A stretch of DNA of 64,000 nt from Idiomarina aquatica (lineage in GTDB: Bacteria; Pseudomonadota; Gammaproteobacteria; Enterobacterales; Alteromonadaceae), in NCBI RefSeq assembly GCF_004362895.1, contig NZ_SNXI01000003.1, positions 1 to 64,000 on the forward strand, given 5' to 3'. The notes below the pieces were generated by a model that was not told the DNA's origin, searched no databases, and worked only from the letters and a program-made list of their open reading frames with translations. The translations under genes and the position numbers were made by a program. This document shows, piece by piece, positions 1-64,000 of this stretch. The first letter of the stretch is position 1, and each line of letters opens with the position of its first letter.

Positions 1-560
1 AGTACACCAGCAAGATGCGCGGCACGTACCTGCATTTTCACGCTATGTCCAACCGCATAAAGGGCAAGCCCGTACACCGCCGCATCGGCAAAATTGTCCA
101 GGGATTCTCCAATCAGGCCGGTGGACCGGGCGATCAGACCGGCAGTCATTTCCACCACGAACAGAAGTGCATTGATGCCGAGCAACCAGCGCAGGGTCCC
201 GGATTCTTGCTTAGCAGAAGCTGCCGAAAACTCGGCGGCCTTGATGGTCTCCGGATTTGCAGCGACGGTTTCCTGAAGCGAGGCGCCTAGCCCCAAGGTC
301 TTCAGTTTCGAGGTGACGGGCTCGACCTCGCCGTCATGCACGACCTTCAGCCGGCGGTTCGACAAGTCGAAGGACAGCGCCCGAATCTCCTCAAAGCCGT
401 TCAGGGCTAGGCGAATCATTCGTTCTTCTGATGGACAGTCCATCTTCGGCACGGCATAAACACTGACCCATCTCCCTGGCGCCTCGGAGGAGGCCTGTAT
501 ATCGGTATCCGCTGCGGACGTTGCATCACCGCCACAGGCGCCACCACAGGATTTGCTCAT
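1..560 (-). CDS. Cation diffusion facilitator-like heavy-metal transporter (3' end outside window)
   Basis: Reading the minus strand from the ATG at 560 gives 186 open codons running off the left edge. The N-terminus is rich in Cys and Gly (MSKSCGGACGGD). It is followed by a small ferredoxin-like metal domain with the motif MDCPSEE at about residues 40-46. From about residue 125 hydrophobic segments begin, and the motif ESLDNFADAAVYG resembles the second-helix metal site of CDF exporters, with Asp where zinc CDFs usually have His. The protein probably exports a divalent heavy metal such as cadmium, lead or zinc from the cytoplasm; the substrate is inferred. It is divergent from a CadR-like regulator and has a MerR-type promoter in front of it. 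The truncation is only the window edge. Confidence 0.8.
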   Translation of the reverse strand, partial: MSKSCGGACGGDATSAADTDIQASSEAPGRWVSVYAVPKMDCPSEERMIRLALNGFEEIRALSFDLSNRRLKVVHDGEVEPVTSKLKTLGLGASLQETVAANPETIKAAEFSAASAKQESGTLRWLLGINALLFVVEMTAGLIARSTGLIGESLDNFADAAVYGLALYAVGHSVKMQVRAAHLAGV

Positions 561-593
561 GATACGACTCCACTTGAACAATGTTGTGGTACC

Positions 594-624
594 ATTTTAA
601 ACTATAAAGCTACTATAAGGTCAA
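594..624 (-). promoter_or_regulatory. MerR-family operator/promoter of the metal transporter
   Basis: On the minus strand a -35 TTGACC (619-624) and a -10 TAAAAT (594-599) are separated by 19 bases. This over-long spacing is the hallmark of MerR-family promoters. The spacer holds an imperfect dyad (CTTATAGTAGCTTTATAG) centred between the hexamers, where a CadR/PbrR dimer would bind and untwist the DNA. It drives the transporter and probably also controls the divergent regulator. Confidence 0.75.
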
Positions 625-655
625 TAGAGTAAAGAATCCGTTGGGGAGGAGGCTG

Positions 656-1063
656 ATGCGCATTGGTCAGTTGGCGCAGTTGGTAGGGGTCGAAACACAG
701 ACGATCCGCTTCTATGAACAGCAGGGCTTGTTGCCGCCGCCTGATCGGCAGGACAACGGTTACCGTGTCTATACCGAGAAGCATGGTGAGGGGCTGGCCT
801 TCATCCGTCGCTGCAGAATCCTGGGCCTGTCACTGGCTGAGATTCACGAACTACAGAGCTATCAGGACGACCCTCATCAGCCTTGTACCGCCGTCAACGC
901 CTTGCTCGATGATCACATCTCTCATGTGCGGTCGCAGATAACCGCTCTGCAAGCGCTTGAGAAACAACTCGTTTCACTGAGAGCGAGTTGCAACGATGAC
1001 CGGGAAGTTGAGGCGTGTGGGGTTCTTGCTGGAATTAGCGAAGGAAACATGCACCAGCAGTAG
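656..1063 (+). CDS. cadR: MerR-family Cd(II)/Pb(II)-responsive regulator (CadR/PbrR-like)
   Basis: This 135-residue protein has an N-terminal MerR helix-turn-helix (MRIGQLAQLVGVETQTIRFY), a dimerisation helix and a C-terminal metal loop. Cysteines fall at residues 77, 112 and 121, almost the C77/C112/C119 pattern of CadR. The ATG at 656 is preferred over the upstream in-frame TTG at 641 because GGAGGAGG sits just before it and the family begins MRIG. It should repress, and with metal activate, the divergent transporter promoter by DNA distortion. Its context at an island end suggests acquired metal resistance. The choice between Cd, Pb and Zn as inducer is not fixed by the sequence. Confidence 0.85.
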   Translation: MRIGQLAQLVGVETQTIRFYEQQGLLPPPDRQDNGYRVYTEKHGEGLAFIRRCRILGLSLAEIHELQSYQDDPHQPCTAVNALLDDHISHVRSQITALQALEKQLVSLRASCNDDREVEACGVLAGISEGNMHQQ

Positions 1064-1366
1064 GTGAAGCATCAACCAGATAATCCGATGAGATGCCGGT
1101 CTGTCTCACTCTCATGCAAAGGTAAGATCAACCATTTAATCCGCTTACCCGAATTTATTTGCCACTACACGTTCACAAGTTGCAGACCACTATAGCTATG
1201 TTCAACGTGTTAAGCGAGTATTGGGCATAGCCAAAAAGTTAAAAGATTCATTTGTGAAAAAGCTTTCAATCAAAAAACTAAAGCTGAAGTTTTAGTAACA
1301 AGGTAAGTAACACGCTTGAATCTTAATATTTTTTATCCACTATAAAACAATAAGTTATTAGATCTT
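1064..1366. other. AT-rich non-coding stretch at the island end
   Basis: About 300 bases without a convincing gene. One open frame on the plus strand (1140-1295, 51 codons, no ATG near its start) encodes a Lys-rich tail ending KKLSIKKLKLKF; it may be a decayed gene end, but I recognise no family. The last 60 bases are very AT-rich. The stretch separates the metal-resistance genes from the tRNA-like end at 1367-1388. Confidence 0.5.
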
Positions 1367-1388
1367 ATCGATTCCGCCTCCGGCACCA
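1367..1388 (+). other. tRNA-Leu-like 3' end, putative attachment site
   Basis: The sequence CGATTCCGCCTCCGGCACCA reads as the second half of a T-loop, a T-stem, the acceptor strand CTCCGGC, discriminator A and CCA, resembling the 3' end of a tRNA-Leu. No tRNA body precedes it, and the T-stem strand looks one base short, so this is a remnant and not a gene. It is followed directly by a tRNA-type terminator. Site-specific islands that use a tRNA 3' end leave such a copy at the end away from the intact tRNA. This would place the island to the left and ordinary chromosome to the right. Confidence 0.5.
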
Positions 1389-1396
1389 CTATTCAG

Positions 1397-1428
1397 AAAA
1401 AGCCCTGCACTTTGTGCGGGGCTTTTTT
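1397..1428 (+). terminator. Rho-independent terminator behind the tRNA-like end
   Basis: AAAAAGCCCTGCAC pairs with GTGCGGGGCTTTTT around a TTT loop (one T-G pair), and six T follow on the plus strand. The A-run makes it usable in both directions, so it may also end the minus-strand ars transcript whose last gene stops at 1464. Confidence 0.8.
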
Positions 1429-1463
1429 GTTGGGTTTACACAACACTCGTTTATCAATTAAAC

Positions 1464-2522
1464 CTAATCGCTGTGCTCTTTCAGCACGACAATTTCAAAG
1501 TCTGTATCCATTCGTTTAACCATGGTCAAAAACCTTAACAAGGGTGCATGGGATGACTTATCACCCATTCCCCAGCTCGCGTTACCATAGCCCCACGGAA
1601 TCACCGTTTTACAATGAAGGTCTTGTGCAGCAGATATAGTATCCTCGGGCGTCATATGAACGTAACGATACCACTCTGGACTTTCTTCGCTGTGATAAGA
1701 CGCAATGGGCAATAAACAGACATCAATATCTCCCAACTGCTCATGAATATCCTTGAAATGCTCGGAATAGCCCGTATCACCGGCAAAGAATAACGTTTTG
1801 CCTTCACTCTTTAATAACCAGCCATTCCAGGACGCGCGATTACTGTCGTCGTATATAAACGGGATGAACGTACGGCTACTAAAATGGTGTGCTGGAACTG
1901 CATTAATAGTGGTTTCACCCTCTGTCGATTGGGAAAACCAACTCATTTCAAAGACGTCAGCGCCAATTTCAGGAAAATGCCCAGCAACGTTACGCGGCAC
2001 GTAATAAGAGATACTATTCCCCAATTGCTCGATATCTGCTTTATTAAAATGGTCGTAATGGATGTGCGAGTATAAAACGCCGTCCACAGCGTCTGGCTCA
2101 GCTGAGTCAATATCAGGGTAACTCTCACGATAGTCGCCGTTAAACATCGCATGCAGCCAATTGATGGGCCAGTCGAACTCGTTGAATACAGGGTCTGTTA
2201 GCCACCTTTCACCAGACGGTGTAACAATTGAAAACTGCGCGTGCCCCAGCCACTGAACGACGAAGTCATTGACATACTTTGCCTGCGCATAAGGTCCTGT
2301 GTAAGTACATCGAGCATCGCTACAAGTCAGTTCACTAATCGATTCATAACAATCTGACTCACAGGAAACAGGATATTGTTTTTCTCCCGTATAGAGGTTT
2401 GTAAATCGCTGCGAATCACTTCTGACCGGCTGCTTACCAACATCTATTACCTTAACGTTGTTAGAGGAACATGCCGATAATGAGGCGATAATTAGCGCCG
2501 CTACTATTAAATTTTTTAACAC
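1464..2522 (-). CDS. Lipoprotein metallo-beta-lactamase-fold hydrolase (NAPE-PLD-like)
   Basis: This 352-residue protein starts at a GTG (2522) with a lipoprotein signal ending in the lipobox LSAC, Cys18, so it is likely anchored in a membrane facing the periplasm. Its metallo-hydrolase core shows SHIHYDHF (HxHxDH), the FAGDTGYS aspartate motif and late histidines. The overall pattern (WLTDPVF, FAGDTGY) is that of N-acyl-phosphatidylethanolamine phospholipase D-like and UlaG-like hydrolases. The substrate cannot be told. It lies 39 bases downstream of the FMN reductase gene on the same strand, so it may be read through from the ars operon, though a link to arsenic is only positional. Confidence 0.75.
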   Translation of the reverse strand: MLKNLIVAALIIASLSACSSNNVKVIDVGKQPVRSDSQRFTNLYTGEKQYPVSCESDCYESISELTCSDARCTYTGPYAQAKYVNDFVVQWLGHAQFSIVTPSGERWLTDPVFNEFDWPINWLHAMFNGDYRESYPDIDSAEPDAVDGVLYSHIHYDHFNKADIEQLGNSISYYVPRNVAGHFPEIGADVFEMSWFSQSTEGETTINAVPAHHFSSRTFIPFIYDDSNRASWNGWLLKSEGKTLFFAGDTGYSEHFKDIHEQLGDIDVCLLPIASYHSEESPEWYRYVHMTPEDTISAAQDLHCKTVIPWGYGNASWGMGDKSSHAPLLRFLTMVKRMDTDFEIVVLKEHSD

Positions 2523-2561
2523 ATCTAATCCACTCGTTGTTGGTACCTTTGGGAGATAAAC

Positions 2562-3224
2562 CTATGGCGCATTTCGCTGCGAGGGGTCGCTCTTAAAGTC
2601 GCTGACCAGCTTCCGCGGGTTCAGAGCTTCGCGTTGTTTTTGTGCAGCTTCCGCCCACCAGAACAACTGATTCAGCGTTCGCCCGAAATAGTGGATCCAG
2701 CGCTCAGTATCTTTTACGTCCTGATTGAATTTACCGTTTTCCTCAAACACGGTTTGTGCTTTAGGCACGTGGATCATAGCTGATACCGGCAGGCAGCCTA
2801 ACTCTGAAAGAAAGGTGCGCATGTTAACCGCAGCGCGAGCACCACCCCACTGACCAGCCGAGTAAGTCACAATGGCACTGGGTTTGTAGGAGTACAAAGA
2901 CGCACCAAAATGGTTCAGCAAGTTTGCCAGAGCGGGGCTCATGGAGTGGTTATATTCAGGACTGACCATCACGTAAGCATCGGCAGCCTCAATCTTTTTA
3001 GCAAGGATGTCTAAGTGTTCGGGAACGTCTTTTTCATGGTATGAAAAATGTGGCTTAAAAACATCATCAAATGAGTAATCTAAAGGGTCAACAAGTTCGA
3101 CTTCTGCGTTATCGAAGCTTTGTTCCAGATAATTAACGCAGGCCTTTGCTACACGTTCGCCCAACCTAGCTGGCTTGGGCGGTGTACTATCGCGTACCGT
3201 ACCTAAAAACACTAAGTATTTCAT
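2562..3224 (-). CDS. NAD(P)H-dependent FMN reductase, last core gene of the ars operon
   Basis: This 220-residue flavodoxin-fold protein begins [16 protein letters not shown], where a flavodoxin-like fold contacts the FMN phosphate. It has the family motif SPEYNHSMSPALANLLNHFG at about residues 88-107. It should reduce FMN, quinones or metal species with NAD(P)H in the cytoplasm. The ATG overlaps the arsJ stop codon (ATGA), so translation is coupled, and AAGGAACC lies just upstream. ArsH proteins are relatives, but the N-terminal extension and sequence of typical ArsH are not seen, so a generic reductase is the safer call. Its place in the operon suggests a redox role during arsenic exposure. 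Confidence 0.8.
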   Translation of the reverse strand: MKYLVFLGTVRDSTPPKPARLGERVAKACVNYLEQSFDNAEVELVDPLDYSFDDVFKPHFSYHEKDVPEHLDILAKKIEAADAYVMVSPEYNHSMSPALANLLNHFGASLYSYKPSAIVTYSAGQWGGARAAVNMRTFLSELGCLPVSAMIHVPKAQTVFEENGKFNQDVKDTERWIHYFGRTLNQLFWWAEAAQKQREALNPRKLVSDFKSDPSQRNAP

Positions 3225-4441
3225 TGTGGTTCCTTAACCGAATCTCTGGCGGGCAAAAAGCTAATTGCAGCCGTGGATAATAGCAATAACAGCGTTGATA
3301 TGATTAAACAAGCAACCAGTCCCCATTGCTGATATACCCAGCCCGATAAAATGGTGCCTAATAGACGCCCGGCGGCATTGGCCATGTAATAAAAACCAAC
3401 GTCTAGAGAAACACCATCAGCCCGTGAATATGAGACAATGAGGTAGCTGTGCAGTGATGAGTTAATAGCAAACAAAATGCCGAACAGCCCTAAGCCAATA
3501 ATGATGCTCTGCGCAACCGGTAAGTGTTGCCACAGTGCCAGGCCGAGCGCCAGTGGACTAAGCGTCAATAGCGCATTCCAGACTATCGCCTGAGTTTTGG
3601 GCACGTCCTTGCTACTTTTTGTGAATTTAGGCGCAACGCTTTGCACAAACCCGTAGCCAATAACCCACAAGGCTAAAAAGCTGCCGACCTGCCAGTGGTT
3701 CCAGTCCAGTTGGCTGGCTAAGAACACCGGTAAAGCGACGACAAACCAAACATCGCGGGCGCCAAAGAGTAGAAACCGCGCGCCCGATAGAATATTGATA
3801 GGCCGGCTTTTGGATAAAATGTCCTTAAATTTAGGCTTGAACTTAGCTTTGCCCGATTCTTTTTTCAGAAAAATTAAACTGGCTATCCAGACCAGGCTGA
3901 GCATAACCGCCATGGCGAGCACCGCACCCTGGAAACCAATTAACGTCAGCAACAAGCCACCCAGGAAAAAGCCAACGCCCTTTAAGGTGTTTTTTGAACC
4001 GGTGAGTATAGCAACCCACTTGTAGAGCTGAGCCTGTTTGTCATCCGGCACCAATAGCTTGATAGTGCTTTTGGCGCTCATTTTATTGAGATCTTTGGCA
4101 ATACCGGACAGCGCCTGAGCCGCCATCACCCAAATAACAGTGAGCATAGAACTGGGCACCAGCAGCATGGCGAGTGCCACAATTTGTATACCAAGCCCAA
4201 TATTCATGGTCCGGTTGAGTCCCCATCGAGCCCCCAGCCAGCCCCCAAACAGGTTAGTGACTATGCCGAAAAACTCGTAGAACAGGAACAACATAGCCAC
4301 TTCCAGCGCACTATAACCCAACTGGTGGAAGTGCAGCACCACCAGCATGCGCAGCGCGCCGTCAGTCAGGGTAAAGGCCCAGTAATTACCGGTAACAATT
4401 AAATATTGGCGTATTGCCGGCGACAGCTGACTCAGCATCAC
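3221..4441 (-). CDS. arsJ: Organoarsenical efflux MFS permease ArsJ
   Basis: This 406-residue protein has about twelve hydrophobic segments of a major facilitator. The N-terminus ([20 protein letters not shown]) and the segment [18 protein letters not shown] are characteristic of ArsJ. Known ArsJ exports 1-arseno-3-phosphoglycerate, which a partner GAPDH makes from arsenate and glyceraldehyde-3-phosphate. That partner gene is directly upstream and overlaps arsJ by four bases (ATGA at 4438-4441), while the next gene overlaps the arsJ stop the same way. A second ATG one codon in (MM) is an equally possible start. The call is strong because sequence and neighbour agree. Confidence 0.9.
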
Positions 4442-5433
4442 CCGACCTTTTCGACCAGTTCAACCGCGCGGTTGGCATAACCCCATTCGTTGTCATACCA
4501 GGCATAAATTTTAACGTGCGTACCGTTAATGACCTTGGTGGACAGCGCATCGACTATGCTTGAGCGCGGATCGGTTTTGTAATCTATCGACACTAACGGG
4601 CGCTCTTCGTAACCCAGAATGCCTTTTAGCTCACCTTCTGCAGCTTCTTTCATCCAGCCGTTGATCTCTTCCACCGAAGTGGCCTTTTCGACTTCGAACA
4701 CACAGTCGGTTAACGATGCATTGGCAAGGGGTACGCGAACCGCATGGCCGTCAATCTTGTCCTTAAGCTCCGGGAAAATCTCGACAATAGCCGTTGCCGA
4801 ACCTGTAGACGTCGGAATTAAGCTCATGCCGCAGGCACGGGCTCGGCGTAAGTCTTTGTGTGGCGCGTCCAGAATGCTTTGGGTGTTGGTCAAATCGTGA
4901 ATAGTAGTGATAGACGCGTGCTTAATACCAATTTTGTCCTGCAGAACTTTGACTACCGGCGCCAGACAATTAGTGGTGCAGGACGCGGCAGTGACTATTT
5001 GATGTTTTTCAGGCTCGTAAAGGTGGTCATTAACGCCCATCACAATATTCAAAGCGCCGGGCTCTTTGACCGGAGCTGATACGACAACTCGTTTTACGCC
5101 TTGTGACAGGTAATCGTTGAGCACCTTCACGGTTTTCATCTTGCCGGAGGCTTCCAGCACCACATCGCAACCACTCCAGTCGTTGTCGGCAATGGTTTTG
5201 TGCTGAGAGAAAGCAATGCGCTCCCCACCAATTTGAATGGCGTCGTCCAGACCCTCAGCTTCATATCCCCAGCGACCGTGCACCGAATCAAAATTCAGCA
5301 AATGCGCAAAGGTTGCCGCATCAGCGCCCGGGTCATTCACCTGAACAACCTGCAGCTCAGGGGTGTCCCAAGCCGCGCGCAAGGCTAAACGCCCAATACG
5401 CCCCAAACCGTTAATTCCAACTTTAATCGACAT
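4438..5433 (-). CDS. gap: ArsJ-associated glyceraldehyde-3-phosphate dehydrogenase
   Basis: This 331-residue GAPDH has the Rossmann start [15 protein letters not shown] and the catalytic Cys in AASCTTNC at about residue 150. The C-terminal motif [16 protein letters not shown] is the usual family ending. The ATG at 5433 is chosen because AAGGAG lies seven bases before it and the protein then starts like all GAPDHs; the frame stays open upstream without family sequence. In ars operons this enzyme uses arsenate in place of phosphate, forming unstable 1-arseno-3-phosphoglycerate for ArsJ to export. It overlaps arsJ and lies 68 bases after the regulator gene, so one transcript is likely. Confidence 0.9.
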
Positions 5434-5501
5434 GCAAGACTCCTTAATTTTGACTAAACCAGTGACGTGTCCGATTAGCAAACCAGACCAATAAGTATCG
5501 T

Positions 5502-6269
5502 TCAAACACACCCATTATCGATATCCTTGATTTGTTGAGGAATTAACGACGCGTGGTAAGTCGCTGTGGTTTTAATGATAGTCGCCATCCAGTCCTGTAG
5601 GGCCGGATTAATTCGATAGTAAACCCAGCGCTGATCTTTGCGATCGGCCAACAAGCCGTATTCGCGCAGCTGCGCCAAATGCCGCGATACTTTGGGCTGT
5701 GACATACCAGTGGCATCGACAAACTGGCAAACACATAACTCGCCATGGTGTTGCAGCATCAAAATCATTTGCAGGCGCAGCGGGTCAGCGAGAATTTTGA
5801 AGAACTCATGCGGTGCGTCAAACAGCTGCGGACGGTCACTTTTTTTGCGTAAAATAAGCAACAGCATCTTTATGCGCTCGCTTAATTCATGCGCCGTTTT
5901 CTTAAACGCATCCGCTTGTTTACTGACCACCGGGTCGGGGAAGTCCCAGGCAATGAAATGCTGATCACCGCACAAAGTTTGGCATTCTGTGCGAGCCCGA
6001 TCACAAAGGCTTATCACGTAATCAAAGCTATTGAGATTAATTTCATCAAGCGCTTTTGAGTGCAGTCCACCGGTCTCAACCCCCAGTGTGCCTAATGCTG
6101 CCAACGCTTCAGGCTCTGGCCGAGTGGGCTCAGTACCCGCGCTGGCAACCTTAAAGTCATCGCCCGCAAACTGTCTAAAAAGTGCCTCGGCCATTAATGA
6201 TCGGGCTGAGTTAGCAGTGCAAAGAAACAATACGCTTGTCGGTTGTTTTGAAGTCATATTCAGCGCCAT
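5502..6269 (-). CDS. Fused arsenate reductase (LMW phosphatase type) and ArsR repressor
   Basis: This 255-residue protein joins two families. Residues 1-140 are a low-molecular-weight phosphatase-like ArsC: the P-loop [11 protein letters not shown] carries Cys17 in CX5R, Cys89, Cys96 and Cys100 lie where thioredoxin-coupled ArsC holds its redox cysteines, and DFPDP holds the general acid. Residues 150-255 are an ArsR winged helix: ELCVC (Cys179, Cys181) is the arsenite site, and [19 protein letters not shown] is the recognition helix. The protein may reduce arsenate to arsenite and sense the product in one chain. ATGs at 6269 and 6257 are both possible, neither with a good ribosome binding site. 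It heads the operon and probably represses it. Confidence 0.88.
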
Positions 6270-6293
6270 ATATCTGATATTTCATATATATGG
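6266..6293 (-). promoter_or_regulatory. Putative ArsR operator at the start of the ars operon
   Basis: CCATATAT (6266-6273) and ATATATGG (6286-6293) form perfect 8-base arms around a 12-base centre, an AT-rich dyad of the ArsR/SmtB kind. It covers the first possible ATG of the fusion gene. On the minus strand TTTACC just upstream could be the -35 and GATATA the -10, which would place transcription start almost at the start codon. The promoter hexamers are a weak inference; the dyad is clear. Confidence 0.6.
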
Positions 6294-6313
6294 TAAACCA
6301 AATATGTAATTAT

Positions 6314-6688
6314 TCAAGAGACGTGAATAACCTCAACAGACTGCTTACCGCGATTTGTTTGCCATTCAATCGTTTGACCAATAGACAAACCGATAAGCGC
6401 AGCCCCCAGCGGGGCAAAAACCGATAAGCTATCTTCGTATTTGTCGACCTGGTCTGGCGCTGTTAGCGTTTTCGTGAATACTTTACCTGTTTCAAGCACT
6501 TTAAAGGTGACTTGTTTATTCAAACGAGCTACATGGTCTGGCATGGCCGCAGGCGTTACGACTTCAGCGCGCGCTAACTCGGCTTCTAATTCATCGAGTA
6601 ATTCCCGCGGCAGTCGCGATTCATCAAGACAGTGTTCGATTACTGCTAAGTCAAAGGTTGATATCATGATTTTTGGTTTTGTTTGCAT
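6314..6688 (-). CDS. rnk: Rnk-type nucleoside diphosphate kinase regulator (GreA/GreB C-domain family)
   Basis: This 124-residue protein has a short N-terminal helical pair (DLAVIEHCLDE...LLDELEAELARAEVV) and a C-terminal FKBP-like GreA/GreB domain ending SVFAPLGAALIGLSIGQTIEW. Rnk binds RNA polymerase near the secondary channel and is known for affecting nucleoside diphosphate kinase levels. A second, broken relative lies at 6914-7313, so this copy may carry the function alone. It is 44 bases upstream of the ars operon on the same strand, but the ars operator in between suggests separate control. Starts at 6688 or at a Met eight codons in (MISTFDL) are both possible. Confidence 0.85.
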   Translation of the reverse strand: MQTKPKIMISTFDLAVIEHCLDESRLPRELLDELEAELARAEVVTPAAMPDHVARLNKQVTFKVLETGKVFTKTLTAPDQVDKYEDSLSVFAPLGAALIGLSIGQTIEWQTNRGKQSVEVIHVS

Positions 6689-6702
6689 GTCTATTCTCCA
6701 TT

Positions 6703-6728
6703 AAAAAAGGGCTCCGAAGAGCCCTTTA
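6703..6728 (-). terminator. Rho-independent terminator
   Basis: AAAGGGCTC and GAGCCCTTT pair around a CGAA loop, with six T after the stem on the minus strand. It directly follows the small lysine-rich gene (stop at 6733) and separates it from rnk. Confidence 0.85.
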
Positions 6729-6732
6729 CTAG

Positions 6733-6822
6733 TTACTCATCAGAAAGTTTCTTTTTTTTCTTTTGCTTTCGTTTTTCTTTTAACGTCATTTGTGGCTTCT
6801 TTTTCTCTTTTTCTTTACTCAT
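6733..6822 (-). CDS. 29-residue lysine-rich small protein
   Basis: Reading the minus strand from the ATG at 6822 gives MSKEKEKKKPQMTLKEKRKQ and a tail of five Lys, then LSDE and TAA. About half the residues are Lys, with no hydrophobic stretch, so it is likely a soluble nucleic-acid- or ribosome-associated peptide. AAGGTG lies eight bases before the ATG, and a clear terminator follows five bases after the stop, so it looks like a complete one-gene unit. I believe similar short basic ORFs occur in related gammaproteobacteria, but the function is unknown to me. Confidence 0.7.
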   Translation of the reverse strand: MSKEKEKKKPQMTLKEKRKQKKKKKLSDE

Positions 6823-6913
6823 TGGATTCACCTTATCTGTTCAATAATTAAACTCAAAGACTATTGCACAACTCAGTTACTCCAAGGCTCTGCCCTCCTT
6901 AAGGCTTGTTTTT

Positions 6914-7313
6914 TTAGTTCTTTCGCATTATTCGTTGCTGATTCACCGCAACAATATTCCAGTATTCAGTTTTTCGTCCATGTTGGGTCATCGCCACCGC
7001 TCCCGGGCGCAGACCTAATAAAGCCAGTCCCATAGCCGAAATGAACGAAATTCGCTGGTTTTCGGGATCCGCCAATTCGGGGGGGCACTAACGTTATCGT
7101 GAGCCGCTCTTTAGAGCGACAGTGTTGTATTGTTACTCTTGAGCCTACGCTAATACGCCCGATCAAACGGGAACTAGGCTGCTGACTATATTCCAAGCGA
7201 CTCAACAACAGGCTTAAATCCATTGGGTCGACTAACATCTGTCCGCTATTTTTAAAAATAGGATTAATTGGACATAAGAGAGCCCTACAAGGCCTCAACA
7301 AACGCATAAGCAC
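6914..7313 (-). pseudogene. Second Rnk/GreA-C-like gene, broken by a frameshift at a run of seven G
   Basis: The minus-strand frame from 7313 encodes VGSRVTIQHC...LTITLVPP and then loses similarity at a run of seven C (minus strand; G at 7079-7085). Dropping one C restores ELADPENQRISFISAMGLAL, LGLRPGAVAM and an ending NQQRIMRKN with the stop at 6914-6916. This restored tail matches the GreA/GreB C-domain pattern of Rnk (the intact neighbour has FAPLGAALIGLSIG). The start is uncertain: 7313 or the Met before LVDPMDLS. It may be a true pseudogene, a phase-variable gene, or a base-call error in the homopolymer. Confidence 0.75.
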
Positions 7314-7512
7314 GGCTTTTCTCCAACCGAACTAATGAAAGAAGTATTTTTATAAAATCACAACAGAAAAGCGCCGAACGCAGGGGCTGCGTTCGGCTTA
7401 ATTTGGAAAGGTGAGTGCGGTACTCTGTATGGAATAGTTATACTTAAACATGGTGTCCTCGAAACCCGATGACACCATCATAGCCGCTAAAAAATTTAAA
7501 GCAAGTCCGCCA
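7314..7512. other. Intergenic stretch with two hairpins
   Basis: Between the broken Rnk-like gene and the peptidase. It holds the terminator at 7368-7397 and a smaller inverted repeat, TGGTGTC (from 7451) against GACACCA, spaced by 12 bases. No gene is seen. Confidence 0.5.
7368..7397 (-). terminator. Terminator of the M24 peptidase gene
   Basis: GCCGAACGCAG (7373-7383) pairs perfectly with CTGCGTTCGGC (7387-7397) around a three-base loop, and GCGCTTTTCTG follows on the minus strand. The T-run is short, so it may be leaky. Confidence 0.65.
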
Positions 7513-8727
7513 CTAATCGTCTAGATTAAAGGGGTTTTCCAATGACCGCGACGGCTCAGTAAACCAGACTGGGCCTTGTTCGCTCATATAAAAATGGTCT
7601 TCCAGACGCACGCCAAATTTATCCGGCTGTATCACCATGGGCTCGTTGCTAAAACACATGCCCGGGGCTAATAAGGTTTTATCTCCGCCAACTAAATAAG
7701 GCCATTCGTGCAAATCCATGCCAATGCCGTGACCGGTACGATGCGGCACGCCGGGTAATTGATAGTTATCTTTTAAGCCAATGTTGGCTAATTCGTCGCG
7801 AACGGCATCGTCGACTTCTTCGCAAGCACGGCCATTAGCCGCCGCATTAAAGGCGGCTAACTGCAATTGTTGTTCGTATTGCCAAAAGGTTTTTTGTTCA
7901 TGCGTGGCTTCGCCAAAGGCATAAGTTCGGGTGATATCCGAGTGATAGCCATGCAACTTGCAGCCGGTATCAATTAATACCCAGTCATTTTTCTGTAGAT
8001 GCTGCTCGTAATTAACTCCGTGCGGGTAACTAGTCCCCTGGCCAAATAAAACGATGCAGAAGAACGAACCACTGGCACCCACCCGGCGATGGGCTTCGTC
8101 AATAAATGCACGCACTTCAGAGGCACTAATACCCTCATGTAACATGGCTGCGGTGGCACGGTGCACAGCCAGCGTCATGTCCATGGCACGTTGTATTAGT
8201 GCAAGTTCCGCCTCAGATTTCTGCATACGACATGCTGCGGTAATGACTTTTGCATCCACCATCTTTGCCGCCGGATAGCGTTCTTCAAGATTGGCAATGA
8301 TACTGTAGGAACAGGATTCATCCAGCGCCAGCTTGCCTTCGGTCAGCCCCTGAGTCTGTAAGAACTGTACAAAGTGATCATAGGGCGACTCGTGTTCGTC
8401 CCACAGTAACGTGTTTAGAGGCACCACCATGGCCTGCGTTAGCGAGCCCACTTCAAAAGCGGGCGCTATCAAGGTCACATCGCCCTGCGCCGGCACAATC
8501 GCCCCGACCAGTCGCTCACTGGCGTACCATTGCAATCCGGTAAAATAAGTTAAATTTGTGCCCGCGTTAACATACATGGCATCAATACCATTTGCCTGCA
8601 TCAGCGCTTGCGCTTTTTTAATACGAGCCTGATATTCCGATAATTGAATCGGCTCTAAATCCGCTGTCATACCATCAAGGCTATTAAGCGCTTGCTCTGC
8701 TGTTAACGTACCTACACCCTGGGTCAT
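7513..8727 (-). CDS. M24 family Xaa-Pro aminopeptidase/dipeptidase
   Basis: This 404-residue protein has an N-terminal creatinase-like domain (about 1-165) and a C-terminal pita-bread metallopeptidase domain. The dinuclear metal ligands are visible: Asp in LIDTGCKLHGYHSDITR (two), His in PHRTGHGIGMDLHEWP, Glu in FSNEPMVI and Glu in GVRLEDHFY. It should cleave N-terminal residues preceding proline in the cytoplasm; no signal peptide is seen. The ATG at 8727 is preferred to an earlier one (8775) because the upstream residues are not family-like and GGAG precedes it. It appears to be a single-gene unit with its own terminator. Confidence 0.88.
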   Translation of the reverse strand: MTQGVGTLTAEQALNSLDGMTADLEPIQLSEYQARIKKAQALMQANGIDAMYVNAGTNLTYFTGLQWYASERLVGAIVPAQGDVTLIAPAFEVGSLTQAMVVPLNTLLWDEHESPYDHFVQFLQTQGLTEGKLALDESCSYSIIANLEERYPAAKMVDAKVITAACRMQKSEAELALIQRAMDMTLAVHRATAAMLHEGISASEVRAFIDEAHRRVGASGSFFCIVLFGQGTSYPHGVNYEQHLQKNDWVLIDTGCKLHGYHSDITRTYAFGEATHEQKTFWQYEQQLQLAAFNAAANGRACEEVDDAVRDELANIGLKDNYQLPGVPHRTGHGIGMDLHEWPYLVGGDKTLLAPGMCFSNEPMVIQPDKFGVRLEDHFYMSEQGPVWFTEPSRSLENPFNLDD

Positions 8728-8855
8728 CTGCTCTACTCCGTAACTTTTATTTATCCGCAGTGTATCAAAAAACACCGCCGCTTGTTGCGAACAATTCTCA
8801 TTTATACTATCGTTTTGATGTCGCTATAACGATACTAAGTCAATAGGGTCACAAA

Positions 8856-9263
8856 ATGGCATCAGCAATTTCGCATAATCACCAGTTTCATACTTGCTTT
8901 GCAGAAGCAACTCAACTATTGCAACAGCACCAATTACAGGCAGCACTGGCCACCTTGTTACGGGCGCGTAGATTAGCTCTGCAGGTCAGCGAGGATCCCG
9001 TGCTGGCCGCGAACGGACAGCAAAACTACGTAACAACGAGTTTGATCATGATGGGGGTGCAATTCAGATTGCATCTGCATGCGGACACGCTTGCCACGTA
9101 TCACCAGTTGTTTCATCAGCTGGATGACTGGCTTGGCAGAGCATCCAGCAGAGCATGTCAAAAACGTTTGCGCGGTTATCAGACGCTGGCGGAGAGAGCC
9201 TGTCGGCATCTTCACCTGGAACGATTACGCGAGGAGACCATTAATGCGCAATCAAACCCATAG
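8856..9263 (+). CDS. Conserved-looking helical protein of unknown function
   Basis: 135 residues, strongly helical, rich in Gln, His, Leu and Ala (FAEATQLLQQHQLQAALATLLRARRLALQ), with two or three helix pairs that could be TPR-like. No signal peptide or membrane segment. AGGG lies nine bases before the ATG. Its 3' end overlaps the next small gene by 20 bases, so the two are probably co-expressed. I do not recognise the family. The base composition fits the surroundings. Confidence 0.6.
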   Translation: MASAISHNHQFHTCFAEATQLLQQHQLQAALATLLRARRLALQVSEDPVLAANGQQNYVTTSLIMMGVQFRLHLHADTLATYHQLFHQLDDWLGRASSRACQKRLRGYQTLAERACRHLHLERLREETINAQSNP

Positions 9264-9426
9264 TCGCGTTCGGCTTGAAATAGACACACAGCAACTAATG
9301 CGCTTAATGCAAAAGCGTCAGCTGGTTGCCAGTGATTTTCGCTGTTGCGACAGTAAAAGTCGCTGTGTTTTAAAACAACTATTGCTGGAGTGCTCGGCAC
9401 GAACAATCAGTCAAAGCGTAAAATAA
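9244..9426 (+). CDS. 60-residue Cys-containing small protein
   Basis: The ATG at 9244 is preceded by GAGGAGA at 9229-9235. The product (MRNQTHSRVRLEIDTQQLMR at its start) contains LVASDFRCCDSKSRCVLKQLLLEC, with four Cys in the second half. The segment from about residue 25 resembles a short motif I associate with small conserved gammaproteobacterial proteins, but no function is known to me. It overlaps the preceding gene by 20 bases in another frame, which suggests translational coupling. Confidence 0.6.
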   Translation: MRNQTHSRVRLEIDTQQLMRLMQKRQLVASDFRCCDSKSRCVLKQLLLECSARTISQSVK

Positions 9427-9543
9427 CCTATTTATGTTCAATTGTAAGAACATGTTATCCATTTGATTTATATATAAAAAGCTATTTTGCGTTTATCCGC
9501 CACCCGGCTAATAATAACAATATATCTACAACGGGGAACAAGC

Positions 9544-10194
9544 ATGGCGGTAAAATTTGAAGATCGCCCGATTGAGCAGGTACGGGAACAAACCATTGAT
9601 CAGCTGGTGATGAATTACAGTCACGGCATCATTTCTGCCGAGGCCTTTGAGCGCCGTTTAGATCAGGCTATGGATGCCACCGAACATGCGCAGTTGTCGG
9701 TACTGGTCGAAGACTTAGAACTAAAGCCTGACGCGTCTTACGACAACATGAAAGAGCAACGGTTTTCACCGCAATATGGTGAGGGCCGGGTAGAACCGAC
9801 CGAAAACGTCATTTCAATTTTGTCCTCGAATGAGCGAACCGGGGTATGGACGGTTCCTAGTCAAATCACCATCTATTCGTTGCTGGGCTCTGCCGTACTG
9901 GACTTTACCGATGCCATTTTTAGACAGCCTGACGTTACCGTAAAAATCGTCGGTGGCCTGTCCAGTCTGGAAATCTATGTACCTGAACAGGTTACGCTCA
10001 GTACCAATGTGTTCAATATACTTGGATCTACCGAAAACAAAGCGCCCTCGCTGGGTCACCTGAAGCAGGCACCACATATACGTATCGAAGGGATCCAAGT
10101 GCTGGGTTCGGTCGAAATTAAAGTCAAACGCAGCATGAAAGAAAAGTTTGTCGCCTTCGCCAACAGCCTAAAAAGCACCTTTCAATCTCATTAA
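9544..10194 (+). CDS. DUF1707 / LiaF C-domain-like protein
   Basis: 216 residues. Residues 10-60 (REQTIDQLVMNYSHGIISAEAFERRLDQAMDA in two parts) are a DUF1707-type helical motif. Residues 95-200 form a beta-rich domain (ISILSSNERTGVW, ITIYSLLGSAVLDF, IVGGLSSLEIYVPE) like the C-terminal domain of LiaF cell-envelope stress proteins. No membrane segment is seen, so it is likely cytoplasmic or peripherally membrane-bound. The ATG at 9544 follows GGGGAAC; a longer frame upstream has no ribosome site. A role in envelope-stress sensing is inference from the LiaF domain only. Confidence 0.75.
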   Translation: MAVKFEDRPIEQVREQTIDQLVMNYSHGIISAEAFERRLDQAMDATEHAQLSVLVEDLELKPDASYDNMKEQRFSPQYGEGRVEPTENVISILSSNERTGVWTVPSQITIYSLLGSAVLDFTDAIFRQPDVTVKIVGGLSSLEIYVPEQVTLSTNVFNILGSTENKAPSLGHLKQAPHIRIEGIQVLGSVEIKVKRSMKEKFVAFANSLKSTFQSH

Positions 10195-10244
10195 AGTCGG
10201 AGTAAATTGAAGCTAACACTCAAATAAACAGGGAGTTAGCTTCA

Positions 10245-10862
10245 ATGAAACTCTATGAGATGGCGAAAGCGCCCAATCCACGCCGGGTGCGCATGTTTCT
10301 GGCCGAAAAAGGCTTACTGGACGAGGTTACCTGCATCGAGATTGATCTTGCCAAAGGTGAAAACCTCAGTACCGATTTTAGTGCTAAAAACCCCATGAAC
10401 AAGGTACCGGTACTAGAGCTTGACGACGGCACCTGTATTAGCGAAACCACCGCGATTTGCCGTTATTTTGAAGAGCACTATCCCGACAGCCCAAAACTAT
10501 TGGGCAACGATGCTAACGAAAAGGCCATAATCGAGCAGTGGACTCGCTGGGTCGACTTCTATCTGTTCCTGCCCATTGGCATGGGCTTTCAGCACACCAC
10601 TGATTATTTTGCGCACCGCATGAATCCGATCAAAGAATGGGGCGAATCAAACATTGAACAGGCAATGAAGTTCTTCGACTTCTTAGACAACCATTTAAAA
10701 GACCATGACTACATTGCCTGCGGACGCCTGACAGCAGCCGATATTAATGCGTTTTGTTCAGTTGATTTCGGTAAGGTAGTTAACTTACGCGTTAATGAAT
10801 CGCACCCTCACCTGAAACACTGGTACGAGCGCATAAAAGCGCGTCCGTCGGCTGCTGTTTAG
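10245..10862 (+). CDS. Glutathione S-transferase family protein
   Basis: 205 residues. The N-terminal thioredoxin-like domain begins MKLYEMAKAPNPRRVRMFLA and contains NKVPVLELDDGTCISETTAI, where the cis-Pro and the glutathione-binding ES/ET motif lie. The C-terminal all-helical domain (ADINAFCSVDF) is GST-like. It has a good ribosome site (GGGAG). It probably conjugates or reduces electrophiles with glutathione in the cytoplasm; the substrate is unknown. The mscS-like gene starts nine bases after its stop, so they may form an operon. Confidence 0.85.
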   Translation: MKLYEMAKAPNPRRVRMFLAEKGLLDEVTCIEIDLAKGENLSTDFSAKNPMNKVPVLELDDGTCISETTAICRYFEEHYPDSPKLLGNDANEKAIIEQWTRWVDFYLFLPIGMGFQHTTDYFAHRMNPIKEWGESNIEQAMKFFDFLDNHLKDHDYIACGRLTAADINAFCSVDFGKVVNLRVNESHPHLKHWYERIKARPSAAV

Positions 10863-10871
10863 GACATCACC

Positions 10872-11786
10872 ATGCAAATGAACTGGCAGGATTTGTCCGG
10901 CAAACTTTCGGGACTATGGCAAACCGAGCTCTACAAAGCCGGTGATACACCGATTTATTTGTCGCAAGTGATCATCGCCTTAGTATTGATCATTATTGGC
11001 TTTGTGATTGTGCGTTGGTTAGGGGCTCACCTGGTTAAACGCGCGCTGCGTTCCAGTGGCGCATCGGAGAATACCGTGTACGCGTTTCGCCGGCTGATTT
11101 CCTTTTTCGCATACGCCATGATCGTATTAATTGCGCTACCCATTGCCGGTATTCCGATAACCATATTCGCAGTACTCGGTGGCGCCTTAGCCATTGGTGT
11201 CGGCTTTGGTGCACAGAACCTACTAAACAATTTGATTTCCGGCATTATTTTGATTGCCGAGCGCCCCATTCGCATCGGCGACATTGTCGAACTGGAAAAA
11301 GAACGCGGTCGGGTCGAGGAAATTGGTAACCGCTGTGTACGCATTCGTCGCTACGACGGTGTGCATGTGTTAGTGCCGAACAGTTATTTCCTCGAGCAGC
11401 GAGTGGTTAACTGGACCCTGGTATCAGCGGATATTCGCTCGGTAATTTCAGTGGGGGTTGCTTATGGTTCGCCGGTCGAGAAAGTCAGAGACTTAATGCA
11501 GCAGTCAGCCGAGGAACACGAAAAGGTATCGAAGGACTATCCGGTTGAGGTCTTCTTTGAAGAGTTTGGAGATAACGCACTGACGTTTAACCTATTTTTC
11601 TGGACCAGTGTGCACCAACCCATGGATATCCGCCGGGTGCAATCCGATGTACGGTTTAAAATCAATGCGCTGTTTGCCGAGCACAATATTGTCATTGCCT
11701 TCCCGCAACGCGATATTCACCTGGATACCAGCAAGCCGTTGGAAATTCACCTGAAAGATCCCAGCGAACATCAAAAAGGCGCCTAA
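10872..11786 (+). CDS. mscS: Small-conductance mechanosensitive channel (MscS family)
   Basis: 304 residues. Three hydrophobic helices lie at about 32-55, 72-95 and 99-130. The pore-lining TM3 shows the Gly/Ala-rich pattern AVLGGALAIGVGFGAQNLLNNLISG. The following beta domain has ERPIRIGDIVELEKERGRVEEI, the MscS middle domain. This channel opens on membrane tension to release solutes on hypo-osmotic shock. Length is close to classic MscS. It follows the GST gene closely. The terminator hairpin overlaps its last codons. Confidence 0.9.
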   Translation: MQMNWQDLSGKLSGLWQTELYKAGDTPIYLSQVIIALVLIIIGFVIVRWLGAHLVKRALRSSGASENTVYAFRRLISFFAYAMIVLIALPIAGIPITIFAVLGGALAIGVGFGAQNLLNNLISGIILIAERPIRIGDIVELEKERGRVEEIGNRCVRIRRYDGVHVLVPNSYFLEQRVVNWTLVSADIRSVISVGVAYGSPVEKVRDLMQQSAEEHEKVSKDYPVEVFFEEFGDNALTFNLFFWTSVHQPMDIRRVQSDVRFKINALFAEHNIVIAFPQRDIHLDTSKPLEIHLKDPSEHQKGA

Positions 11787-11800
11787 CAAGGCGCCTTTAT
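11775..11800. terminator. Bidirectional terminator between mscS and the TonB receptor gene
   Basis: AAAGGCGCC (11775-11783) pairs with GGCGCCTTT (11790-11798), with A and T runs on either side. The left arm lies in the last mscS codons. Convergent genes on both sides make a two-way terminator likely. Confidence 0.75.
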
Positions 11801-11821
11801 CATCATCGCAGAGTCTGAGAG

Positions 11822-14500
11822 CTAGAACTCACGTTTATAAGTAAGCGAGAAACTTACTCCACGTGTCTCTGAACGCAACAGCGTATTATCAAACTCAATC
11901 TCTTTATCCTGGTTCAACATGTTCTGAACTTTGAGGGTAATTTGCGAGTTAAAGTCTGGATAATAGCTGTACACCGCATCCAGTGAATGGAAGGGTTGCT
12001 CAAACGAATCGCCACGGCCATCGATACCCGGAATGATAATACGGTCACCGAATACGTTATACACTAACGACGCCGAGTGCATGCCGTCATCTGAATCGAA
12101 GCCTAACTGCGTATTCACCACCCACTCTGAATGACCCGTTAAGCGCCGCTCTGTATTGGTGATTGAGGTTGATACACCGGTTTGCTCAACAATGTTCTGT
12201 GTGTCGAGTGTAATGCTTGAATCGCTTAACGTAACGTTACCCGAGACAAAGAAGTTATTACTTAAGCTCTTCAGCCATTCCACTTCAGTACCGTACACTT
12301 CGCCGGTCTCAGCGTTGGCAATACGCACCAGCGGCGGACCATCCTGCGACGGTGACTGTACCGATTCAATCGGGTTTGTCATGTCTTTATAGAAAAACCC
12401 GACTGATAAGGTATCTCCATTGTCCTGGTACCATTCCCAACGCGCATCAAAGTTATTGATATCGGTTGTTTCCAAACCTGGAGTACCACCTACCGGGAAC
12501 AACGTCAGTGGATCCAGGTAGGTTGAACTGGACACTTCACGCAGATCCGGACGCACCACGGTTTTACCGTAGCTAAACCGTAGTTGTTGCTCGTCAGTCA
12601 AAAAGTAAGTCAGCGCCAGTGACGGGTACAAATCATCTTCCTGGAACGCCAGATCCACTAAGTCCTGTGCATCAGGGCTTGTCGGCAGGTCTATTTCGCC
12701 CGACTGCGGAATTAACGGTACCACTACCTGACGAAAATCTTCCCAACGAACACCGGCAGTAACCCGCCATTTTTCATCAAAGAAAAAATCACCTTCAAAA
12801 TAGTACGCGTCAATCGCCTGAGCAGAGATATAGTCATCCCCCGCAACCGTCGTGTCGTTAAGAATCGGCAAAAAGCCCAACTCCGCATCCGCAATGACGT
12901 TGTCGTTGAGGATTTCGCCTAGCTGATAGCCTTCCAGCACGCTTGAGTCACTGAATGCACGGGTGTTGATATCAAAACGACGGTTGGTTGCGTAGCGCGT
13001 TTTCTGTACAAAGTCAGCGCCCGCCTTCAGGGTAATATCCCAGCTGTCTAACATAATCGGCAGCGTTACATTCCCGCCCCAGTTTTCGACCTGGTCATTC
13101 AAATCCTGAAAGTTGTAACGTGCAGCCGTTGTCGCATTGGTTAAAACACTCTCGTTTTCGCGATCGAAGGTTCCGTCATCGTTGCGATCCGTCAAAATGA
13201 AACGGGTTTCGATATTGCCCGGTGCATAACGGCTTGAACGTGACTTCGAGTATTTCCAGTCAACGCCTAAGAAGTTCCAGTCGGTAAAGGTATGCATGCC
13301 TTTAACTTGATTCGCCACCATGCGACGCTCCTGATAGGTCACATCGTATGAACGGATACGCTGGTCAGAACCAAAGTTAATATTGTTACTGTTACCGAGC
13401 TTTTCACGGAACTGATCTTCGGTGTCATTTAAAATAACATGGCTAAAATCGACTTTATGGTTACTGCCGTAATTAATACCGGCGGTAAACATTCCGGACC
13501 AGGTTACCTGCTGTTCGGTCGACTCAACATCATCCCAGCCACGCAAAATGGTGTAGGTGCCATCCGGGTTAAGACTCCAGTCTTCACCTAAGTATTGCTC
13601 CGACACTTCCCACTCGTTGTCATACGCAGCTGTGGCTAAAAATCCAATAGCCCATTTGTCGTCGATGTCATAACGATTGCCATAGGTCAGATCCAGACCA
13701 TAATCCGGGTCAATCGTTTGTAGGCTTGGGTCATAATCGCGATTTAACGCCAACGCAACATCGCGGTTTTGCTCTAACGAAATATCATCCAGGAATGTAC
13801 GTTGATCCCACAGGCTCTGCAGCATTTGTGGTGCAGCACGGGTCCCATCGTCTTTGCCGTTCCAGTTACTGCCGCCGTCATACCAGTAGGCGTCATCAAA
13901 GTTTTCGCTGTTTCCACCCACTTTGACTGATGCATTAAAGACTTCTTCGCTGGGCGCTGATTTCAAGCGGATATCAACATTACCACCGCCAAAGTTGGCG
14001 GGCATAGATGCCGAATAGGATTTTTGCACGGCCAGGCTTTCAATGATGTCAGCCGGGAATAAATCCAGTGGGATTACCGCGCGGGTAGGATCCGGGCTAG
14101 GTACTGACATACCATTGAGCTGAGTACTGGAGTACCGTTCACCCAAACCACGCACATAAATGAATTTGCCGTCCACCAGCGTTAAGCCCGTTACCCGACG
14201 AAGTGCCGCTGCCGCATCGCTGTCACCGGTACGGGAAATCTGCTCAGCACCCATGATGTCAGCAACAAACGCTTGCTCTTTGCGTTCCTGCACTACCGCC
14301 GCAGCACTGCCTTGTAATCGGGTACCCGTGGTTACAACTTCTTCGATAACCGTTTCGGGTGAGGCTTGTTGTTCAGTAGCAGAAGATTGTTCAGTAACAG
14401 ATTGCTCCTGCTGTTCTTGTAATGCATACGCACTTTGCGATGACAAGCCCGTTAAAACCGCAAGAGTAAGGCTCGCCAGAGGAAATTGTTTGGCTCGCAT
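11822..14500 (-). CDS. TonB-dependent outer-membrane receptor
   Basis: 892 residues from the ATG at 14500, which follows AAAGAGG; the protein then starts with a signal peptide cut near SAYALQ. A TonB-box-like ETVIEEVVTTG lies at about residues 50-60. Next come the plug domain (LRRVTGLTLVDGKFIYVRG, about 65-190) and a 22-strand-type barrel ending in a C-terminal Phe (KREF). It imports a ligand across the outer membrane with TonB energy. It lies 76 bases after a large lipoprotein gene on the same strand, which carries a PhoB box, so a phosphorus-containing substrate is a reasonable inference. The hairpin between the two genes may reduce its expression. Confidence 0.88.
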   Translation of the reverse strand: MRAKQFPLASLTLAVLTGLSSQSAYALQEQQEQSVTEQSSATEQQASPETVIEEVVTTGTRLQGSAAAVVQERKEQAFVADIMGAEQISRTGDSDAAAALRRVTGLTLVDGKFIYVRGLGERYSSTQLNGMSVPSPDPTRAVIPLDLFPADIIESLAVQKSYSASMPANFGGGNVDIRLKSAPSEEVFNASVKVGGNSENFDDAYWYDGGSNWNGKDDGTRAAPQMLQSLWDQRTFLDDISLEQNRDVALALNRDYDPSLQTIDPDYGLDLTYGNRYDIDDKWAIGFLATAAYDNEWEVSEQYLGEDWSLNPDGTYTILRGWDDVESTEQQVTWSGMFTAGINYGSNHKVDFSHVILNDTEDQFREKLGNSNNINFGSDQRIRSYDVTYQERRMVANQVKGMHTFTDWNFLGVDWKYSKSRSSRYAPGNIETRFILTDRNDDGTFDRENESVLTNATTAARYNFQDLNDQVENWGGNVTLPIMLDSWDITLKAGADFVQKTRYATNRRFDINTRAFSDSSVLEGYQLGEILNDNVIADAELGFLPILNDTTVAGDDYISAQAIDAYYFEGDFFFDEKWRVTAGVRWEDFRQVVVPLIPQSGEIDLPTSPDAQDLVDLAFQEDDLYPSLALTYFLTDEQQLRFSYGKTVVRPDLREVSSSTYLDPLTLFPVGGTPGLETTDINNFDARWEWYQDNGDTLSVGFFYKDMTNPIESVQSPSQDGPPLVRIANAETGEVYGTEVEWLKSLSNNFFVSGNVTLSDSSITLDTQNIVEQTGVSTSITNTERRLTGHSEWVVNTQLGFDSDDGMHSASLVYNVFGDRIIIPGIDGRGDSFEQPFHSLDAVYSYYPDFNSQITLKVQNMLNQDKEIEFDNTLLRSETRGVSFSLTYKREF

Positions 14501-14527
14501 GATAGTAACTACCTCTTTTATACAGTG

Positions 14528-14565
14528 AAAACCGGGGCACACAATCCTTTGCGTGCCCGCGGTTT
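14528..14565 (-). terminator. Attenuator-like hairpin between the lipoprotein and receptor genes
   Basis: On the minus strand AAACCGCGGGCAC pairs, with small mismatches, with GTGTGCCCCGGTTTT, ending in four T. It could be a partial terminator that lets some transcripts continue into the receptor gene. Confidence 0.5.
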
Positions 14566-14576
14566 AGGGTGCGGTG

Positions 14577-17339
14577 TTATTCCAGACCTACTGTCCAGCC
14601 TGCAGTCCAGTCGTTATCGCTGCTTACTGCGCCAACAAAGTCTGCGTTGTCAAAGAAGGTATCGCCACTTAAGTCAGCAGCTGCCGCGTCCGTTGCGGTT
14701 ACAATGCCTTCCAGTGCTTCAGCGGCTGTCACAACACTGTTGCCTTGCTGACCCAGGAACCACTGTTCAAGGTCTACGTCAGACGTGCCAAACTTGAAGT
14801 TTTCGCCGTTATCACATGCCATGACCGAGTGCGTCATGCTGATGCCGCCATCCTGCAAGTGACCCTGGCTGACCGGGTTGTTCTCAACTTCTAAACACTC
14901 TCCCATACCGGCAGGGCCTGATACGATGGTGTTGTAGAAAGTCGCCTGAGTACCTTCGCGCAAGTAGATACCTTCAGATGAGTTCTCGCCGGCAAAGGTG
15001 TTTCCGATAATTGTCAGGTTAGCCAGTGTCGGGCTCGACATAGGTTCAGCTGCCGGGTTAGAACCGTCGTTATCCGCTTCGATACCACGGTTCGCGTCTG
15101 AGTTGTCCGGATTCTGGCGTACCAGTACATATTGCAATTTACCCTGATAACCGTTATCCCAATCGATGCTGTCGTCCTGCATGTTGGTCAGCACTACATA
15201 CTTGAAGTTAACGTTACCACCGAACATTTCGATGCCATCATCCGAGTTGTTGTGCACTTGAATGTACTCGACGGTTGTACCTGAACCGACACCACCAAAA
15301 GTGATACCGTTTAATTCGTTGTCAGGTGCAATTTCGAAGCCACCGTTCATGACACGCACGTAACGCAAAGTACCCGAGCTATCAGCGCTATCTGTACCAC
15401 CGAACACCGCGCCTTCTTCAGCACCTTCAACTTGCAGCGCACAGTCAGAGCCATCTGACGGACATTTATTGCTTGGTGCATTACCCAATACAATCAAACC
15501 GCCCCATTGCCCTGGCATACCTTCGCCGCTTTCTACATCAATTGAAGAGGTTAATGAGATAGGTTCCTCTGCAGTACCTTGTGCGTCAATTTCTGAACCA
15601 CGACTGATGACCAGGTAGTCATTACCCGTGCGGCCATAGACCGTAACACCTGGTTCAATGGTTAATGTTGCAGAATCAACGTTGTCGCCGCCAATAAATA
15701 CCGGACCAGTCAGCGCGTAGAAATTGCCTGCTGTTAATGTCAGATCATCCGTGTAACGACCTTCTAATTCACAAGTTGTCGTTGAACCATCAATAGGCGT
15801 GATAGCTTCAGTGCCGGCCGGGCAACCGGCTACCGGTGCTTCTGAACCACCAGCAGTCACTTCACCGCCGCCAAAACCAAACGCCCAGCCTTGACGCCAA
15901 TCGTCGCTGCCACCGACAGCACCGATAAAGTCGACCGCTTCAAAGAAGCTACCGTCAACCGTATTCGAAACGTCCTGACCTGCGCCCAGCAATGGAGAGC
16001 CGCTCATTGGCTGGCCATTGGCAGATAACATCACTGACTCACTGATAAAGTTGTTCGCCTGGTCGTTTAAGAACCAGTCTTCCAGGTTTACGTCCGTGTC
16101 GCCGTACTTAAAGTTCTCGCCATTTGAACAGGCAAATACCGAGTTTTCCATACGGATGGTATTGTCAGCCAGGTGTCCCTGAGATACCGGATTGCCCTCG
16201 ACTTCAAAGCATTCACCCATTTCTGATGGCCCGGTTACTACTGTGTTGTAAAACTGAGCGCCCGTACCTTCACGTAGGTAAATGCCCTCTGACGAATTCT
16301 CGCCCTGGAAGTTATTACCAACGATGGTCAGGTTAGCAAGAATAGGGTTAGACATAGGTTCAGCAGCAGGGTTAGAACCGTCGTTATCGGCTTCGATACC
16401 ACGGTTTGCGTCGCCACCGTTTTTATCATGCTCCACATATACAAACTGCATGCGGCCGCGATAACCGTTATCCCAGTCGATGCTGTCATCTTGCATACCG
16501 GTTAACACGACATGTTTAAAGTCGACGTTACCACCAAACATTTCGATGCCATCATCTGAGTTACCATGAACTTGCAAGTACTCGACCGTAGTACCTGAAC
16601 CGACGCCGCCAAAAGTAATACCGTTTAATTCGTTATCCGGGGCAATTTCAAAGCCACCGTGTTTGACCACTAAATAACGAAGTACGCCTGAGTTGTCGGT
16701 CTCATCGCTACCGCCAAATACTGCGCCTTCTTCTGCACCTTCCACTTGCAGCGCACAGTCAGAGCCATCCGACGGGCATTTGTTGCTTGGCGCGTTACCT
16801 AAAATGATGAAGCCGCCCCACTGTCCCGGTGCTGTTTCCTCGCCCAGAACATCCTGCGAAGAGGTCATGATGATCGGCGCGTCTGCAGTACCTTCTGCCA
16901 TGATTTGCGAATCACGGCTAACAACTAAATAATCGTTGCCCTGGCGACCGAAAATAACCGTACCCGGCTCAACGGTAAGTACCGCTGAATCCGTTTTGTC
17001 GCCGCCCACAAAAGTTGGGCCGTCAATGGCATACATAACCGTTGTGCCGTCTTCAAGGCTGTTGATTAACGTTGTGTCTGCTGTAATGCGTCCTGAAAGA
17101 ACCTGAACCTGAACTTCTTCGCCCAAGGCTTCTGACGCTGCAAGCGACAATGAGCCACTGGTTTCGCCTGGTAAGTCAACACCGGTGTCACCGCCGGTAT
17201 CTCCACCATTGTCACCACCTGTACCCGGGTCCGGCTGTTCTACCGTGGCACCGGTATCAATATTAATGTCGCCGCCGCAACCTGCCAGAGCAAGTGCTGC
17301 CGCAACAGCAGAAGCTTTAAATAACGTTTGAAGTTTCAT
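14577..17339 (-). CDS. Large repeat-containing surface lipoprotein of the TonB receptor operon
   Basis: 920 residues with a lipoprotein signal ending LALAGC (Cys21), then a Gly/Asp linker (GGDNGGDTGGDTGVD). Two long homologous halves follow (about 80-480 and 515-920). Both contain GFEIAPDNELNGITFGG, DDGIEMFGGNV, DDSIDWDNGY and GIEADNDGSNPAAEP, and both have Cys pairs at CPSDGSDC. The pattern suggests right-handed parallel beta-helix repeats, one per half. Relatives are sometimes labelled multidrug transporter in databases, which the sequence does not support. With the receptor downstream and a PhoB box upstream, it may capture or process a phosphorus source at the cell surface; that is inference. 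Confidence 0.75.
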   Translation of the reverse strand: MKLQTLFKASAVAAALALAGCGGDINIDTGATVEQPDPGTGGDNGGDTGGDTGVDLPGETSGSLSLAASEALGEEVQVQVLSGRITADTTLINSLEDGTTVMYAIDGPTFVGGDKTDSAVLTVEPGTVIFGRQGNDYLVVSRDSQIMAEGTADAPIIMTSSQDVLGEETAPGQWGGFIILGNAPSNKCPSDGSDCALQVEGAEEGAVFGGSDETDNSGVLRYLVVKHGGFEIAPDNELNGITFGGVGSGTTVEYLQVHGNSDDGIEMFGGNVDFKHVVLTGMQDDSIDWDNGYRGRMQFVYVEHDKNGGDANRGIEADNDGSNPAAEPMSNPILANLTIVGNNFQGENSSEGIYLREGTGAQFYNTVVTGPSEMGECFEVEGNPVSQGHLADNTIRMENSVFACSNGENFKYGDTDVNLEDWFLNDQANNFISESVMLSANGQPMSGSPLLGAGQDVSNTVDGSFFEAVDFIGAVGGSDDWRQGWAFGFGGGEVTAGGSEAPVAGCPAGTEAITPIDGSTTTCELEGRYTDDLTLTAGNFYALTGPVFIGGDNVDSATLTIEPGVTVYGRTGNDYLVISRGSEIDAQGTAEEPISLTSSIDVESGEGMPGQWGGLIVLGNAPSNKCPSDGSDCALQVEGAEEGAVFGGTDSADSSGTLRYVRVMNGGFEIAPDNELNGITFGGVGSGTTVEYIQVHNNSDDGIEMFGGNVNFKYVVLTNMQDDSIDWDNGYQGKLQYVLVRQNPDNSDANRGIEADNDGSNPAAEPMSSPTLANLTIIGNTFAGENSSEGIYLREGTQATFYNTIVSGPAGMGECLEVENNPVSQGHLQDGGISMTHSVMACDNGENFKFGTSDVDLEQWFLGQQGNSVVTAAEALEGIVTATDAAAADLSGDTFFDNADFVGAVSSDNDWTAGWTVGLE
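14580..17102 (-). repeat. Internal tandem duplication within the lipoprotein gene
   Basis: The segments of roughly 15900-17100 and 14580-15800 encode homologous ~400-residue halves. Long stretches are nearly identical at both protein and DNA level, including the block from CPSDGSDCALQVEGAEEGAV to GGVGSGTTVEY. This indicates a duplication kept in register, possibly maintained by gene conversion. Confidence 0.8.
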
Positions 17340-17401
17340 TGAGTTCTCCCGACCTTCTATTTTCGGTTTTGAATTGACGGGAGCGAGGTTAGTCAGCTTG
17401 C

Positions 17402-17419
17402 GTGACAGATATGTGACAA
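17402..17419 (-). promoter_or_regulatory. PhoB box upstream of the lipoprotein/TonB receptor operon
   Basis: On the minus strand TTGTCAC-ATAT-CTGTCAC forms two 7-base direct repeats spaced by four bases, very close to the PhoB consensus CTGTCAT-N4-CTGTCAT. Ten bases further on is TAACCT, a possible -10, which matches the layout of PhoB-activated promoters where the box replaces the -35. The gene starts 63 bases downstream. A weaker CTGTCAT half-site on the plus strand (17428) faces the other way. Confidence 0.75.
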
Positions 17420-17519
17420 CTTCAAACTGTCATAAAATATTCACCAATTTGAAACCTTGCGTTGATCTGTTTTGTTGCCTACAAAGTAATAAGTTCAAAA
17501 CCCATAACAGGAAATAAAA

Positions 17520-18362
17520 ATGAAAAAGCTTTTGCTTGCAACGGCTGTTGCCGTGAGTTTTTCAAGTTTTGCACAAGACCGTTTTGCCGATGTACAAATT
17601 AATGCTGAAGAAGTTGGTACTAATGTCCATATGTTGACGGGTGCCGGCGGCAACATGGCGTTAATGCCCGGACCCGATGGCGTGCTGCTTATCGATGACC
17701 AGTACACGCAATTGGCCGATAAAATTGGTAGTAAAGTCAACGAACTGACCGGTGAAGATGTGCGCTATGTCATCAATACGCATTTTCATGGCGACCACGT
17801 CGGCTCAAATATGTGGCTGCGTCAAAACCATGATGCAACCATTTTAGCTCACGATAACGTGCGTGAACGGTTAAGCAGTGATAGTGATTTTGACACGGCC
17901 GGCCTGCCGCAACTCACCTTTGACTCAACCGTTACACTGCACATCAATGGCGATACCGTACACGTATTTTACCTGCCTAATGGCCACACCGATGGTGATG
18001 TCGCCGTGTGGTTTGAAGAGGCCAACGTTCTGCATCCGGGCGATCTATTTTTTAACGAGCGCTTTCCGTTTATCGACTTAGGTAGCGGCGGTGACGTCGA
18101 TGGCTACATCGAGAATGTCGAGACGCTGATCAGTAAGATTAACGATGATACGGTCATCATTCCGGGCCATGGCCCTAAAGCAACGCGCGCCGATTACCAA
18201 CGCTTTGTTAATATGATCAAAGAAACCAAAGCAGAAGTTGATGCAATGCGTAATCAGGGTATGGCATTAGAGGATGCGCTGGGTAACGGCCTCAGTGAGA
18301 AGTGGAGCCCGTGGGCCTGGAACTTCATCACCGAGGAACGTTGGATTAAAACACTCTACTAA
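17520..18362 (+). CDS. Secreted metallo-beta-lactamase-fold hydrolase
   Basis: 280 residues with a signal peptide ending near SSFAQ, so periplasmic or exported. The zinc ligands are clear: HFHGDHVGSN (HxHxDH), GHTDGD, and the late His in IIPGHGP. A subclass-B3-like beta-lactamase or a quorum/lactone hydrolase is possible, but the closest look is the broad group of secreted MBL hydrolases of unknown substrate. AGGAAAT lies before the ATG. It is divergent from the PhoB-box operon and shares the 180-base intergenic region; whether phosphate also controls it is open. Confidence 0.8.
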   Translation: MKKLLLATAVAVSFSSFAQDRFADVQINAEEVGTNVHMLTGAGGNMALMPGPDGVLLIDDQYTQLADKIGSKVNELTGEDVRYVINTHFHGDHVGSNMWLRQNHDATILAHDNVRERLSSDSDFDTAGLPQLTFDSTVTLHINGDTVHVFYLPNGHTDGDVAVWFEEANVLHPGDLFFNERFPFIDLGSGGDVDGYIENVETLISKINDDTVIIPGHGPKATRADYQRFVNMIKETKAEVDAMRNQGMALEDALGNGLSEKWSPWAWNFITEERWIKTLY

Positions 18363-18364
18363 GT

Positions 18365-20200
18365 CTATATTAGCCGAAATTCCATGGCCAACTCATCGCA
18401 GTTGGCCTTTTTCGGGCACAACTCACAGTCCTTCATCACCTTTTCCGGCAGTGTATCCTTGCTGCAATGACTAAAGTTTTGTTGTTCAAAAAAGTCCGGT
18501 ACCCGGGTTAATACGATCACCCGTTTTAAGTGTAACCGGCGGGCTTTATCCAGTAGCTTTTCTACTAATAAGCGCCCCTGGCCTTTGACACTACTTTTGG
18601 GATTAACGCCTAACGAACGAATTTCTGCCAGCCCTGTGGTGTAGATATAGAGTGACGCGCAGCCCATCACCTGGCCATCAATTTCGGTCACCGCGAACTC
18701 ATTAATCGAATGAATAATATCGTCTTTAGCCCGCGGTAGGTTTTCGCCTGCCATCGCCCAATGCCCGACTAAGCCGACAATTGCGTCAATGTCTGACAGA
18801 TTGGCATCGCGCACGCTAATCTGTTGCTGTTGCCGAACTTTTTTTAACGCAGAGGTTACCTGCTGCCTTGACGTGCCGCCCAGTGCCTGACGTTTACTTA
18901 ACAAAGATTCAAGCGAAAGCCACTCATAGACATCCTCGCGGATATTGGCGTTTACGCGTTGCAATTGGCTTAGCGCCAATGCCTCCAGTGGTTGGCGTTG
19001 GCTAATGGCTAATTGCACCAGCTCACCGACCTGGTGATGTGCCTGCCTAAAAGGAACGCCTTTTGCGACCAGATAGTCGGCAAGTTCGGTTGCGTTGGCG
19101 TAGCCTTGTTGTGCAGCCTCTCGACAACGCTGATGATTAACCGTAAGCCCGCTCAAACATTGGCTGGTGATCTGAAGCGCCGCACGCCAGTGCTTTAGCG
19201 CATCAAACAAGCCTTCTTTGTCTTCCTGCAGATCTTTGTTGTAGGCCAACGGCAACGACTTCAACGTCATTGTCATCGCCATCAACGCGCCGGTCACCCG
19301 TCCCGTTTTACCCCGCACTAACTCCAGCGCGTCAGGGTTTTTCTTTTGCGGCATTAATGATGACCCTGAGGTTACGTCATCGGCCATCTCGATAAACCCG
19401 GCTTCGCCGCTGTTATAAAAAATCAGATCTTCAGTCAGGCGCGACAGGTGTAACATCGACAACGACGCTGTGCTTAACAGTTCAATGACATAATCACGGT
19501 CAGATACCGCATCTAAACTATTTAAACAGGGCTGGTCAAAGCCCAGTTGGTGAGCCAATTGCCGGCGGTCGATCGCATAAGCGGTTCCGGCCAGCGCGCC
19601 ACATCCCAGCGGCGACTGATTCAACCGCTTTAAGGCATCCGTTAACCGTTCCAGATCGCGTTTAAGCATTTCCACATAAGCCAAAGCCCAATGCGAAAAC
19701 AGCACCGGCTGCGCCCGCTGCAAATGGGTATACCCCGGAATAACCGCATCTATTTCACGCTCTGCTAAAAGTGCTAACTGCTGCTGTAAGTCGCTCAAGT
19801 TCTGGGTTAAATCAGTCACTTGCTGACGACACCATAACCGTAAATCAGTCGCTACCTGGTCGTTACGGCTACGCCCGGTATGTAGCTTTTTACCCAGGTC
19901 GCCAACCAGCGCGACTAATTCCCGCTCAACAAAAGAATGGATATCTTCATCGCCTGCCTTAGCTATCGCAGACGGGTTAGACTTTAACCTTTGCCACAGC
20001 TGCTGCAGTGCCTGCTGCAACTGGTTACATTCCTGCGCCGTTAACACGCCTACCTGGCGCAAAGCATCAGCCCAGGCGATAGAGCCTTGTATATCTTGCT
20101 CTGCCAGCACATAGTCAAACGGCAACGAGTCGTTAAACGCCTGAAATGCCTCACTGGGACCGTTGGCAAAACGCCCGCCCCAAAGTTTTGCGTCAGCCAT
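18365..20200 (-). CDS. argH: Bifunctional argininosuccinate lyase / N-acetylglutamate synthase (ArgH-ArgA fusion)
   Basis: 611 residues. Residues 1-460 are argininosuccinate lyase, with the fumarase-superfamily signature [18 protein letters not shown] and the [15 protein letters not shown] region. It splits argininosuccinate into arginine and fumarate. From about residue 465 a GNAT acetyltransferase domain follows ([36 protein letters not shown]), which makes N-acetylglutamate for the start of the pathway. Such ArgH(A) fusions are known from marine gammaproteobacteria such as Moritella and Idiomarina relatives. The start at 20200 follows GGGAGG and overlaps argG by eight bases. It is the last gene of argCBFGH. 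Confidence 0.93.
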
Positions 20201-21401
20201 CAACACCTCCCTGCTGTTGCAGTGCAGCAATCCGGCTTGGCAACGAGAACAGCCGAATAAAGCCTTCGGCGTGTTGCTGGTTATACACTTCATCCGCACC
20301 AAAGGTCGCGAAATCCTCGCTGTATAAAGAGTACGGTGAGCGTTTTTTTACTGCAGTGACCTGGCCTTTATAAAGCTTTAACACCACGTCCCCGCTGGCA
20401 CGCATCGTTAATGCCTCGGCGCCCGCTAAAACCGATTGTTTAAGCGGGGTGAACCAGCGCCCATCATAGAGTAATTGCGCAAATTGCTCGGACAGTGAGG
20501 CTTTCCAGCTGCGGCTGGCCTTATCTAAAACCAGCTCATCGATCGCCTGCAACGCCGTCATCATCACGGTGCCGCCAGGCGTCTCGTAACAACCACGGCT
20601 TTTCATACCGACCAACCGGTTTTCGACGATATCGACACGCCCTACACCGTGTTTGGCTGCCAACTGGTTGAGTGTCTCCAAACAGTCGTAGGGTGAAAGT
20701 GCGTCGCCATTGATTGATTTAATTTCACCCGCCGCTATCGCAACAGTTACATACTCAGGCTGGTCAGGGGCTTGCTCCGGCGACTGAGTTAGTGTCCAAA
20801 CCTGCTCACTCGGTTCGCACCAGAGGTCTTCAAGCTCGCCGCCCTCGTGCGAGATATGCCAGGCATTGGCATCACGGCTATAAATTTTTGTTGCCGACGC
20901 CGAACAGGGGATATGCCGTTCGGCCAAATAATTCAATAACGACTCGCGGCTATCCAACGACCACTCCCGCCACGGCGCAATCACCTGTAGGTCGGGTGCC
21001 AGCGCTGCATAGCAACTCTCAAAACGAACCTGATCGTTACCTTTACCGGTACAACCATGCGCCAGCGCATCTGCCCCGACTTTGCGTGCCACCTCGACTT
21101 GCGCTTTAGCGATGATCGGCCGCGCCATGGCAGTACCCAGTAAATAGGTGCCTTCATAAATCGCGCCGGTTTTTAAGGTCGGATAAATGTAGTCTTTAAC
21201 AAAGACATCTTTTAAATCGACCACATGGCATTCGCTGGCACCTGAGGCTTTCGCCTTTGCTTCAACGCCTGCTAATTCGTCAGCTCCCTGACCAACATCT
21301 GCCACAAACGCAACCACCTCGCAGTCATAATTTTCTTTTAACCACGGCACGATGGCAGAGGTGTCGAGACCACCAGAATAGGCTAATACAACTTTTTTCA
21401 T
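20193..21401 (-). CDS. argG: Argininosuccinate synthase
   Basis: 402 residues. The N-terminal P-loop pyrophosphatase motif [20 protein letters not shown] binds ATP, and [13 protein letters not shown] is the second conserved block. It joins citrulline and aspartate with ATP to give argininosuccinate, the substrate of the fused ArgH just downstream. The start overlaps the argF stop (21398-21401) and its end overlaps argH, so the three genes are translationally linked. Length and motifs are typical. Confidence 0.95.
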
Positions 21402-22360
21402 GAGGCGTTCCTTAATAATTCGGTTTGATTAAGTTCATTGGCATCGGCCAGCATCAGCGATAACAAGGCGTTTTGAGCGTACAGCCGGTTTTCTGCCTGC
21501 TGCAGACAGAGTGACAAGTCACTATCGATAATTTCAGATGTAATTTCATAACCCCGGTGCACCGGTTGGCAGTGCATAACCGCTTGCGGTGACAGGCTTT
21601 CGATCAATTGCTTATTTATCTGATAGGGTAAAAACCGTGCTTTGACTTGCTCTAACGGCGTGTTGTCGCCCATAGAAACCCAGGTATCGGTATAGATAAC
21701 GTCGACCGGGGCCAACCCGTTAAAGTCGTTAGCGTTAGCGACCTTACCGGCGCTATTGGCATTGACGTAATCAAGCCAGTTGCTGTCGACGGCGGCATCA
21801 GGCGGCGTTACCGAGGTGACGTGTGCGCCCAGCATAGCCGCGTACAGCATTAACGAACGGGTGACGTTGTTACCATCGCCGGCATACACGATATGCAAGC
21901 CGTTCAGCCCGCCAAATTGTTCAGTTAAAGTCAAGCAGTCGGCCAGTGCCTGGCAGGGATGGAACTGGTCACATAAGCTATTAATCACTGGCACAGTGGC
22001 ATGCTCAGCCAGTATTTGTAGGGTTTCGTGCTTTAACACACGAGCAACAATGGCGTCGCACCAACAGGATAGGTTTTTGGCATAGTCGGCTAAGCTTTCA
22101 CGCTGGCCAAGGCCCGGCGTTTGTTCGTCTAAATACAGTGCCTGTCCGCCGAGCTTCTGCATACCCACGGCAAACGAAACACGCGTCCGTAAGCTGGGTT
22201 TTTCGAACACGGTAGCAATACTTTTGCCGGCCAGGGTTTGTTGATAATCCGCGGGCTTGGCTTTTTGAGCAAGCGCCAGCGCCAGCACACTTTCGAGTTG
22301 TACTAGGGATAATTCAGCACCCGTCAGCAGGTGCGGTAGGGTTGAGTTTTTTAAGGTCAT
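21398..22360 (-). CDS. argF: Ornithine carbamoyltransferase
   Basis: 320 residues. It has the carbamoyl-phosphate loop as [12 protein letters not shown] (most ornithine enzymes have STRTR), the FHPCQALAD motif, the [10 protein letters not shown] segment and [11 protein letters not shown]. The ornithine-binding block reads [12 protein letters not shown] where HCLP is usual. It forms citrulline from ornithine and carbamoyl phosphate. Because argE is present and the DGNNV block is normal, a standard ornithine enzyme is preferred over an N-acetylornithine one, but the two changed motifs leave some doubt. It lies 19 bases after argB in the arginine operon. Confidence 0.88.
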
Positions 22361-22379
22361 GAGTATTCCAGCAAAACAA

Positions 22380-23141
22380 TTAAACAGTAATCACGGTGCC
22401 TGATTCGGGGCGGGTGAGGCACGCACACCCGCAAATTCGCACACTGCGTCGTAATTGTTTTGCTGCGTCAAAAGCCGCCTCGACTTTGACTTTCATGCCA
22501 CCATTAATAACTCCGGAGTCGCTCAGTTGCTTAAGACGAGCAGCGGATAGTCTGGCGATGGGCTGCTGATATTCATCAAATACCGCTTCTACGTCAGTAA
22601 CTAGGGTGAGTTGTGCTTGCAGTAACCGGGCGAGCTCTGCCGCCGCATGATCGGCGTTGACGTTATACCACTGGCCTTGTTCATCAAAGCCAATACAACT
22701 CACAATGAGCAGCTGGTGCTGTTTAAGTAACGACACTGCAAGCTCAGAAGTTTTTGTATCGCGAGGATTTAGTAAACCTACCTGGCCTAGCGCCGGTGAC
22801 ATCGGCTGATAACGCAAACCAAGCTCGTACAAACTAAGTCCGATCGGTTGCAGACCCGCAGCGATGGCATATCCCATCAGCTGTTTATTGGCATAGCCGG
22901 CCAATGCGCCGACGATCATCGACATATGTTGCTGCGGGCTAACCCGCAAGCCATCGACTTTTTCTACTTGGTAGCCCATAGCACTTAACCACGAATCGAC
23001 GCTCGCACCGCCACCATGCACTAACACCGGCGCGGTATTACTGTGGGCTAACTCATTAAATAATTGCTTAAGCCGGGTCGGTTGCTGTAACAAACTACCG
23101 CCTAACTTAATCACGCTTAATGGGCTGGTCACCATGCTCAT
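22380..23141 (-). CDS. argB: Acetylglutamate kinase
   Basis: 253 residues of the amino-acid kinase fold. SVIKLGGSLL near the N-terminus binds ATP phosphate, VLVHGGGASVDSWL binds the substrate, and VNADHAAAELARLL and GGMKVKVEAAFDA are further conserved blocks. It phosphorylates N-acetylglutamate, the second step of arginine synthesis. The ATG overlaps the argC stop codon (ATGA), so it is coupled. The sequence ends MTV-like (TVITV) without extra domains. Confidence 0.92.
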   Translation of the reverse strand: MSMVTSPLSVIKLGGSLLQQPTRLKQLFNELAHSNTAPVLVHGGGASVDSWLSAMGYQVEKVDGLRVSPQQHMSMIVGALAGYANKQLMGYAIAAGLQPIGLSLYELGLRYQPMSPALGQVGLLNPRDTKTSELAVSLLKQHQLLIVSCIGFDEQGQWYNVNADHAAAELARLLQAQLTLVTDVEAVFDEYQQPIARLSAARLKQLSDSGVINGGMKVKVEAAFDAAKQLRRSVRICGCACLTRPESGTVITV

Positions 23142-24160
23142 AATGGTAGTCCCACTGTCTGCGGCAGCCCCAGTCTAAGGTTAACGCACTGCACTGCCTG
23201 ACTTGCCGCGCCTTTTAGCAGGTTATCGATGGCAGCAAACACGATAAGTTGACACCCGTTCAAATGCCAGCCGATATCGCAATATCCCGTGTGCTCAACA
23301 TCCTGGATCGCAGGCGTGTGTTGGTGACCAACACGTACACAGGGCTGCTTTTGATAAACGCTAAACGCCTGCTCAACATCCTGATGTGACACGTCATCAG
23401 CCACCGTGGCATAAATTGACGCCAAAATGCCGCGTTTAAAGTTACCCAGGTGTGGTGTGAAAACAACCGGCATAGCACTGTAACGCTCAATTTCGGGCTG
23501 GTGGCGATGACTAAAAACACCATAGGCTTGCAGAGATAGTTCAGCGCCCAGGGTGTTTTGTTTGGGTTTACGCCCGGCACCGGTAACGCCGGAGACCGCA
23601 TTAATTATCACCGGCTGGTTTGCTAACAAAGATACTAGCGGTTTTAATGCTAATAGCGAGGCCGTAGGATAGCAGCCGGGCACCGCAATCAACTGTGCCT
23701 GCGTGAGCTCATCTGTATACCATTCGGCTAAACCATAAACGGCCTGATTTAACGCAGCCTCAAACGGATGCTCAAAACCATAGTAACGCTCGTAATCGCT
23801 GGCTGCAGCAAGCCGGTGAGCGCCGGACAAATCAACTATGAGCTTATTACCATCGTGCAACGCGCTGACAAGCTGCGCAGCAACATCATGCTCGGTTGCA
23901 ATAAATACCACCTGCGCGGTTTGTTTAATATGTGCTAGCTGTTGCTCGCCTAAGGGCTGCAATGGCTGATTAACGACATCCCGCAAGCGGGGATACAACT
24001 GCGCCAGTGGTTTGCCGGCATCATTACTACTTTCCGAAACATAGATGCCAGCTAACGCCAGTGCCGGGTGCGCAGCCACCAGTCGTGTCAACTCAGAACC
24101 GGCGTAGCCACTGGCTCCGATAATCACGGCGTTGATCGATTCGGCTGAGGATATTTTCAC
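23138..24160 (-). CDS. argC: N-acetyl-gamma-glutamyl-phosphate reductase
   Basis: 340 residues from the GTG at 24160, preferred over the upstream ATG (24223) because AAAAGGAA lies just before it and the upstream ATG lies close to the arginine operators. The NADP-binding start AVIIGASGYAGSELTRL and the catalytic Cys in AVPGCYPTASLLAL are clear. It reduces acetylglutamyl phosphate to the semialdehyde, the third step. It is the first gene of the operon argC-argB-argF-argG-argH(A) and is divergent from argE. Confidence 0.92.
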   Translation of the reverse strand: MKISSAESINAVIIGASGYAGSELTRLVAAHPALALAGIYVSESSNDAGKPLAQLYPRLRDVVNQPLQPLGEQQLAHIKQTAQVVFIATEHDVAAQLVSALHDGNKLIVDLSGAHRLAAASDYERYYGFEHPFEAALNQAVYGLAEWYTDELTQAQLIAVPGCYPTASLLALKPLVSLLANQPVIINAVSGVTGAGRKPKQNTLGAELSLQAYGVFSHRHQPEIERYSAMPVVFTPHLGNFKRGILASIYATVADDVSHQDVEQAFSVYQKQPCVRVGHQHTPAIQDVEHTGYCDIGWHLNGCQLIVFAAIDNLLKGAASQAVQCVNLRLGLPQTVGLPL

Positions 24161-24228
24161 GGCACTATTCCTTTTACGACTCTTTTCTGCTTCAGTTGTG
24201 GGTAAGTGATATTTTCGGCACAATACCG

Positions 24229-24246
24229 AAATAAATATATTTATGC
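24229..24246. promoter_or_regulatory. ARG box 1 (ArgR operator)
   Basis: ATAAATATATTTAT (24231-24244) is a perfect palindrome in an 18-base AT-rich element resembling the ArgR box (TGAATWWWWATTCA), though without the G and C of the ends. It lies between divergent argC and argE, the classic place for ArgR control. Six bases separate it from box 2. Confidence 0.6.
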
Positions 24247-24252
24247 AACTTT

Positions 24253-24270
24253 TATGGATAATTATTTATG
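24253..24270. promoter_or_regulatory. ARG box 2 overlapping the argE start codon
   Basis: TATGGATAATTATTTATG matches the ArgR consensus well (compare AATGAATAATTATTCATT). It ends on the argE ATG at 24268-24270, so bound ArgR could block both transcription and the early part of the argE coding region. Paired ARG boxes with a short gap are the usual ArgR hexamer target. Confidence 0.75.
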
Positions 24271-25413
24271 CAGAGACCAGCATTTTTCAGCATGTATCAA
24301 CAGCTTATTGCGACGCCTTCCATCAGTAGCATGGACTCTGGCTGGGACCACTCCAACAAGGGGCTGATTGATTTACTGGTCGACTGGCTGACGCCGCTGG
24401 GGTTTAGCTGCGAAGTTAACGAATTACAGAACAAGCCCGGTAAATACAATATGTTAGCCCGGCGCGGCCAAGGCAGCGGCGGGCTGTTGTTATCCGGACA
24501 CACTGACACGGTTCCTTACGACGCCAACCGCTGGAATTTTGATCCCTTTAAACTCACCGAAAAGGATAATCGCTGGTATGGGCTGGGCAGTATTGATATG
24601 AAAGGCTTCTTTGCTTTTGTTATCGAAGCATTGAAAACGCTGCCCGTTGAACATCAAAAGCAACCCTTGATGATACTGGCAACAGCTGACGAAGAAACCA
24701 CCATGGATGGCGCGCGTCAGTTATCGATGTTCGACAACCTAAGGCCGACAGCCTGCATTATTGGCGAACCCAGCGAGATGCGCCCTATTCATGCCCATAA
24801 AGGCCATTTGAGCGAGGCTATACGGGTGGTTGGGCGCTCAGGTCATAGCTCCGATCCCAGCTTAGGTATTAATGCCATAGAAGTGATGCATAAAGTCATT
24901 CAGGAACTGTTAAAAGCTCAGTCGGAACTTCAGCATAAATATTCAAACAAATCGTTTGCGGTGCCGGCACCGACGCTTAATTTAGGCAGTATTCATGGCG
25001 GTGACAATCCCAACCGGATTTGCGGATGCTGTGAGTTGCAATTAGATATTCGCCCGCTTCCCGGCATGGCGATTGAGGATTTATATCAAGTAATTGATGC
25101 TCATTTGCAACCACTTAGTGCTCGATCCCCGGCGCAAATTGACTGGCATCATCTACACGAGCCCATCCCGGGCTATCAGCAAAATACGGATGCCGCCCTG
25201 GTGAAACTGGCTGAGCAGGTTAGCCAACAGCCAGCAGCAGCTGTCAATTACTGTACTGAGGCGCCATTTATTCAACAATTGGGTTGCGAAACGCTGGTCA
25301 TGGGGCCCGGCTCGATTAATCAGGCGCATCAACCTGACGAGTATCTTTCGATGGAATCGATTGTTCCTTCCCAGCAAATGATAAAAAAATTAATTCAGAC
25401 CTATTGTTTTTAG
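24268..25413 (+). CDS. argE: Acetylornithine deacetylase
   Basis: 381 residues of the M20 metallopeptidase family. SGHTDTVPYD supplies the first zinc ligand His and Asp, and ATADEETTMDGAR holds the catalytic Glu pair. HKGHLSEAIRVVGRSGHSS begins the dimerisation domain. It frees ornithine from N-acetylornithine. The start at 24268 fits the E. coli enzyme (both continue with IATPSIS at about residue 14), though no strong ribosome site precedes it. A sigma-28 promoter for the next gene lies just around its stop codon. Confidence 0.92.
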   Translation: MQRPAFFSMYQQLIATPSISSMDSGWDHSNKGLIDLLVDWLTPLGFSCEVNELQNKPGKYNMLARRGQGSGGLLLSGHTDTVPYDANRWNFDPFKLTEKDNRWYGLGSIDMKGFFAFVIEALKTLPVEHQKQPLMILATADEETTMDGARQLSMFDNLRPTACIIGEPSEMRPIHAHKGHLSEAIRVVGRSGHSSDPSLGINAIEVMHKVIQELLKAQSELQHKYSNKSFAVPAPTLNLGSIHGGDNPNRICGCCELQLDIRPLPGMAIEDLYQVIDAHLQPLSARSPAQIDWHHLHEPIPGYQQNTDAALVKLAEQVSQQPAAAVNYCTEAPFIQQLGCETLVMGPGSINQAHQPDEYLSMESIVPSQQMIKKLIQTYCF

Positions 25414-25429
25414 ATCATGTGGCCGATAA
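25402..25429 (+). promoter_or_regulatory. Sigma-28 (FliA) promoter of the chemoreceptor gene
   Basis: GCCGATAA (25422-25429) is the exact sigma-28 -10 consensus. TATTGTTT lies upstream (from 25402), six of eight bases like the -35 TAAAGTTT, with a spacing of about 12 bases. The ATG of the methyl-accepting protein is about 50 bases downstream, fitting expression together with flagellar genes. Confidence 0.75.
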
Positions 25430-25478
25430 TACCCAATAAGAACATGATATAAGTCAATAATAGATAGGGATAAGACCC

Positions 25479-27107
25479 ATGTTTCGACAATTTTCGATAG
25501 GCGTCCGCGCCTCAGCAGCCTTTGGTATCATTGGGATTTTAGTACTGATACTGGGCATTTTTGCACTTAATCGGTTAGCCGCTGTTACCACCCAGATGGA
25601 TATTATTACCGATGATCAGGTGCCGGCCGTTGATAACGTCAATGACTTGGACCGAGAGTTTTTGCGGGTACGGATTCATTCTGCCAATGTCGCCAGTTTT
25701 GTTAACGATGCAGAACGTGTGGCGCGCTATAAAGACAGTTTAAACGATGCAATTAGCGCCCTAAAACGTAATCAGAGCGAATATGAAAAAACCATCAGTG
25801 ATGCCAAAGCTCGCCAGATCTTTGATGAATATATGGCGCTTAATAGTGAGTACTGGGAGCTTCATGACCAGTTCGAAAAGCTGGTGGATGCGCAATTAGC
25901 CGATCCGATTGTGTCACTGCGCGAAAATCGTATTTTGCCGCTGACCAACAAAATCTCCGCCGCATTGGACGAGCTACTGGCCAGAGAGATGGCGCTTATT
26001 GATGACGCCACCGCAGAGGCCGGTAATGTGGCAACAGCAGCCAACATCGCTGTTATTATCGCATTGGTTGTTGTTATTGCCTTACTCGTTCTGTTCGCGC
26101 TTATTTTGACTCGTAGTATCGTCGTGCCAATACAAGCGGCTGTGGACTTTGCTAAAACCATTGCTGAGCGCGACTTAACTCAGAATATTACTATTGAAGG
26201 TAAAGACGAGCCGGCGACTCTGTTGCGCCAGTTACGAACTACCCAACAGCAACTACGGGACTCCATTGGCAAAATCTCCGAATCATCTGAACAATTAGCG
26301 TCAACCTCTGAAGAGCTCAGCTCAGTTACCGAAGATTCTACCCGTACTATTCAGCAGCAAAGCGAAGAGCTGGAGCAGGCAGCAACGGCGGTTACTGAGC
26401 TAACCACCGCGGTCGAGAACGTTGCACAAGACGCACAAAGCGCCTCGCAAGCTTCAGAAGATGCTGATGAGCAGGCACAGTTGGGCAACGATCGGGTACG
26501 TAAAACGGTTACCGCTATCGAAGAATTGTCACAGGAAATTGGCGATTCCTCTAACAGTGTTACCGAGCTGGCAAACAAAGTAACCGACATCACCAAGGTG
26601 CTGGAAGTTATCCGTGGTATCGCCGAGCAAACCAACTTGTTAGCACTTAACGCAGCAATTGAAGCAGCCCGGGCCGGTGAATCCGGACGTGGTTTCGCAG
26701 TTGTTGCTGATGAAGTTCGCTCGCTGGCTCACAAAACGCAACAGTCAACAGTCGAAATCGAAGACATGGTTAAAGCCATCAACGAGTCCAGCGACCGTTC
26801 TGTATCGACCATGCAACGCAGTATGGAGCGTGCCACCAGCACCTTAGATATCGCTCGTGAAGCGGGTGAAGCACTTAAACTTATTGCTCAGGCAGTGAGT
26901 GAAATTAATACTCACAACACCTCGATTGCATCGGCCGCAGAAGAGCAGGCCAATGTAGCCCGTGATGTTGACAAGAACCTGGTCAGCATTCGTGACCTGT
27001 CTAACTCAACAGCTTCGGGTGCTGAGCAAACCAGTGCCTCAAGTCAGGAGCTATCGCGTCTTGCGGTTGATCTGAACAACTTAGTTGAGCGTTTTAAAGT
27101 CAGTTAA
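25479..27107 (+). CDS. Methyl-accepting chemotaxis protein
   Basis: 542 residues. One membrane helix near residues 10-30, a four-helix periplasmic sensing domain (about 35-185), a second helix (about 188-212), a HAMP domain ([15 protein letters not shown]), and a long coiled-coil signalling domain. The hairpin tip reads [20 protein letters not shown] and [15 protein letters not shown], invariant in this family. It senses an unknown ligand and controls CheA. The sigma-28 promoter upstream supports flagellar regulation. The C-terminus lacks the NWETF-type tether for CheR. A hairpin follows as terminator. Confidence 0.93.
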
Positions 27108-27118
27108 TCGCTAATTCC

Positions 27119-27155
27119 AGCGGAGCGTTTGTATGCCCGGTACACACGCTCCGCT
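27119..27155 (+). terminator. Hairpin after the chemoreceptor gene
   Basis: AGCGGAGCGT pairs with ACGCTCCGCT around a 17-base loop that can add three more pairs. Only scattered T follow, so it is a weak or rho-assisted terminator. Confidence 0.5.
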
Positions 27156-27226
27156 GTGTTAGTTTAGCCACAGCATGACCACTTCTTTAAATATCCTACA
27201 TGAATACCCATAATCCACTGCATAAA

Positions 27227-27259
27227 TTAGACTAATACACCGACCAGAGTCTAGTCTAA
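27227..27259. promoter_or_regulatory. Inverted repeat in the aceB promoter region
   Basis: TTAGACTA (27227-27234) and TAGTCTAA (27252-27259) are perfect 8-base arms, 17 bases apart, about 40 bases before the aceB ATG. Such a spaced dyad could be the operator of a regulator of the glyoxylate shunt. No known box was recognised. Confidence 0.45.
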
Positions 27260-27295
27260 ATCCGTGTTAACAACTTGCTAACAACGGATTAAAAA

Positions 27296-28879
27296 ATGAC
27301 TAACCCACTGGTTTTTACTCACACACTGGATGATCCCGCAAAAAGCATATTTAGCGATGAGGCGACAGCCTTTTTAGCCGAACTCGTGCAAGAATTCCGC
27401 CCCCGTCTGTTTGAATTACTCGAACAACGCAAGCAGCGTCAGCAAAATTACGATAACGGTAACTTGCCCGACTTTGACCAACAAACCCAGAGCATTCGCG
27501 ACGATGAATGGCAGATTGCTGAATTACCCAACGACCTAAAAAAACGACGTCTCGAAATCACCGGTCCCGTCGACCGCAAAATGGTCATTAACGCACTAAA
27601 CGCAAACGTTGACTGCTACATGGCCGATTTTGAGGATTCACAATCGCCCACCTGGGACGGTGTGGTCAACGGTCAGATTAATCTACGTGATGCCAACAAA
27701 GGCGGTATGACTTATGACGACCCGACCAGTGGCAAACATTATGCGGTTAACCAGCACCCGGCGCTGCTAATTGCACGCGTACGTGGCCTGCATCTGCCGG
27801 AGAAACACATTCTGTTAGACGACCAGCCTATTCCCGGTGCGTTAATGGATTTTGCGCTGTACTTTTTTCATAACTATCAGCAGCGTTTACAAAAGGGTAC
27901 CGGTGTTTATTACTACCTGCCCAAGCTCGAGCATGGCGACGAAGCAAAGTGGTGGGCAGACGTATTCCATTACACTGAAAAGCGATTCAATCTAAAAACC
28001 AGCACCATTCGTGCCACCGTGTTGATTGAAACGCTACCCGCGGTGTTTCAAATGCACGAAATTCTTTACCGCATGCGCGATCACATTGCCGCACTTAACT
28101 GCGGTCGCTGGGACTATATTTTCAGTTATATCAAAACCCTTAAAGCCCATCCGGATCGCGTACTGCCTGACCGCCAAATGGTCGGCATGGACAAGCCATT
28201 TCTTAATGCCTATTCGCGTTTATTGGTTAAAACGTGCCATCAGCGTGGTGTCCTTGCGATGGGCGGTATGGCAGCATTTATCCCCAGTAAAGATGCCGAA
28301 CAGAACCAACAAATACTGGCTAAAGTTCACGCCGACAAAACCCTGGAACGTGACAATGGTCATGACGGCACCTGGATCGCCCATCCAGGCCTCGCCGATA
28401 CCGTACGCGAAATTTTTGTGGATGGCATCGACGGCGATAACCAGTTGCACGTTTTACGCGAACAGGATGACAACATTACTCAGTCACTATTGCTGCAGCC
28501 CTGCGACGGCGAGCGCACTGAACAGGGCATGCGCATGAATATCCGCGTGTCGTTGCAATATATCGCCGCCTGGCTGGATGGCAAGGGCTGCGTGCCCATT
28601 TATGGGCTTATGGAAGATGCCGCCACCGCTGAAATTTCGCGCACCTCCATTTGGCAGTGGATCCGTCACGGTAAAACACTCAGCAACGGAACCCGTGTAA
28701 CTCGCGAGTTATTCCGCGAATACCTGCAACAAGAAGCCGACGCAGTGCGCAAAGAGGTCGGCGATAAGCGCTGGCAAGACGAACCCTTTGCGCAAGCTAA
28801 ACAGCTACTGGACGAAATCACCACAGCAGACCAACTGGTCGACTTTTTAACCCTGCCCGGCTACCAAAAATTAGCCTAA
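27296..28879 (+). CDS. aceB: Malate synthase A
   Basis: 527 residues of the malate synthase A family. ITGPVDRKMVINALNA and DFEDSQSPTWDGVVNGQINL carry the metal-binding and catalytic region, and VLIETLPAVFQMHEILYRM is a conserved core block. It condenses glyoxylate with acetyl-CoA to malate. aceA starts 30 bases after the stop, so aceBA forms an operon for growth on acetate or fatty acids. It is typical in length. Confidence 0.94.
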   Translation: MTNPLVFTHTLDDPAKSIFSDEATAFLAELVQEFRPRLFELLEQRKQRQQNYDNGNLPDFDQQTQSIRDDEWQIAELPNDLKKRRLEITGPVDRKMVINALNANVDCYMADFEDSQSPTWDGVVNGQINLRDANKGGMTYDDPTSGKHYAVNQHPALLIARVRGLHLPEKHILLDDQPIPGALMDFALYFFHNYQQRLQKGTGVYYYLPKLEHGDEAKWWADVFHYTEKRFNLKTSTIRATVLIETLPAVFQMHEILYRMRDHIAALNCGRWDYIFSYIKTLKAHPDRVLPDRQMVGMDKPFLNAYSRLLVKTCHQRGVLAMGGMAAFIPSKDAEQNQQILAKVHADKTLERDNGHDGTWIAHPGLADTVREIFVDGIDGDNQLHVLREQDDNITQSLLLQPCDGERTEQGMRMNIRVSLQYIAAWLDGKGCVPIYGLMEDAATAEISRTSIWQWIRHGKTLSNGTRVTRELFREYLQQEADAVRKEVGDKRWQDEPFAQAKQLLDEITTADQLVDFLTLPGYQKLA

Positions 28880-28909
28880 GTTTCGATTAAAAATAACAGG
28901 ACAACAACC

Positions 28910-30247
28910 ATGACAACACAATCACTATCACAAGCAGCACAAGCCAAAAAACTGAAGGAACAATGGGCGTCTGACGCTCGTTGGCAAGGTGTAGAACGCC
29001 CTTATTCTGCCGAAGAAGTCGTGCGCTTGCGCGGCTCCGTACAGCCGGAATACACCTATGCCCGCAACGGCGCCAACAAACTCTGGCGTTTGATCAATGG
29101 CGAGGCTCAGGGTAAGTTCGGCAAAGACTATGTTAACGCCTTGGGTGCATTGACCGGCGGACAAGCGGTACAGCAAGTTAAAGCAGGCTTGCAAGCGATT
29201 TACCTGTCAGGCTGGCAGGTAGCCGCTGACAACAACAGCGCCTGTAGCATGTATCCGGATCAGTCGTTATACCCGGTTGACTCGGTACCGACTGTAGTTG
29301 AACGCATCAATAATTCCTTTGCGCGGGCAGATCAAATCCAGTGGTCGAAGGGCTTAACCCCCGAAGACGATAACTACATTGACTATTTTGCCCCGATTGT
29401 CGCCGATGCAGAAGCTGGATTTGGTGGCGTTTTGAATGCCTATGAGCTGATGAAACGCATGATCCAGGCCGGTGCCGCCGGCGTGCATTTCGAAGACCAG
29501 CTGGCTTCGGTTAAAAAATGTGGCCATATGGGAGGCAAAGTGCTGGTACCAACCCAGGAAGCGGTGCAGAAACTGGTCGCTGCCCGTTTAGCCAGCGATG
29601 TCGCCGGAATTCCTACGTTGATCGTGGCGCGTACCGACGCCAATGCGGCAGACCTGCTGACGTCAGACTTCGACCCTAACGATAAACCCTTTATTACCGG
29701 TGAACGCACTGCAGAAGGCTTTTATCGCGTCAAACCCGGCATTGAACAAGCGATCTCTCGTGGCCTTGCCTATGCCCCTTATGCTGACTTAATTTGGTGC
29801 GAGACGGCCAAGCCGGATCTCGACGAGGCGCGCCAGTTTGCCGAGGCCGTGCATGCCAAATACCCGGGTAAATTGCTGGCCTATAACTGCTCGCCTTCGT
29901 TTAACTGGCGCCGCAATCTGGATGACGAAACCATTGCCAAGTTCCAGCGCGAACTAGCCGCAATGGGTTACAAATTCCAGTTTATTACCCTCGCCGGCGT
30001 ACACAACATGTGGTATCACATGTTCGAATTGGCGCATGATTACGCGCGCAACGATATGTCAGCTTACGTGCGCTTGCAGCAACAAGAGTTTGAAGCTGCC
30101 AATAAGGGCTATACCTTTGTCGCTCACCAGCAGGAAGTCGGTACCGGCTATTTCGATGACCTGACTAACGTGATTCAGGGTGGTGTGTCATCAGTGACTG
30201 CACTCACCGGCTCGACCGAAGAAGAGCAGTTTAAAACCTCCGCGTAA
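28910..30247 (+). CDS. aceA: Isocitrate lyase
   Basis: 445 residues. The catalytic signature [13 protein letters not shown] contains the active-site Cys, and [20 protein letters not shown] binds the metal and substrate. It splits isocitrate to succinate and glyoxylate, the branch point against isocitrate dehydrogenase. AGGACAAC precedes the ATG. Its stop codon lies inside the end of convergent aceK, with 17 bases shared, so the transcripts must overlap. Confidence 0.95.
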
Positions 30248-31937
30248 AGCGCAGATGCTGCTCGTACGGGAACACATCCGTGAGACGCCCTTCGCGGATG
30301 TGTTGTTGTACTTTACGCCAATAGGCGGGATCTTTTAGTTCCGGATGGTGTTTTAGCAACACCTCGCGAAACCGCTGTTGCGGTACCGCAAATTGGTCAA
30401 GCTGCTCGGGAAACACATCATCCGGAGCTGCCGAAACTTCGGCATCCATGAAGCCATCGCTTTTGGGTAATGCACGAAAACTCATATCGGTTAAATAACG
30501 CACTTCGTCATAGTCATAAAACACCACCCGCCGATGCCGGGTCACACCAAAATTTTTCAGCAGCATATCGCCGGGGAAAATGTTCGCCGCCATCATCTCC
30601 TTTAACGCCAACCCATAATCATTCATAGCAGCTTCTATCTCGTCGTCATTGGCATACTCAAGATAAAGATTCAGCGGTGTTAACCGGCGTTCGACAAACA
30701 GTTGCTTGATAACCAGCGTATCGCCCTCTATCTGCAGCGAATTTGCCACCGTCGCTGTTAATTCGTCCAGCAAATCGGCGGAAATGCGTTTTAAAGGTAT
30801 CGCTACGTCAGCAAACTCCAGCGTATCCGCCATGCGCCCTACCCGGTCATGACGCTTTACCATGCGGTAACGGTCGATAACCGTTTGTCGGGTGAATGCT
30901 TTGGTGGCCCCCAATTTGTCTTTAATCACCTTAAAAACATACGGGAAGGACGCCAGCGTAAACACTGTCATCACCATGCCTTTAACACCAGCCGCAGCCA
31001 CTAACTGATCATCGGTGCGTTGTAAGTGGTGCAGGAACTCCCGATAAAACTCGGTCTTACCCTGCTTATGAAAGCCAATCGATGCATACAGCTCGGCTAA
31101 TGTTTTGCGTGGCATGAGATCTTTTAAGAATCGTACCAACGCTGACGGCGCTTCTGTCTCGACCATAAAGTAAGAACGCGCAAAGCCAAATATCGTCGCC
31201 ATGCGGTTGGAGTTGGTAATAAACGCATCGACATATAATTTGCCATGGCTGTTTACCAGGATCGGCACGATAAACGGGTAGTGATAGCGCTCGGTGACGA
31301 TACGCCCGACTAAATAAGCCGCCTTGTTACGAAAAAACGGCGCGTTAAGCACGTCAATGCGAATATCGTGGGGCTCAATTTCGGTTTCCTGAGAACGTTG
31401 CAAGAAGGCGTCGCGCAACTGCTCCAGTTCGTTTTCAAAATTTTCGAACTCGCCGTTTAAACCACTATCCAGAAAAATTTGCGGTAACACCTTTTGTAAC
31501 CCGCCTTTGACCGGAAAGTAACTGCGGTACTGGCTCTGCACTGATATCGGGATATGGCTGTGAAGTACCGTTTCGACGAAAATAAAGTCGTTATTAAAGT
31601 AACGCCGTTCAAAAGCCCGGCAAAATACGGAGTTATAAAAGGTCTCTGCCAGTTCCGCTTGCGGATGAAACTTAAGCAACGACTGATAACGCTGCCGGGT
31701 TGCCAACCACAAAGCCTGATCAAACTCATCGCCAACCGCGCGTTGTATCGCAGCACTGGTTTCTTTTACCTGTCGGTCATAAAACGAAATGCGCTCCGCT
31801 GATGCCGACACCACCGCGTCCCAGGCACGTTTTAAAAAACGTGAACGGGCACCGCGCGTCAAGCGCTGGAAGCGATCATAATGGCAATGAAAACCCTGCA
31901 GTATTTTTTGCGCCAAATAGTGACTATCTACGGCCAC
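30231..31937 (-). CDS. aceK: Isocitrate dehydrogenase kinase/phosphatase
   Basis: 568 residues, the usual AceK length. The N-terminal regulatory domain is followed by a kinase-like domain; conserved blocks include [20 protein letters not shown] and the ATP region around [20 protein letters not shown]. It switches isocitrate dehydrogenase off by phosphorylation so carbon enters the glyoxylate shunt. In enterobacteria it is the third gene of aceBAK. Here it is on the opposite strand and its end overlaps aceA by 17 bases, so it has its own promoter and may be tuned by antisense overlap. Confidence 0.94.
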
Positions 31938-32100
31938 GCTATAACCCTTGTTACTGTTTCAATGCCTCTACCATAGCGGTTTGACACATTCTGTTACAGT
32001 CATTTTAAAAATTTCCACAACCTTCACCCAACTGCCCTCGACTTACTCTACGAACGCACAAACAAACACACTAATTTGTTAACCACCGAGGGTAAAACAA

Positions 32101-33372
32101 ATGACTAAAATATCGGATACCAGCGGCCAGGATAAAGTCCTCGCTACGCCCAAACGGCACTATTGGCGTTGGGGCCTGGCAGCGATTGCTGTGGCTGCTT
32201 TATTAACCATCATCACGCCTGTCGTCACACAGTGGTCCCATGCGGAAGCCTCCGTCGGCGCCGAAGAACTGCGCATCGCCACGGTTCAGCGGGGCGACTT
32301 TGTTCGCGATGTATCAATTCAGGGGCGTGTTGTCGCCGCGGTCAGTCCCACCTTATACGCGCCCGCAGAAGGCGTGATCACATACCATGTCGATGCCGGC
32401 GACCCGGTCGAACAAGGTCAGTTACTAGCAACCATTGACAGTCCGGAGCTAAAAAACCAACTACAACAAGAGCAAGCATCACTCGAGAGTCTGGTGATGG
32501 ATTTGGATCGACAACGCATCCAGTCCAAAAAAGCCGCATTAGAAAATCAGAAATTAGTCGACCTGGCACAAGTTACCTTAACTGCTGCCGATCGCGAAAA
32601 ACGCCGCGCTGATGCTGCCTGGTCAAAGCAGGCGATTAGCCAGATTGATTATGAGAAAGCACAAGACGATCTGGAAAACGCCAAAGTGGTGCATAAACAC
32701 GCGGTTCAGGACGCACGCTTAAACAGTGAAAGCCTGGCCTTTGATATTCGTTCGCTACAATTAAAAGTCGATCGCCAGCAATTGCTCGTTGATGAACTGC
32801 AGCGTCAGGTTGATGGTTTGCAAATCACCTCGCCGGTGGCTGGTATTGTTGGCAACCGTGAAGCCGACCAAAAAAATCAGGTCGCGAGAAATCAGGCCAT
32901 TATTGGCGTCGTTGACCTGTCGGAGTTTGAAGTCGAACTGGGTATTCCGGAAAGCTACGCCGACGATCTGGCGATTGGGATGGCGGCTGAAATCAATTAC
33001 AACGGTCAGATCCACCAGGCAACGCTGGTTGCCGTATCCCCCGAAATCCGTGAAAACCAAGTGGTCGGTACCGTGCGGTTTGCCGATGCTTCGCCGGCAG
33101 GGCTGCGCCAAAACCAGCGCCTGACCACACGTATTCTGCTCGACCAAAAAAGTGACGTACTGACACTACAACGCGGCCCCTTCCTGCAGGATAGCAGTGG
33201 CAATATCGCCTATGTCGTGCGCGATGGTGTTGCCGTCCGTACGCCTATCGAAACCGGCGCCAGCAGCCTATCCAGTGTTGAGGTAATCGCAGGCCTGCAA
33301 GCCGGCGATCGGGTCATTGTTTCTGACACGCAACGTTTTGACGGTGCGAAATCTGTCGTCATCAATCAATAA
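32101..33372 (+). CDS. Periplasmic adaptor subunit (HlyD/MacA-like) of an ABC efflux system
   Basis: 423 residues with one N-terminal membrane helix (about 20-42). Next come a biotinyl-lipoyl half-motif (ITYHVDAGDPVEQGQLLATI), a long alpha-helical coiled-coil hairpin (about 120-235), the second lipoyl half (GLQITSPVAGIVGNREA) and a beta-barrel domain. It links inner-membrane permeases to an outer-membrane channel, which is not encoded here. The ATPase starts 13 bases downstream and two permeases follow. The substrate (peptide, lipid or drug) cannot be told. Confidence 0.85.
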   Translation: MTKISDTSGQDKVLATPKRHYWRWGLAAIAVAALLTIITPVVTQWSHAEASVGAEELRIATVQRGDFVRDVSIQGRVVAAVSPTLYAPAEGVITYHVDAGDPVEQGQLLATIDSPELKNQLQQEQASLESLVMDLDRQRIQSKKAALENQKLVDLAQVTLTAADREKRRADAAWSKQAISQIDYEKAQDDLENAKVVHKHAVQDARLNSESLAFDIRSLQLKVDRQQLLVDELQRQVDGLQITSPVAGIVGNREADQKNQVARNQAIIGVVDLSEFEVELGIPESYADDLAIGMAAEINYNGQIHQATLVAVSPEIRENQVVGTVRFADASPAGLRQNQRLTTRILLDQKSDVLTLQRGPFLQDSSGNIAYVVRDGVAVRTPIETGASSLSSVEVIAGLQAGDRVIVSDTQRFDGAKSVVINQ

Positions 33373-33384
33373 TAAGGAATCATC

Positions 33385-34086
33385 ATGTTAACTATGCATA
33401 ACGTCAGTAAAGTTTTTCGTACCGATACGGTAGAAACCACCGCATTGCAGTCTTTTAGCTTGCAAGTCAACGAAGGCGACTTCGTTGCCGTTACCGGCCC
33501 TTCGGGGTCGGGTAAAACGACCTTTCTTAATATTGCCGGTTTACTCGAAAGTTTTGATGACGGCGAGTACAAGCTTGACGGACATTCGGTCAAAAATCTG
33601 AATGATAAAGCCTTATCACAACTTCGAAACCAAAAAATCGGGTTTATCTTTCAAAGCTTTAACCTGATCCCGGATTTGAATTTATTCGACAATGTCGACG
33701 TGCCACTGCGTTACCGCAAGCTCAACAAAGCAGAGCGCAAGCAACGTATAGAACACAGTTTGGAGGTCGTCGGTTTAGCGAATCGCATGAAGCATCTGCC
33801 GTCACAATTATCCGGTGGCCAGCAGCAGCGTGTTGCGATTGCTCGGGCGCTAGCCGGCGATCCTCTTTTTTTATTAGCCGATGAGCCAACCGGTAACCTC
33901 GACTCAAAAATGGCCGACAGTGTTATGTCGTTGCTGGAAGATATCAATAAAGCCGGCACCACTATTGTCATGGTCACCCACGACCTGGCGCAGGCGGAAC
34001 GGGCACAGCGCCATATTCAGGTATTGGATGGCAAAGTGACTGAGCAAGACAAACAAGCGGCAGTTGTGTCGCCACTGAGAGCCTAA
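33385..34086 (+). CDS. ABC transporter ATPase (MacB/LolD type)
   Basis: 233 residues with Walker A GPSGSGKTTFLN, Q-loop FQSFNLIPDLNLFDN, signature LSGGQQQRVAIARALA, Walker B LLADEPTGNLDS and the H-loop VTHD. Sequence style is that of MacB- and LolD-type exporters, which drive mechanotransmission and not direct transport. AAGGAATC lies before the ATG. It serves the two permease subunits encoded next. Confidence 0.92.
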   Translation: MLTMHNVSKVFRTDTVETTALQSFSLQVNEGDFVAVTGPSGSGKTTFLNIAGLLESFDDGEYKLDGHSVKNLNDKALSQLRNQKIGFIFQSFNLIPDLNLFDNVDVPLRYRKLNKAERKQRIEHSLEVVGLANRMKHLPSQLSGGQQQRVAIARALAGDPLFLLADEPTGNLDSKMADSVMSLLEDINKAGTTIVMVTHDLAQAERAQRHIQVLDGKVTEQDKQAAVVSPLRA

Positions 34087-34096
34087 GGAACGCACC

Positions 34097-35410
34097 ATGT
34101 TTTTTTATTACTGCAGACTGGCATGGTTAAGCATTCGCCGTAACCCTGTGTTGTCGACCTTAATGATGGCTGCCATCGCCTTAGGTATTGGCGCCGCCAT
34201 GACCACATTGACCATTAATTACCTAATGTCAGCGAACCCAATCCCCGGCAAAAGCGAGCAGCTATTTTATGTGCAATTAGACAGCTGGGATCCGAATCAG
34301 CCCTACGCCGAACCGAACGAGCCACCGGATCAATTAACCTATCGGGATGCCACCAATTTAAAAGAGGCAAGGCAGGCGAAGTTGCAGGCAGCAATGACAC
34401 AATCGGCTGCCGTTATCGAGCCCAAAGAACTGGGTAAAAAACCCTTTATGGCGTATCTGCGGCTAACCCACAACGACTTCTTTGAGCTGTTTGAGCCGCC
34501 GTTTTTGTACGGACAGGGTTGGTCCGACGAAGCTGATAAAAGTGGTCGCTTGACTATCGTACTCAGCAAAAAAACCAACGATGAATTGTTTGACGGCGCT
34601 AACTCGGTGGGTGAAACCATCACCATGATGGATCGTGAATTTGAGGTCGTCGGTGTTTTAGACGAGTGGCAACTAAAACCACGCTTTTACGATGTCACCA
34701 CAGGTGCATTTAACAGTATGGAGCATGGCTATGTGCCATTTAAGCTGCGCGAAACGCTGGAAATGCCCAACAGCGGTAACACCAACTGTTGGAAATCACC
34801 TGACGGTGAAGGCTTTCAGGCATTTTTACAATCTGAGTGTATTAACTATCAGTTTTGGGTGCAATTAGATGATGCCGACGCTGAACAAGACTATATGAGC
34901 TTTCTTAATGCTTATGTAGAGCAGCAAAAACAACTTGGACGCTTTCCTCGGCCGTTAAATAATCGCCTGTCAGACGTCATGGAGTGGATGGAGAACCAGC
35001 AAGTAGTCGACGATGATGCTCAGGTGATGTTTTATCTGGCCTTGATGTTCCTGCTGGTGTGTTTGCTCAATACCGTCGGGCTGCTGTTAACTAAGTTTGT
35101 TTCCAAATCCGGCGAGATAGCGTTGCGCCGCGCGGTCGGCGCCAGCCGTGCTGATCTGTATTGGCAACACTTAGTTGAGTCGGCATTAATAGGCGTTGGT
35201 GGCGGTGCCGGCGGGCTGATACTGGCCTGGCTGGGGTTACAGGGTATCAAGTCACTTTACGGCGATAATCTGGCAGGCCTTGCTGAACTTGATCTGACGC
35301 TTGTTGCTATCGGTATCGTTCTGGCCATTGTCAGCAGCCTGCTGGCGGGCGCCTATCCGACCTGGCGCGCTTGCCGTATTCCGCCCGCCTCACAACTAAA
35401 AACGCAATAA
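34097..35410 (+). CDS. MacB-like ABC permease, first subunit
   Basis: 437 residues. One N-terminal helix (about 18-42), a large periplasmic MacB-type domain (about 45-300), then three C-terminal helices (FYLALMFLLVCLLNTVGLLL and two more). The short block RRAVGASRADLYWQ is the FtsX/MacB coupling motif. AAGGAACG precedes the ATG. It pairs with the next permease to form a heterodimeric exporter. It resembles neither LolC nor a bacteriocin peptidase transporter closely. Confidence 0.88.
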   Translation: MFFYYCRLAWLSIRRNPVLSTLMMAAIALGIGAAMTTLTINYLMSANPIPGKSEQLFYVQLDSWDPNQPYAEPNEPPDQLTYRDATNLKEARQAKLQAAMTQSAAVIEPKELGKKPFMAYLRLTHNDFFELFEPPFLYGQGWSDEADKSGRLTIVLSKKTNDELFDGANSVGETITMMDREFEVVGVLDEWQLKPRFYDVTTGAFNSMEHGYVPFKLRETLEMPNSGNTNCWKSPDGEGFQAFLQSECINYQFWVQLDDADAEQDYMSFLNAYVEQQKQLGRFPRPLNNRLSDVMEWMENQQVVDDDAQVMFYLALMFLLVCLLNTVGLLLTKFVSKSGEIALRRAVGASRADLYWQHLVESALIGVGGGAGGLILAWLGLQGIKSLYGDNLAGLAELDLTLVAIGIVLAIVSSLLAGAYPTWRACRIPPASQLKTQ

Positions 35411-35421
35411 GGAGTCTTGTG

Positions 35422-36639
35422 ATGAATCACCTGGGACCTATTTTCCGCGCGTTATTACGCAATAAAGTCGGGGCTGTCCTTATTGCCCTGCAGGTTGCCG
35501 TTACCATGACAATCGTCGTTAACGCAATTCACTTAATCAGCAGCCGCAGTGACCTTATTGCGCGCGACTCTGGCCTTGACGAGAGTAACCAGTTTTACAT
35601 AACGACCATTGGCTATGACCAAAACTACGATGCTCGCTATGTCACTGATACTGATTTGGATAGCTTGCGACAATTACCGGGCGTTGTTGACGCCGTGCAA
35701 ATTAACGCCCTACCAATGTCTAACAGCGGTTCGTCAACCACCATCAAAAACGCCGCCGGTGAGGATGCCGGAGATGCCGGCGCGGCGCTGTATTACGTTG
35801 ATGACCATGCGCTTAATACCATGGGTATTGAACTGCTTGCCGGCGAAAATTTTAACGCCACCGATATCACCTGGCGCGAAATGAATAAAGGTACGATGCC
35901 GCAAAAAATCATGATAACCGCGACGCTGGCGCAGTCGCTGTTCCCCGATTTAGAGCCCGAACAAGTCGTCGATAAGACGTTATTTAATGGTGATGACGAG
36001 CCCATGACGGTAATCGGCGTTATTAAGCAGCTTCATGCGCCCTGGGTCGGCTGGGGGAATATTGAGCATGCCATGCTGGTTCCGCAAAAATCAGATTCTG
36101 TCTATGCTCACTACCTTGTCCGCACTGAACCCGGTCAGCGAGCTACGGTGATGCCCGAAGCGCTGGCTAAAATCGAACAGCGCGATGTTGGCCGCATGGT
36201 ACTGGAGCATGACACCATGACTCAGGTACGCGCCGACAGTTACCGCAACGACACCGCGCTGCAATCGATTTTGTGGGCAATTATCGTCACGCTGATGCTA
36301 ATTACCGCATTGGGTATTGTCGGGCTTATCAGCTTTACCATTAACCGCCGTCGTCGTCAGATTGGCACACGTCGGGCACTGGGCGCCAGCCGTGGCGATA
36401 TCATGAGCTATTTTCTAACCGAGAATTTACTCATCACGCTAACCGGCGTGGTCATTGGCGGTATGGGTAGTGTCGGTCTGAATATTGTGCTGGTTAACAA
36501 TTTTGACTTACCACGGCTGGATTATATTTACCTGCCCATCGCAATGGTGTGTCTGGTTGTTGTCGGACTAGCCGCGGTGTTTGGCCCGGCGTTGCGGGCC
36601 GCACATATCTCTCCGGCCACAGCTACACGTAACATTTAA
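35422..36639 (+). CDS. MacB-like ABC permease, second subunit
   Basis: 405 residues of the same architecture: an N-terminal helix (about 15-38), a periplasmic domain, and three C-terminal helices ending AVFGPALRAAHISPATATR. The coupling motif reads RRALGASRGDIMSYF. The ATG at 35422 follows AAGGAG; the frame is open upstream and overlaps the preceding gene without a ribosome site. It is the last gene of the four-gene export operon. Confidence 0.87.
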   Translation: MNHLGPIFRALLRNKVGAVLIALQVAVTMTIVVNAIHLISSRSDLIARDSGLDESNQFYITTIGYDQNYDARYVTDTDLDSLRQLPGVVDAVQINALPMSNSGSSTTIKNAAGEDAGDAGAALYYVDDHALNTMGIELLAGENFNATDITWREMNKGTMPQKIMITATLAQSLFPDLEPEQVVDKTLFNGDDEPMTVIGVIKQLHAPWVGWGNIEHAMLVPQKSDSVYAHYLVRTEPGQRATVMPEALAKIEQRDVGRMVLEHDTMTQVRADSYRNDTALQSILWAIIVTLMLITALGIVGLISFTINRRRRQIGTRRALGASRGDIMSYFLTENLLITLTGVVIGGMGSVGLNIVLVNNFDLPRLDYIYLPIAMVCLVVVGLAAVFGPALRAAHISPATATRNI

Positions 36640-36664
36640 TATTTTACATTGGCGTTAACTATTC

Positions 36665-36719
36665 ACAGCGCTTATAATCCCGATACATTTTTTGTATCGG
36701 GATTATTCTTAGGCGCTGT
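36665..36719 (+). promoter_or_regulatory. Long nested hairpin immediately before the LysR gene
   Basis: AATCCCGATAC (36676-36686) pairs perfectly with GTATCGGGATT (36694-36704) around a T-rich loop. An outer pair, ACAGCGC (36665-36671) and GCGCTGT (36713-36719), closes it right up to the LysR ATG at 36720. It could be the terminator of the export operon, an operator, or an RNA fold hiding the LysR ribosome site (AGG). Confidence 0.6.
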
Positions 36720-37655
36720 ATGAATACCATCAAAGATATCGATCTCAATTTACTGGTTTATTTAGACGTACTGCTGCGCGAACGCAACGTAACCCGCGCA
36801 GCAGCTCAGCTTAATATTACCCAGCCGGCTATGAGTAATGGCCTTAAACGACTGCGTAACCTGTTAAATGACCCCATTTTAGTACGTACCAGCGAAGGTA
36901 TGATGCCGACTCAGCGCGCGCTGGATATGCAGGAAGCGCTGCGCACTGTGCTTTACTCGGTCGAGGAAATGATCCAGCCGGTGCGCGAATTTGAAGCAGC
37001 TACCAGTGATCGGGTATTTCGTATTATGGCCTCTGATTATGCTGCATCAACACTCATGCCAAGGCTATTAGAAGCACTCGATGAACAGGCGCCTAACGTA
37101 TCCTTAGATATCATGACCCCCAGTGATATCAGTTTTCACGACGTTGAAAACGGCAAAGTGGATTTGGCTATCAACCGGTTTGAAAAGCTGCCGCAGTCCT
37201 TTCATCAAAAAGTTCTCTGGCAAGATGAGTTCTCCTGCCTAATACACAAAGATCATCCGCTATTACAAAATTACACGCTGGATGAATATTTAAAAGCGCA
37301 GCATGTCTGGGTCAGTAAAACCGGTTTTGGCGTGGGCGTGGGCATGGACCCGCATGATGTACAAAAACTCGGTTGGGTCGACGAAGCGCTGGATAAACTT
37401 GAGCAACGCCGTCATATCAAGGTCTTTACCCGTAATTATCACGTTGCCATGTATCTGGCCCGTCAGGGGCTTGTTGCAACGCTGCCGACGCGCGCCGCAG
37501 CCTTATACGAAAGCGACGAACTGCTGGTTAAAAAGGAACCACCGTTTACAATTCCGGGGCTGACTCTGACGATGATTTGGAGTCCCTTACTGCAACACGA
37601 TGCCGGCCATCGCTGGTTTCGGCAAATTGTTGCGGATACTGCCGCTGAAGAATAA
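36720..37655 (+). CDS. LysR family transcriptional regulator
   Basis: 311 residues. The N-terminal helix-turn-helix reads NVTRAAAQLNITQPAMSNGL, standard for LysR. The C-terminal domain (about 95-305) is a periplasmic-binding-like sensor; the first lines of its core (FRIMASDYAASTLMPRLLEAL) resemble the NodD/SyrM-type LysR subgroup, which keep the DLNLLVYLD start. The effector is unknown. It lies downstream of the export operon and upstream of a convergent amidohydrolase, and could control either. A long hairpin touches its start codon. Confidence 0.88.
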   Translation: MNTIKDIDLNLLVYLDVLLRERNVTRAAAQLNITQPAMSNGLKRLRNLLNDPILVRTSEGMMPTQRALDMQEALRTVLYSVEEMIQPVREFEAATSDRVFRIMASDYAASTLMPRLLEALDEQAPNVSLDIMTPSDISFHDVENGKVDLAINRFEKLPQSFHQKVLWQDEFSCLIHKDHPLLQNYTLDEYLKAQHVWVSKTGFGVGVGMDPHDVQKLGWVDEALDKLEQRRHIKVFTRNYHVAMYLARQGLVATLPTRAAALYESDELLVKKEPPFTIPGLTLTMIWSPLLQHDAGHRWFRQIVADTAAEE

Positions 37656-37681
37656 AAAAGGGGCTTCGCAGCCCCTTTTTA
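37654..37681. terminator. Bidirectional terminator between LysR and amidohydrolase genes
   Basis: AAAAAGGGGCT and AGCCCCTTTTT form an 11-base stem around a TCGC loop, with A and T runs usable from both sides. It lies between convergent stop codons. Confidence 0.9.
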
Positions 37682-37705
37682 CTATCCATTAACGCTATAT
37701 TGACG

Positions 37706-40700
37706 CTATTTTTCCCAGAAAAATGGCTCGCGCTGCTGTGCCCGCGGCAACAAGCGATCCATCGTTTTGGCATCGTAAAGCACGCCATTGACCATGGTGT
37801 GCGTCACCTTATCGGTGTCGCGAATATTCTTAAGCGGATCACCATCGATAACAATAATATCGGCTAGCTTACCCTCTTTAAGCGACCCGACCTGATGATC
37901 CATACCGAACACTTCAGCCGGTGCGATAGTTGATGTACGCAACGCATCCAGCGGTTCCATTCCGCCCTGTGCCATCATCCAGATTTCCCAATGCTGCGCC
38001 AGCCCTTCACGCTGCCCATGAGCTCCGGATAAGACGTCGACGCCTAAATCCTGCAGCTGTGCCGCGACTTCGGCATTGTTGAAATGGTTGTAATGATTAT
38101 GCGGCGCTTTTTCGCGGCGCATCGATTTACCTACCAAAAACTCTTGCGGCACAAAGCTGGATAGTTTCGGATGTTTCCACACATCGGTTTCGGCATACCA
38201 GTAGTTTTCACCCCAAATACCACCGTAGGCGACGCCAAGTGTAGGCGTATAGGCAACATCGGTTTGATCCCATAGCTGACGGATATCATCATAAATTTCC
38301 GCTACCGGCAGTGAATGCTCAACCGTAGTATGGCCATCCATAATCATGGTCAGGTTGTGCTGTAACAATGAGCCGCCTTCCGGCACCACCATCATTTGCA
38401 GTTCGCGACCCGCTTCAACCACTTGCTGTCGTTGGTTCCGACGCGGTTGGTTATAGCTCTTAACCGAAAACGCCCCGACTTTTTTAAGTCGTTCTAAATG
38501 AAATTTCGCGTCTTCCAGACTGTCCACATGCGAGGTATAACCCGGACCGTGCGCGCCATACAAAATGGTACCGGTCGAATACAAGCGCGGTGCGGCAATT
38601 AAGCCCGCCTTTTGCATTTCGGATGCGGCAAAGAATTCAGTGGTGTCATTCGAGGGGTCATGAATACTGGTTACTCCAAAAGCAAGGTTGGCGTACTGAC
38701 CCCAGTTTTGTTGCGGTACAATCTCGTTACTACCCTGCGAGCCGTGTGCGTGCGCATCGAATAAACCCGGCATCACGGTTTTGCCCTCGGTATCGATGAT
38801 TTCAGCACCATCCGGAACCTCAATCTCATCGACTGGCCCGACCGCTACAATGCGGTTATTTTCTACCACCACAGCGCCTTGCTCATAAACCACGTCGCCT
38901 TCCATGGTGATCACCTGACCACCAACAAAGGCTACCGTACTATCGGGTACATTTGCCTCAGCTTCAAAGCCAATGTTTATTCCGTTTTCGGCTTTTAAGG
39001 TTGTATCATCGATATCGGCGTTAAACGCAGCCGACACGTCTGTGTGGTAAAGTTCCGGACCCAGGGTCCAGTAAAGTTGCGAGCTGTCACCTGTCCATGA
39101 CAAGCTCTCGCCGGCTCGCACCGACAATTGTTTTACCGGCATCTGCGTATCGCCCGGCCCGACATTGATCACTTCGCCGCGCTCAACTAACGGCGTAACA
39201 AACACCTTAAAGCGTTCAGCAAACGCCAGTTGTTTGCCATCTGGCGAAACCCGGTATTCGGTGGCTAATTCAGACTGATACAACGGACTGGCCTGCAGCG
39301 TGTTCAGATCGACCACACTCAAGGTTGGCTTTTCTGCCGGCGTCATCATGTAGACGCGGTCATTACGCGCGCCAAACTGCGGCAACCAGCCGTTATCGGC
39401 AATTTTCTGTGGTTCACTGCCATCCAGGGCAATGCGGTAAACGCCCGTTTCCAGGCCATATTTGTCACTGGTGATATAACCACCACCTACCTTGCGGTAA
39501 ACCACGGTATTACCATCAGGCGAAAACACGGGCTCAACGAAGGTCCCGCCACCGGTTTTCAATACGGTCTCTTCGCCGGAATCGAGGTCGCGCACGATCA
39601 CCTGACCCAGCTCCTGATCATCCCAGCTTACGTAAACCAGCTTTTCGCCATCACGCGAGTACTGAGGGTAAAGTTCAAAGTGCTCAGCCGAGGTCAATCG
39701 TTCAACTTCGCCATCGGGCAGGCTTTTACGATACAAGTGACCCAGAGCCTCGTAAATAACTTCGCTGCCATCGGGTGCTACCTGTGTCATTCGCAGCATT
39801 TTGACGGCAAAGGTATCGTTATCAATGTCCTGTTCAAAGCGCAGTGGCTTTTGCACTTGTTTAGTCGTTTCCACGCTAAACGGAATGATACGGGCATTTC
39901 CTGATTCCAGGTTTAAGCGCTGAATATGCCCACCAGCCCAGAACACCAGTTCTTTGCTGTCAGGTGTCCAGTCCATTTTTGGATAGACGCCGTGGATAGC
40001 CCAGGTCTCCTGCATGTCGCGTTCCATGTTTTTATAAACACGGCGATGTTCGCCTGTTTTCAGGTCCATCACATACAGAACACTGTTAAAGTCTTCACGT
40101 TTTATGTAAGCCAGGTAACGGCCGTCGGGTGACGGGGTTGGCCGAATAGCACCACCTGCGCCAGCTATTAGTGTTTCGATATCACCGCTTTCGCGCTCAA
40201 AACGTTTAATTTCATAGATGCCTTCCAGTGAATCTTTGCTGTAGTGGAAGGTTTTGCCCGGCGTATCATCCTGCGAAAAATAAATGTATTTGCCATCGGG
40301 TGAAAAAGCCGGCTCACCCAGATCTTTTTGATCATTAGGTCTTTCGGTTAACTGCACTCCGGTACCACCGCTGATGTGGTACATCCAGACTTCACCGGCA
40401 CCCAGGGAACGCGTGGCGGTGTAATGTTTGCGCGCGACAATGAATTCACCATTCGGAGACCAGGCCGGGCTATTTAGTAGACGAAACGTTTCTGTTGTAA
40501 CTGCACGCTGGTTGGAACCGTCAGCGTCCATCACCCAAATGTTATCGCCACCGCCTTGGTCCGAGGTAAAGGCAATTTGGCTGCCATCGGGTGAAAACAC
40601 CGGCTGCATTTGCCAGGCGATGTCACTGGTCAAGCGGGTTGCAGCTCCGCCCGAGGCGGGCATGCGATAGATATCACCGAGTAAGTCAAAAACGATAGTT

Positions 40701-40876
40701 TTGCCATCAGGGCTTAAATCAACGTTCATCCAGGTGCCAGAATTAACGCTGATATCAACGGTATCAAATACGCCCTGGGGAGAGTCCACCGTCCAGCTCT
40801 CTGAGCCTTCCTCCTGCGCCATTACGGGCATGCTAAGCAGCGTGGTAACAGCGACCGAAATCATTGTTTTTTTCAT
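37706..40876 (-). CDS. Secreted amidohydrolase with N-terminal TolB-like beta-propeller
   Basis: About 1056 residues from ATG 40876 (a GTG three codons earlier is also possible) with a signal peptide ending PVMAQ. Residues 30-660 hold repeated PD40 propeller blades with the SPDGKxIxF motif (DLSPDGKTIVFDL, FSPDGSQIAFTSDQGG, FSPDGKYIYFSQD). The C-terminal amidohydrolase domain begins near TVMPGLFDAHAHGSQGS (HxH metal site). It lacks an obvious substrate; related proteins are annotated as imidazolonepropionase-like dipeptidases. It is likely periplasmic. It is alone on its strand between two divergent/convergent neighbours. Confidence 0.82.
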   Translation of the reverse strand: MKKTMISVAVTTLLSMPVMAQEEGSESWTVDSPQGVFDTVDISVNSGTWMNVDLSPDGKTIVFDLLGDIYRMPASGGAATRLTSDIAWQMQPVFSPDGSQIAFTSDQGGGDNIWVMDADGSNQRAVTTETFRLLNSPAWSPNGEFIVARKHYTATRSLGAGEVWMYHISGGTGVQLTERPNDQKDLGEPAFSPDGKYIYFSQDDTPGKTFHYSKDSLEGIYEIKRFERESGDIETLIAGAGGAIRPTPSPDGRYLAYIKREDFNSVLYVMDLKTGEHRRVYKNMERDMQETWAIHGVYPKMDWTPDSKELVFWAGGHIQRLNLESGNARIIPFSVETTKQVQKPLRFEQDIDNDTFAVKMLRMTQVAPDGSEVIYEALGHLYRKSLPDGEVERLTSAEHFELYPQYSRDGEKLVYVSWDDQELGQVIVRDLDSGEETVLKTGGGTFVEPVFSPDGNTVVYRKVGGGYITSDKYGLETGVYRIALDGSEPQKIADNGWLPQFGARNDRVYMMTPAEKPTLSVVDLNTLQASPLYQSELATEYRVSPDGKQLAFAERFKVFVTPLVERGEVINVGPGDTQMPVKQLSVRAGESLSWTGDSSQLYWTLGPELYHTDVSAAFNADIDDTTLKAENGINIGFEAEANVPDSTVAFVGGQVITMEGDVVYEQGAVVVENNRIVAVGPVDEIEVPDGAEIIDTEGKTVMPGLFDAHAHGSQGSNEIVPQQNWGQYANLAFGVTSIHDPSNDTTEFFAASEMQKAGLIAAPRLYSTGTILYGAHGPGYTSHVDSLEDAKFHLERLKKVGAFSVKSYNQPRRNQRQQVVEAGRELQMMVVPEGGSLLQHNLTMIMDGHTTVEHSLPVAEIYDDIRQLWDQTDVAYTPTLGVAYGGIWGENYWYAETDVWKHPKLSSFVPQEFLVGKSMRREKAPHNHYNHFNNAEVAAQLQDLGVDVLSGAHGQREGLAQHWEIWMMAQGGMEPLDALRTSTIAPAEVFGMDHQVGSLKEGKLADIIVIDGDPLKNIRDTDKVTHTMVNGVLYDAKTMDRLLPRAQQREPFFWEK

Positions 40877-41027
40877 GTTGTTCACTTTGTTTTGAATTTA
40901 GTTTGTTGTAAAACGAATAGACCATAATGTCCAGAGGTGCTCGGTCAACACCCTAAAACGGTCGTTCAATAGACAATTGCTGTCGCTTCGGTATAGTGAA
41001 GTTAGCAACAAATGTTGGAAAGGGTAC

Positions 41028-42392
41028 ATGCAGGAACGTCTGGAAAACATATTACTCGATGTATCTAAATCACCTGATATTGACGGTGGTCAATTGGATA
41101 AGGCAACGCGGACTATTTTATCTGCCGCAATGGAAGGGCTGCAGATCACCCGTGTTGGTGTTTGGCTGTTTGGCAATAACACCACTGCGATGCATTCCGA
41201 GCTTATTTTTGATCAACACGACAGCGATACCTCGCAGCAACTATCGATAAGCGAAACAGACTATTCCGATTACTTCGCCGCACTGCGCAAAGAACGCACT
41301 ATTATCGCTAATGATGCGGCTACGCACCCTGCTACTCATGAGCTGAAAATTTATATGCAGCAGTTCGGCATCTTCGGCATGCTGGACGTGCCGCTGCGTC
41401 ATAAAGGCGAAATGATTGGCGTTATGTGCTGTGAAAGCCGCAAAAGTGAACGTAAATGGACCGAAGACGAAGTCGCATTTGCCGGCATTCTGGCAGACAT
41501 CTACGGCCGTGCAATGAGTGCGTCTGAACGTGATCAGTTTGAACAAATGCTGTTACGCCAGAACGAACAGCTGGAAGCCATTGTCGAACAGCGCACACAA
41601 TCACTGCGTGAAGCACTGGATAATTTTAAGCAAGCGCAGGAACGCCTGATCGAAACCGAAAAAATGGCGGCTCTCGGTAAACTCGTTGCCGGTGTCGCGC
41701 ATGAAGTTAATACCCCGCTGGGCATTTCGGTTACCGCAACCACCCACTGCGAACATCGTCTTAAAAAACTTAAAGCAGCATTTGAAGATGGTTCTATTTC
41801 GCGAAAGCAGCTGGCTACATTCATTGACGATACCTTTGACGCTTACACTCTACTCAGCAGCAATTTAGAGCGTGCCGCCACATTAATACAAAACTTTAAA
41901 AAGACCGCGGTTGATCAATCCAGTTTCGAACTGGTCAACTGCCCGTTAGCAGACTACCTTAATGCGCTGGTAATCAGCTTAAAGCCGATGGTTAAAAAGA
42001 AAAAAGTCAGTATTGCGATTGAATCTGAGGCAGATATTAAAGTAAAAACCTATCAGGGTGCATTAGCGCAGATCATTACCAATTTGGTCAGTAATTGTCA
42101 CGACCACGCGTTTACAGAGCCGGATGATGCTCATCAGATACTTATAACCATCCAACCACACGAGGATGGTGCTGTTGTGCGCTTTAAAGACAACGGCAAG
42201 GGTATGGACAACGAAACCCGAAAAAGCATATTCGAACCTTTCTATACCACCGCAAGAGACACCGGTGGCTCTGGTTTAGGCCTTTCCATTGTCTATAACC
42301 TGGTCACCAGGAAACTCAAAGGTCAAATTGACGTCCAATCAACGCCCGGTGAAGGCAGCGAATTTATTTTACTTATTCCCAATTTATCATAG
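41028..42392 (+). CDS. Soluble GAF-domain sensor histidine kinase
   Basis: 454 residues from ATG 41028, which follows GGAAAGGG. No membrane helix is visible. Residues 15-175 are a GAF domain (GVWLFGNN...IFGMLDVPLRHKGEMIGVMCCE), then a coiled coil (about 180-225). The phospho-acceptor His is in GVAHEVNTPLG. ATP-binding N, G1 and G2 boxes follow (IITNLVSNCHDHA, FKDNGKGMD, GGSGLGLSIVYNLV). It autophosphorylates in response to a cytosolic or redox signal. No response regulator gene is adjacent, so its partner lies elsewhere. A TerB protein gene follows 15 bases later. Confidence 0.88.
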   Translation: MQERLENILLDVSKSPDIDGGQLDKATRTILSAAMEGLQITRVGVWLFGNNTTAMHSELIFDQHDSDTSQQLSISETDYSDYFAALRKERTIIANDAATHPATHELKIYMQQFGIFGMLDVPLRHKGEMIGVMCCESRKSERKWTEDEVAFAGILADIYGRAMSASERDQFEQMLLRQNEQLEAIVEQRTQSLREALDNFKQAQERLIETEKMAALGKLVAGVAHEVNTPLGISVTATTHCEHRLKKLKAAFEDGSISRKQLATFIDDTFDAYTLLSSNLERAATLIQNFKKTAVDQSSFELVNCPLADYLNALVISLKPMVKKKKVSIAIESEADIKVKTYQGALAQIITNLVSNCHDHAFTEPDDAHQILITIQPHEDGAVVRFKDNGKGMDNETRKSIFEPFYTTARDTGGSGLGLSIVYNLVTRKLKGQIDVQSTPGEGSEFILLIPNLS

Positions 42393-42407
42393 GACGCCAG
42401 ACATATT

Positions 42408-42863
42408 ATGTTGAAGAAACTGCAGCAACTTTTGCAAACCCATTTGTCTCAACCCGAAAAAGATGACTCAATAACCATTGCCGGACTTGATCAAAGCCAA
42501 TCGTTAAGTCTGATCCTGATGGTGGAAATTGCTATGGCAGATGGCGAATTTTCTGCTGACGAACGAGCGTTAGTGAGTAACGACCTGCAAAACGAATATG
42601 GCCTGAATGCGGACCAGGCTGAGCCTGCGATAACCGCAGCTGAGGCTGAAGTAAAGCATGCGGCATCGCTGCAACATTTTACCGCGCCATTAAAAGACTT
42701 ACCCTATCAGGAGAAAGTCGACTTGTTGGCAAATCTATGGCGACTTGCCTATGCTGATAGTAAGCTCGATCCACATGAAGAAAGCATGTTGCGGAAGCTT
42801 GCAGATTTGCTCTACATATCTCATGCGGATTATATAAAAACCAAGCTCAATGTAATGGAATAA
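42408..42863 (+). CDS. TerB-like protein
   Basis: 151 residues, all helical. The repeated motif MADGEFSADERALV and YADSKLDPHEESMLRKLADLL matches TerB/DjlA-N domains (Asp-rich helix turns that may bind divalent metal). Function of lone TerB proteins is poorly known, sometimes tied to tellurite or membrane stress. Its position between a histidine kinase gene and a solute-binding protein gene on one strand (gaps 15 and 14 bases) suggests a common transcript. A cytoplasmic place is expected. Confidence 0.8.
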   Translation: MLKKLQQLLQTHLSQPEKDDSITIAGLDQSQSLSLILMVEIAMADGEFSADERALVSNDLQNEYGLNADQAEPAITAAEAEVKHAASLQHFTAPLKDLPYQEKVDLLANLWRLAYADSKLDPHEESMLRKLADLLYISHADYIKTKLNVME

Positions 42864-42877
42864 GGCACCCTAGCCCC

Positions 42878-43618
42878 ATGAAAAAGTTATTACAGGCCAC
42901 CATTATCAGTGTTACTGCCCTTGGGGTTAATTCGGCAGCGCTGGCCGATGCCCAAGCGGGTATGGCAACCGGTTATCCTCCTTATCAATTTCTTTATCAG
43001 GGCGAGCTCACAGGTTTTGATGTAGCCGTTGCGAACGCTATTTATGACAAGCTCGGCGAGCGCCTCACACTGAACCAGTACGACTGGGACAATGTTGTCA
43101 GTCTATTGCGTTACGGCCAGCTCGACATCGCTATTGGTATGGAAAAAACCGACGTACGGCAGCAGTACTTTTCATTTAGTACTCCCTACTACGAAAGACA
43201 AACAGCGTTATTTATTCTAGAGTCTAATAAAGCTATAGAGAATGTCAGGCAGTTAGTGGGCAAACGCATTAGCGGTGACCGTCACTCGGTGTTGGAAGCG
43301 CACTTAAGGGAGCTCGGCCTGCGTGACGCTATTCGGGTTGAACAGGCCGACTCAAAAAAGGATGCCATGGCACAACTGGCAGTTGGCGAAGTCGAAGCCG
43401 TTATTATGCCGCGTCGCGTCGCTAATTACCTTGCAGCGCAATACGGTGTTCAATTGAAAGTGCTGTGGCAGCCAAACGACGCTACGCCGGTTGCAATGGC
43501 CGTTACCAAAGGCAACGACCAGTTATTACAAAAGCTGAATCAGGCAATTACACTGCTCGAGCAAGACGGTACTTTAGAGCGCCTGCGCGAGCAGTGGGAC
43601 ATCACGCCGATTCGTTAG
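42878..43618 (+). CDS. Periplasmic solute-binding protein family 3
   Basis: 246 residues with a signal peptide cut near AALADAQA. The SBP family 3 pattern is clear: GYPPYQFLYQGELTGFDVAV and LRYGQLDIAIGMEKTDVRQQ, with substrate loop FSFSTPYYERQTALFI. It probably binds an amino acid or small anion. No permease genes are near, so it may act as a sensor-type or lone binding protein, perhaps for the upstream kinase. Its last 17 bases overlap the convergent RND permease gene. Confidence 0.85.
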   Translation: MKKLLQATIISVTALGVNSAALADAQAGMATGYPPYQFLYQGELTGFDVAVANAIYDKLGERLTLNQYDWDNVVSLLRYGQLDIAIGMEKTDVRQQYFSFSTPYYERQTALFILESNKAIENVRQLVGKRISGDRHSVLEAHLRELGLRDAIRVEQADSKKDAMAQLAVGEVEAVIMPRRVANYLAAQYGVQLKVLWQPNDATPVAMAVTKGNDQLLQKLNQAITLLEQDGTLERLREQWDITPIR

Positions 43619-46600
43619 CCTCATCCAGTTCTTGTGCGAGACGAGCCGACTCGTCTGCGCGAGGCTTAGTAAAGCGCGCCAGCCACAAATAAAGCACCGG
43701 CGTTAAGTACAGAGTAAATACAGTAGCCAGCCCCAGGCCACCAAATACCACCCAACCAATAGAATTACGAGCCTCAGCGCCTGCGCCACTAGATAGTATT
43801 AATGGCAAACCACCCAGAATAGTCGACACCAGGGTCATCATGATGGGTCGCAAGCGAATTGACGCGGCCTGCTCTATCGCTGTACGAACACTCTCTCCGC
43901 GGTCACGCAACTGATCAGCAAACTCGACCAACAACACCGAGTTTTTAGCCAACAGACCAATCAACATGACCAAACCAATCTGAGAGTAGATATTAAGCGA
44001 TATCCCGGTCAGGAATAACGCATAAATAGCGGCAGCTATACCAAATGGGACCGTCAGCATGACCACTACCGCACTGTTGACACTCTCAAACTGCGCAGCT
44101 AACACCAACAATACAATTAAGAATGCCAGAATGTAGGTCATCGCGACCTCTCTATTGGTATCTTCAAAGGTTTCGGCCTCGCCAAGGAATAACAGCCCCA
44201 TGCTTGGCGGCAACTCCTGTTGAGCAATCTCCCGCAGGATCTCTGTTGCTTCAGATAACGGATAATCCTCGTCAATTTCGAATTCAACTTCGATAGCGCG
44301 CCGTTGGCCGTGCCGTTCTAACTCTGCCGATACGCCTTCCTCGACCACTTCAGCAACACTAGAAATAGGCACCAGTTCGCCCGACGTAGACGATACGTAC
44401 AAGTTCTGCATGTCCTGCGGAGAACGGATTGCTTCGACCCGAGTTTGCAGAATAACCGGGATCTGCTGATCTCCAACGTTAAGATCCGCGACATCGTCAC
44501 CATTGATTGCTGCGCGTAACGTAGACGAAATATCGCTTAACGGTACGCCAAGCTCGGCTGCCCGACGGCGGTCAATCTTAAATCGCAATTGCGGCTGTGT
44601 TGGCTGATACGAAATATCCGGATTTCTGAACTCCGGCGCCTGCGCAACCACCGCCGCAGTAAATTCTTTGGCAGCATTATAAATATCGGTGTAGTTCTCG
44701 CCGGTGATTGCCATTTCGACAGCACCGCCGCCCTGGCCACCGCGCACGTTTAACGAGTTAGAGCCAAACGCTCGACCCGGCGCACCGACCACTTGTGATA
44801 ACGGACCGCGTACTTCATCAATCACTGCCTGCTGAGATATATCGCGTTCTTCCCAGGGCTTCATGGTCGCCGTGATAAATGACAAGTTGGGGTCCCACTG
44901 ACCCACCACCGTATAGATAGAATCAAATACACCCGCTTCCAGGTAAGGAATTAACGCGTCTTCGTGCTGACGAGCCTGGCGATCCATAAAGTTCAAGCCT
45001 ACGCCGTCAGGCCCCCGGGCGAATACCCGAACCGTACCACGGTCCTCACTGGGCAGCAGCTCCGCCGCCACTCGGTCGTATAAAAAGCCAGCCCCTACAG
45101 CGGCTAATAACGACAAGCCAACGATCGCCCAGGAAAAATTCAATGCGACTTTTAAGGTACGCTCGTAATGTTTTTTGAACCAGTTGCCGACACCTGAGAA
45201 CACATTGCGCTTACCGGCATTTTTGGGCAACTTCGCCGTAAATGCGGGTACCAACGATAGCGCGACAAACGAAGAAATAATCACTGCAGCAGCCAGCACG
45301 CCACCGAACTCTCTGAATAGTCGGCCGGCCGTTGACGGTAAAAACGCTATCGGCACAAACACAGCCACTAATACAGCCGTTGTCGCGACCACCGCAAAGA
45401 ACACTTCCCGGGTGCCCAGTACCGCTGCGGCTCGTGGACCCAGCCCCATGCCCCGCCGTCGCTGAATGTTCTCGGTAACAACAATAGCATCATCAACAAT
45501 CAAACCGGTTGCCAGCACCAATGCTAACAAGGTTAGAATATTGATCGAAAAGCCCATCAACCATATGGCTGCTACTGCGCCAAACAATGCCACCGGTATC
45601 GATAGAGCAGGGACAATGGTAGCCCGGAACGAGCCGATAAATACCCATAACGTCCCCACAACCAGCGCAATAGTAATCGCCAGCGTAGTGATAACTTCAG
45701 CAACAGATTTCCGTATGAACAAGGCGTCGTCATTAGTTACCTGCATTTCCATGTCGGGGAAACGTGCCTGCAACCGCTCAAGCATTGCCAGTGCCTGATC
45801 AGAAATTTCGATAGTATTGGAGCCGGCTTGGCGAATAACCCCCACGCCAACTACTGGTTTACCGTTTAAGCGCACGAAACTACTTGCATCGGCCGGGCCA
45901 AAGTAGGCCTGTGCCACGTCGCCGATACGTGTATCGTCACGCACAATAATATTTTCGACCTGCTCAGCAGTCACTGAGGTTGCATCTGCGCGAATAATGA
46001 TGCGTTGGTCGGTCGATTTTAAACTACCTGCCGGAACATCAAACGGTGCTTGTCGCAATGCATCAGCGATGTCGGTAACCGATAGACCAAAACTCGTTAG
46101 TCTTAACGGATCCAAAGCTACCCTTAACACTCTTTCACGAGCGCCGTTTAACCTGACATCAGCCACCCCGTCTATAGATAGAAATTCAGGCGCGACGTCT
46201 GTCTCTAATCGCCGGGTTAGTTCCTCCAGACTTAGTGAGTCGCTACTAACTGCTATATCCAGAACAGCCCTGGCATCATCGTCAGCTTTTACAACAATTA
46301 CCTGCTCAACGTCATCAGGCAATTCGCGTCTAACCTGATTGACCGACTCGCGAACCTCGCTGGCTACCACATCCAGGTCAACACCCGGTCTGAATTCGAC
46401 CACGGTACGTGCAGAGTTTTCCTCGGACGAGGAGCGAATAGATTTTACCCCTGAGACTCGAGCAGCAGCCCCTTCAAGAATACTGGTAACTTCTGAGTCG
46501 ACGGTCTCCGGAGCTCCGCCCGGCAGCGCAGCACGAACCGTAACGATGGGTCGATCTACGTCAGGAAGTTCGCGCACTTCTACGCCCATAATAGCTGCAA

Positions 46601-46712
46601 CACCGGCCAGCGCGATTAATATATTAAGAACAACAATCAGAACAGGCCGGCGTATTGATACCGACGGCAAGTCGTTCGCTTCACCAACTGATGTGGTTTT
46701 AGTGTCGGCCAT
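43602..46712 (-). CDS. RND efflux permease
   Basis: 1036 residues with about twelve membrane segments and two large periplasmic loops. The proton-relay aspartates appear in GLIVDDAIVVTENIQRR. A second half repeat (GLLAKNSVLLVEFADQL) is normal for the family. It exports drugs, dyes or metals using proton motive force; the substrate is unknown. Its start codon overlaps the adaptor stop by one base (TAATG), so it is translated with it. No outer-membrane factor gene is nearby. Confidence 0.92.
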   Translation of the reverse strand: MADTKTTSVGEANDLPSVSIRRPVLIVVLNILIALAGVAAIMGVEVRELPDVDRPIVTVRAALPGGAPETVDSEVTSILEGAAARVSGVKSIRSSSEENSARTVVEFRPGVDLDVVASEVRESVNQVRRELPDDVEQVIVVKADDDARAVLDIAVSSDSLSLEELTRRLETDVAPEFLSIDGVADVRLNGARERVLRVALDPLRLTSFGLSVTDIADALRQAPFDVPAGSLKSTDQRIIIRADATSVTAEQVENIIVRDDTRIGDVAQAYFGPADASSFVRLNGKPVVGVGVIRQAGSNTIEISDQALAMLERLQARFPDMEMQVTNDDALFIRKSVAEVITTLAITIALVVGTLWVFIGSFRATIVPALSIPVALFGAVAAIWLMGFSINILTLLALVLATGLIVDDAIVVTENIQRRRGMGLGPRAAAVLGTREVFFAVVATTAVLVAVFVPIAFLPSTAGRLFREFGGVLAAAVIISSFVALSLVPAFTAKLPKNAGKRNVFSGVGNWFKKHYERTLKVALNFSWAIVGLSLLAAVGAGFLYDRVAAELLPSEDRGTVRVFARGPDGVGLNFMDRQARQHEDALIPYLEAGVFDSIYTVVGQWDPNLSFITATMKPWEERDISQQAVIDEVRGPLSQVVGAPGRAFGSNSLNVRGGQGGGAVEMAITGENYTDIYNAAKEFTAAVVAQAPEFRNPDISYQPTQPQLRFKIDRRRAAELGVPLSDISSTLRAAINGDDVADLNVGDQQIPVILQTRVEAIRSPQDMQNLYVSSTSGELVPISSVAEVVEEGVSAELERHGQRRAIEVEFEIDEDYPLSEATEILREIAQQELPPSMGLLFLGEAETFEDTNREVAMTYILAFLIVLLVLAAQFESVNSAVVVMLTVPFGIAAAIYALFLTGISLNIYSQIGLVMLIGLLAKNSVLLVEFADQLRDRGESVRTAIEQAASIRLRPIMMTLVSTILGGLPLILSSGAGAEARNSIGWVVFGGLGLATVFTLYLTPVLYLWLARFTKPRADESARLAQELDEANESA

Positions 46713-47770
46713 TACTCAGCAACCTCGGCAGCGTCGACATTCTCGACATTTTGGAACTTAACATCCTGACCTTCGCGCAAATTCTGAATCCCTTCCACGA
46801 TCAGAATATCGTCGCGCTGAATATCACCGGAAACAAGCACACGTCCTTCCAGACGTTGCTCGATCTGAACTTCCACACGTTTAGCTTTTTGGTTTTCGGC
46901 CAACCAAATGAATGGTGCATTTGGCCCCCATGACAAAGCCGCTTCAGGGATAGAAACGAACTCCCGACCTAACAATTCAATTTGCGTGCGAAAGCTAGTG
47001 CCTGGTAAAAAATCATCTTTGCTGTTATCAATAGCAGCACGTGCTCTGAACATACGTGTCTTTGGATTAATGCGGGAGTCGCGCTCGACAATCTCAGCCG
47101 TTACCGGTGGTCCCGAATATCGCCACGGTTGCACTGTCAATTCAGCGCCTTCCTGTAAAATCGATACCGCAGCTTCAGGAATACTGAAATCGATAAGCAG
47201 GGTTTCACGGTCATCAATGGTGGTAATCATGGTTTGTTCGGTAATACGATCGCCGGGCTCAATATCAGTAAGCCCAACGATACCGTCAAATGGTGCAATA
47301 ACCTGACGGTCATCGACTTCGGTCTGCGCTCTGTCTACTTCGACTTCGGCTAAGTCACGTAATAATACCGCATTATCCAGCTCCGATTGCGGCACCGCAC
47401 CTTGATCAAAGCTGGAGCGTAAGCGCTCAACCGTGCGCTGCGCGTCTTTGTAATTTAGTTTCGCTTGTTGCAGTGCAACTTGCTGTCGACGGTCGTCAAG
47501 CTGAACTAAAACTTGTCCTGCTTCGACGCGATCGCCCGGTTCAAAATTAATCGATTCAACACGGTCACCGACAGCGGGGTATAAGGTTACGGACCGTCGA
47601 GCTTCAGCAGTTCCAACAGCTTCGACACGATTGGATTCGCGTTCAAACTGCACAGGCTGCGCTTTAACCAGTGCTTCTCGTGCTCCAAAGCCCTGCGCCT
47701 GCGCTTTATCAGGTACAATTGCCATCAGCGCTGAAAAAAGCGCCACTAAAACGATTCCGAAACCTTTCAT
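46712..47770 (-). CDS. RND periplasmic adaptor
   Basis: 352 residues with a signal peptide (about 1-25, cut near AQAQG). Lipoyl halves are FEPGDRVEAGQVLVQLDDRRQQ and DDRQVIAPFDGIVGLTDIEPGD, with a helical hairpin between (LRSSFDQGAVPQSELDN). The ATG at 47770 is chosen because GGAGTACC precedes it; an upstream frame adds residues unlike the family. It holds the RND permease to an outer-membrane channel. It follows azurin on the same strand behind a terminator, so it may have its own promoter. Confidence 0.88.
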   Translation of the reverse strand: MKGFGIVLVALFSALMAIVPDKAQAQGFGAREALVKAQPVQFERESNRVEAVGTAEARRSVTLYPAVGDRVESINFEPGDRVEAGQVLVQLDDRRQQVALQQAKLNYKDAQRTVERLRSSFDQGAVPQSELDNAVLLRDLAEVEVDRAQTEVDDRQVIAPFDGIVGLTDIEPGDRITEQTMITTIDDRETLLIDFSIPEAAVSILQEGAELTVQPWRYSGPPVTAEIVERDSRINPKTRMFRARAAIDNSKDDFLPGTSFRTQIELLGREFVSIPEAALSWGPNAPFIWLAENQKAKRVEVQIEQRLEGRVLVSGDIQRDDILIVEGIQNLREGQDVKFQNVENVDAAEVAE

Positions 47771-47783
47771 TGGTACTCCATTT

Positions 47784-47818
47784 AAAAGCCCGTGATTGCT
47801 ATCCAAACACGGGCTTTA
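47784..47818 (-). terminator. Terminator after azurin
   Basis: AAAGCCCGTG (47785-47794) pairs with CACGGGCTTT (47808-47817); TTTT follows on the minus strand. It sits just before the RND adaptor start, so azurin is mostly a separate unit. Confidence 0.75.
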
Positions 47819-47843
47819 GCTTAGCGATTTATACGAACGCTAA

Positions 47844-48293
47844 TTAGTTAGTAATTTTAAACACACCTTGCATAATTGCAGAGTGGCCTGGGAAGGTGCA
47901 GTAGAACTTATAGTTGCCATTTGCATCCATTCCGTCAGTCGAGAAAGTAATCGACGTTTCCTCGCCACCACCGATAACGTCAGTGGCTGCAATCACAGCA
48001 TCTGAGTCTGGTGTATAGTTGTTATCAAGACCAGCTGCCATGCCTTGTTGCACCACTGACTGCATGTCCGAAGCGCTACTTAATACCCAGTTATGGCCCA
48101 TTACGTTCTTAGCCATCTTGCCTGAGTGAGTTAATTTTAACGTCACCTCAGAGCAACTCGCTGGTACTGAAAGTTCCTTTTTATCAAATCGCATGTTGTC
48201 ATTACTATCGATGGTTAGTTCACATTCGTTGGCTAGCGCAGAGTTTGCGACCAACAGCAAAGAACCAATCAACAAAGTTTTCAAAAATCGCAT
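47844..48293 (-). CDS. azu: Azurin (blue copper protein)
   Basis: 149 residues with a signal peptide ending NSALAN. The mature part begins ECELTIDSNDNMRFDKKE. The copper ligands are His in MGHNWVLS and Cys, His and Met in FYCTFPGHSAIMQGVFK, exactly the azurin spacing; a conserved Cys pair is formed by Cys of ECEL and PASCSEVTL. It shuttles electrons in the periplasm, for example to a peroxidase or cytochrome oxidase. It has its own terminator, and no cognate gene is nearby. Confidence 0.93.
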   Translation of the reverse strand: MRFLKTLLIGSLLLVANSALANECELTIDSNDNMRFDKKELSVPASCSEVTLKLTHSGKMAKNVMGHNWVLSSASDMQSVVQQGMAAGLDNNYTPDSDAVIAATDVIGGGEETSITFSTDGMDANGNYKFYCTFPGHSAIMQGVFKITN

Positions 48294-48374
48294 TGCAATA
48301 CTCCTGTAGTTACTATCAAATAACGCTCATGTATACGTGAATACGCACGTTTAGATTACTTTTTGAGTGGGTTT

Positions 48375-49532
48375 ATGACGCAAAAAAAACAATTCGCGCC
48401 GCAGTCCCTGCTGGCACAAGGCTCTCCTTGTCTGCAGCAGCATCACACCAATGATAAACAATCATTGATACCGCCAGTATATAACTCAACCACCTATTTG
48501 CGTGATGAGGATAATCAATATCGCAGCGGACGGGTGTACTCGAGAGCTGACAACCCAACCTATAAAGCGCCGGAGACATTAATCGCAACCCTGGAGGAGG
48601 CCGCTGACGCTCGTATTTTTAGTTCAGGTATGGCCGCAGCAACAGCCGTATTTTTAGCGCTAAAACCCGGCGACCACGTCATTGCACCCACTATCATGTA
48701 CTGGGCTTTGCGCAATTGGTTGCGCACCTTTGGACAGGATTTTGGCTTACATGTTCGTTTTATTGATACGCACGTCGAAGGCGCAGTTGAGGCAGCACTG
48801 ACTGAGCAACCGGCACGACTGGTGTGGCTGGAGACTCCGGGCAATCCGTTGTGGACCGTTTCTGATATCGCTGCTATTGCGCAAAGCTGTAAAAAACATG
48901 ATGCACTGCTTGCCGTCGACTCAACCGTTGCCACACCGCTATTAACCCGGCCGTTAAGCTTAGGCGCTAATTTGGTCATGCACTCTGCAACCAAGTATTT
49001 AAATGGCCATTCGGATGTTATTTCCGGTGCCTTGGCCAGCGCAGAAGATTCAGCTTTTTGGCAACGCATTGTCGCATTGCGGGCGCAAAACGGTTGTGTA
49101 CCCGGCCCCGATGACGCCGCGCAGCTATTGCGCGGGATGCGTACGCTGCACCTGCGTGTCAGGGAGTCATGTGAGTCTGCTCTGTGGTTAGCAGAACAGC
49201 TGCAGGAAAATCCGCACGTTGCTGAGGTCCTGTATCCCGGATTGCCGAGCTTCACCGGTCATGAAGTCGCTAAACGGCAGATGCATAACGGCTTTGGGGG
49301 AATGTTATCGATTCGGCTTAAAGGCGGTGCAGAACAAGCAATTAAAACAGCGGCCCGAACACGTTTGTGGAAGCGAGCGACATCCTTGGGGGGTGTTGAA
49401 AGTTTGATTGAACACCGCGCCAGCATCGAGGGTGAAGGCACGCCGGTGCCCGACGATTTGCTGCGTTTATCGGTTGGGATTGAATACCGTGAAGACCTGC
49501 TCCGCGATTTAGAGCAGGCTTTTCGGTCCTAA
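48375..49532 (+). CDS. PLP-dependent cystathionine beta-lyase / gamma-synthase family enzyme
   Basis: 385 residues. The PLP lysine lies in SATKYLNGHSDVISGAL, and YSRADNPTYKAPETLIATLE and ETPGNPLWTVSDI are the cofactor-pocket blocks of the Cys/Met metabolism family. It could cleave cystathionine (MetC-like) or form it (MetB-like); the residues that split the two are not certain from sight. The ATG at 48375 is chosen over an upstream TTG. It is a single gene; a hairpin (49542-49560) separates it from the convergent malic enzyme. Confidence 0.82.
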   Translation: MTQKKQFAPQSLLAQGSPCLQQHHTNDKQSLIPPVYNSTTYLRDEDNQYRSGRVYSRADNPTYKAPETLIATLEEAADARIFSSGMAAATAVFLALKPGDHVIAPTIMYWALRNWLRTFGQDFGLHVRFIDTHVEGAVEAALTEQPARLVWLETPGNPLWTVSDIAAIAQSCKKHDALLAVDSTVATPLLTRPLSLGANLVMHSATKYLNGHSDVISGALASAEDSAFWQRIVALRAQNGCVPGPDDAAQLLRGMRTLHLRVRESCESALWLAEQLQENPHVAEVLYPGLPSFTGHEVAKRQMHNGFGGMLSIRLKGGAEQAIKTAARTRLWKRATSLGGVESLIEHRASIEGEGTPVPDDLLRLSVGIEYREDLLRDLEQAFRS

Positions 49533-49541
49533 ACAAATAGC

Positions 49542-49560
49542 GTCGCGCATAATGCGCGAC
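49542..49560. terminator. Hairpin between trans-sulfuration and malic enzyme genes
   Basis: GTCGCGCA and TGCGCGAC form a perfect 8-base stem around TAA. It lacks a good T-run, so it may be rho-assisted. It sits between convergent stops. Confidence 0.5.
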
Positions 49561-49564
49561 CTAC

Positions 49565-51256
49565 TTATATACTGACGCGCTTGTAAAAGCGGTATTCTGG
49601 TTTCCAGTAATGACTTTCTATGCGTTGGCGTAACAGTTCATCGTCAATCTCCAGCGCGTAGCCTTCTTCCTGAGCGACCTTGCCGACCGCAAAGGCAATA
49701 TCTTTAGACAGCTGTGCCAGGTCGTCAAACGCCGGCAGTAAGTGCTCACCTTTGCCATTAGCAGACGGCGACGCTTTCGCGAGTGTTTTACTGGCTACGC
49801 GGAACATTTCGTCACTGACGCGATTGGCTTTAACCGCTATCACACCCAGCCCAATCCCGGGGAAAATATAACTGTTATTGCACTGCGCAATAGGATATTG
49901 CTTGCCGTCATACTCTACTGAACCGAATGGGCTACCGGTGGCTACGATAGCATTGCCCTGAGTCCATTTCATTACGTCGGCCGGATGCGCTTCGACGTGT
50001 TTTGACGGGTTACTCAATGGGAAAATAATCGGCTGTTCAACATTTTTGGCCATGGCATCAACAACCTGCTCTGTGAATAAGCCCGCCTGCCCTGAAACCC
50101 CAATCAATACATCGGGCTCAGCACAATGAATCACATCCAGTAACGATGGGTAGTCACCGCTGTATTGCCATTCGCCTATGCGTTTCATGGGCTGCGCCAA
50201 GGCTTGTTGAAAATCCCGTAAACCATCCATGGAATCAACAACTAAGCCGAAACGATCGACCATAAAGACATTTTGCTTAGCTTCGTCTTCGGACAGCCCC
50301 TCAGCCATCATCTGGATCATCACCTGCTCAGCAATACCACAGCCGGCAGAACCGGCACCGACGAATACAACCTTTTGCTCGCTTAGTTTTTTACCTTTTT
50401 TACGGCAGGCAGCTAACAAGGTGCCTACTGTCACAGACGCAGTGCCCTGGATATCGTCGTTAAAGCAACACACTTCGTCACGATAACGTCGTAGCAACGG
50501 CATCGCGTTAGGTTGGGCAAAGTCTTCAAACTGCAACAGTACACCGGGCCAGCGACGCGTCACTGCCTTAATAAACTTATCCAAAAATTCATCGTACTGT
50601 TCCTGGTTAATACGCTTGTGGCGCGCGCCCATGTACATGGGATCGTTTAACAGTTTCTCGTTATTGGTGCCAACGTCCAGCATCACCGGCAACGTGTAAG
50701 CGGGGCTGATTCCACCACAGGCGGTGTAAAGCGACAACTTACCAATCGGAATACCCATACCGCCGATACCCTGGTCACCCAGGCCCAGTATGCGTTCGCC
50801 GTCAGTTACTACGATGACTTTTACCTTTTGTTTAGTCGCATTGCGCAGGATGTCATCCAGTTGATCACGCTCTGAATACGAAATAAACAAACCACGGGAG
50901 CTGCGATAAATATCGGAAAATTTCTCGCAGGCATCGCCGACTGTCGGCGTGTAAATAATTGGCATCATCTCTTCGAGGTGATCGGTTAGCAAACGATAGA
51001 ACAATGTCTCGTTATTATCCTGAATGGCACGCAGGTAAATGTGTTTATTCAGCGGTGTTTCGAAGCTTTTATACTGCATGTAAGCGCGTTCGGCCTGCTC
51101 TTCGATACTCTCGTAGCGCGGCGGTAACAACCCGGTCAGGTTAAATGCTGCTCGTTCTTCCTTTGAGAACGCGCTGCCTTTATTAAGTAATGGCGTCTCT
51201 AACAAAGAAGGTCCCGCGTAGGGGATATACAACGGACGTTGTGCAGAATCTGACAT
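49565..51256 (-). CDS. maeA: NAD-dependent malic enzyme
   Basis: 563 residues, the length of the large NAD-linked bacterial and plant-type enzyme. [14 protein letters not shown] and the substrate block [19 protein letters not shown], then [19 protein letters not shown] and the NAD fold [14 protein letters not shown], are all present. It decarboxylates malate to pyruvate and CO2, linking with the glyoxylate shunt genes in the window. It has a strong ribosome-site context (GGAGTAAG) and is monocistronic. Confidence 0.94.
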
Positions 51257-51445
51257 GGGTACTTACTCCTAAAACAGTACAGACTAACTAATTGCTAATC
51301 ATAGCAAATGTTAAGGCATAGCGGGGAATCGAATTAAACAGCATTAAAAATTATTGAACGATTGAACTAAATCGAATGCATGTTAGTAATGAAACACGTA
51401 TAATCCAATTAAATCGAACAGATGTTTTAATACGCGAACCAAATT

Positions 51446-51856
51446 ATGTACGAATGCTCAGTGTCCGATGCGGACTTTTTAATACAGCTGGAACAACGCT
51501 CGTTTGGCAAAGATGATATCGATCACCTTTGGCATTTACGCGTAGCCTGGGTGTATCTAAAAGCCCATCCATGGCCAATTGCGTTGCAAAAGGTAGTCGA
51601 CTTGCTGCGTACTGAGCGCAACTTTGGCCTGGGTGATATTCCTTACCATCACACCCTGACCATCGCCTCCCTGCGCATCATTAATGTGCGCATCAGTAAA
51701 GCCGACTACAACGACTTTTGTGATTTTCTGAATGACAACCAGGATCTGGTCGACGATATGCCTAGCGTTATTAAACGCTATTATTCAGAAAAAGCGATAA
51801 CCTCTGAAGCGGCTCAAACCAGCTACGTAGCGCCCGACTTACGCCCCATTGAATAA
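51446..51856 (+). CDS. Conserved-looking protein of unknown function
   Basis: 136 residues with no signal or membrane helix. The pattern DHLWHLRVAWVYLKAHPWPIAL, a central LGDIPYHHTLTIASLRIIN and several His and Trp suggest a compact helical protein, perhaps a metal- or cofactor-binding one. I do not recognise a family. It has an AT-rich upstream region that could hold a promoter. Its end overlaps the convergent MAPEG gene by 18 bases. Confidence 0.65.
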   Translation: MYECSVSDADFLIQLEQRSFGKDDIDHLWHLRVAWVYLKAHPWPIALQKVVDLLRTERNFGLGDIPYHHTLTIASLRIINVRISKADYNDFCDFLNDNQDLVDDMPSVIKRYYSEKAITSEAAQTSYVAPDLRPIE

Positions 51857-52267
51857 CGTCACAAACACCATAACCAACAGTACTACGTTCGCTAGCAAAC
51901 CCAGCATAAAAAAGTAACTGCGTGGGCTTGGATTCTTTTCGGTTGCAATAACGTAATACAACACCATGTGCGCCAGCCGAGCTACGGCAAATACCGCTGT
52001 TGCTGATGCTGTCCATAACGGATGAACGCCTGCCAATATGGCTAATACAATAGTCCCTAACATCGGGCTCAGATTTTCGAGTGAGTTTTGATGGGTACGC
52101 CAGGCCCTGAATACGAAACTCTGGTGGCTCAAGTCTTGCGGAGCTTTGCCCGGAATAGCCCCGGTTTGCTTTGCTTTTGTACCGCTGGCAACGAACCACT
52201 GCAGCAATACAGTTACAATAATAATAGCCATCCACAGCAGCGTTGCCCAGTAATCTGCAATTAACAT
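51839..52267 (-). CDS. MAPEG family membrane protein
   Basis: 142 residues with four hydrophobic helices at about 3-22, 60-80, 83-105 and 118-140. RAWRTHQNSLENLSPMLGTIVL carries the family Asn-Leu-Glu-Asn-like pattern of membrane-associated eicosanoid/glutathione proteins. It may bind glutathione. It is the last of four genes on this strand (DUF998, copA, murI, MAPEG) separated by short gaps, so it is likely co-transcribed. Its function in bacteria is not well known. Confidence 0.82.
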   Translation of the reverse strand: MLIADYWATLLWMAIIIVTVLLQWFVASGTKAKQTGAIPGKAPQDLSHQSFVFRAWRTHQNSLENLSPMLGTIVLAILAGVHPLWTASATAVFAVARLAHMVLYYVIATEKNPSPRSYFFMLGLLANVVLLVMVFVTLFNGA

Positions 52268-52279
52268 AAGGTTTCCTTT

Positions 52280-53026
52280 TTATACTTGTAGCTGCCAACG
52301 TGCCGCGACACGTTTAACCGCCTCGACATTCTCTGATGCCATAATTTGGATCGGCGTGTTATCAAAGCGCGCCGTTAAGTCCAACCGCTGTTCCATCCAG
52401 TGCAGCATGGCTTCGCCGGAATGTATTGTTTTTGCGCCGCCAAAGTACGCAGATATCGCGGTATCGATCAGCGGAAAATGGGTACACCCTAACAATACAA
52501 CGTCAGGGCGCATTAGTCCGCCAAAATAGTGTTTAAACGTCTCCGTTAATATTGGTCCGTCGTAGAGCTCTTCTTCGACAATGGGCACAAACAATGGCGT
52601 AGCCATCGCTTCAACCCGATGGAATCCCAGCGCATTAATACGTTGCTGATACTCGCCTGAAGCAATCGTTGAGCGCGTTGCAATAACCAGTACACGCGCG
52701 TCCTGAGTAATCCCCGGCATTTGCTGCAACGCCAGCACGCCCGGTTCCAGTACGCCATAAACCGGTTTATTCGAGTAGCGCTGCATTTGTTCCAGCGCCA
52801 CCACACTCACGGTATTACACGCCACCACCAGGGCATCCACGTTTGCACCATTAAAAAACTCGACCGCCTCCAGCGCATAGCGTGTCACCGTATTAGCATC
52901 TTTGCTACCGTATGGCACGCGGGCAGTATCACCGTAATAAAGCAGTTCGCTAAAACAACCACTGCGCTGCAACGACCGTGCAACCGTTAAACCACCGACA
53001 CCACTATCAAATATTCCTAATTTCAT
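52280..53026 (-). CDS. murI: Glutamate racemase
   Basis: 248 residues. The two catalytic Cys lie in VVACNTVSVVAL and VLLGCTHFPLID, and GIFDSGVGGLTVARSL is the N-terminal signature. It makes D-glutamate for peptidoglycan. It sits 17 bases after copA and 12 before the MAPEG gene on the same strand. Placing a cell-wall enzyme in a copper operon is common enough by chance, so a link is not implied. Confidence 0.93.
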   Translation of the reverse strand: MKLGIFDSGVGGLTVARSLQRSGCFSELLYYGDTARVPYGSKDANTVTRYALEAVEFFNGANVDALVVACNTVSVVALEQMQRYSNKPVYGVLEPGVLALQQMPGITQDARVLVIATRSTIASGEYQQRINALGFHRVEAMATPLFVPIVEEELYDGPILTETFKHYFGGLMRPDVVLLGCTHFPLIDTAISAYFGGAKTIHSGEAMLHWMEQRLDLTARFDNTPIQIMASENVEAVKRVAARWQLQV

Positions 53027-53043
53027 TAATTATCGTCGTCCGC

Positions 53044-55287
53044 TCAGGTACTCAGGTTAATACGTTTTAAGCGTAATGCGTTGGTTAGCACAAAAACGCT
53101 GGATAACGCCATCGCAGCGGCCGCCAGCATCGGTGATAACAATATACCAAACCACGGGTACAACAGACCGGCTGCGACCGGAATTAACGCGGTATTATAG
53201 GCAAACGCCCAAAATAAATTCTGCCGAATATTGCGCATCGTTGCTTTGGATAAGGCAAACGCCTGCTGCACCACGGTCAAATTATCAGACATCAACACCA
53301 CGTCCGCCGATTCAATCGCAACGTCAGTACCTGTACCTATGGCAAAACCGACATCGGCCGTCGCCAGTGCCGGCGCATCGTTAATGCCATCGCCAACAAA
53401 CACCAGCTTACCCCATTGCTTTTGCAACTGTTTAACGGCGTCTACTTTGCCATCGGGTTTTACCTCAGCCACGACTTTATCAATGCCAAGCTGGTTGGCG
53501 ATACGCTCAGCGGTGGCTTTCGCATCGCCTGTCACCATCGCAGTTTTCAAACCGCGCTGATGCAGCGCTTTAATCAGTGCCGGCGCACTCTCGCGGATCG
53601 GATCGCTAACGCAAAATATAGCTTTTAACTGCGCATCTATCGCTACATAAATGGGAGTAAGTCCTTGCTTCTGCCACTCGCCAGCCTTGTCCGGCGCTTC
53701 GCTTAGCGCAACGTCGTGCTCTTGCATCAATGTGGCCGAGCCGACCAAAACCTGCTGCCCATCAACCTTGCCGGTAACCCCAAGACCCGACAATGCTTCA
53801 AATGATTCCGGTTCTAACATTGGCGTCTGCTCGGAAGCAAAAGCCACCAACGCTTCCGCAGTCGGATGTTCAGAGCGTTGCTCAAGTGAAGCAGCCAGTT
53901 GCAGCGTTGTGCTGTCATCGCCAGCAACCGTTACCCACTCGTTGAGTGTTGGCTCACCCTGCGTGAGGGTACCGGTTTTATCAAATACCACGGCATTGGC
54001 CTGTTGCAACGCCTGCAATGCGGTGCCCTGACGAAACAGTACGCCCAAATCTGCGCCTCGACCGGTACCCACCATAATCGACGTTGGCGTGGCCAGCCCC
54101 ATAGCACAGGGACACGCAATAATAAGTACCGCAACGGCATTAACCAGCGCAAATGTTAGTGAGTATTCACCAGCAGCAAAAAACCACACGATAAAGGTCA
54201 GTAACGCTGCCGCCATCACCGCGGGTACAAACCATAAGGTGATCTTGTTAACGGTATCCTGAATCGGCAATTTGGCGCCCTGCGCCTGCTCCACCATACG
54301 AATAATTTGCGATAATACCGTTGTCTCGCCTATCGCGGTGGCCTTAAAACGCAGCGTCCCGCGCTCGTTAATCGTCCCGCCGACGACCTTATCATCCGCC
54401 CGCTTATGCACCGGTTCAGCCTCGCCCGTGATCATGGCTTCGTTAACGTAACTGTCACCACTAATGACTTGACCATCGACGGGGATCTTTTCGCCCGGAC
54501 GAACTTCGATTTCGTCGCCCTTGGCTAATTCCTTAACCGCAACTTCTTTTGCATCGCCATCTCGTATAACGCGCGCGGTTTTACTTTGTAACCCCATCAG
54601 GCGCTGAATCGCATCCGAGGTATGACTTTTGGCCCGTGCTTCCATAAAGCGACCTGCCAGAATCAAGGTAACAATAACCGCCGATGCCTCAAAGTAAACA
54701 CTCACTGACTCGGCCGGTAGCCACTGCGGCATAATGGTCGCGACAATAGAATAACCCCAGGCCGCAGTTGCCCCCAGCGCGACTAACGAGTTCATGTCCG
54801 GCGCACCTTTGAATAAAGCCGGAATACCGATTTGATAAAAACGCCGCCCCGGCACAAACAATACAATGCTCGTTAACAGCAACTGTATCCACCAACTGGT
54901 TTGTAAGCCCAGGCTGTTATGAACCCAGTTCGAAAATGCCGGCACCATGTGATTGCCCATGGCCAGAATAAACACCGGTAAGGTCAGTAAAGCTGATAAG
55001 GTAAATTCTTTGCGCAGGCCCGAATACTCACGTTGCTGACGCTCACGCTGTTCGCGCATCTCTTTATCGCGGTCAATAATCTCGTGGGCATCGTAGCCGG
55101 CGTCCTGTATCGCTTTAATCAGCGTATCAGTGGACACGTTATTAGCGGTAACTTCAGCTGCGTCCGAGGCAAGGTTTACCGCTACCTGCTCAACGCCGTT
55201 TACGCCGGACAGTGCTTTATCGACACGGCTTGCACACGAACCACAATTCATGCCGCTAACACTTAACCTGATGGTCTGCTGACTCAT
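53044..55287 (-). CDS. copA: Copper-exporting P-type ATPase
   Basis: 747 residues. One N-terminal heavy-metal domain with [15 protein letters not shown] (CxxC), then eight membrane helices. The metal channel motif is [10 protein letters not shown], the phosphorylation site DKTGTLT, the nucleotide site [10 protein letters not shown] (HP), and the hinge [11 protein letters not shown]. It pumps Cu(I) to the periplasm. The ATG at 55287 follows AAAGGAG and overlaps the stop of the upstream DUF998 gene (ATGA), so expression is coupled. A CueR-like site was sought but not clearly seen. Confidence 0.92.
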
Positions 55288-55904
55288 TCTGACTCCTTTT
55301 GTTGTAGCGTTAACAACAACCAAAATACAATAAGCTGGGCTACTTCTACGTAACGCTGAATGGCTCCGCGGATTTCAAACATCGGATAGGACGTCATGAC
55401 TAAAAATCCTAACACGGTAACCGCAGCCAGCAGCACCAAAGCGACGCGAACCAACCAGCTGGTTTTGGGCGTTAGCGCTAGCAGCAAAGTACCAAGCGCG
55501 AAGCCAAAGTAACTGATAACAGCTACCACGTTGTGGATAGCCTGCGAACTGCTGCCATCTATCGGGCAACCGGCATCGCATGGCGCCAACGCCGAGGCTA
55601 AATAACCAAACGGCCATAAAAATAACAGCAACCAACCCACGTGACTTACCGAACGTACGCGTAATTGACTGCGTATAGACACCAGAAAACTAAATGCGAT
55701 CATGGCCAGCGGAATAAAGCCCACCCAACCGAGCACGCCTGCATTGGGCGTACCCGTCGCATTGATCTCGCTAATGTACTGGCCAATATGGTCAAAGCCC
55801 GGCTTGACCCAACTGGCGACCAACTGCAGGCCGAGCCAAAAAACCGTCAGAATAATAAGCTGGGGAACATAGCCTTGTTGTTTTGTCGCGTCATTAGAAG
55901 CCAA
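55284..55904 (-). CDS. DUF998 membrane protein, first gene of the copA operon
   Basis: 206 residues with six hydrophobic helices. [22 protein letters not shown] carries the DUF998 motif, with two Cys, a Ser run and a His before a membrane helix. The start is a TTG at 55904, preceded by GGAGAC at nine bases; an earlier TTG (55949) has no ribosome site. It overlaps copA by four bases. The family is of unknown function; the Cys/His/Met content and the coupling to copA make a copper-related role plausible but unproven. Confidence 0.72.
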
Positions 55905-56022
55905 AATTTGTCTCCAATTGGTTGCTATTGCGTTACTAAGTATCCTCAAATCATAACACCATTATGCGTCAAAGTTTTGTTATGCTTATAACCATGACGC
56001 CGTTGCCAATGAGGATATAAAA

Positions 56023-56757
56023 GTGTCAATACGTGTTTTAGGCTGTAGTGGTGGTTTGAGTGGCGAAAATCAACAGGGTTCCACCTGTATTCAAATCAGT
56101 CCTTCGACACTGATTGATGCCGGCACCGGCCTTGCCAGCTTGAGTCTGGCAGAAATGAGCCGAATCCGTCATATCTTCCTGACGCATGCGCACATGGATC
56201 ATATTGCCGCGTTACCGACCTTTTTAAGCAACCTGTTCGAGCAGGATAACCTACCCGTCAAGGTATATGGACTCGCTGAGACGCTGGCTCGATTGAAGAC
56301 TAATATTTTTAACGACGAGATTTGGCCGGATTTTACCCGGGTTATCGACGGGCAACAGTCGGTTGTCGAACTCGTCGAGGTCGCGGCCGGCGATATTATC
56401 GAACACGACGGTATGACACTAGAGCTGTTCGCGGTTAAACACAAAATTCCCACTGTTGGCTACTCGGTAAAAAGCGAAACCGTGCATTACGTGTTTTGTG
56501 CAGACTGCACCGAATCCGCACAATTGGTCGCTGATTTAAACCGCCTGGCGCCTATTGACGTGCTGATGATTGAGTGTGCATTCCCCGATCGCTTAATCGA
56601 AGTAGCTGAAAAGACCCAGCACATGACGCCGGGTATGTTACAACGCACACTGGCCCAGGTTAACGGCGTAAAACACGTATGGGTTACCCACCTAAAGCCA
56701 AGTTACGAAAAAGAGCTGCGCAACACCCTCAGCGGCGGCCACTGGACCGTTCTGTAG
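56023..56757 (+). CDS. Class-II cyclic nucleotide phosphodiesterase-like MBL protein
   Basis: 244 residues from a GTG at 56023 with GAGG nine bases upstream. The metal motif is THAHMDHIAALPTFLSNLFE, and FNDEIWPDFTRV is a typical class-II (CpdP-like) block. The rest of the ligands lie in CADCTESAQL and VTHLKPSY. It probably cleaves cAMP in the cytoplasm (no signal peptide, unlike periplasmic CpdP). A different phosphodiesterase substrate is possible. It is divergent from the copA operon. Confidence 0.78.
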   Translation: MSIRVLGCSGGLSGENQQGSTCIQISPSTLIDAGTGLASLSLAEMSRIRHIFLTHAHMDHIAALPTFLSNLFEQDNLPVKVYGLAETLARLKTNIFNDEIWPDFTRVIDGQQSVVELVEVAAGDIIEHDGMTLELFAVKHKIPTVGYSVKSETVHYVFCADCTESAQLVADLNRLAPIDVLMIECAFPDRLIEVAEKTQHMTPGMLQRTLAQVNGVKHVWVTHLKPSYEKELRNTLSGGHWTVL

Positions 56758-56769
56758 GTTAAGAAAGAC

Positions 56770-57291
56770 CTAATCTATAAAGGTATGGTATTCAATTCTT
56801 GATACATACCCGAAATCTGATATTTCGAAGTAACTGGGTGAGCTTCCCATATCCCCGAAGGTTATCTGATAATGCAGGATATTATCGCTGTCTTGTTCTG
56901 GCTGACCCAGCGCATCAATTAAGTTTTGTCTGCCTTGGCATGTTATATCAGCAAACTCAAAGTTTGGCCCGCAGCCTGTTACAACCACTTTATCCAGCAT
57001 GACTTTGTCATTTTTACGATCGAGGTGTCGACCCGCTATGATATGAAATCTAAACAATTGTGTTGGGTACTCTAGCGTTAATAATGTATCAAACCGATCG
57101 CTTCCGGGCATCTGTATAGATTTTTGTAATGTAGATGAGGGTTTGCCAAATTTAGTTTCAACCGCCTCAGGGCTGCCATATTTAGTGAACACATCCTGAA
57201 CTTTCTGCAGCCCCTCGCTATTCTCCCAGTCAACCGCATTACAATTAAATACGAAGCACACAGCAATCAGTCCGGAAATTTTTTTTAACAT
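56770..57291 (-). CDS. Secreted protein of unknown function
   Basis: 173 residues with a short signal peptide (ISGLIAVCFVFNCNA). The mature part is mainly beta with two Cys (VTGCGPNFEF, ADITCQGRQN) that could form a disulfide. No domain is recognised. It follows the PH-domain gene by 23 bases on the same strand, so both may share a transcript that was disturbed by the IS insertion upstream. Confidence 0.65.
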   Translation of the reverse strand: MLKKISGLIAVCFVFNCNAVDWENSEGLQKVQDVFTKYGSPEAVETKFGKPSSTLQKSIQMPGSDRFDTLLTLEYPTQLFRFHIIAGRHLDRKNDKVMLDKVVVTGCGPNFEFADITCQGRQNLIDALGQPEQDSDNILHYQITFGDMGSSPSYFEISDFGYVSRIEYHTFID

Positions 57292-57314
57292 CGTTTTTCC
57301 TTCAACTATTATGG

Positions 57315-57755
57315 CTATTCACGAGTAGCGTTTTTTATTGCTTGTTCCAGTTCGTAGGGTTTATAAATAGTCGCAATTGCGTGGTATTCGCCTGCGTTAG
57401 TATTAATAGTAATCAATCCATAGTTGAACCACTGGCCAATGTAGCTTTGGCTGATGTAGTAACTCCGAATTTCAGTTAATGGCGTATCTGTTTCTTTAAT
57501 AAAAAATGCACCATGCCTCGCCAATATGCGTTTATTGGTGATAACCACTCTGGTTCGGGTATATTCCAGACAGACTTTTATGGCATCACACAGGACAAAT
57601 AGCAACCATCCGAGCGAGAACAGCCCATCTTCCTCATTGAATAACAAGTTAAGGAAAACCCCGCCGACGGCAATTAGAACGACCTCAAAGAAAATAACGT
57701 AACTGAGCCAACTTCGGTGCAGTACTCGTTCATTATCTTGTAATAAAGTTCTCAT
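57315..57755 (-). CDS. Bacterial PH-domain membrane protein, start separated from its ribosome site by an IS
   Basis: 146 residues from ATG 57755. Two hydrophobic helices (about 15-35 and 42-62) precede a bPH2-type domain (TRTRVVITNKRILARHGAFF, then PLTEIRSYYIS). Such proteins sit in the inner membrane with the PH fold in the cytoplasm; function is unknown. The IS3 element starts seven bases upstream. Removing it and one copy of the duplicated GTC restores AAGGACGTTAATG, a good ribosome site before this ATG (an in-frame ATG earlier is also restored). The gene may be silenced or now read from a GTG within the IS end (57788). Confidence 0.75.
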   Translation of the reverse strand: MRTLLQDNERVLHRSWLSYVIFFEVVLIAVGGVFLNLLFNEEDGLFSLGWLLFVLCDAIKVCLEYTRTRVVITNKRILARHGAFFIKETDTPLTEIRSYYISQSYIGQWFNYGLITINTNAGEYHAIATIYKPYELEQAIKNATRE

Positions 57756-57780
57756 TAACGTCTGAATCGCCACCGATAAC

Positions 57781-58593
57781 TTAGACACTTCTCAGCTGTT
57801 CTCGGTAACGGTTTTCATACTCTACTGGTGACAGCAGATTATTGGAACCGTGTTTGCGTTTGCTGTTATAAAACATCTCGATGTAATCAAAGATATCACT
57901 TTTAGCATCACTTCTTGTTGAGTAGATCCTTCGTTTGATACGTTCACGTTTCAGCAACTGGAAGAAGCTCTCAGCAACAGCATTATCATGACAGTTGCCT
58001 CGCCTGCTCATGCTACCTTCCAGTCCATTGGCTTTGAGGAACGCCTGCCAGTCATGGCTAGTGTACTGGCTTCCCTGATCGGAATGCACCGTTACTCGTT
58101 GCTTAGGGTTGCGCCTCCATACCGCCATTAGCAGCGCATTAAGTACGATATCTTTTGTAATGCGTGATTGCATTGACCAACCAATTACTTTGCGCGAGAA
58201 CAAGTCTACAACCACCGCAAGATACAACCAGCCTTCGTGTGTTCGGATATGCGTGATATCAGTTACCCAAGCCGCATCTGGGGCTATAGGATTAAACTGT
58301 CGTTGTAATCTGTTCGGGACAACAATGTGGCTCACTCCGCCACGGTGACGGGGTTTGCGATAGCCGACCTGAGCTTTCAGACCCTCTGAACGCATTAAGC
58401 GATATACACGGTTAATGCCACAAGCTTCACCCACGTCCCGTAAATCTGAATGGATCTTGCGGTAACCATATACACCACCTGATTCGAGCCAAAACTGTTT
58501 AATCAATCCCGTTAGGTGTTGATTGGCTTTGTGACGCTTCGAGTGAGGCTTGTTGCACCAGGCATAATAACCGCTGGGGTGAACATCCAACAT
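57781..58593 (-). CDS. IS3-family transposase OrfB (catalytic part of OrfAB)
   Basis: 270 residues as a separate frame. The rve integrase core has Asp in AAWVTDITHIR, Asp in VHSDQGSQYTS and Glu in NAVAESFFQLLK, the DDE triad with D(35)E spacing expected for IS3. The N-terminal part (GVYGYRKIHSDLRDVG) is the HTH_21 region. The true product is a fusion with OrfA: frame -1 continues open upstream through LRKAVRLRYAFIKEHS into the slippery site at 58682-58688. Confidence 0.92.
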   Translation of the reverse strand: MLDVHPSGYYAWCNKPHSKRHKANQHLTGLIKQFWLESGGVYGYRKIHSDLRDVGEACGINRVYRLMRSEGLKAQVGYRKPRHRGGVSHIVVPNRLQRQFNPIAPDAAWVTDITHIRTHEGWLYLAVVVDLFSRKVIGWSMQSRITKDIVLNALLMAVWRRNPKQRVTVHSDQGSQYTSHDWQAFLKANGLEGSMSRRGNCHDNAVAESFFQLLKRERIKRRIYSTRSDAKSDIFDYIEMFYNSKRKHGSNNLLSPVEYENRYREQLRSV

Positions 58594-58649
58594 TCTGCAT
58601 AACCAACGAACGGGCCAACTGTCCGAGTGCTCTTTGATAAAGGCATACC

Positions 58650-58928
58650 TCAGTCGGACTGCTTTGCGAAGTATGCCGCGGCTTTTTTCAACAGGTCACG
58701 CTCTTCTGTTGTTCGTTTTAGCTCTTTTTGTAACCTTCTGATTTCAGCTTGCGCGTCGTTCAATTCATTATGCTGTTTAGAGTCAGGGCCGTACTTCTTG
58801 ACCCAAGCATAAAGGCTATGCGTTGTGACATCCAACCGCTTGGCAACGTCAGATATTGAATGGCCGCGTTCAACAACCTGTTTGACCGCTTCAATTTTAA
58901 ATTCTTCGGGGTAGCGTTTACCGCTCAT
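58650..58928 (-). CDS. IS3-family transposase OrfA
   Basis: 92 residues from ATG 58928, which follows GAGAGG. A helix-turn-helix (KRYPEEFKIEAVKQVVERGH) leads into a leucine-rich coiled coil (NDAQAEIRRLQKELKRTTEE). It binds the terminal repeats and by itself regulates transposition. Near its end lies A AAA AAG (58682-58688 on the minus strand), where a -1 ribosomal frameshift would make OrfAB. Confidence 0.92.
   Translation of the reverse strand: MSGKRYPEEFKIEAVKQVVERGHSISDVAKRLDVTTHSLYAWVKKYGPDSKQHNELNDAQAEIRRLQKELKRTTEERDLLKKAAAYFAKQSD
58682..58688 (-). promoter_or_regulatory. Programmed -1 frameshift slippery site of the IS
   Basis: The minus strand reads AAAAAAG just before the end of orfA, the classic A-type slippery heptamer of IS3 elements. 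Slipping by one base joins orfA to orfB in frame. No stimulatory fold was checked. Confidence 0.8.
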
Positions 58929-58992
58929 AATCACCTCTCTTTTCAGTTAGTTTATCTAACTAAGAGGTGTCTAGGAAATTAGTGGCGATTCA

Positions 58993-59316
58993 GTCCTTGT
59001 TTTCGAATACATTAAAAACTAATTTATGTTATACCTTAAGTGACTGATTATCGCCAGAAACACCACCCCAAACAATTAACGAGCCCGTCGTGGCCTACAC
59101 TTCATACTAACTGTTCCAGACCAATTTTTAACATCGACGGGGTCCGTTTTCTATGACGGTGTTTGCGGTTATCTTTATTCATCTGACCGCTATTTTCAAT
59201 GACCAATCACTTGATAACTATCGCTGTTTATTTCTTTACAAATAGATTCCCCTGCCATTGACTTAGCTCTTAACATTTTATTAACTAAAGCTTGGATTAT
59301 TCTCTGGAACCTAAAC
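58993..59316. other. Intergenic region between the IS and the next gene
   Basis: About 320 AT-rich bases without a coding signal. The part next to the IS is the former leader of the PH-domain gene: read on the minus strand it holds TATAAC as a possible -10 and, after IS removal, the AAGGA ribosome site. The rest holds nothing I recognise. Confidence 0.5.
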
Positions 59317-59898
59317 ATGTCCGATAAACGCTCTCTTGAAGCACAGCGAATTGAATTTAAACAACGTCGCCTATTGGCAACACCCTTATCAGGGCTGATT
59401 GCCTGGACGATTATTGCCATAGGATCAGTATTTTTAGACCCATTCCCGCTGTCATTGCTATTGTTTATTGCGACGGGTTCTATTGTTTATATCGCGCTGT
59501 TCATCTCAAAATTTACGGGTGAAAATTTTCTCGATAAAAGCAAACCTAAGAATAGCTTCGACACGTTGTTTATGCTGACAGTGGCGATGTCCGCGTCGGT
59601 ATATGCTATTGCGATTCCATTCTTTTTGATTGATTACACTTCTTTACCCTTAACCGTAGGCGTGCTAACCGGCTTAATGTGGATTCCAATTTCATGGATT
59701 ATCCAGCACTGGATTGGTATCGCTCATAGCATCGCGCGAACTGTGCTGATTGTTGTCGCGTGGTACGCCTTCCCTGAGCAGCGTTTTTTAGCCGTATCTC
59801 TGGTGATTATTGCTCTCTACATTTTTGCCATTGCGACATTAGAGAAGCGCTGGCGTGCGCAGCAAAAGGTCAGTTTAACTAAACCAAATTCCGAATAG
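59317..59898 (+). CDS. Membrane protein, possibly DUF7010 family
   Basis: 193 residues with six hydrophobic helices. The start MSDKRSLEAQRIEFKQRRLL is followed by a helix with SGLIAWTIIAIG; later IIQHWIGIAHSIARTVLIVV is a conserved-looking block. This arrangement recalls DUF7010 proteins, but I am not sure. Function unknown. CTGGAACC precedes the ATG only weakly. The next membrane gene starts nine bases later, suggesting an operon. Confidence 0.6.
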   Translation: MSDKRSLEAQRIEFKQRRLLATPLSGLIAWTIIAIGSVFLDPFPLSLLLFIATGSIVYIALFISKFTGENFLDKSKPKNSFDTLFMLTVAMSASVYAIAIPFFLIDYTSLPLTVGVLTGLMWIPISWIIQHWIGIAHSIARTVLIVVAWYAFPEQRFLAVSLVIIALYIFAIATLEKRWRAQQKVSLTKPNSE

Positions 59899-59907
59899 AG
59901 CCAACAT

Positions 59908-60735
59908 ATGTCGACACCGTTAAGAGTTTCATCAACGATTCCTCATTTATTTGCGTTTAGCTTCTGCATTATTTTTGCGGTACACGGCTACGTATCTTTA
60001 GAGGCTACATCGGCTCTCGACCGACCCAGTTCGACTTTCGCTCTTGGTTATTTATTTTTACCCATTTATGCAGCCATTCAGCTAGGTATAGGTTACCTCC
60101 TTGGTTTCATTTTTCGATTTCTTTTACGTCGATTTCGTTTCGACCTTACTTTTTCTCACATCAAACAATTAGTCATTGCCTTCGGCATTACCATCATTTT
60201 AAGTGGCTTTTCAGGCTACTCGGCTTACCAGCAGGTTGTCGAAAACGTTGCATTAAAAACTCCCCGCATCATATCGAACGCTGGTAGATTTGAGCGGCGG
60301 AACTCTATTCCGGTGGGTGCTAAAAAAGTGGCGGCTAGTTCAATCTTAACCTACGACGCGAACACATCTGGTATAACCTGGCATGGTGCTCCCATAGTCG
60401 CAGATGTAAAGGACAATACCCTAATCCTAAAGTCGGGCGAAAAACCACGACTTAGCTACGACTTCAGCGGCTATACCTATGTTTCGTCCATCAATATATT
60501 GACTGTCCAACAGTCAAGTCAACAGTGGCTAGCCCTACTAGTAAAACTGCGCCCTACCTCCGGCATTTCCATGCTATTGGTTTACGATGCCCTCGGGCAA
60601 TTGCGTTACGAAGAATTACTGTCTCATTGTCAACCTAAACAAAGCCTGACACTTTATGAAGCGGCGGGGAATAACTTGCTTGTCGCAAATAGCTGTGAGG
60701 ACCCTATCGTGTTAAAGCTCACATCGAATGGGTGA
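59908..60735 (+). CDS. Membrane-anchored protein of unknown function
   Basis: 275 residues with three hydrophobic helices in the first 110 (LFAFSFCIIFAVHGYVSL, a second helix near 45-70 and ITIILSGFSGYSAYQ). A soluble beta-rich C-terminal domain from about 115 follows, holding two Cys (SHCQPK, ANSCEDP). It looks like a small inner-membrane protein with an extracytoplasmic domain. No family is recognised. It closely follows the six-helix membrane gene. Confidence 0.6.
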   Translation: MSTPLRVSSTIPHLFAFSFCIIFAVHGYVSLEATSALDRPSSTFALGYLFLPIYAAIQLGIGYLLGFIFRFLLRRFRFDLTFSHIKQLVIAFGITIILSGFSGYSAYQQVVENVALKTPRIISNAGRFERRNSIPVGAKKVAASSILTYDANTSGITWHGAPIVADVKDNTLILKSGEKPRLSYDFSGYTYVSSINILTVQQSSQQWLALLVKLRPTSGISMLLVYDALGQLRYEELLSHCQPKQSLTLYEAAGNNLLVANSCEDPIVLKLTSNG

Positions 60736-60835
60736 CCGCAACAGGCAAAAAAGTTAGGCAGATAATCGTTTTCTACCGACTTAACGTAAGCTTTTAGGTA
60801 GACACTTTGATACAGCATTGATTAACAGGGGACTG

Positions 60836-61087
60836 ATGACATTTACAGAATCCGAACAATCCAGGATTATCGAGATGGCCTGGGAAGACCGCACGCCGTT
60901 CGAAGCGATTGAACAACAATTTGGTTTAAGCGAAAAGGAAGTGGTTAAATTTATGCGCGGGCAGTTAAAGCCTGGTAGCTTTCGATTGTGGCGCGCGCGG
61001 GTCTCCGGCCGCAATACTAAACACAAAAAGTTACGCCCGGCTGGCGTTGAGCGAGGCTACTGCCCCACTCAATACAAACATCGCTAA
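60836..61087 (+). CDS. TIGR03643 / DUF2805 family small protein
   Basis: 83 residues from ATG 60836, which follows AGGGGAC. MAWEDRTPFEAIEQQFGLSE is the family's helix-turn-helix-like start, and FRLWRARVSGRNTKHKKLR is the conserved basic part. It is probably a nucleic-acid-binding protein of unknown role. It overlaps the convergent cytochrome b561 gene by four bases. Confidence 0.8.
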   Translation: MTFTESEQSRIIEMAWEDRTPFEAIEQQFGLSEKEVVKFMRGQLKPGSFRLWRARVSGRNTKHKKLRPAGVERGYCPTQYKHR

Positions 61088-61602
61088 AGCATGCTTTTTA
61101 AAACATCGTCCTTGCGAATAAAGTGATGATGCAAGGCAGCACCAACATGCATAATAACGAGCGCGATTAAGACGATGGCTAACCAGCCATGCATTTCTCT
61201 GAAAATGGCATAACCTTCGATATCGACGCTAAGTGCGGCCGGTAATCGAAACAGCCCGAAAACCTCAACCGGCCGACCTGCCAGATATTGCATTAGATAG
61301 CCGGATATCGGCATTAACACCATCAAAGCATAGAGTAACCCATGCGATAATTTTGCAACCGATGCCTGCAAGCGACTCAGGCCTTGCGGTAAGGGCGGCA
61401 CTGAAAAAGCCAATCGAATGACCAGGCGCACTACCACAAGAACCGCTGCTACCACTCCAAAGCCTTTATGAATAGTCAGCAGGCTCAATTGCCACGGCTC
61501 TAAAGACCGCACCATCAGTAAGCCGGCCGCTAGCATCGAGATTAGCAACGCTGCCATTGCCCAGTGCATGATGCGCATCGTTAACGAAAAGCGATTAGTC
61601 AT
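61084..61602 (-). CDS. Cytochrome b561-type membrane protein
   Basis: 172 residues with four membrane helices. His ligands for two b hemes are placed as in YodB/CybB: His in RIMHWAMAALL, His in LTIHKGFGVVA, His in KLSHGLLYAL and His in VIMHVGAALHHHF. It moves electrons from quinol to a periplasmic acceptor. The start at 61602 follows GAGGAGC and overlaps the upstream catalase-like gene by eight bases, so the two proteins are made together; it may feed electrons to that peroxidase. Confidence 0.9.
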   Translation of the reverse strand: MTNRFSLTMRIMHWAMAALLISMLAAGLLMVRSLEPWQLSLLTIHKGFGVVAAVLVVVRLVIRLAFSVPPLPQGLSRLQASVAKLSHGLLYALMVLMPISGYLMQYLAGRPVEVFGLFRLPAALSVDIEGYAIFREMHGWLAIVLIALVIMHVGAALHHHFIRKDDVLKSML

Positions 61603-62566
61603 TTTGCTGCTCCTCAAACGCACCATTAAATACCTCCACCGCACGGCGCCGGTAAGATTCCGCATAGGCCGCAGAGCGCGCCCGCAGGATAGGATCGCGG
61701 GTTGCTTCAATACCATCGGGCAGAACTAACGGGTCGTAGTTAATCTCATGGCAATCACCATTTAATTGCTTCTGCCAGTCATTAATGGCGATCTGCCCCG
61801 CTACAATTTGCTCGCGCGATTCAGGCCAGCCAACAGCGGGATCATTTTCATCATCCTCGCTCGTTGCTAACGTGAACACCCAGTCAAAAATCACCGGACC
61901 TGAGGTCAATCGTTCTGTTAGCTCGTTCTGTAACGCGTCATCTCCGTCAAAAGATGTATTGGCGACGTTAACCGTTGGTCTCATTGCCCAACGTACAGGC
62001 TGCTTGTCGCCATTATCCTTAGTGAGGTAAAACGCGTTGATACTGTGATATTGCTCGGCGGCAAAACTACCACTGGGCTGGTAGTTATCTTTCCAGGCAA
62101 TGAAGTCAGCACTCTCGGGGTGCTCGGCAAAGAATTCTGCAATCGTGCCACTTTGTATCGCTTTAATCTGCTGGTAAAAGGTATGAGGATCGGAAACCGC
62201 CATCACCGGCGGTGTATTCATGGCAATGCGCCACTGCTGCGCTGCACTGGTTGCAAAGCTTAACGCTAAGCTACGCACCGGTGCTTTTAAATCCGGTGCT
62301 GATGGGTTATTGCCGGCAATAGAAAATCGGCCCACAAAGGGATGAGCGCCTTTATTAAAAACGGCAGCATTCGAATAATCGGTTAGCGAGCCATTGGAGC
62401 GAAACTCACCGGTTACGCAAATACCTTTGGCATGCGCCCGCCTAAAGCCTTCATGAGCATTTTGACCCTGCTGCAGATCAACAAACTGCTGTGCAGTAAC
62501 TCGCTCGGACTGCTGTGCAAATACTAGCATCGGCAGAGCCAATAATGCGCCAAGGTATTTTTTCAT
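61595..62566 (-). CDS. Periplasmic catalase-family peroxidase (SrpA-like)
   Basis: 323 residues with a signal peptide cut near VFAQQ. The catalase-fold core shows the heme distal His in FRRAHAKGICVTGEF and the Asn/Ser region FSIAGNNPSAPDLKAPVRSL. RARSAAYAESYRRR near the C-terminus is where the proximal heme ligand Tyr of small catalases is expected. This SrpA group acts as peroxidase more than catalase. It is translated with cytochrome b561 and faces a MarR gene across a palindrome. Confidence 0.88.
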   Translation of the reverse strand: MKKYLGALLALPMLVFAQQSERVTAQQFVDLQQGQNAHEGFRRAHAKGICVTGEFRSNGSLTDYSNAAVFNKGAHPFVGRFSIAGNNPSAPDLKAPVRSLALSFATSAAQQWRIAMNTPPVMAVSDPHTFYQQIKAIQSGTIAEFFAEHPESADFIAWKDNYQPSGSFAAEQYHSINAFYLTKDNGDKQPVRWAMRPTVNVANTSFDGDDALQNELTERLTSGPVIFDWVFTLATSEDDENDPAVGWPESREQIVAGQIAINDWQKQLNGDCHEINYDPLVLPDGIEATRDPILRARSAAYAESYRRRAVEVFNGAFEEQQND

Positions 62567-62587
62567 TGTTTAACAGCCTCTCCATAG

Positions 62588-62611
62588 ATTTATCTTGAAT
62601 TGAAGATAAAT
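62588..62611. promoter_or_regulatory. Perfect palindrome between the peroxidase and MarR genes
   Basis: ATTTATCTT (62588-62596) and AAGATAAAT (62603-62611) form perfect 9-base arms around GAATTG, which is itself partly symmetric. The core TATCTTGAATTGAAGATA resembles the operator type of MarR proteins that sense quinones (MhqR box TATCTCGAAT-like). It lies midway between divergent start codons, so it should be the operator for the MarR regulator. Confidence 0.75.
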
Positions 62612-62654
62612 ACCAGTTTAACTGATATTAGGTTCACCGGAGAGTTAAAAATAA

Positions 62655-63137
62655 ATGCAAGATTTAGAAACGATTCAACAACAATGGGCACATGAGATAC
62701 CCGATCTGGACACCTCAACCATGGCGTTAATTGGTCGCATGCAAACTATTCATAAGCAGCTGACTGATACCATGAGCAAAACATTTCGTCGTTTTGGCTT
62801 AACCGATGCTGGTTTTGACGTTATTGCTACATTGCGACGTTCAGGTTCACCTTACCGGCTGACCCCCAACCAATTACTTGCACAAATGCTGGTGACCTCG
62901 GGCAGTATGACCAGTCGCTTGAGCCGGTTACAAAAACAAGGTTGGATTAGCCGCAGCGCTGATCCTGATGATCGCCGTGTCAGCTGGGTACAGCTCACAG
63001 AAAAGGGATTTACCCAAAGTGAAGAAGTTTTGCGTGCACACGTTGCTACCCAGCAACAGTTATTGGCGCCGTTAGGTGACGAGCACCGCAAACAGCTCAC
63101 TGAGCTGCTTAGCGCCTTCGAGAATGTCTTACAATGA
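62655..63137 (+). CDS. MarR family transcriptional regulator
   Basis: 160 residues. The winged helix is LTPNQLLAQMLVTSGSMTSR followed by the wing DPDDRRVSWVQLTEKG, the MarR signature. No Cys is seen in the N-terminal part, so a thiol switch is less likely than ligand binding. It is divergent from the peroxidase/cytochrome operon and probably represses it and itself through the palindrome at 62588-62611. Confidence 0.9.
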   Translation: MQDLETIQQQWAHEIPDLDTSTMALIGRMQTIHKQLTDTMSKTFRRFGLTDAGFDVIATLRRSGSPYRLTPNQLLAQMLVTSGSMTSRLSRLQKQGWISRSADPDDRRVSWVQLTEKGFTQSEEVLRAHVATQQQLLAPLGDEHRKQLTELLSAFENVLQ

Positions 63138-63227
63138 AAAGCGCTAATCGCTTATGCATTGGCGTATTGACGCTCTGCGATAACTGCTCTAGCTTATAGA
63201 AAACAACAACAAAACAGGAAGTTACCT

Positions 63228-63446
63228 ATGTCAGATTTTAAAGAGTATAAAGTCATTCACGTAGCCGAAGGCGGTTGTGGCACGCTGTTATTAGGGTCCA
63301 GTGGACTGCCGCTTAAAAAAATCGAGTCGGTTTTGAATGAAGAAGCCGCCAACGGCTGGCAGATGGTGTTTCAGGTACTTGAACAAAAACGGTTTTGGTT
63401 ATTCTGGACACGCGAAGCAGCTATCCTGACGCTGGGTCGGCGCTAA
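63228..63446 (+). CDS. DUF4177 domain protein
   Basis: 72 residues, mainly beta with one helix. The pattern FKEYKVIHVAEGG...LNEEAANGWQMVFQVLE is the DUF4177 fold (small beta-alpha-beta protein of unknown role). AGGAAG lies before the ATG. It is followed within five bases by yidD, so both may be co-transcribed. Confidence 0.8.
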   Translation: MSDFKEYKVIHVAEGGCGTLLLGSSGLPLKKIESVLNEEAANGWQMVFQVLEQKRFWLFWTREAAILTLGRR

Positions 63447-63451
63447 CCATC

Positions 63452-63706
63452 ATGAAAACCGCCATATTATCGGCTATTCGTTGGTATCAACGTCGTGGCG
63501 GTTCACGGCACTTTTTTAATATCGACTGTAATTTTGAGCCCTCGTGTTCGGAGTACACCTATCAGGCGATAACGCATTATGGCGTTCGTCGGGGGCTAAA
63601 AATGGGCTGGCGGCGTATTCGCCGCTGTAACAATCCTGATTGTGTACACAAACACTATGATCCCGTGAGGTCTCCCCATGACACTGCCAACAATGCAGGA
63701 ACTTAG
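63452..63706 (+). CDS. yidD: Membrane protein insertion efficiency factor YidD family
   Basis: 84 residues starting MKTAILSAIRWYQRRGG. CNFEPSCSEYTYQAITHYG and GWRRIRRC are the family's three conserved Cys and basic blocks. YidD aids YidC-dependent membrane insertion near the inner membrane. It is usually beside rnpA and yidC; here it sits away from them, next to a DUF4177 and a TM2 gene, so it may be a second copy. Its end overlaps the next gene by 29 bases. Confidence 0.88.
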   Translation: MKTAILSAIRWYQRRGGSRHFFNIDCNFEPSCSEYTYQAITHYGVRRGLKMGWRRIRRCNNPDCVHKHYDPVRSPHDTANNAGT

Positions 63707-64000
63707 CGATCGCGAAGAGCATCTGCGCGAACAGATTCGGCAACTCAGCGACGAACAACGCAAACACTACTACCGGCTTGAACGGCAACAACTAAAAGAT
63801 CCGGATACTTACGCCGTACTAAATTACTTTTTTATTGCCGGCTTACACCACTTTTATCTGGGCAGAACTAACCGTGGCCTTATCAACATTGCGCTGATGG
63901 TGGTTGGGTTGCTACTGCTGCCGTTATTTGCCCCGTTGGGCGTTATTCTGCTAGTGACCGTGTTTATCGTTGAACTACCGCAGTTGTTTAAATCACAACG
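63678..64000 (+). CDS. TM2-domain membrane protein (3' end outside window)
   Basis: From ATG 63678 (GTGAGG before it) 107 codons are open to the window edge. An N-terminal coiled coil (LSDREEHLREQIRQLSDEQR) leads to a TM2 domain: VLNYFFIAGLHHFYLGRTNR, with the DRF-like turn replaced by GRTNRGL, then two membrane helices (ALMVVGLLLLPLFAPLGVIL and LLVTVFIVELP). TM2 proteins are of unknown role. It overlaps yidD. Confidence 0.8.
   Translation, partial: MTLPTMQELSDREEHLREQIRQLSDEQRKHYYRLERQQLKDPDTYAVLNYFFIAGLHHFYLGRTNRGLINIALMVVGLLLLPLFAPLGVILLVTVFIVELPQLFKSQ

Follow-up and report, generated by a model that had tools for sequence, protein, structure and literature searches.

A two-unit beta-helix lipoprotein and its neighbouring TonB-dependent receptor with a probable PhoB-controlled promoter in Idiomarina aquatica

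The routes by which bacteria move large organophosphorus compounds across their outer membrane are poorly understood. In Caulobacter crescentus, the gene order elpS-cc0171-gspC sets a lipoprotein gene beside a receptor gene and T2SS genes; ElpS (CC0170), a protein of about 50 kDa, is described as being made under phosphate starvation, its overproduction is associated with raised activity of secreted alkaline phosphatase, and the receptor gene cc0171 is called constitutive, unlike elpS (PMC2996285). According to a 2024 study, the PhoB regulon of Caulobacter includes various TonB receptors (PMC11208175). The FI, FII and FIII proteins of Flavobacterium johnsoniae (PUSIII, PUSIV) are described as beta-helix-like outer-membrane lipoproteins induced by low phosphate, 31-36% identical (50-54% coverage) to the Caulobacter lipoprotein; FI and FII were modelled as polygalacturonase-like, and FII lies with a TonB transporter in the phoBR cluster (PMC8115612).

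The locus compared here with these systems lies in a window of 64,000 nucleotides of Idiomarina aquatica (contig NZ_SNXI01000003.1, positions 1 to 64,000; Table 1). The family to which it belongs is not new: it is a variant of a known, functionally unexplained phosphate-starvation family. The initial annotation had called the uptake system not described in detail, which holds for the substrate but not for the relatives, since both Caulobacter ElpS/CC0171 (PMC2996285) and Flavobacterium FI/FII (PMC8115612) have been reported. Like ElpS and CC0171, the window pair consists of a phosphate-linked lipoprotein next to a TonB receptor; it differs from that pair in having two units and 920 aa in its lipoprotein, a clear Pho box of the gammaproteobacterial type and, linked to it, a TonB2-type operon. 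The Flavobacterium proteins, from another phylum, resemble the window protein by their published description. SusCD and PusCD are alike in outline, joining a surface lipoprotein to a TonB transporter (PMC8115612), whereas the window lipoprotein is a beta-helix protein without a SusD-type Pfam match. Within the terms searched, we found no literature on the two-unit form, the conserved Pho promoter, the linked TonB2-type operon or the hairpin between the genes, and none within the collection and terms searched on a lipoprotein-receptor pair in Alteromonadales; the available portions of PMC12282109, PMC2536512, PMC3400609 and PMC7029141 contain no description of such a pair.

Table 1. Features of the lipoprotein-receptor locus, with coordinates in the 64,000-nucleotide window
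Feature	Position	Strand	Basis
Putative PhoB box, 7-mers TTGTCAC / CTGTCAC, 4 nt apart	17402..17419	(-)	Reading of the sequence, motif scans and conservation
-10-like hexamer TAACCT, 10 nt after the box	17386..17391	(-)	T-A-n-n-n-T at the same spacing in 34/34 fitted sites
Two-unit beta-helix lipoprotein gene, 920 aa	14577..17339	(-)	ORF, Pfam, structure prediction; signal peptide and lipobox by eye
N-terminal beta-helix unit, residues 76-490	15870..17114	(-)	Unit alignment, model
C-terminal beta-helix unit, residues 505-920	14580..15827	(-)	Unit alignment, model; Pfam Beta_helix at residues 678-761
Hairpin between the lipoprotein and receptor genes	14532..14562	(-)	Folding compared with shuffles
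TonB-dependent receptor gene	11822..14500	(-)	Pfam Plug and barrel; start moved to ATG 14500

The large lipoprotein with two homologous halves proposed from the sequence was confirmed. Its product starts with a lipoprotein signal and the lipobox LAGC (C21), both read by eye, and the N and C units are identical at 264 of 410 positions (64%); the closest named orthologues, in Idiomarina aquatica and I. seosinensis, are 95% identical. A structure prediction, suggested at the outset as a check, was run with AlphaFold and returned two beta-helices (mean pLDDT 83.9, pTM 0.54). Across 111 units, the acids of the motifs DD..E (D262, D263, E266) and DD..D (D284, D285, D288), the acid E316 and cysteines 188, 195, 377 and 404 are each at least 97% conserved. 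The acids probably line one face of the beta-helix, because they precede short strands of successive turns in the strand list of the model.

The predicted right-handed beta-helix is the fold of PL6 and GH28 proteins and is common to many unrelated functions. Foldseek gave PL6 alginate lyases as the best matches (E 1.9e-5), and the VIA matches were tied at Z 18-22 among NosD, AlgE epimerases, PL6 lyases, GH28 and phage tailspikes, a tie in which no enzyme family is ahead and which is no evidence of absence. Since lyases, hydrolases, epimerases, tailspikes and NosD match alike, both an enzyme and a pure binder are possible. The lipoprotein might be a surface enzyme, a polysaccharide lyase or hydrolase by type, that opens glycans which bear or hide phosphorus, with the receptor importing the oligosaccharides and phosphorus being gained indirectly. 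This is a reading that we consider rather unlikely: the fold matches to PL6, AlgE and GH28, the conserved acids and the polygalacturonase-like models published for Flavobacterium FI/FII (PMC8115612) speak for it, whereas the same fold includes non-enzymes such as NosD and adhesins, and sequence and profile searches of the structure database gave no match to a solved enzyme. The sequence search of solved structures returned a single insignificant match (E 0.4), the profile searches returned none (A2 at E 0.01; A3 at E 1e-10), and Pfam found on the lipoprotein only Beta_helix, with LTD at E 0.064 falling below its cut-off.

The TonB receptor expected beside the lipoprotein was also found, although its gene falls outside the 14577-17419 segment first described. 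The listed GTG start at 14542 looks too early, because the ATG at 14500 opens a signal-peptide-like stretch. Against TIGR01782 (TonB-Xanth-Caul) the receptor scores 211.5 bits, below the cut-off of 310, and in its structure model the plug is poor (mean pLDDT 69.5). In each of the 33 named loci, the receptor gene comes next after the lipoprotein gene and has the same orientation. The initial annotation had treated the two genes as an operon, which is likely given their common strand and the gap of 76 nt; a stable hairpin sits in that gap. The hairpin reaches z < -2 in 34 of 34 sequences, in 30 of which none of 40 shuffles is as low, compared with 5/34 for the 95 nt upstream and 1/34 inside the gene; these counts treat near-identical relatives separately, and the hairpin sequences differ between genera. 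Its effect may be to stabilise the lipoprotein mRNA or to reduce the amount of receptor made.

Upstream of the lipoprotein start, the box with a -10 at the right distance that had been read from the sequence was recovered as TTGTCACATATCTGTCAC (TTGTCAC-ATAT-CTGTCAC), its two TGTCA-type repeats lying in the 11-bp register of the Pho regulon. PhoB and PhoR are encoded in the genome, both above curated cut-offs. With up to three mismatches to CTGTCACN4CTGTCAC, the window holds 10 sites against 3.9 expected, and the box, at one mismatch, is the best of these. Genome-wide (2.95 Mb), YTGTCAYN4YTGTCAY without a required -10 gives 6 exact sites, and with at most one mismatch 19 sites against 14 for the reversed pattern, so that the bare 18-mer is close to chance. 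The box, spacer and -10 together clearly exceed chance: TGTMAYN5TGTCAYN10TANNNT, which fixes the spacing, has 5 sites in the genome and none in the reversed control. These five precede the lipoprotein gene, pstS, pstC, a PhoD-like gene and a GGDEF/EAL/CBS gene, and the 10-nt spacing from box to -10 is common to the lipoprotein promoter and the pstS and pstC promoters of this genome.

A first motif was fitted on the window and the 33 named loci, turned to the gene strand (n = 34), and box, 10-nt spacer and T-A-n-n-n-T were fitted in all 34. The second half-site TGTCA is exact in 33 of them; the site of L071 is weak (13.8 bits), and L072, L073, L074 and L087 have an altered first half-site, CTAAAAC. 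Since that fit chooses the highest-scoring site of each promoter and had the window in its training set, we trained a second matrix only on the 27 loci outside Idiomarina. Scanned with it, the window site ranks first in 64 kb (19.4 bits; runner-up 5.9 bits), and within 19 kb around the phoBR-pst genes of the same genome the top three sites precede pstC (21.1 bits), pstS (15.9 bits) and phoB (11.5 bits). The site before the PhoD-like gene scores 10.2 bits and that before the GGDEF/EAL/CBS gene just 0.1 bits. Among 12 loci with other protein forms (L092-L103), the lipoprotein promoter is the first site in eight, at 11.8 bits or more, and the second-best in L094 (8.7 bits); it comes first but weakly in L099 (5.1 bits), is weak in L100 (3.4 bits) and has no matrix site in L101, these last three lacking a clear box.

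The sites before the GGDEF/EAL/CBS and PhoD-like genes lie on other contigs of this genome. An exact box and -10 (L107:4470-4535, contig C25) end 47 nt before the likely ATG (4535) of the GGDEF/EAL/CBS gene, hinting at a phosphate-controlled cyclic-di-GMP enzyme. At divergent promoters on contig C39 (L108:538-668), an exact box precedes the PhoD-like gene and, in the other direction, a one-mismatch box precedes a calcineurin-like phosphoesterase gene.

The pair is also linked to the phosphate genes. A phoB, a phoR and a pstS-type gene lie upstream of it in 16 of the 33 named loci, with one extra gene between in five of these 16; family membership was verified with curated models for the L079 representatives and taken from BLAST clustering for the other members. 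Genes like the DUF3450 and ExbB-fusion genes of I. aquatica follow the receptor in 15 of the 33 and precede the lipoprotein gene in L071, so that they are adjacent in 16 overall. These linkage counts are lower bounds, because some loci end at contig ends. In I. aquatica itself, the distance between phoB and the lipoprotein gene is 84 kb, within a single contig; next to phoBR, at 87-92 kb from the pair and outside the window, stands a TonB2-type operon of six genes in the order DUF3450 - ExbB fusion - exbB - exbD - tonB - TPR (ExbD by eye). Its neighbours are a porin gene, a permease-like gene (by eye) and phoB-phoR-pstS-pstC-pstA-pstB-phoU. The order is that of ttpB2-ttpC2-exbB2-exbD2-tonB2-ttpD2 of Vibrio vulnificus; the TonB2 operon is described as iron/Fur-regulated in Vibrio (PMC6957404), whereas the one in I. 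aquatica adjoins phoBR-pst. Its only box has one mismatch and falls outside the top five matrix hits of that region.

Collectively, the promoter conservation (34/34), the cross-prediction by the matrix, the strict pattern (5 against 0) and the phoB-phoR-pstS linkage (16/33) strongly support the phosphate-starvation control suggested in the initial annotation, and on this comparative sequence evidence the promoter at 17386-17419 is very probably PhoB-controlled. That the box is a chance match or the site of another regulator, with the pair serving an unrelated nutrient, is very improbable. The near-chance frequency of the bare 18-mer and the iron regulation of TonB2-type systems in Vibrio (PMC6957404) would fit such an explanation, but they have to be set against a conserved promoter, a matrix that cross-predicts the pst, phoB and phoD promoters, and the linkage to phoB-phoR-pstS.

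Other genes were noted around these loci. The gene at 17520-18362 of the window, divergent from the pair, encodes a metallo-beta-lactamase-fold product with a signal-peptide-like start and is a neighbour in some Idiomarina only; we considered it as a part of the system and rejected it, as it adjoins the pair in just two of the 33 named loci, plus L095 and L096. Beyond it, 18365-20302 encodes an argininosuccinate lyase with an acetyltransferase-like C-terminal extension (by eye). The porin gene between the TonB2-type operon and phoB is a Porin_4 gene (L091:10520-11539). A polyphosphate kinase 1 gene, divergent, adjoins the pair in Colwellia sp. C2M11 (L074:2572-4713). Upstream of the pair in L080 (1379-4693) lie PhoU-like/DUF47-type, Pit-type transporter and porin-like genes (by eye); the Pit match is below cut-offs, and the same gene clusters are found in L081 and L083.

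Of 19 genomes of the genus, that of I. aquatica included, seven have the 920-aa form and 11 a form with one unit and about 530-540 aa; the remaining genome gave no match. All five loci fetched from the 11 single-unit genomes have the lipoprotein and receptor genes, a box (exact in four, with a mismatch in the fifth) and TAnnnT at the 10-nt spacing. A tree built from 107 units separates the N units of the 34 orthologues from their C units (clade support 0.99 and 0.98), implying one old doubling in these proteins. The four units of L100 and L101 cluster together (support 1.0); the tree as drawn also pairs, as sisters, the two units of each of six two-unit proteins found outside the class. It therefore appears that either the unit was doubled repeatedly or units underwent gene conversion.

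Across the phylum, the unit profile matches 59 of 398 genomes, about 10 of them weakly. Among 20 distant loci fetched, the receptor is adjacent in 19, the exception being L151, and in L150, L153 and L157 the receptor gene comes first and the lipoprotein gene second. The profile matches L147, L154 and L155 at E 1e-170 to 3e-188, and L139 and L146 at 1e-100 and 2e-92. T2SS genes come after the pair in L139, L146, L147 and L154, and those of L155 are close by on the opposite strand (confirmed as GspC, D and E in L154, D and E in L139, and D in L146, L147 and L155); this is the arrangement published for elpS (PMC2996285). Kinship of the window lipoprotein to CC0170 rests on gene order and on homology to those T2SS-linked loci. 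The I. aquatica pair is not directly upstream of T2SS genes, GspD being on contig C2 and the pair on C3, and we therefore regard it as a relative and not as elpS proper.

Another reading is that the lipoprotein serves secreted phosphatases as an accessory, stimulating or holding them in the way suggested for ElpS, and that the receptor takes up something else. The increased activity of secreted alkaline phosphatase associated with ElpS overproduction (PMC2996285) is in keeping with this idea, but adjacency to the receptor in 33/33 named and 19/20 distant loci points to joint work, and no phosphatase gene stands beside the pair among the neighbours identified in the loci read. We consider it improbable.

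We propose instead that the pair is a PhoB-activated outer-membrane scavenging system, a reading to which we assign a probability of roughly 70%. The likeliest role for the pair is to import a macromolecule that carries phosphorus. The initial annotation had suggested a phosphorus-rich polymer or organophosphate as the cargo, which fits phosphate control; the mostly acidic conserved residues, however, do not by themselves predict a phosphate-binding groove. The evidence for scavenging includes the polyphosphate kinase gene beside the pair in L074 and the low-phosphate induction described for published relatives. Points against it are the acidic conserved residues, the tied fold matches, the constitutive cc0171 described in Caulobacter, the weak site of L071, the altered first half-site in L072, L073, L074 and L087, and L099-L101 without a clear box, as well as the TonB2-type operon with its one-mismatch box only and the 0.1 bits of the GGDEF/EAL site.

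From the computed promoter conservation, linkage, homology and predicted fold, we infer PhoB binding, the surface position, import and the ligand in the following model. (i) Expression. Under phosphate shortage, phosphorylated PhoB would bind 17402-17419 and recruit RNA polymerase to the TAACCT -10; the lipoprotein would be produced ahead of the receptor, and the gap hairpin may cause it to be produced in larger amounts. (ii) Capture. A flexible tether rich in G/D/T would hold the two beta-helix units at the cell surface, where the conserved acidic face may bind, and perhaps cut, a phosphorus-bearing macromolecule or its carbohydrate carrier, possibly with metal ions. (iii) Import and release. 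The TonB receptor would import the product with energy from the six-gene TonB2-type operon beside phoBR, and Pho-regulon phosphatases, such as the PhoD-like protein, would then release phosphate for PstSCAB. More tentatively, the locus could be the phosphate-controlled analogue, in Gammaproteobacteria, of a polysaccharide utilisation locus. A two-unit beta-helix lipoprotein would capture a macromolecular organophosphate at the surface and pass it on to a TonB receptor energised by a dedicated TonB2 complex that is phosphate-linked, and the capturing unit would have been doubled several times independently.

The pair is widespread in the Alteromonadales genomes examined and has links to phoBR-pst and to an energiser that looks dedicated. 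It brings the unexplained lipoproteins of Caulobacter and Flavobacterium together in a single family, whose conserved residues are open to mutation and growth tests.
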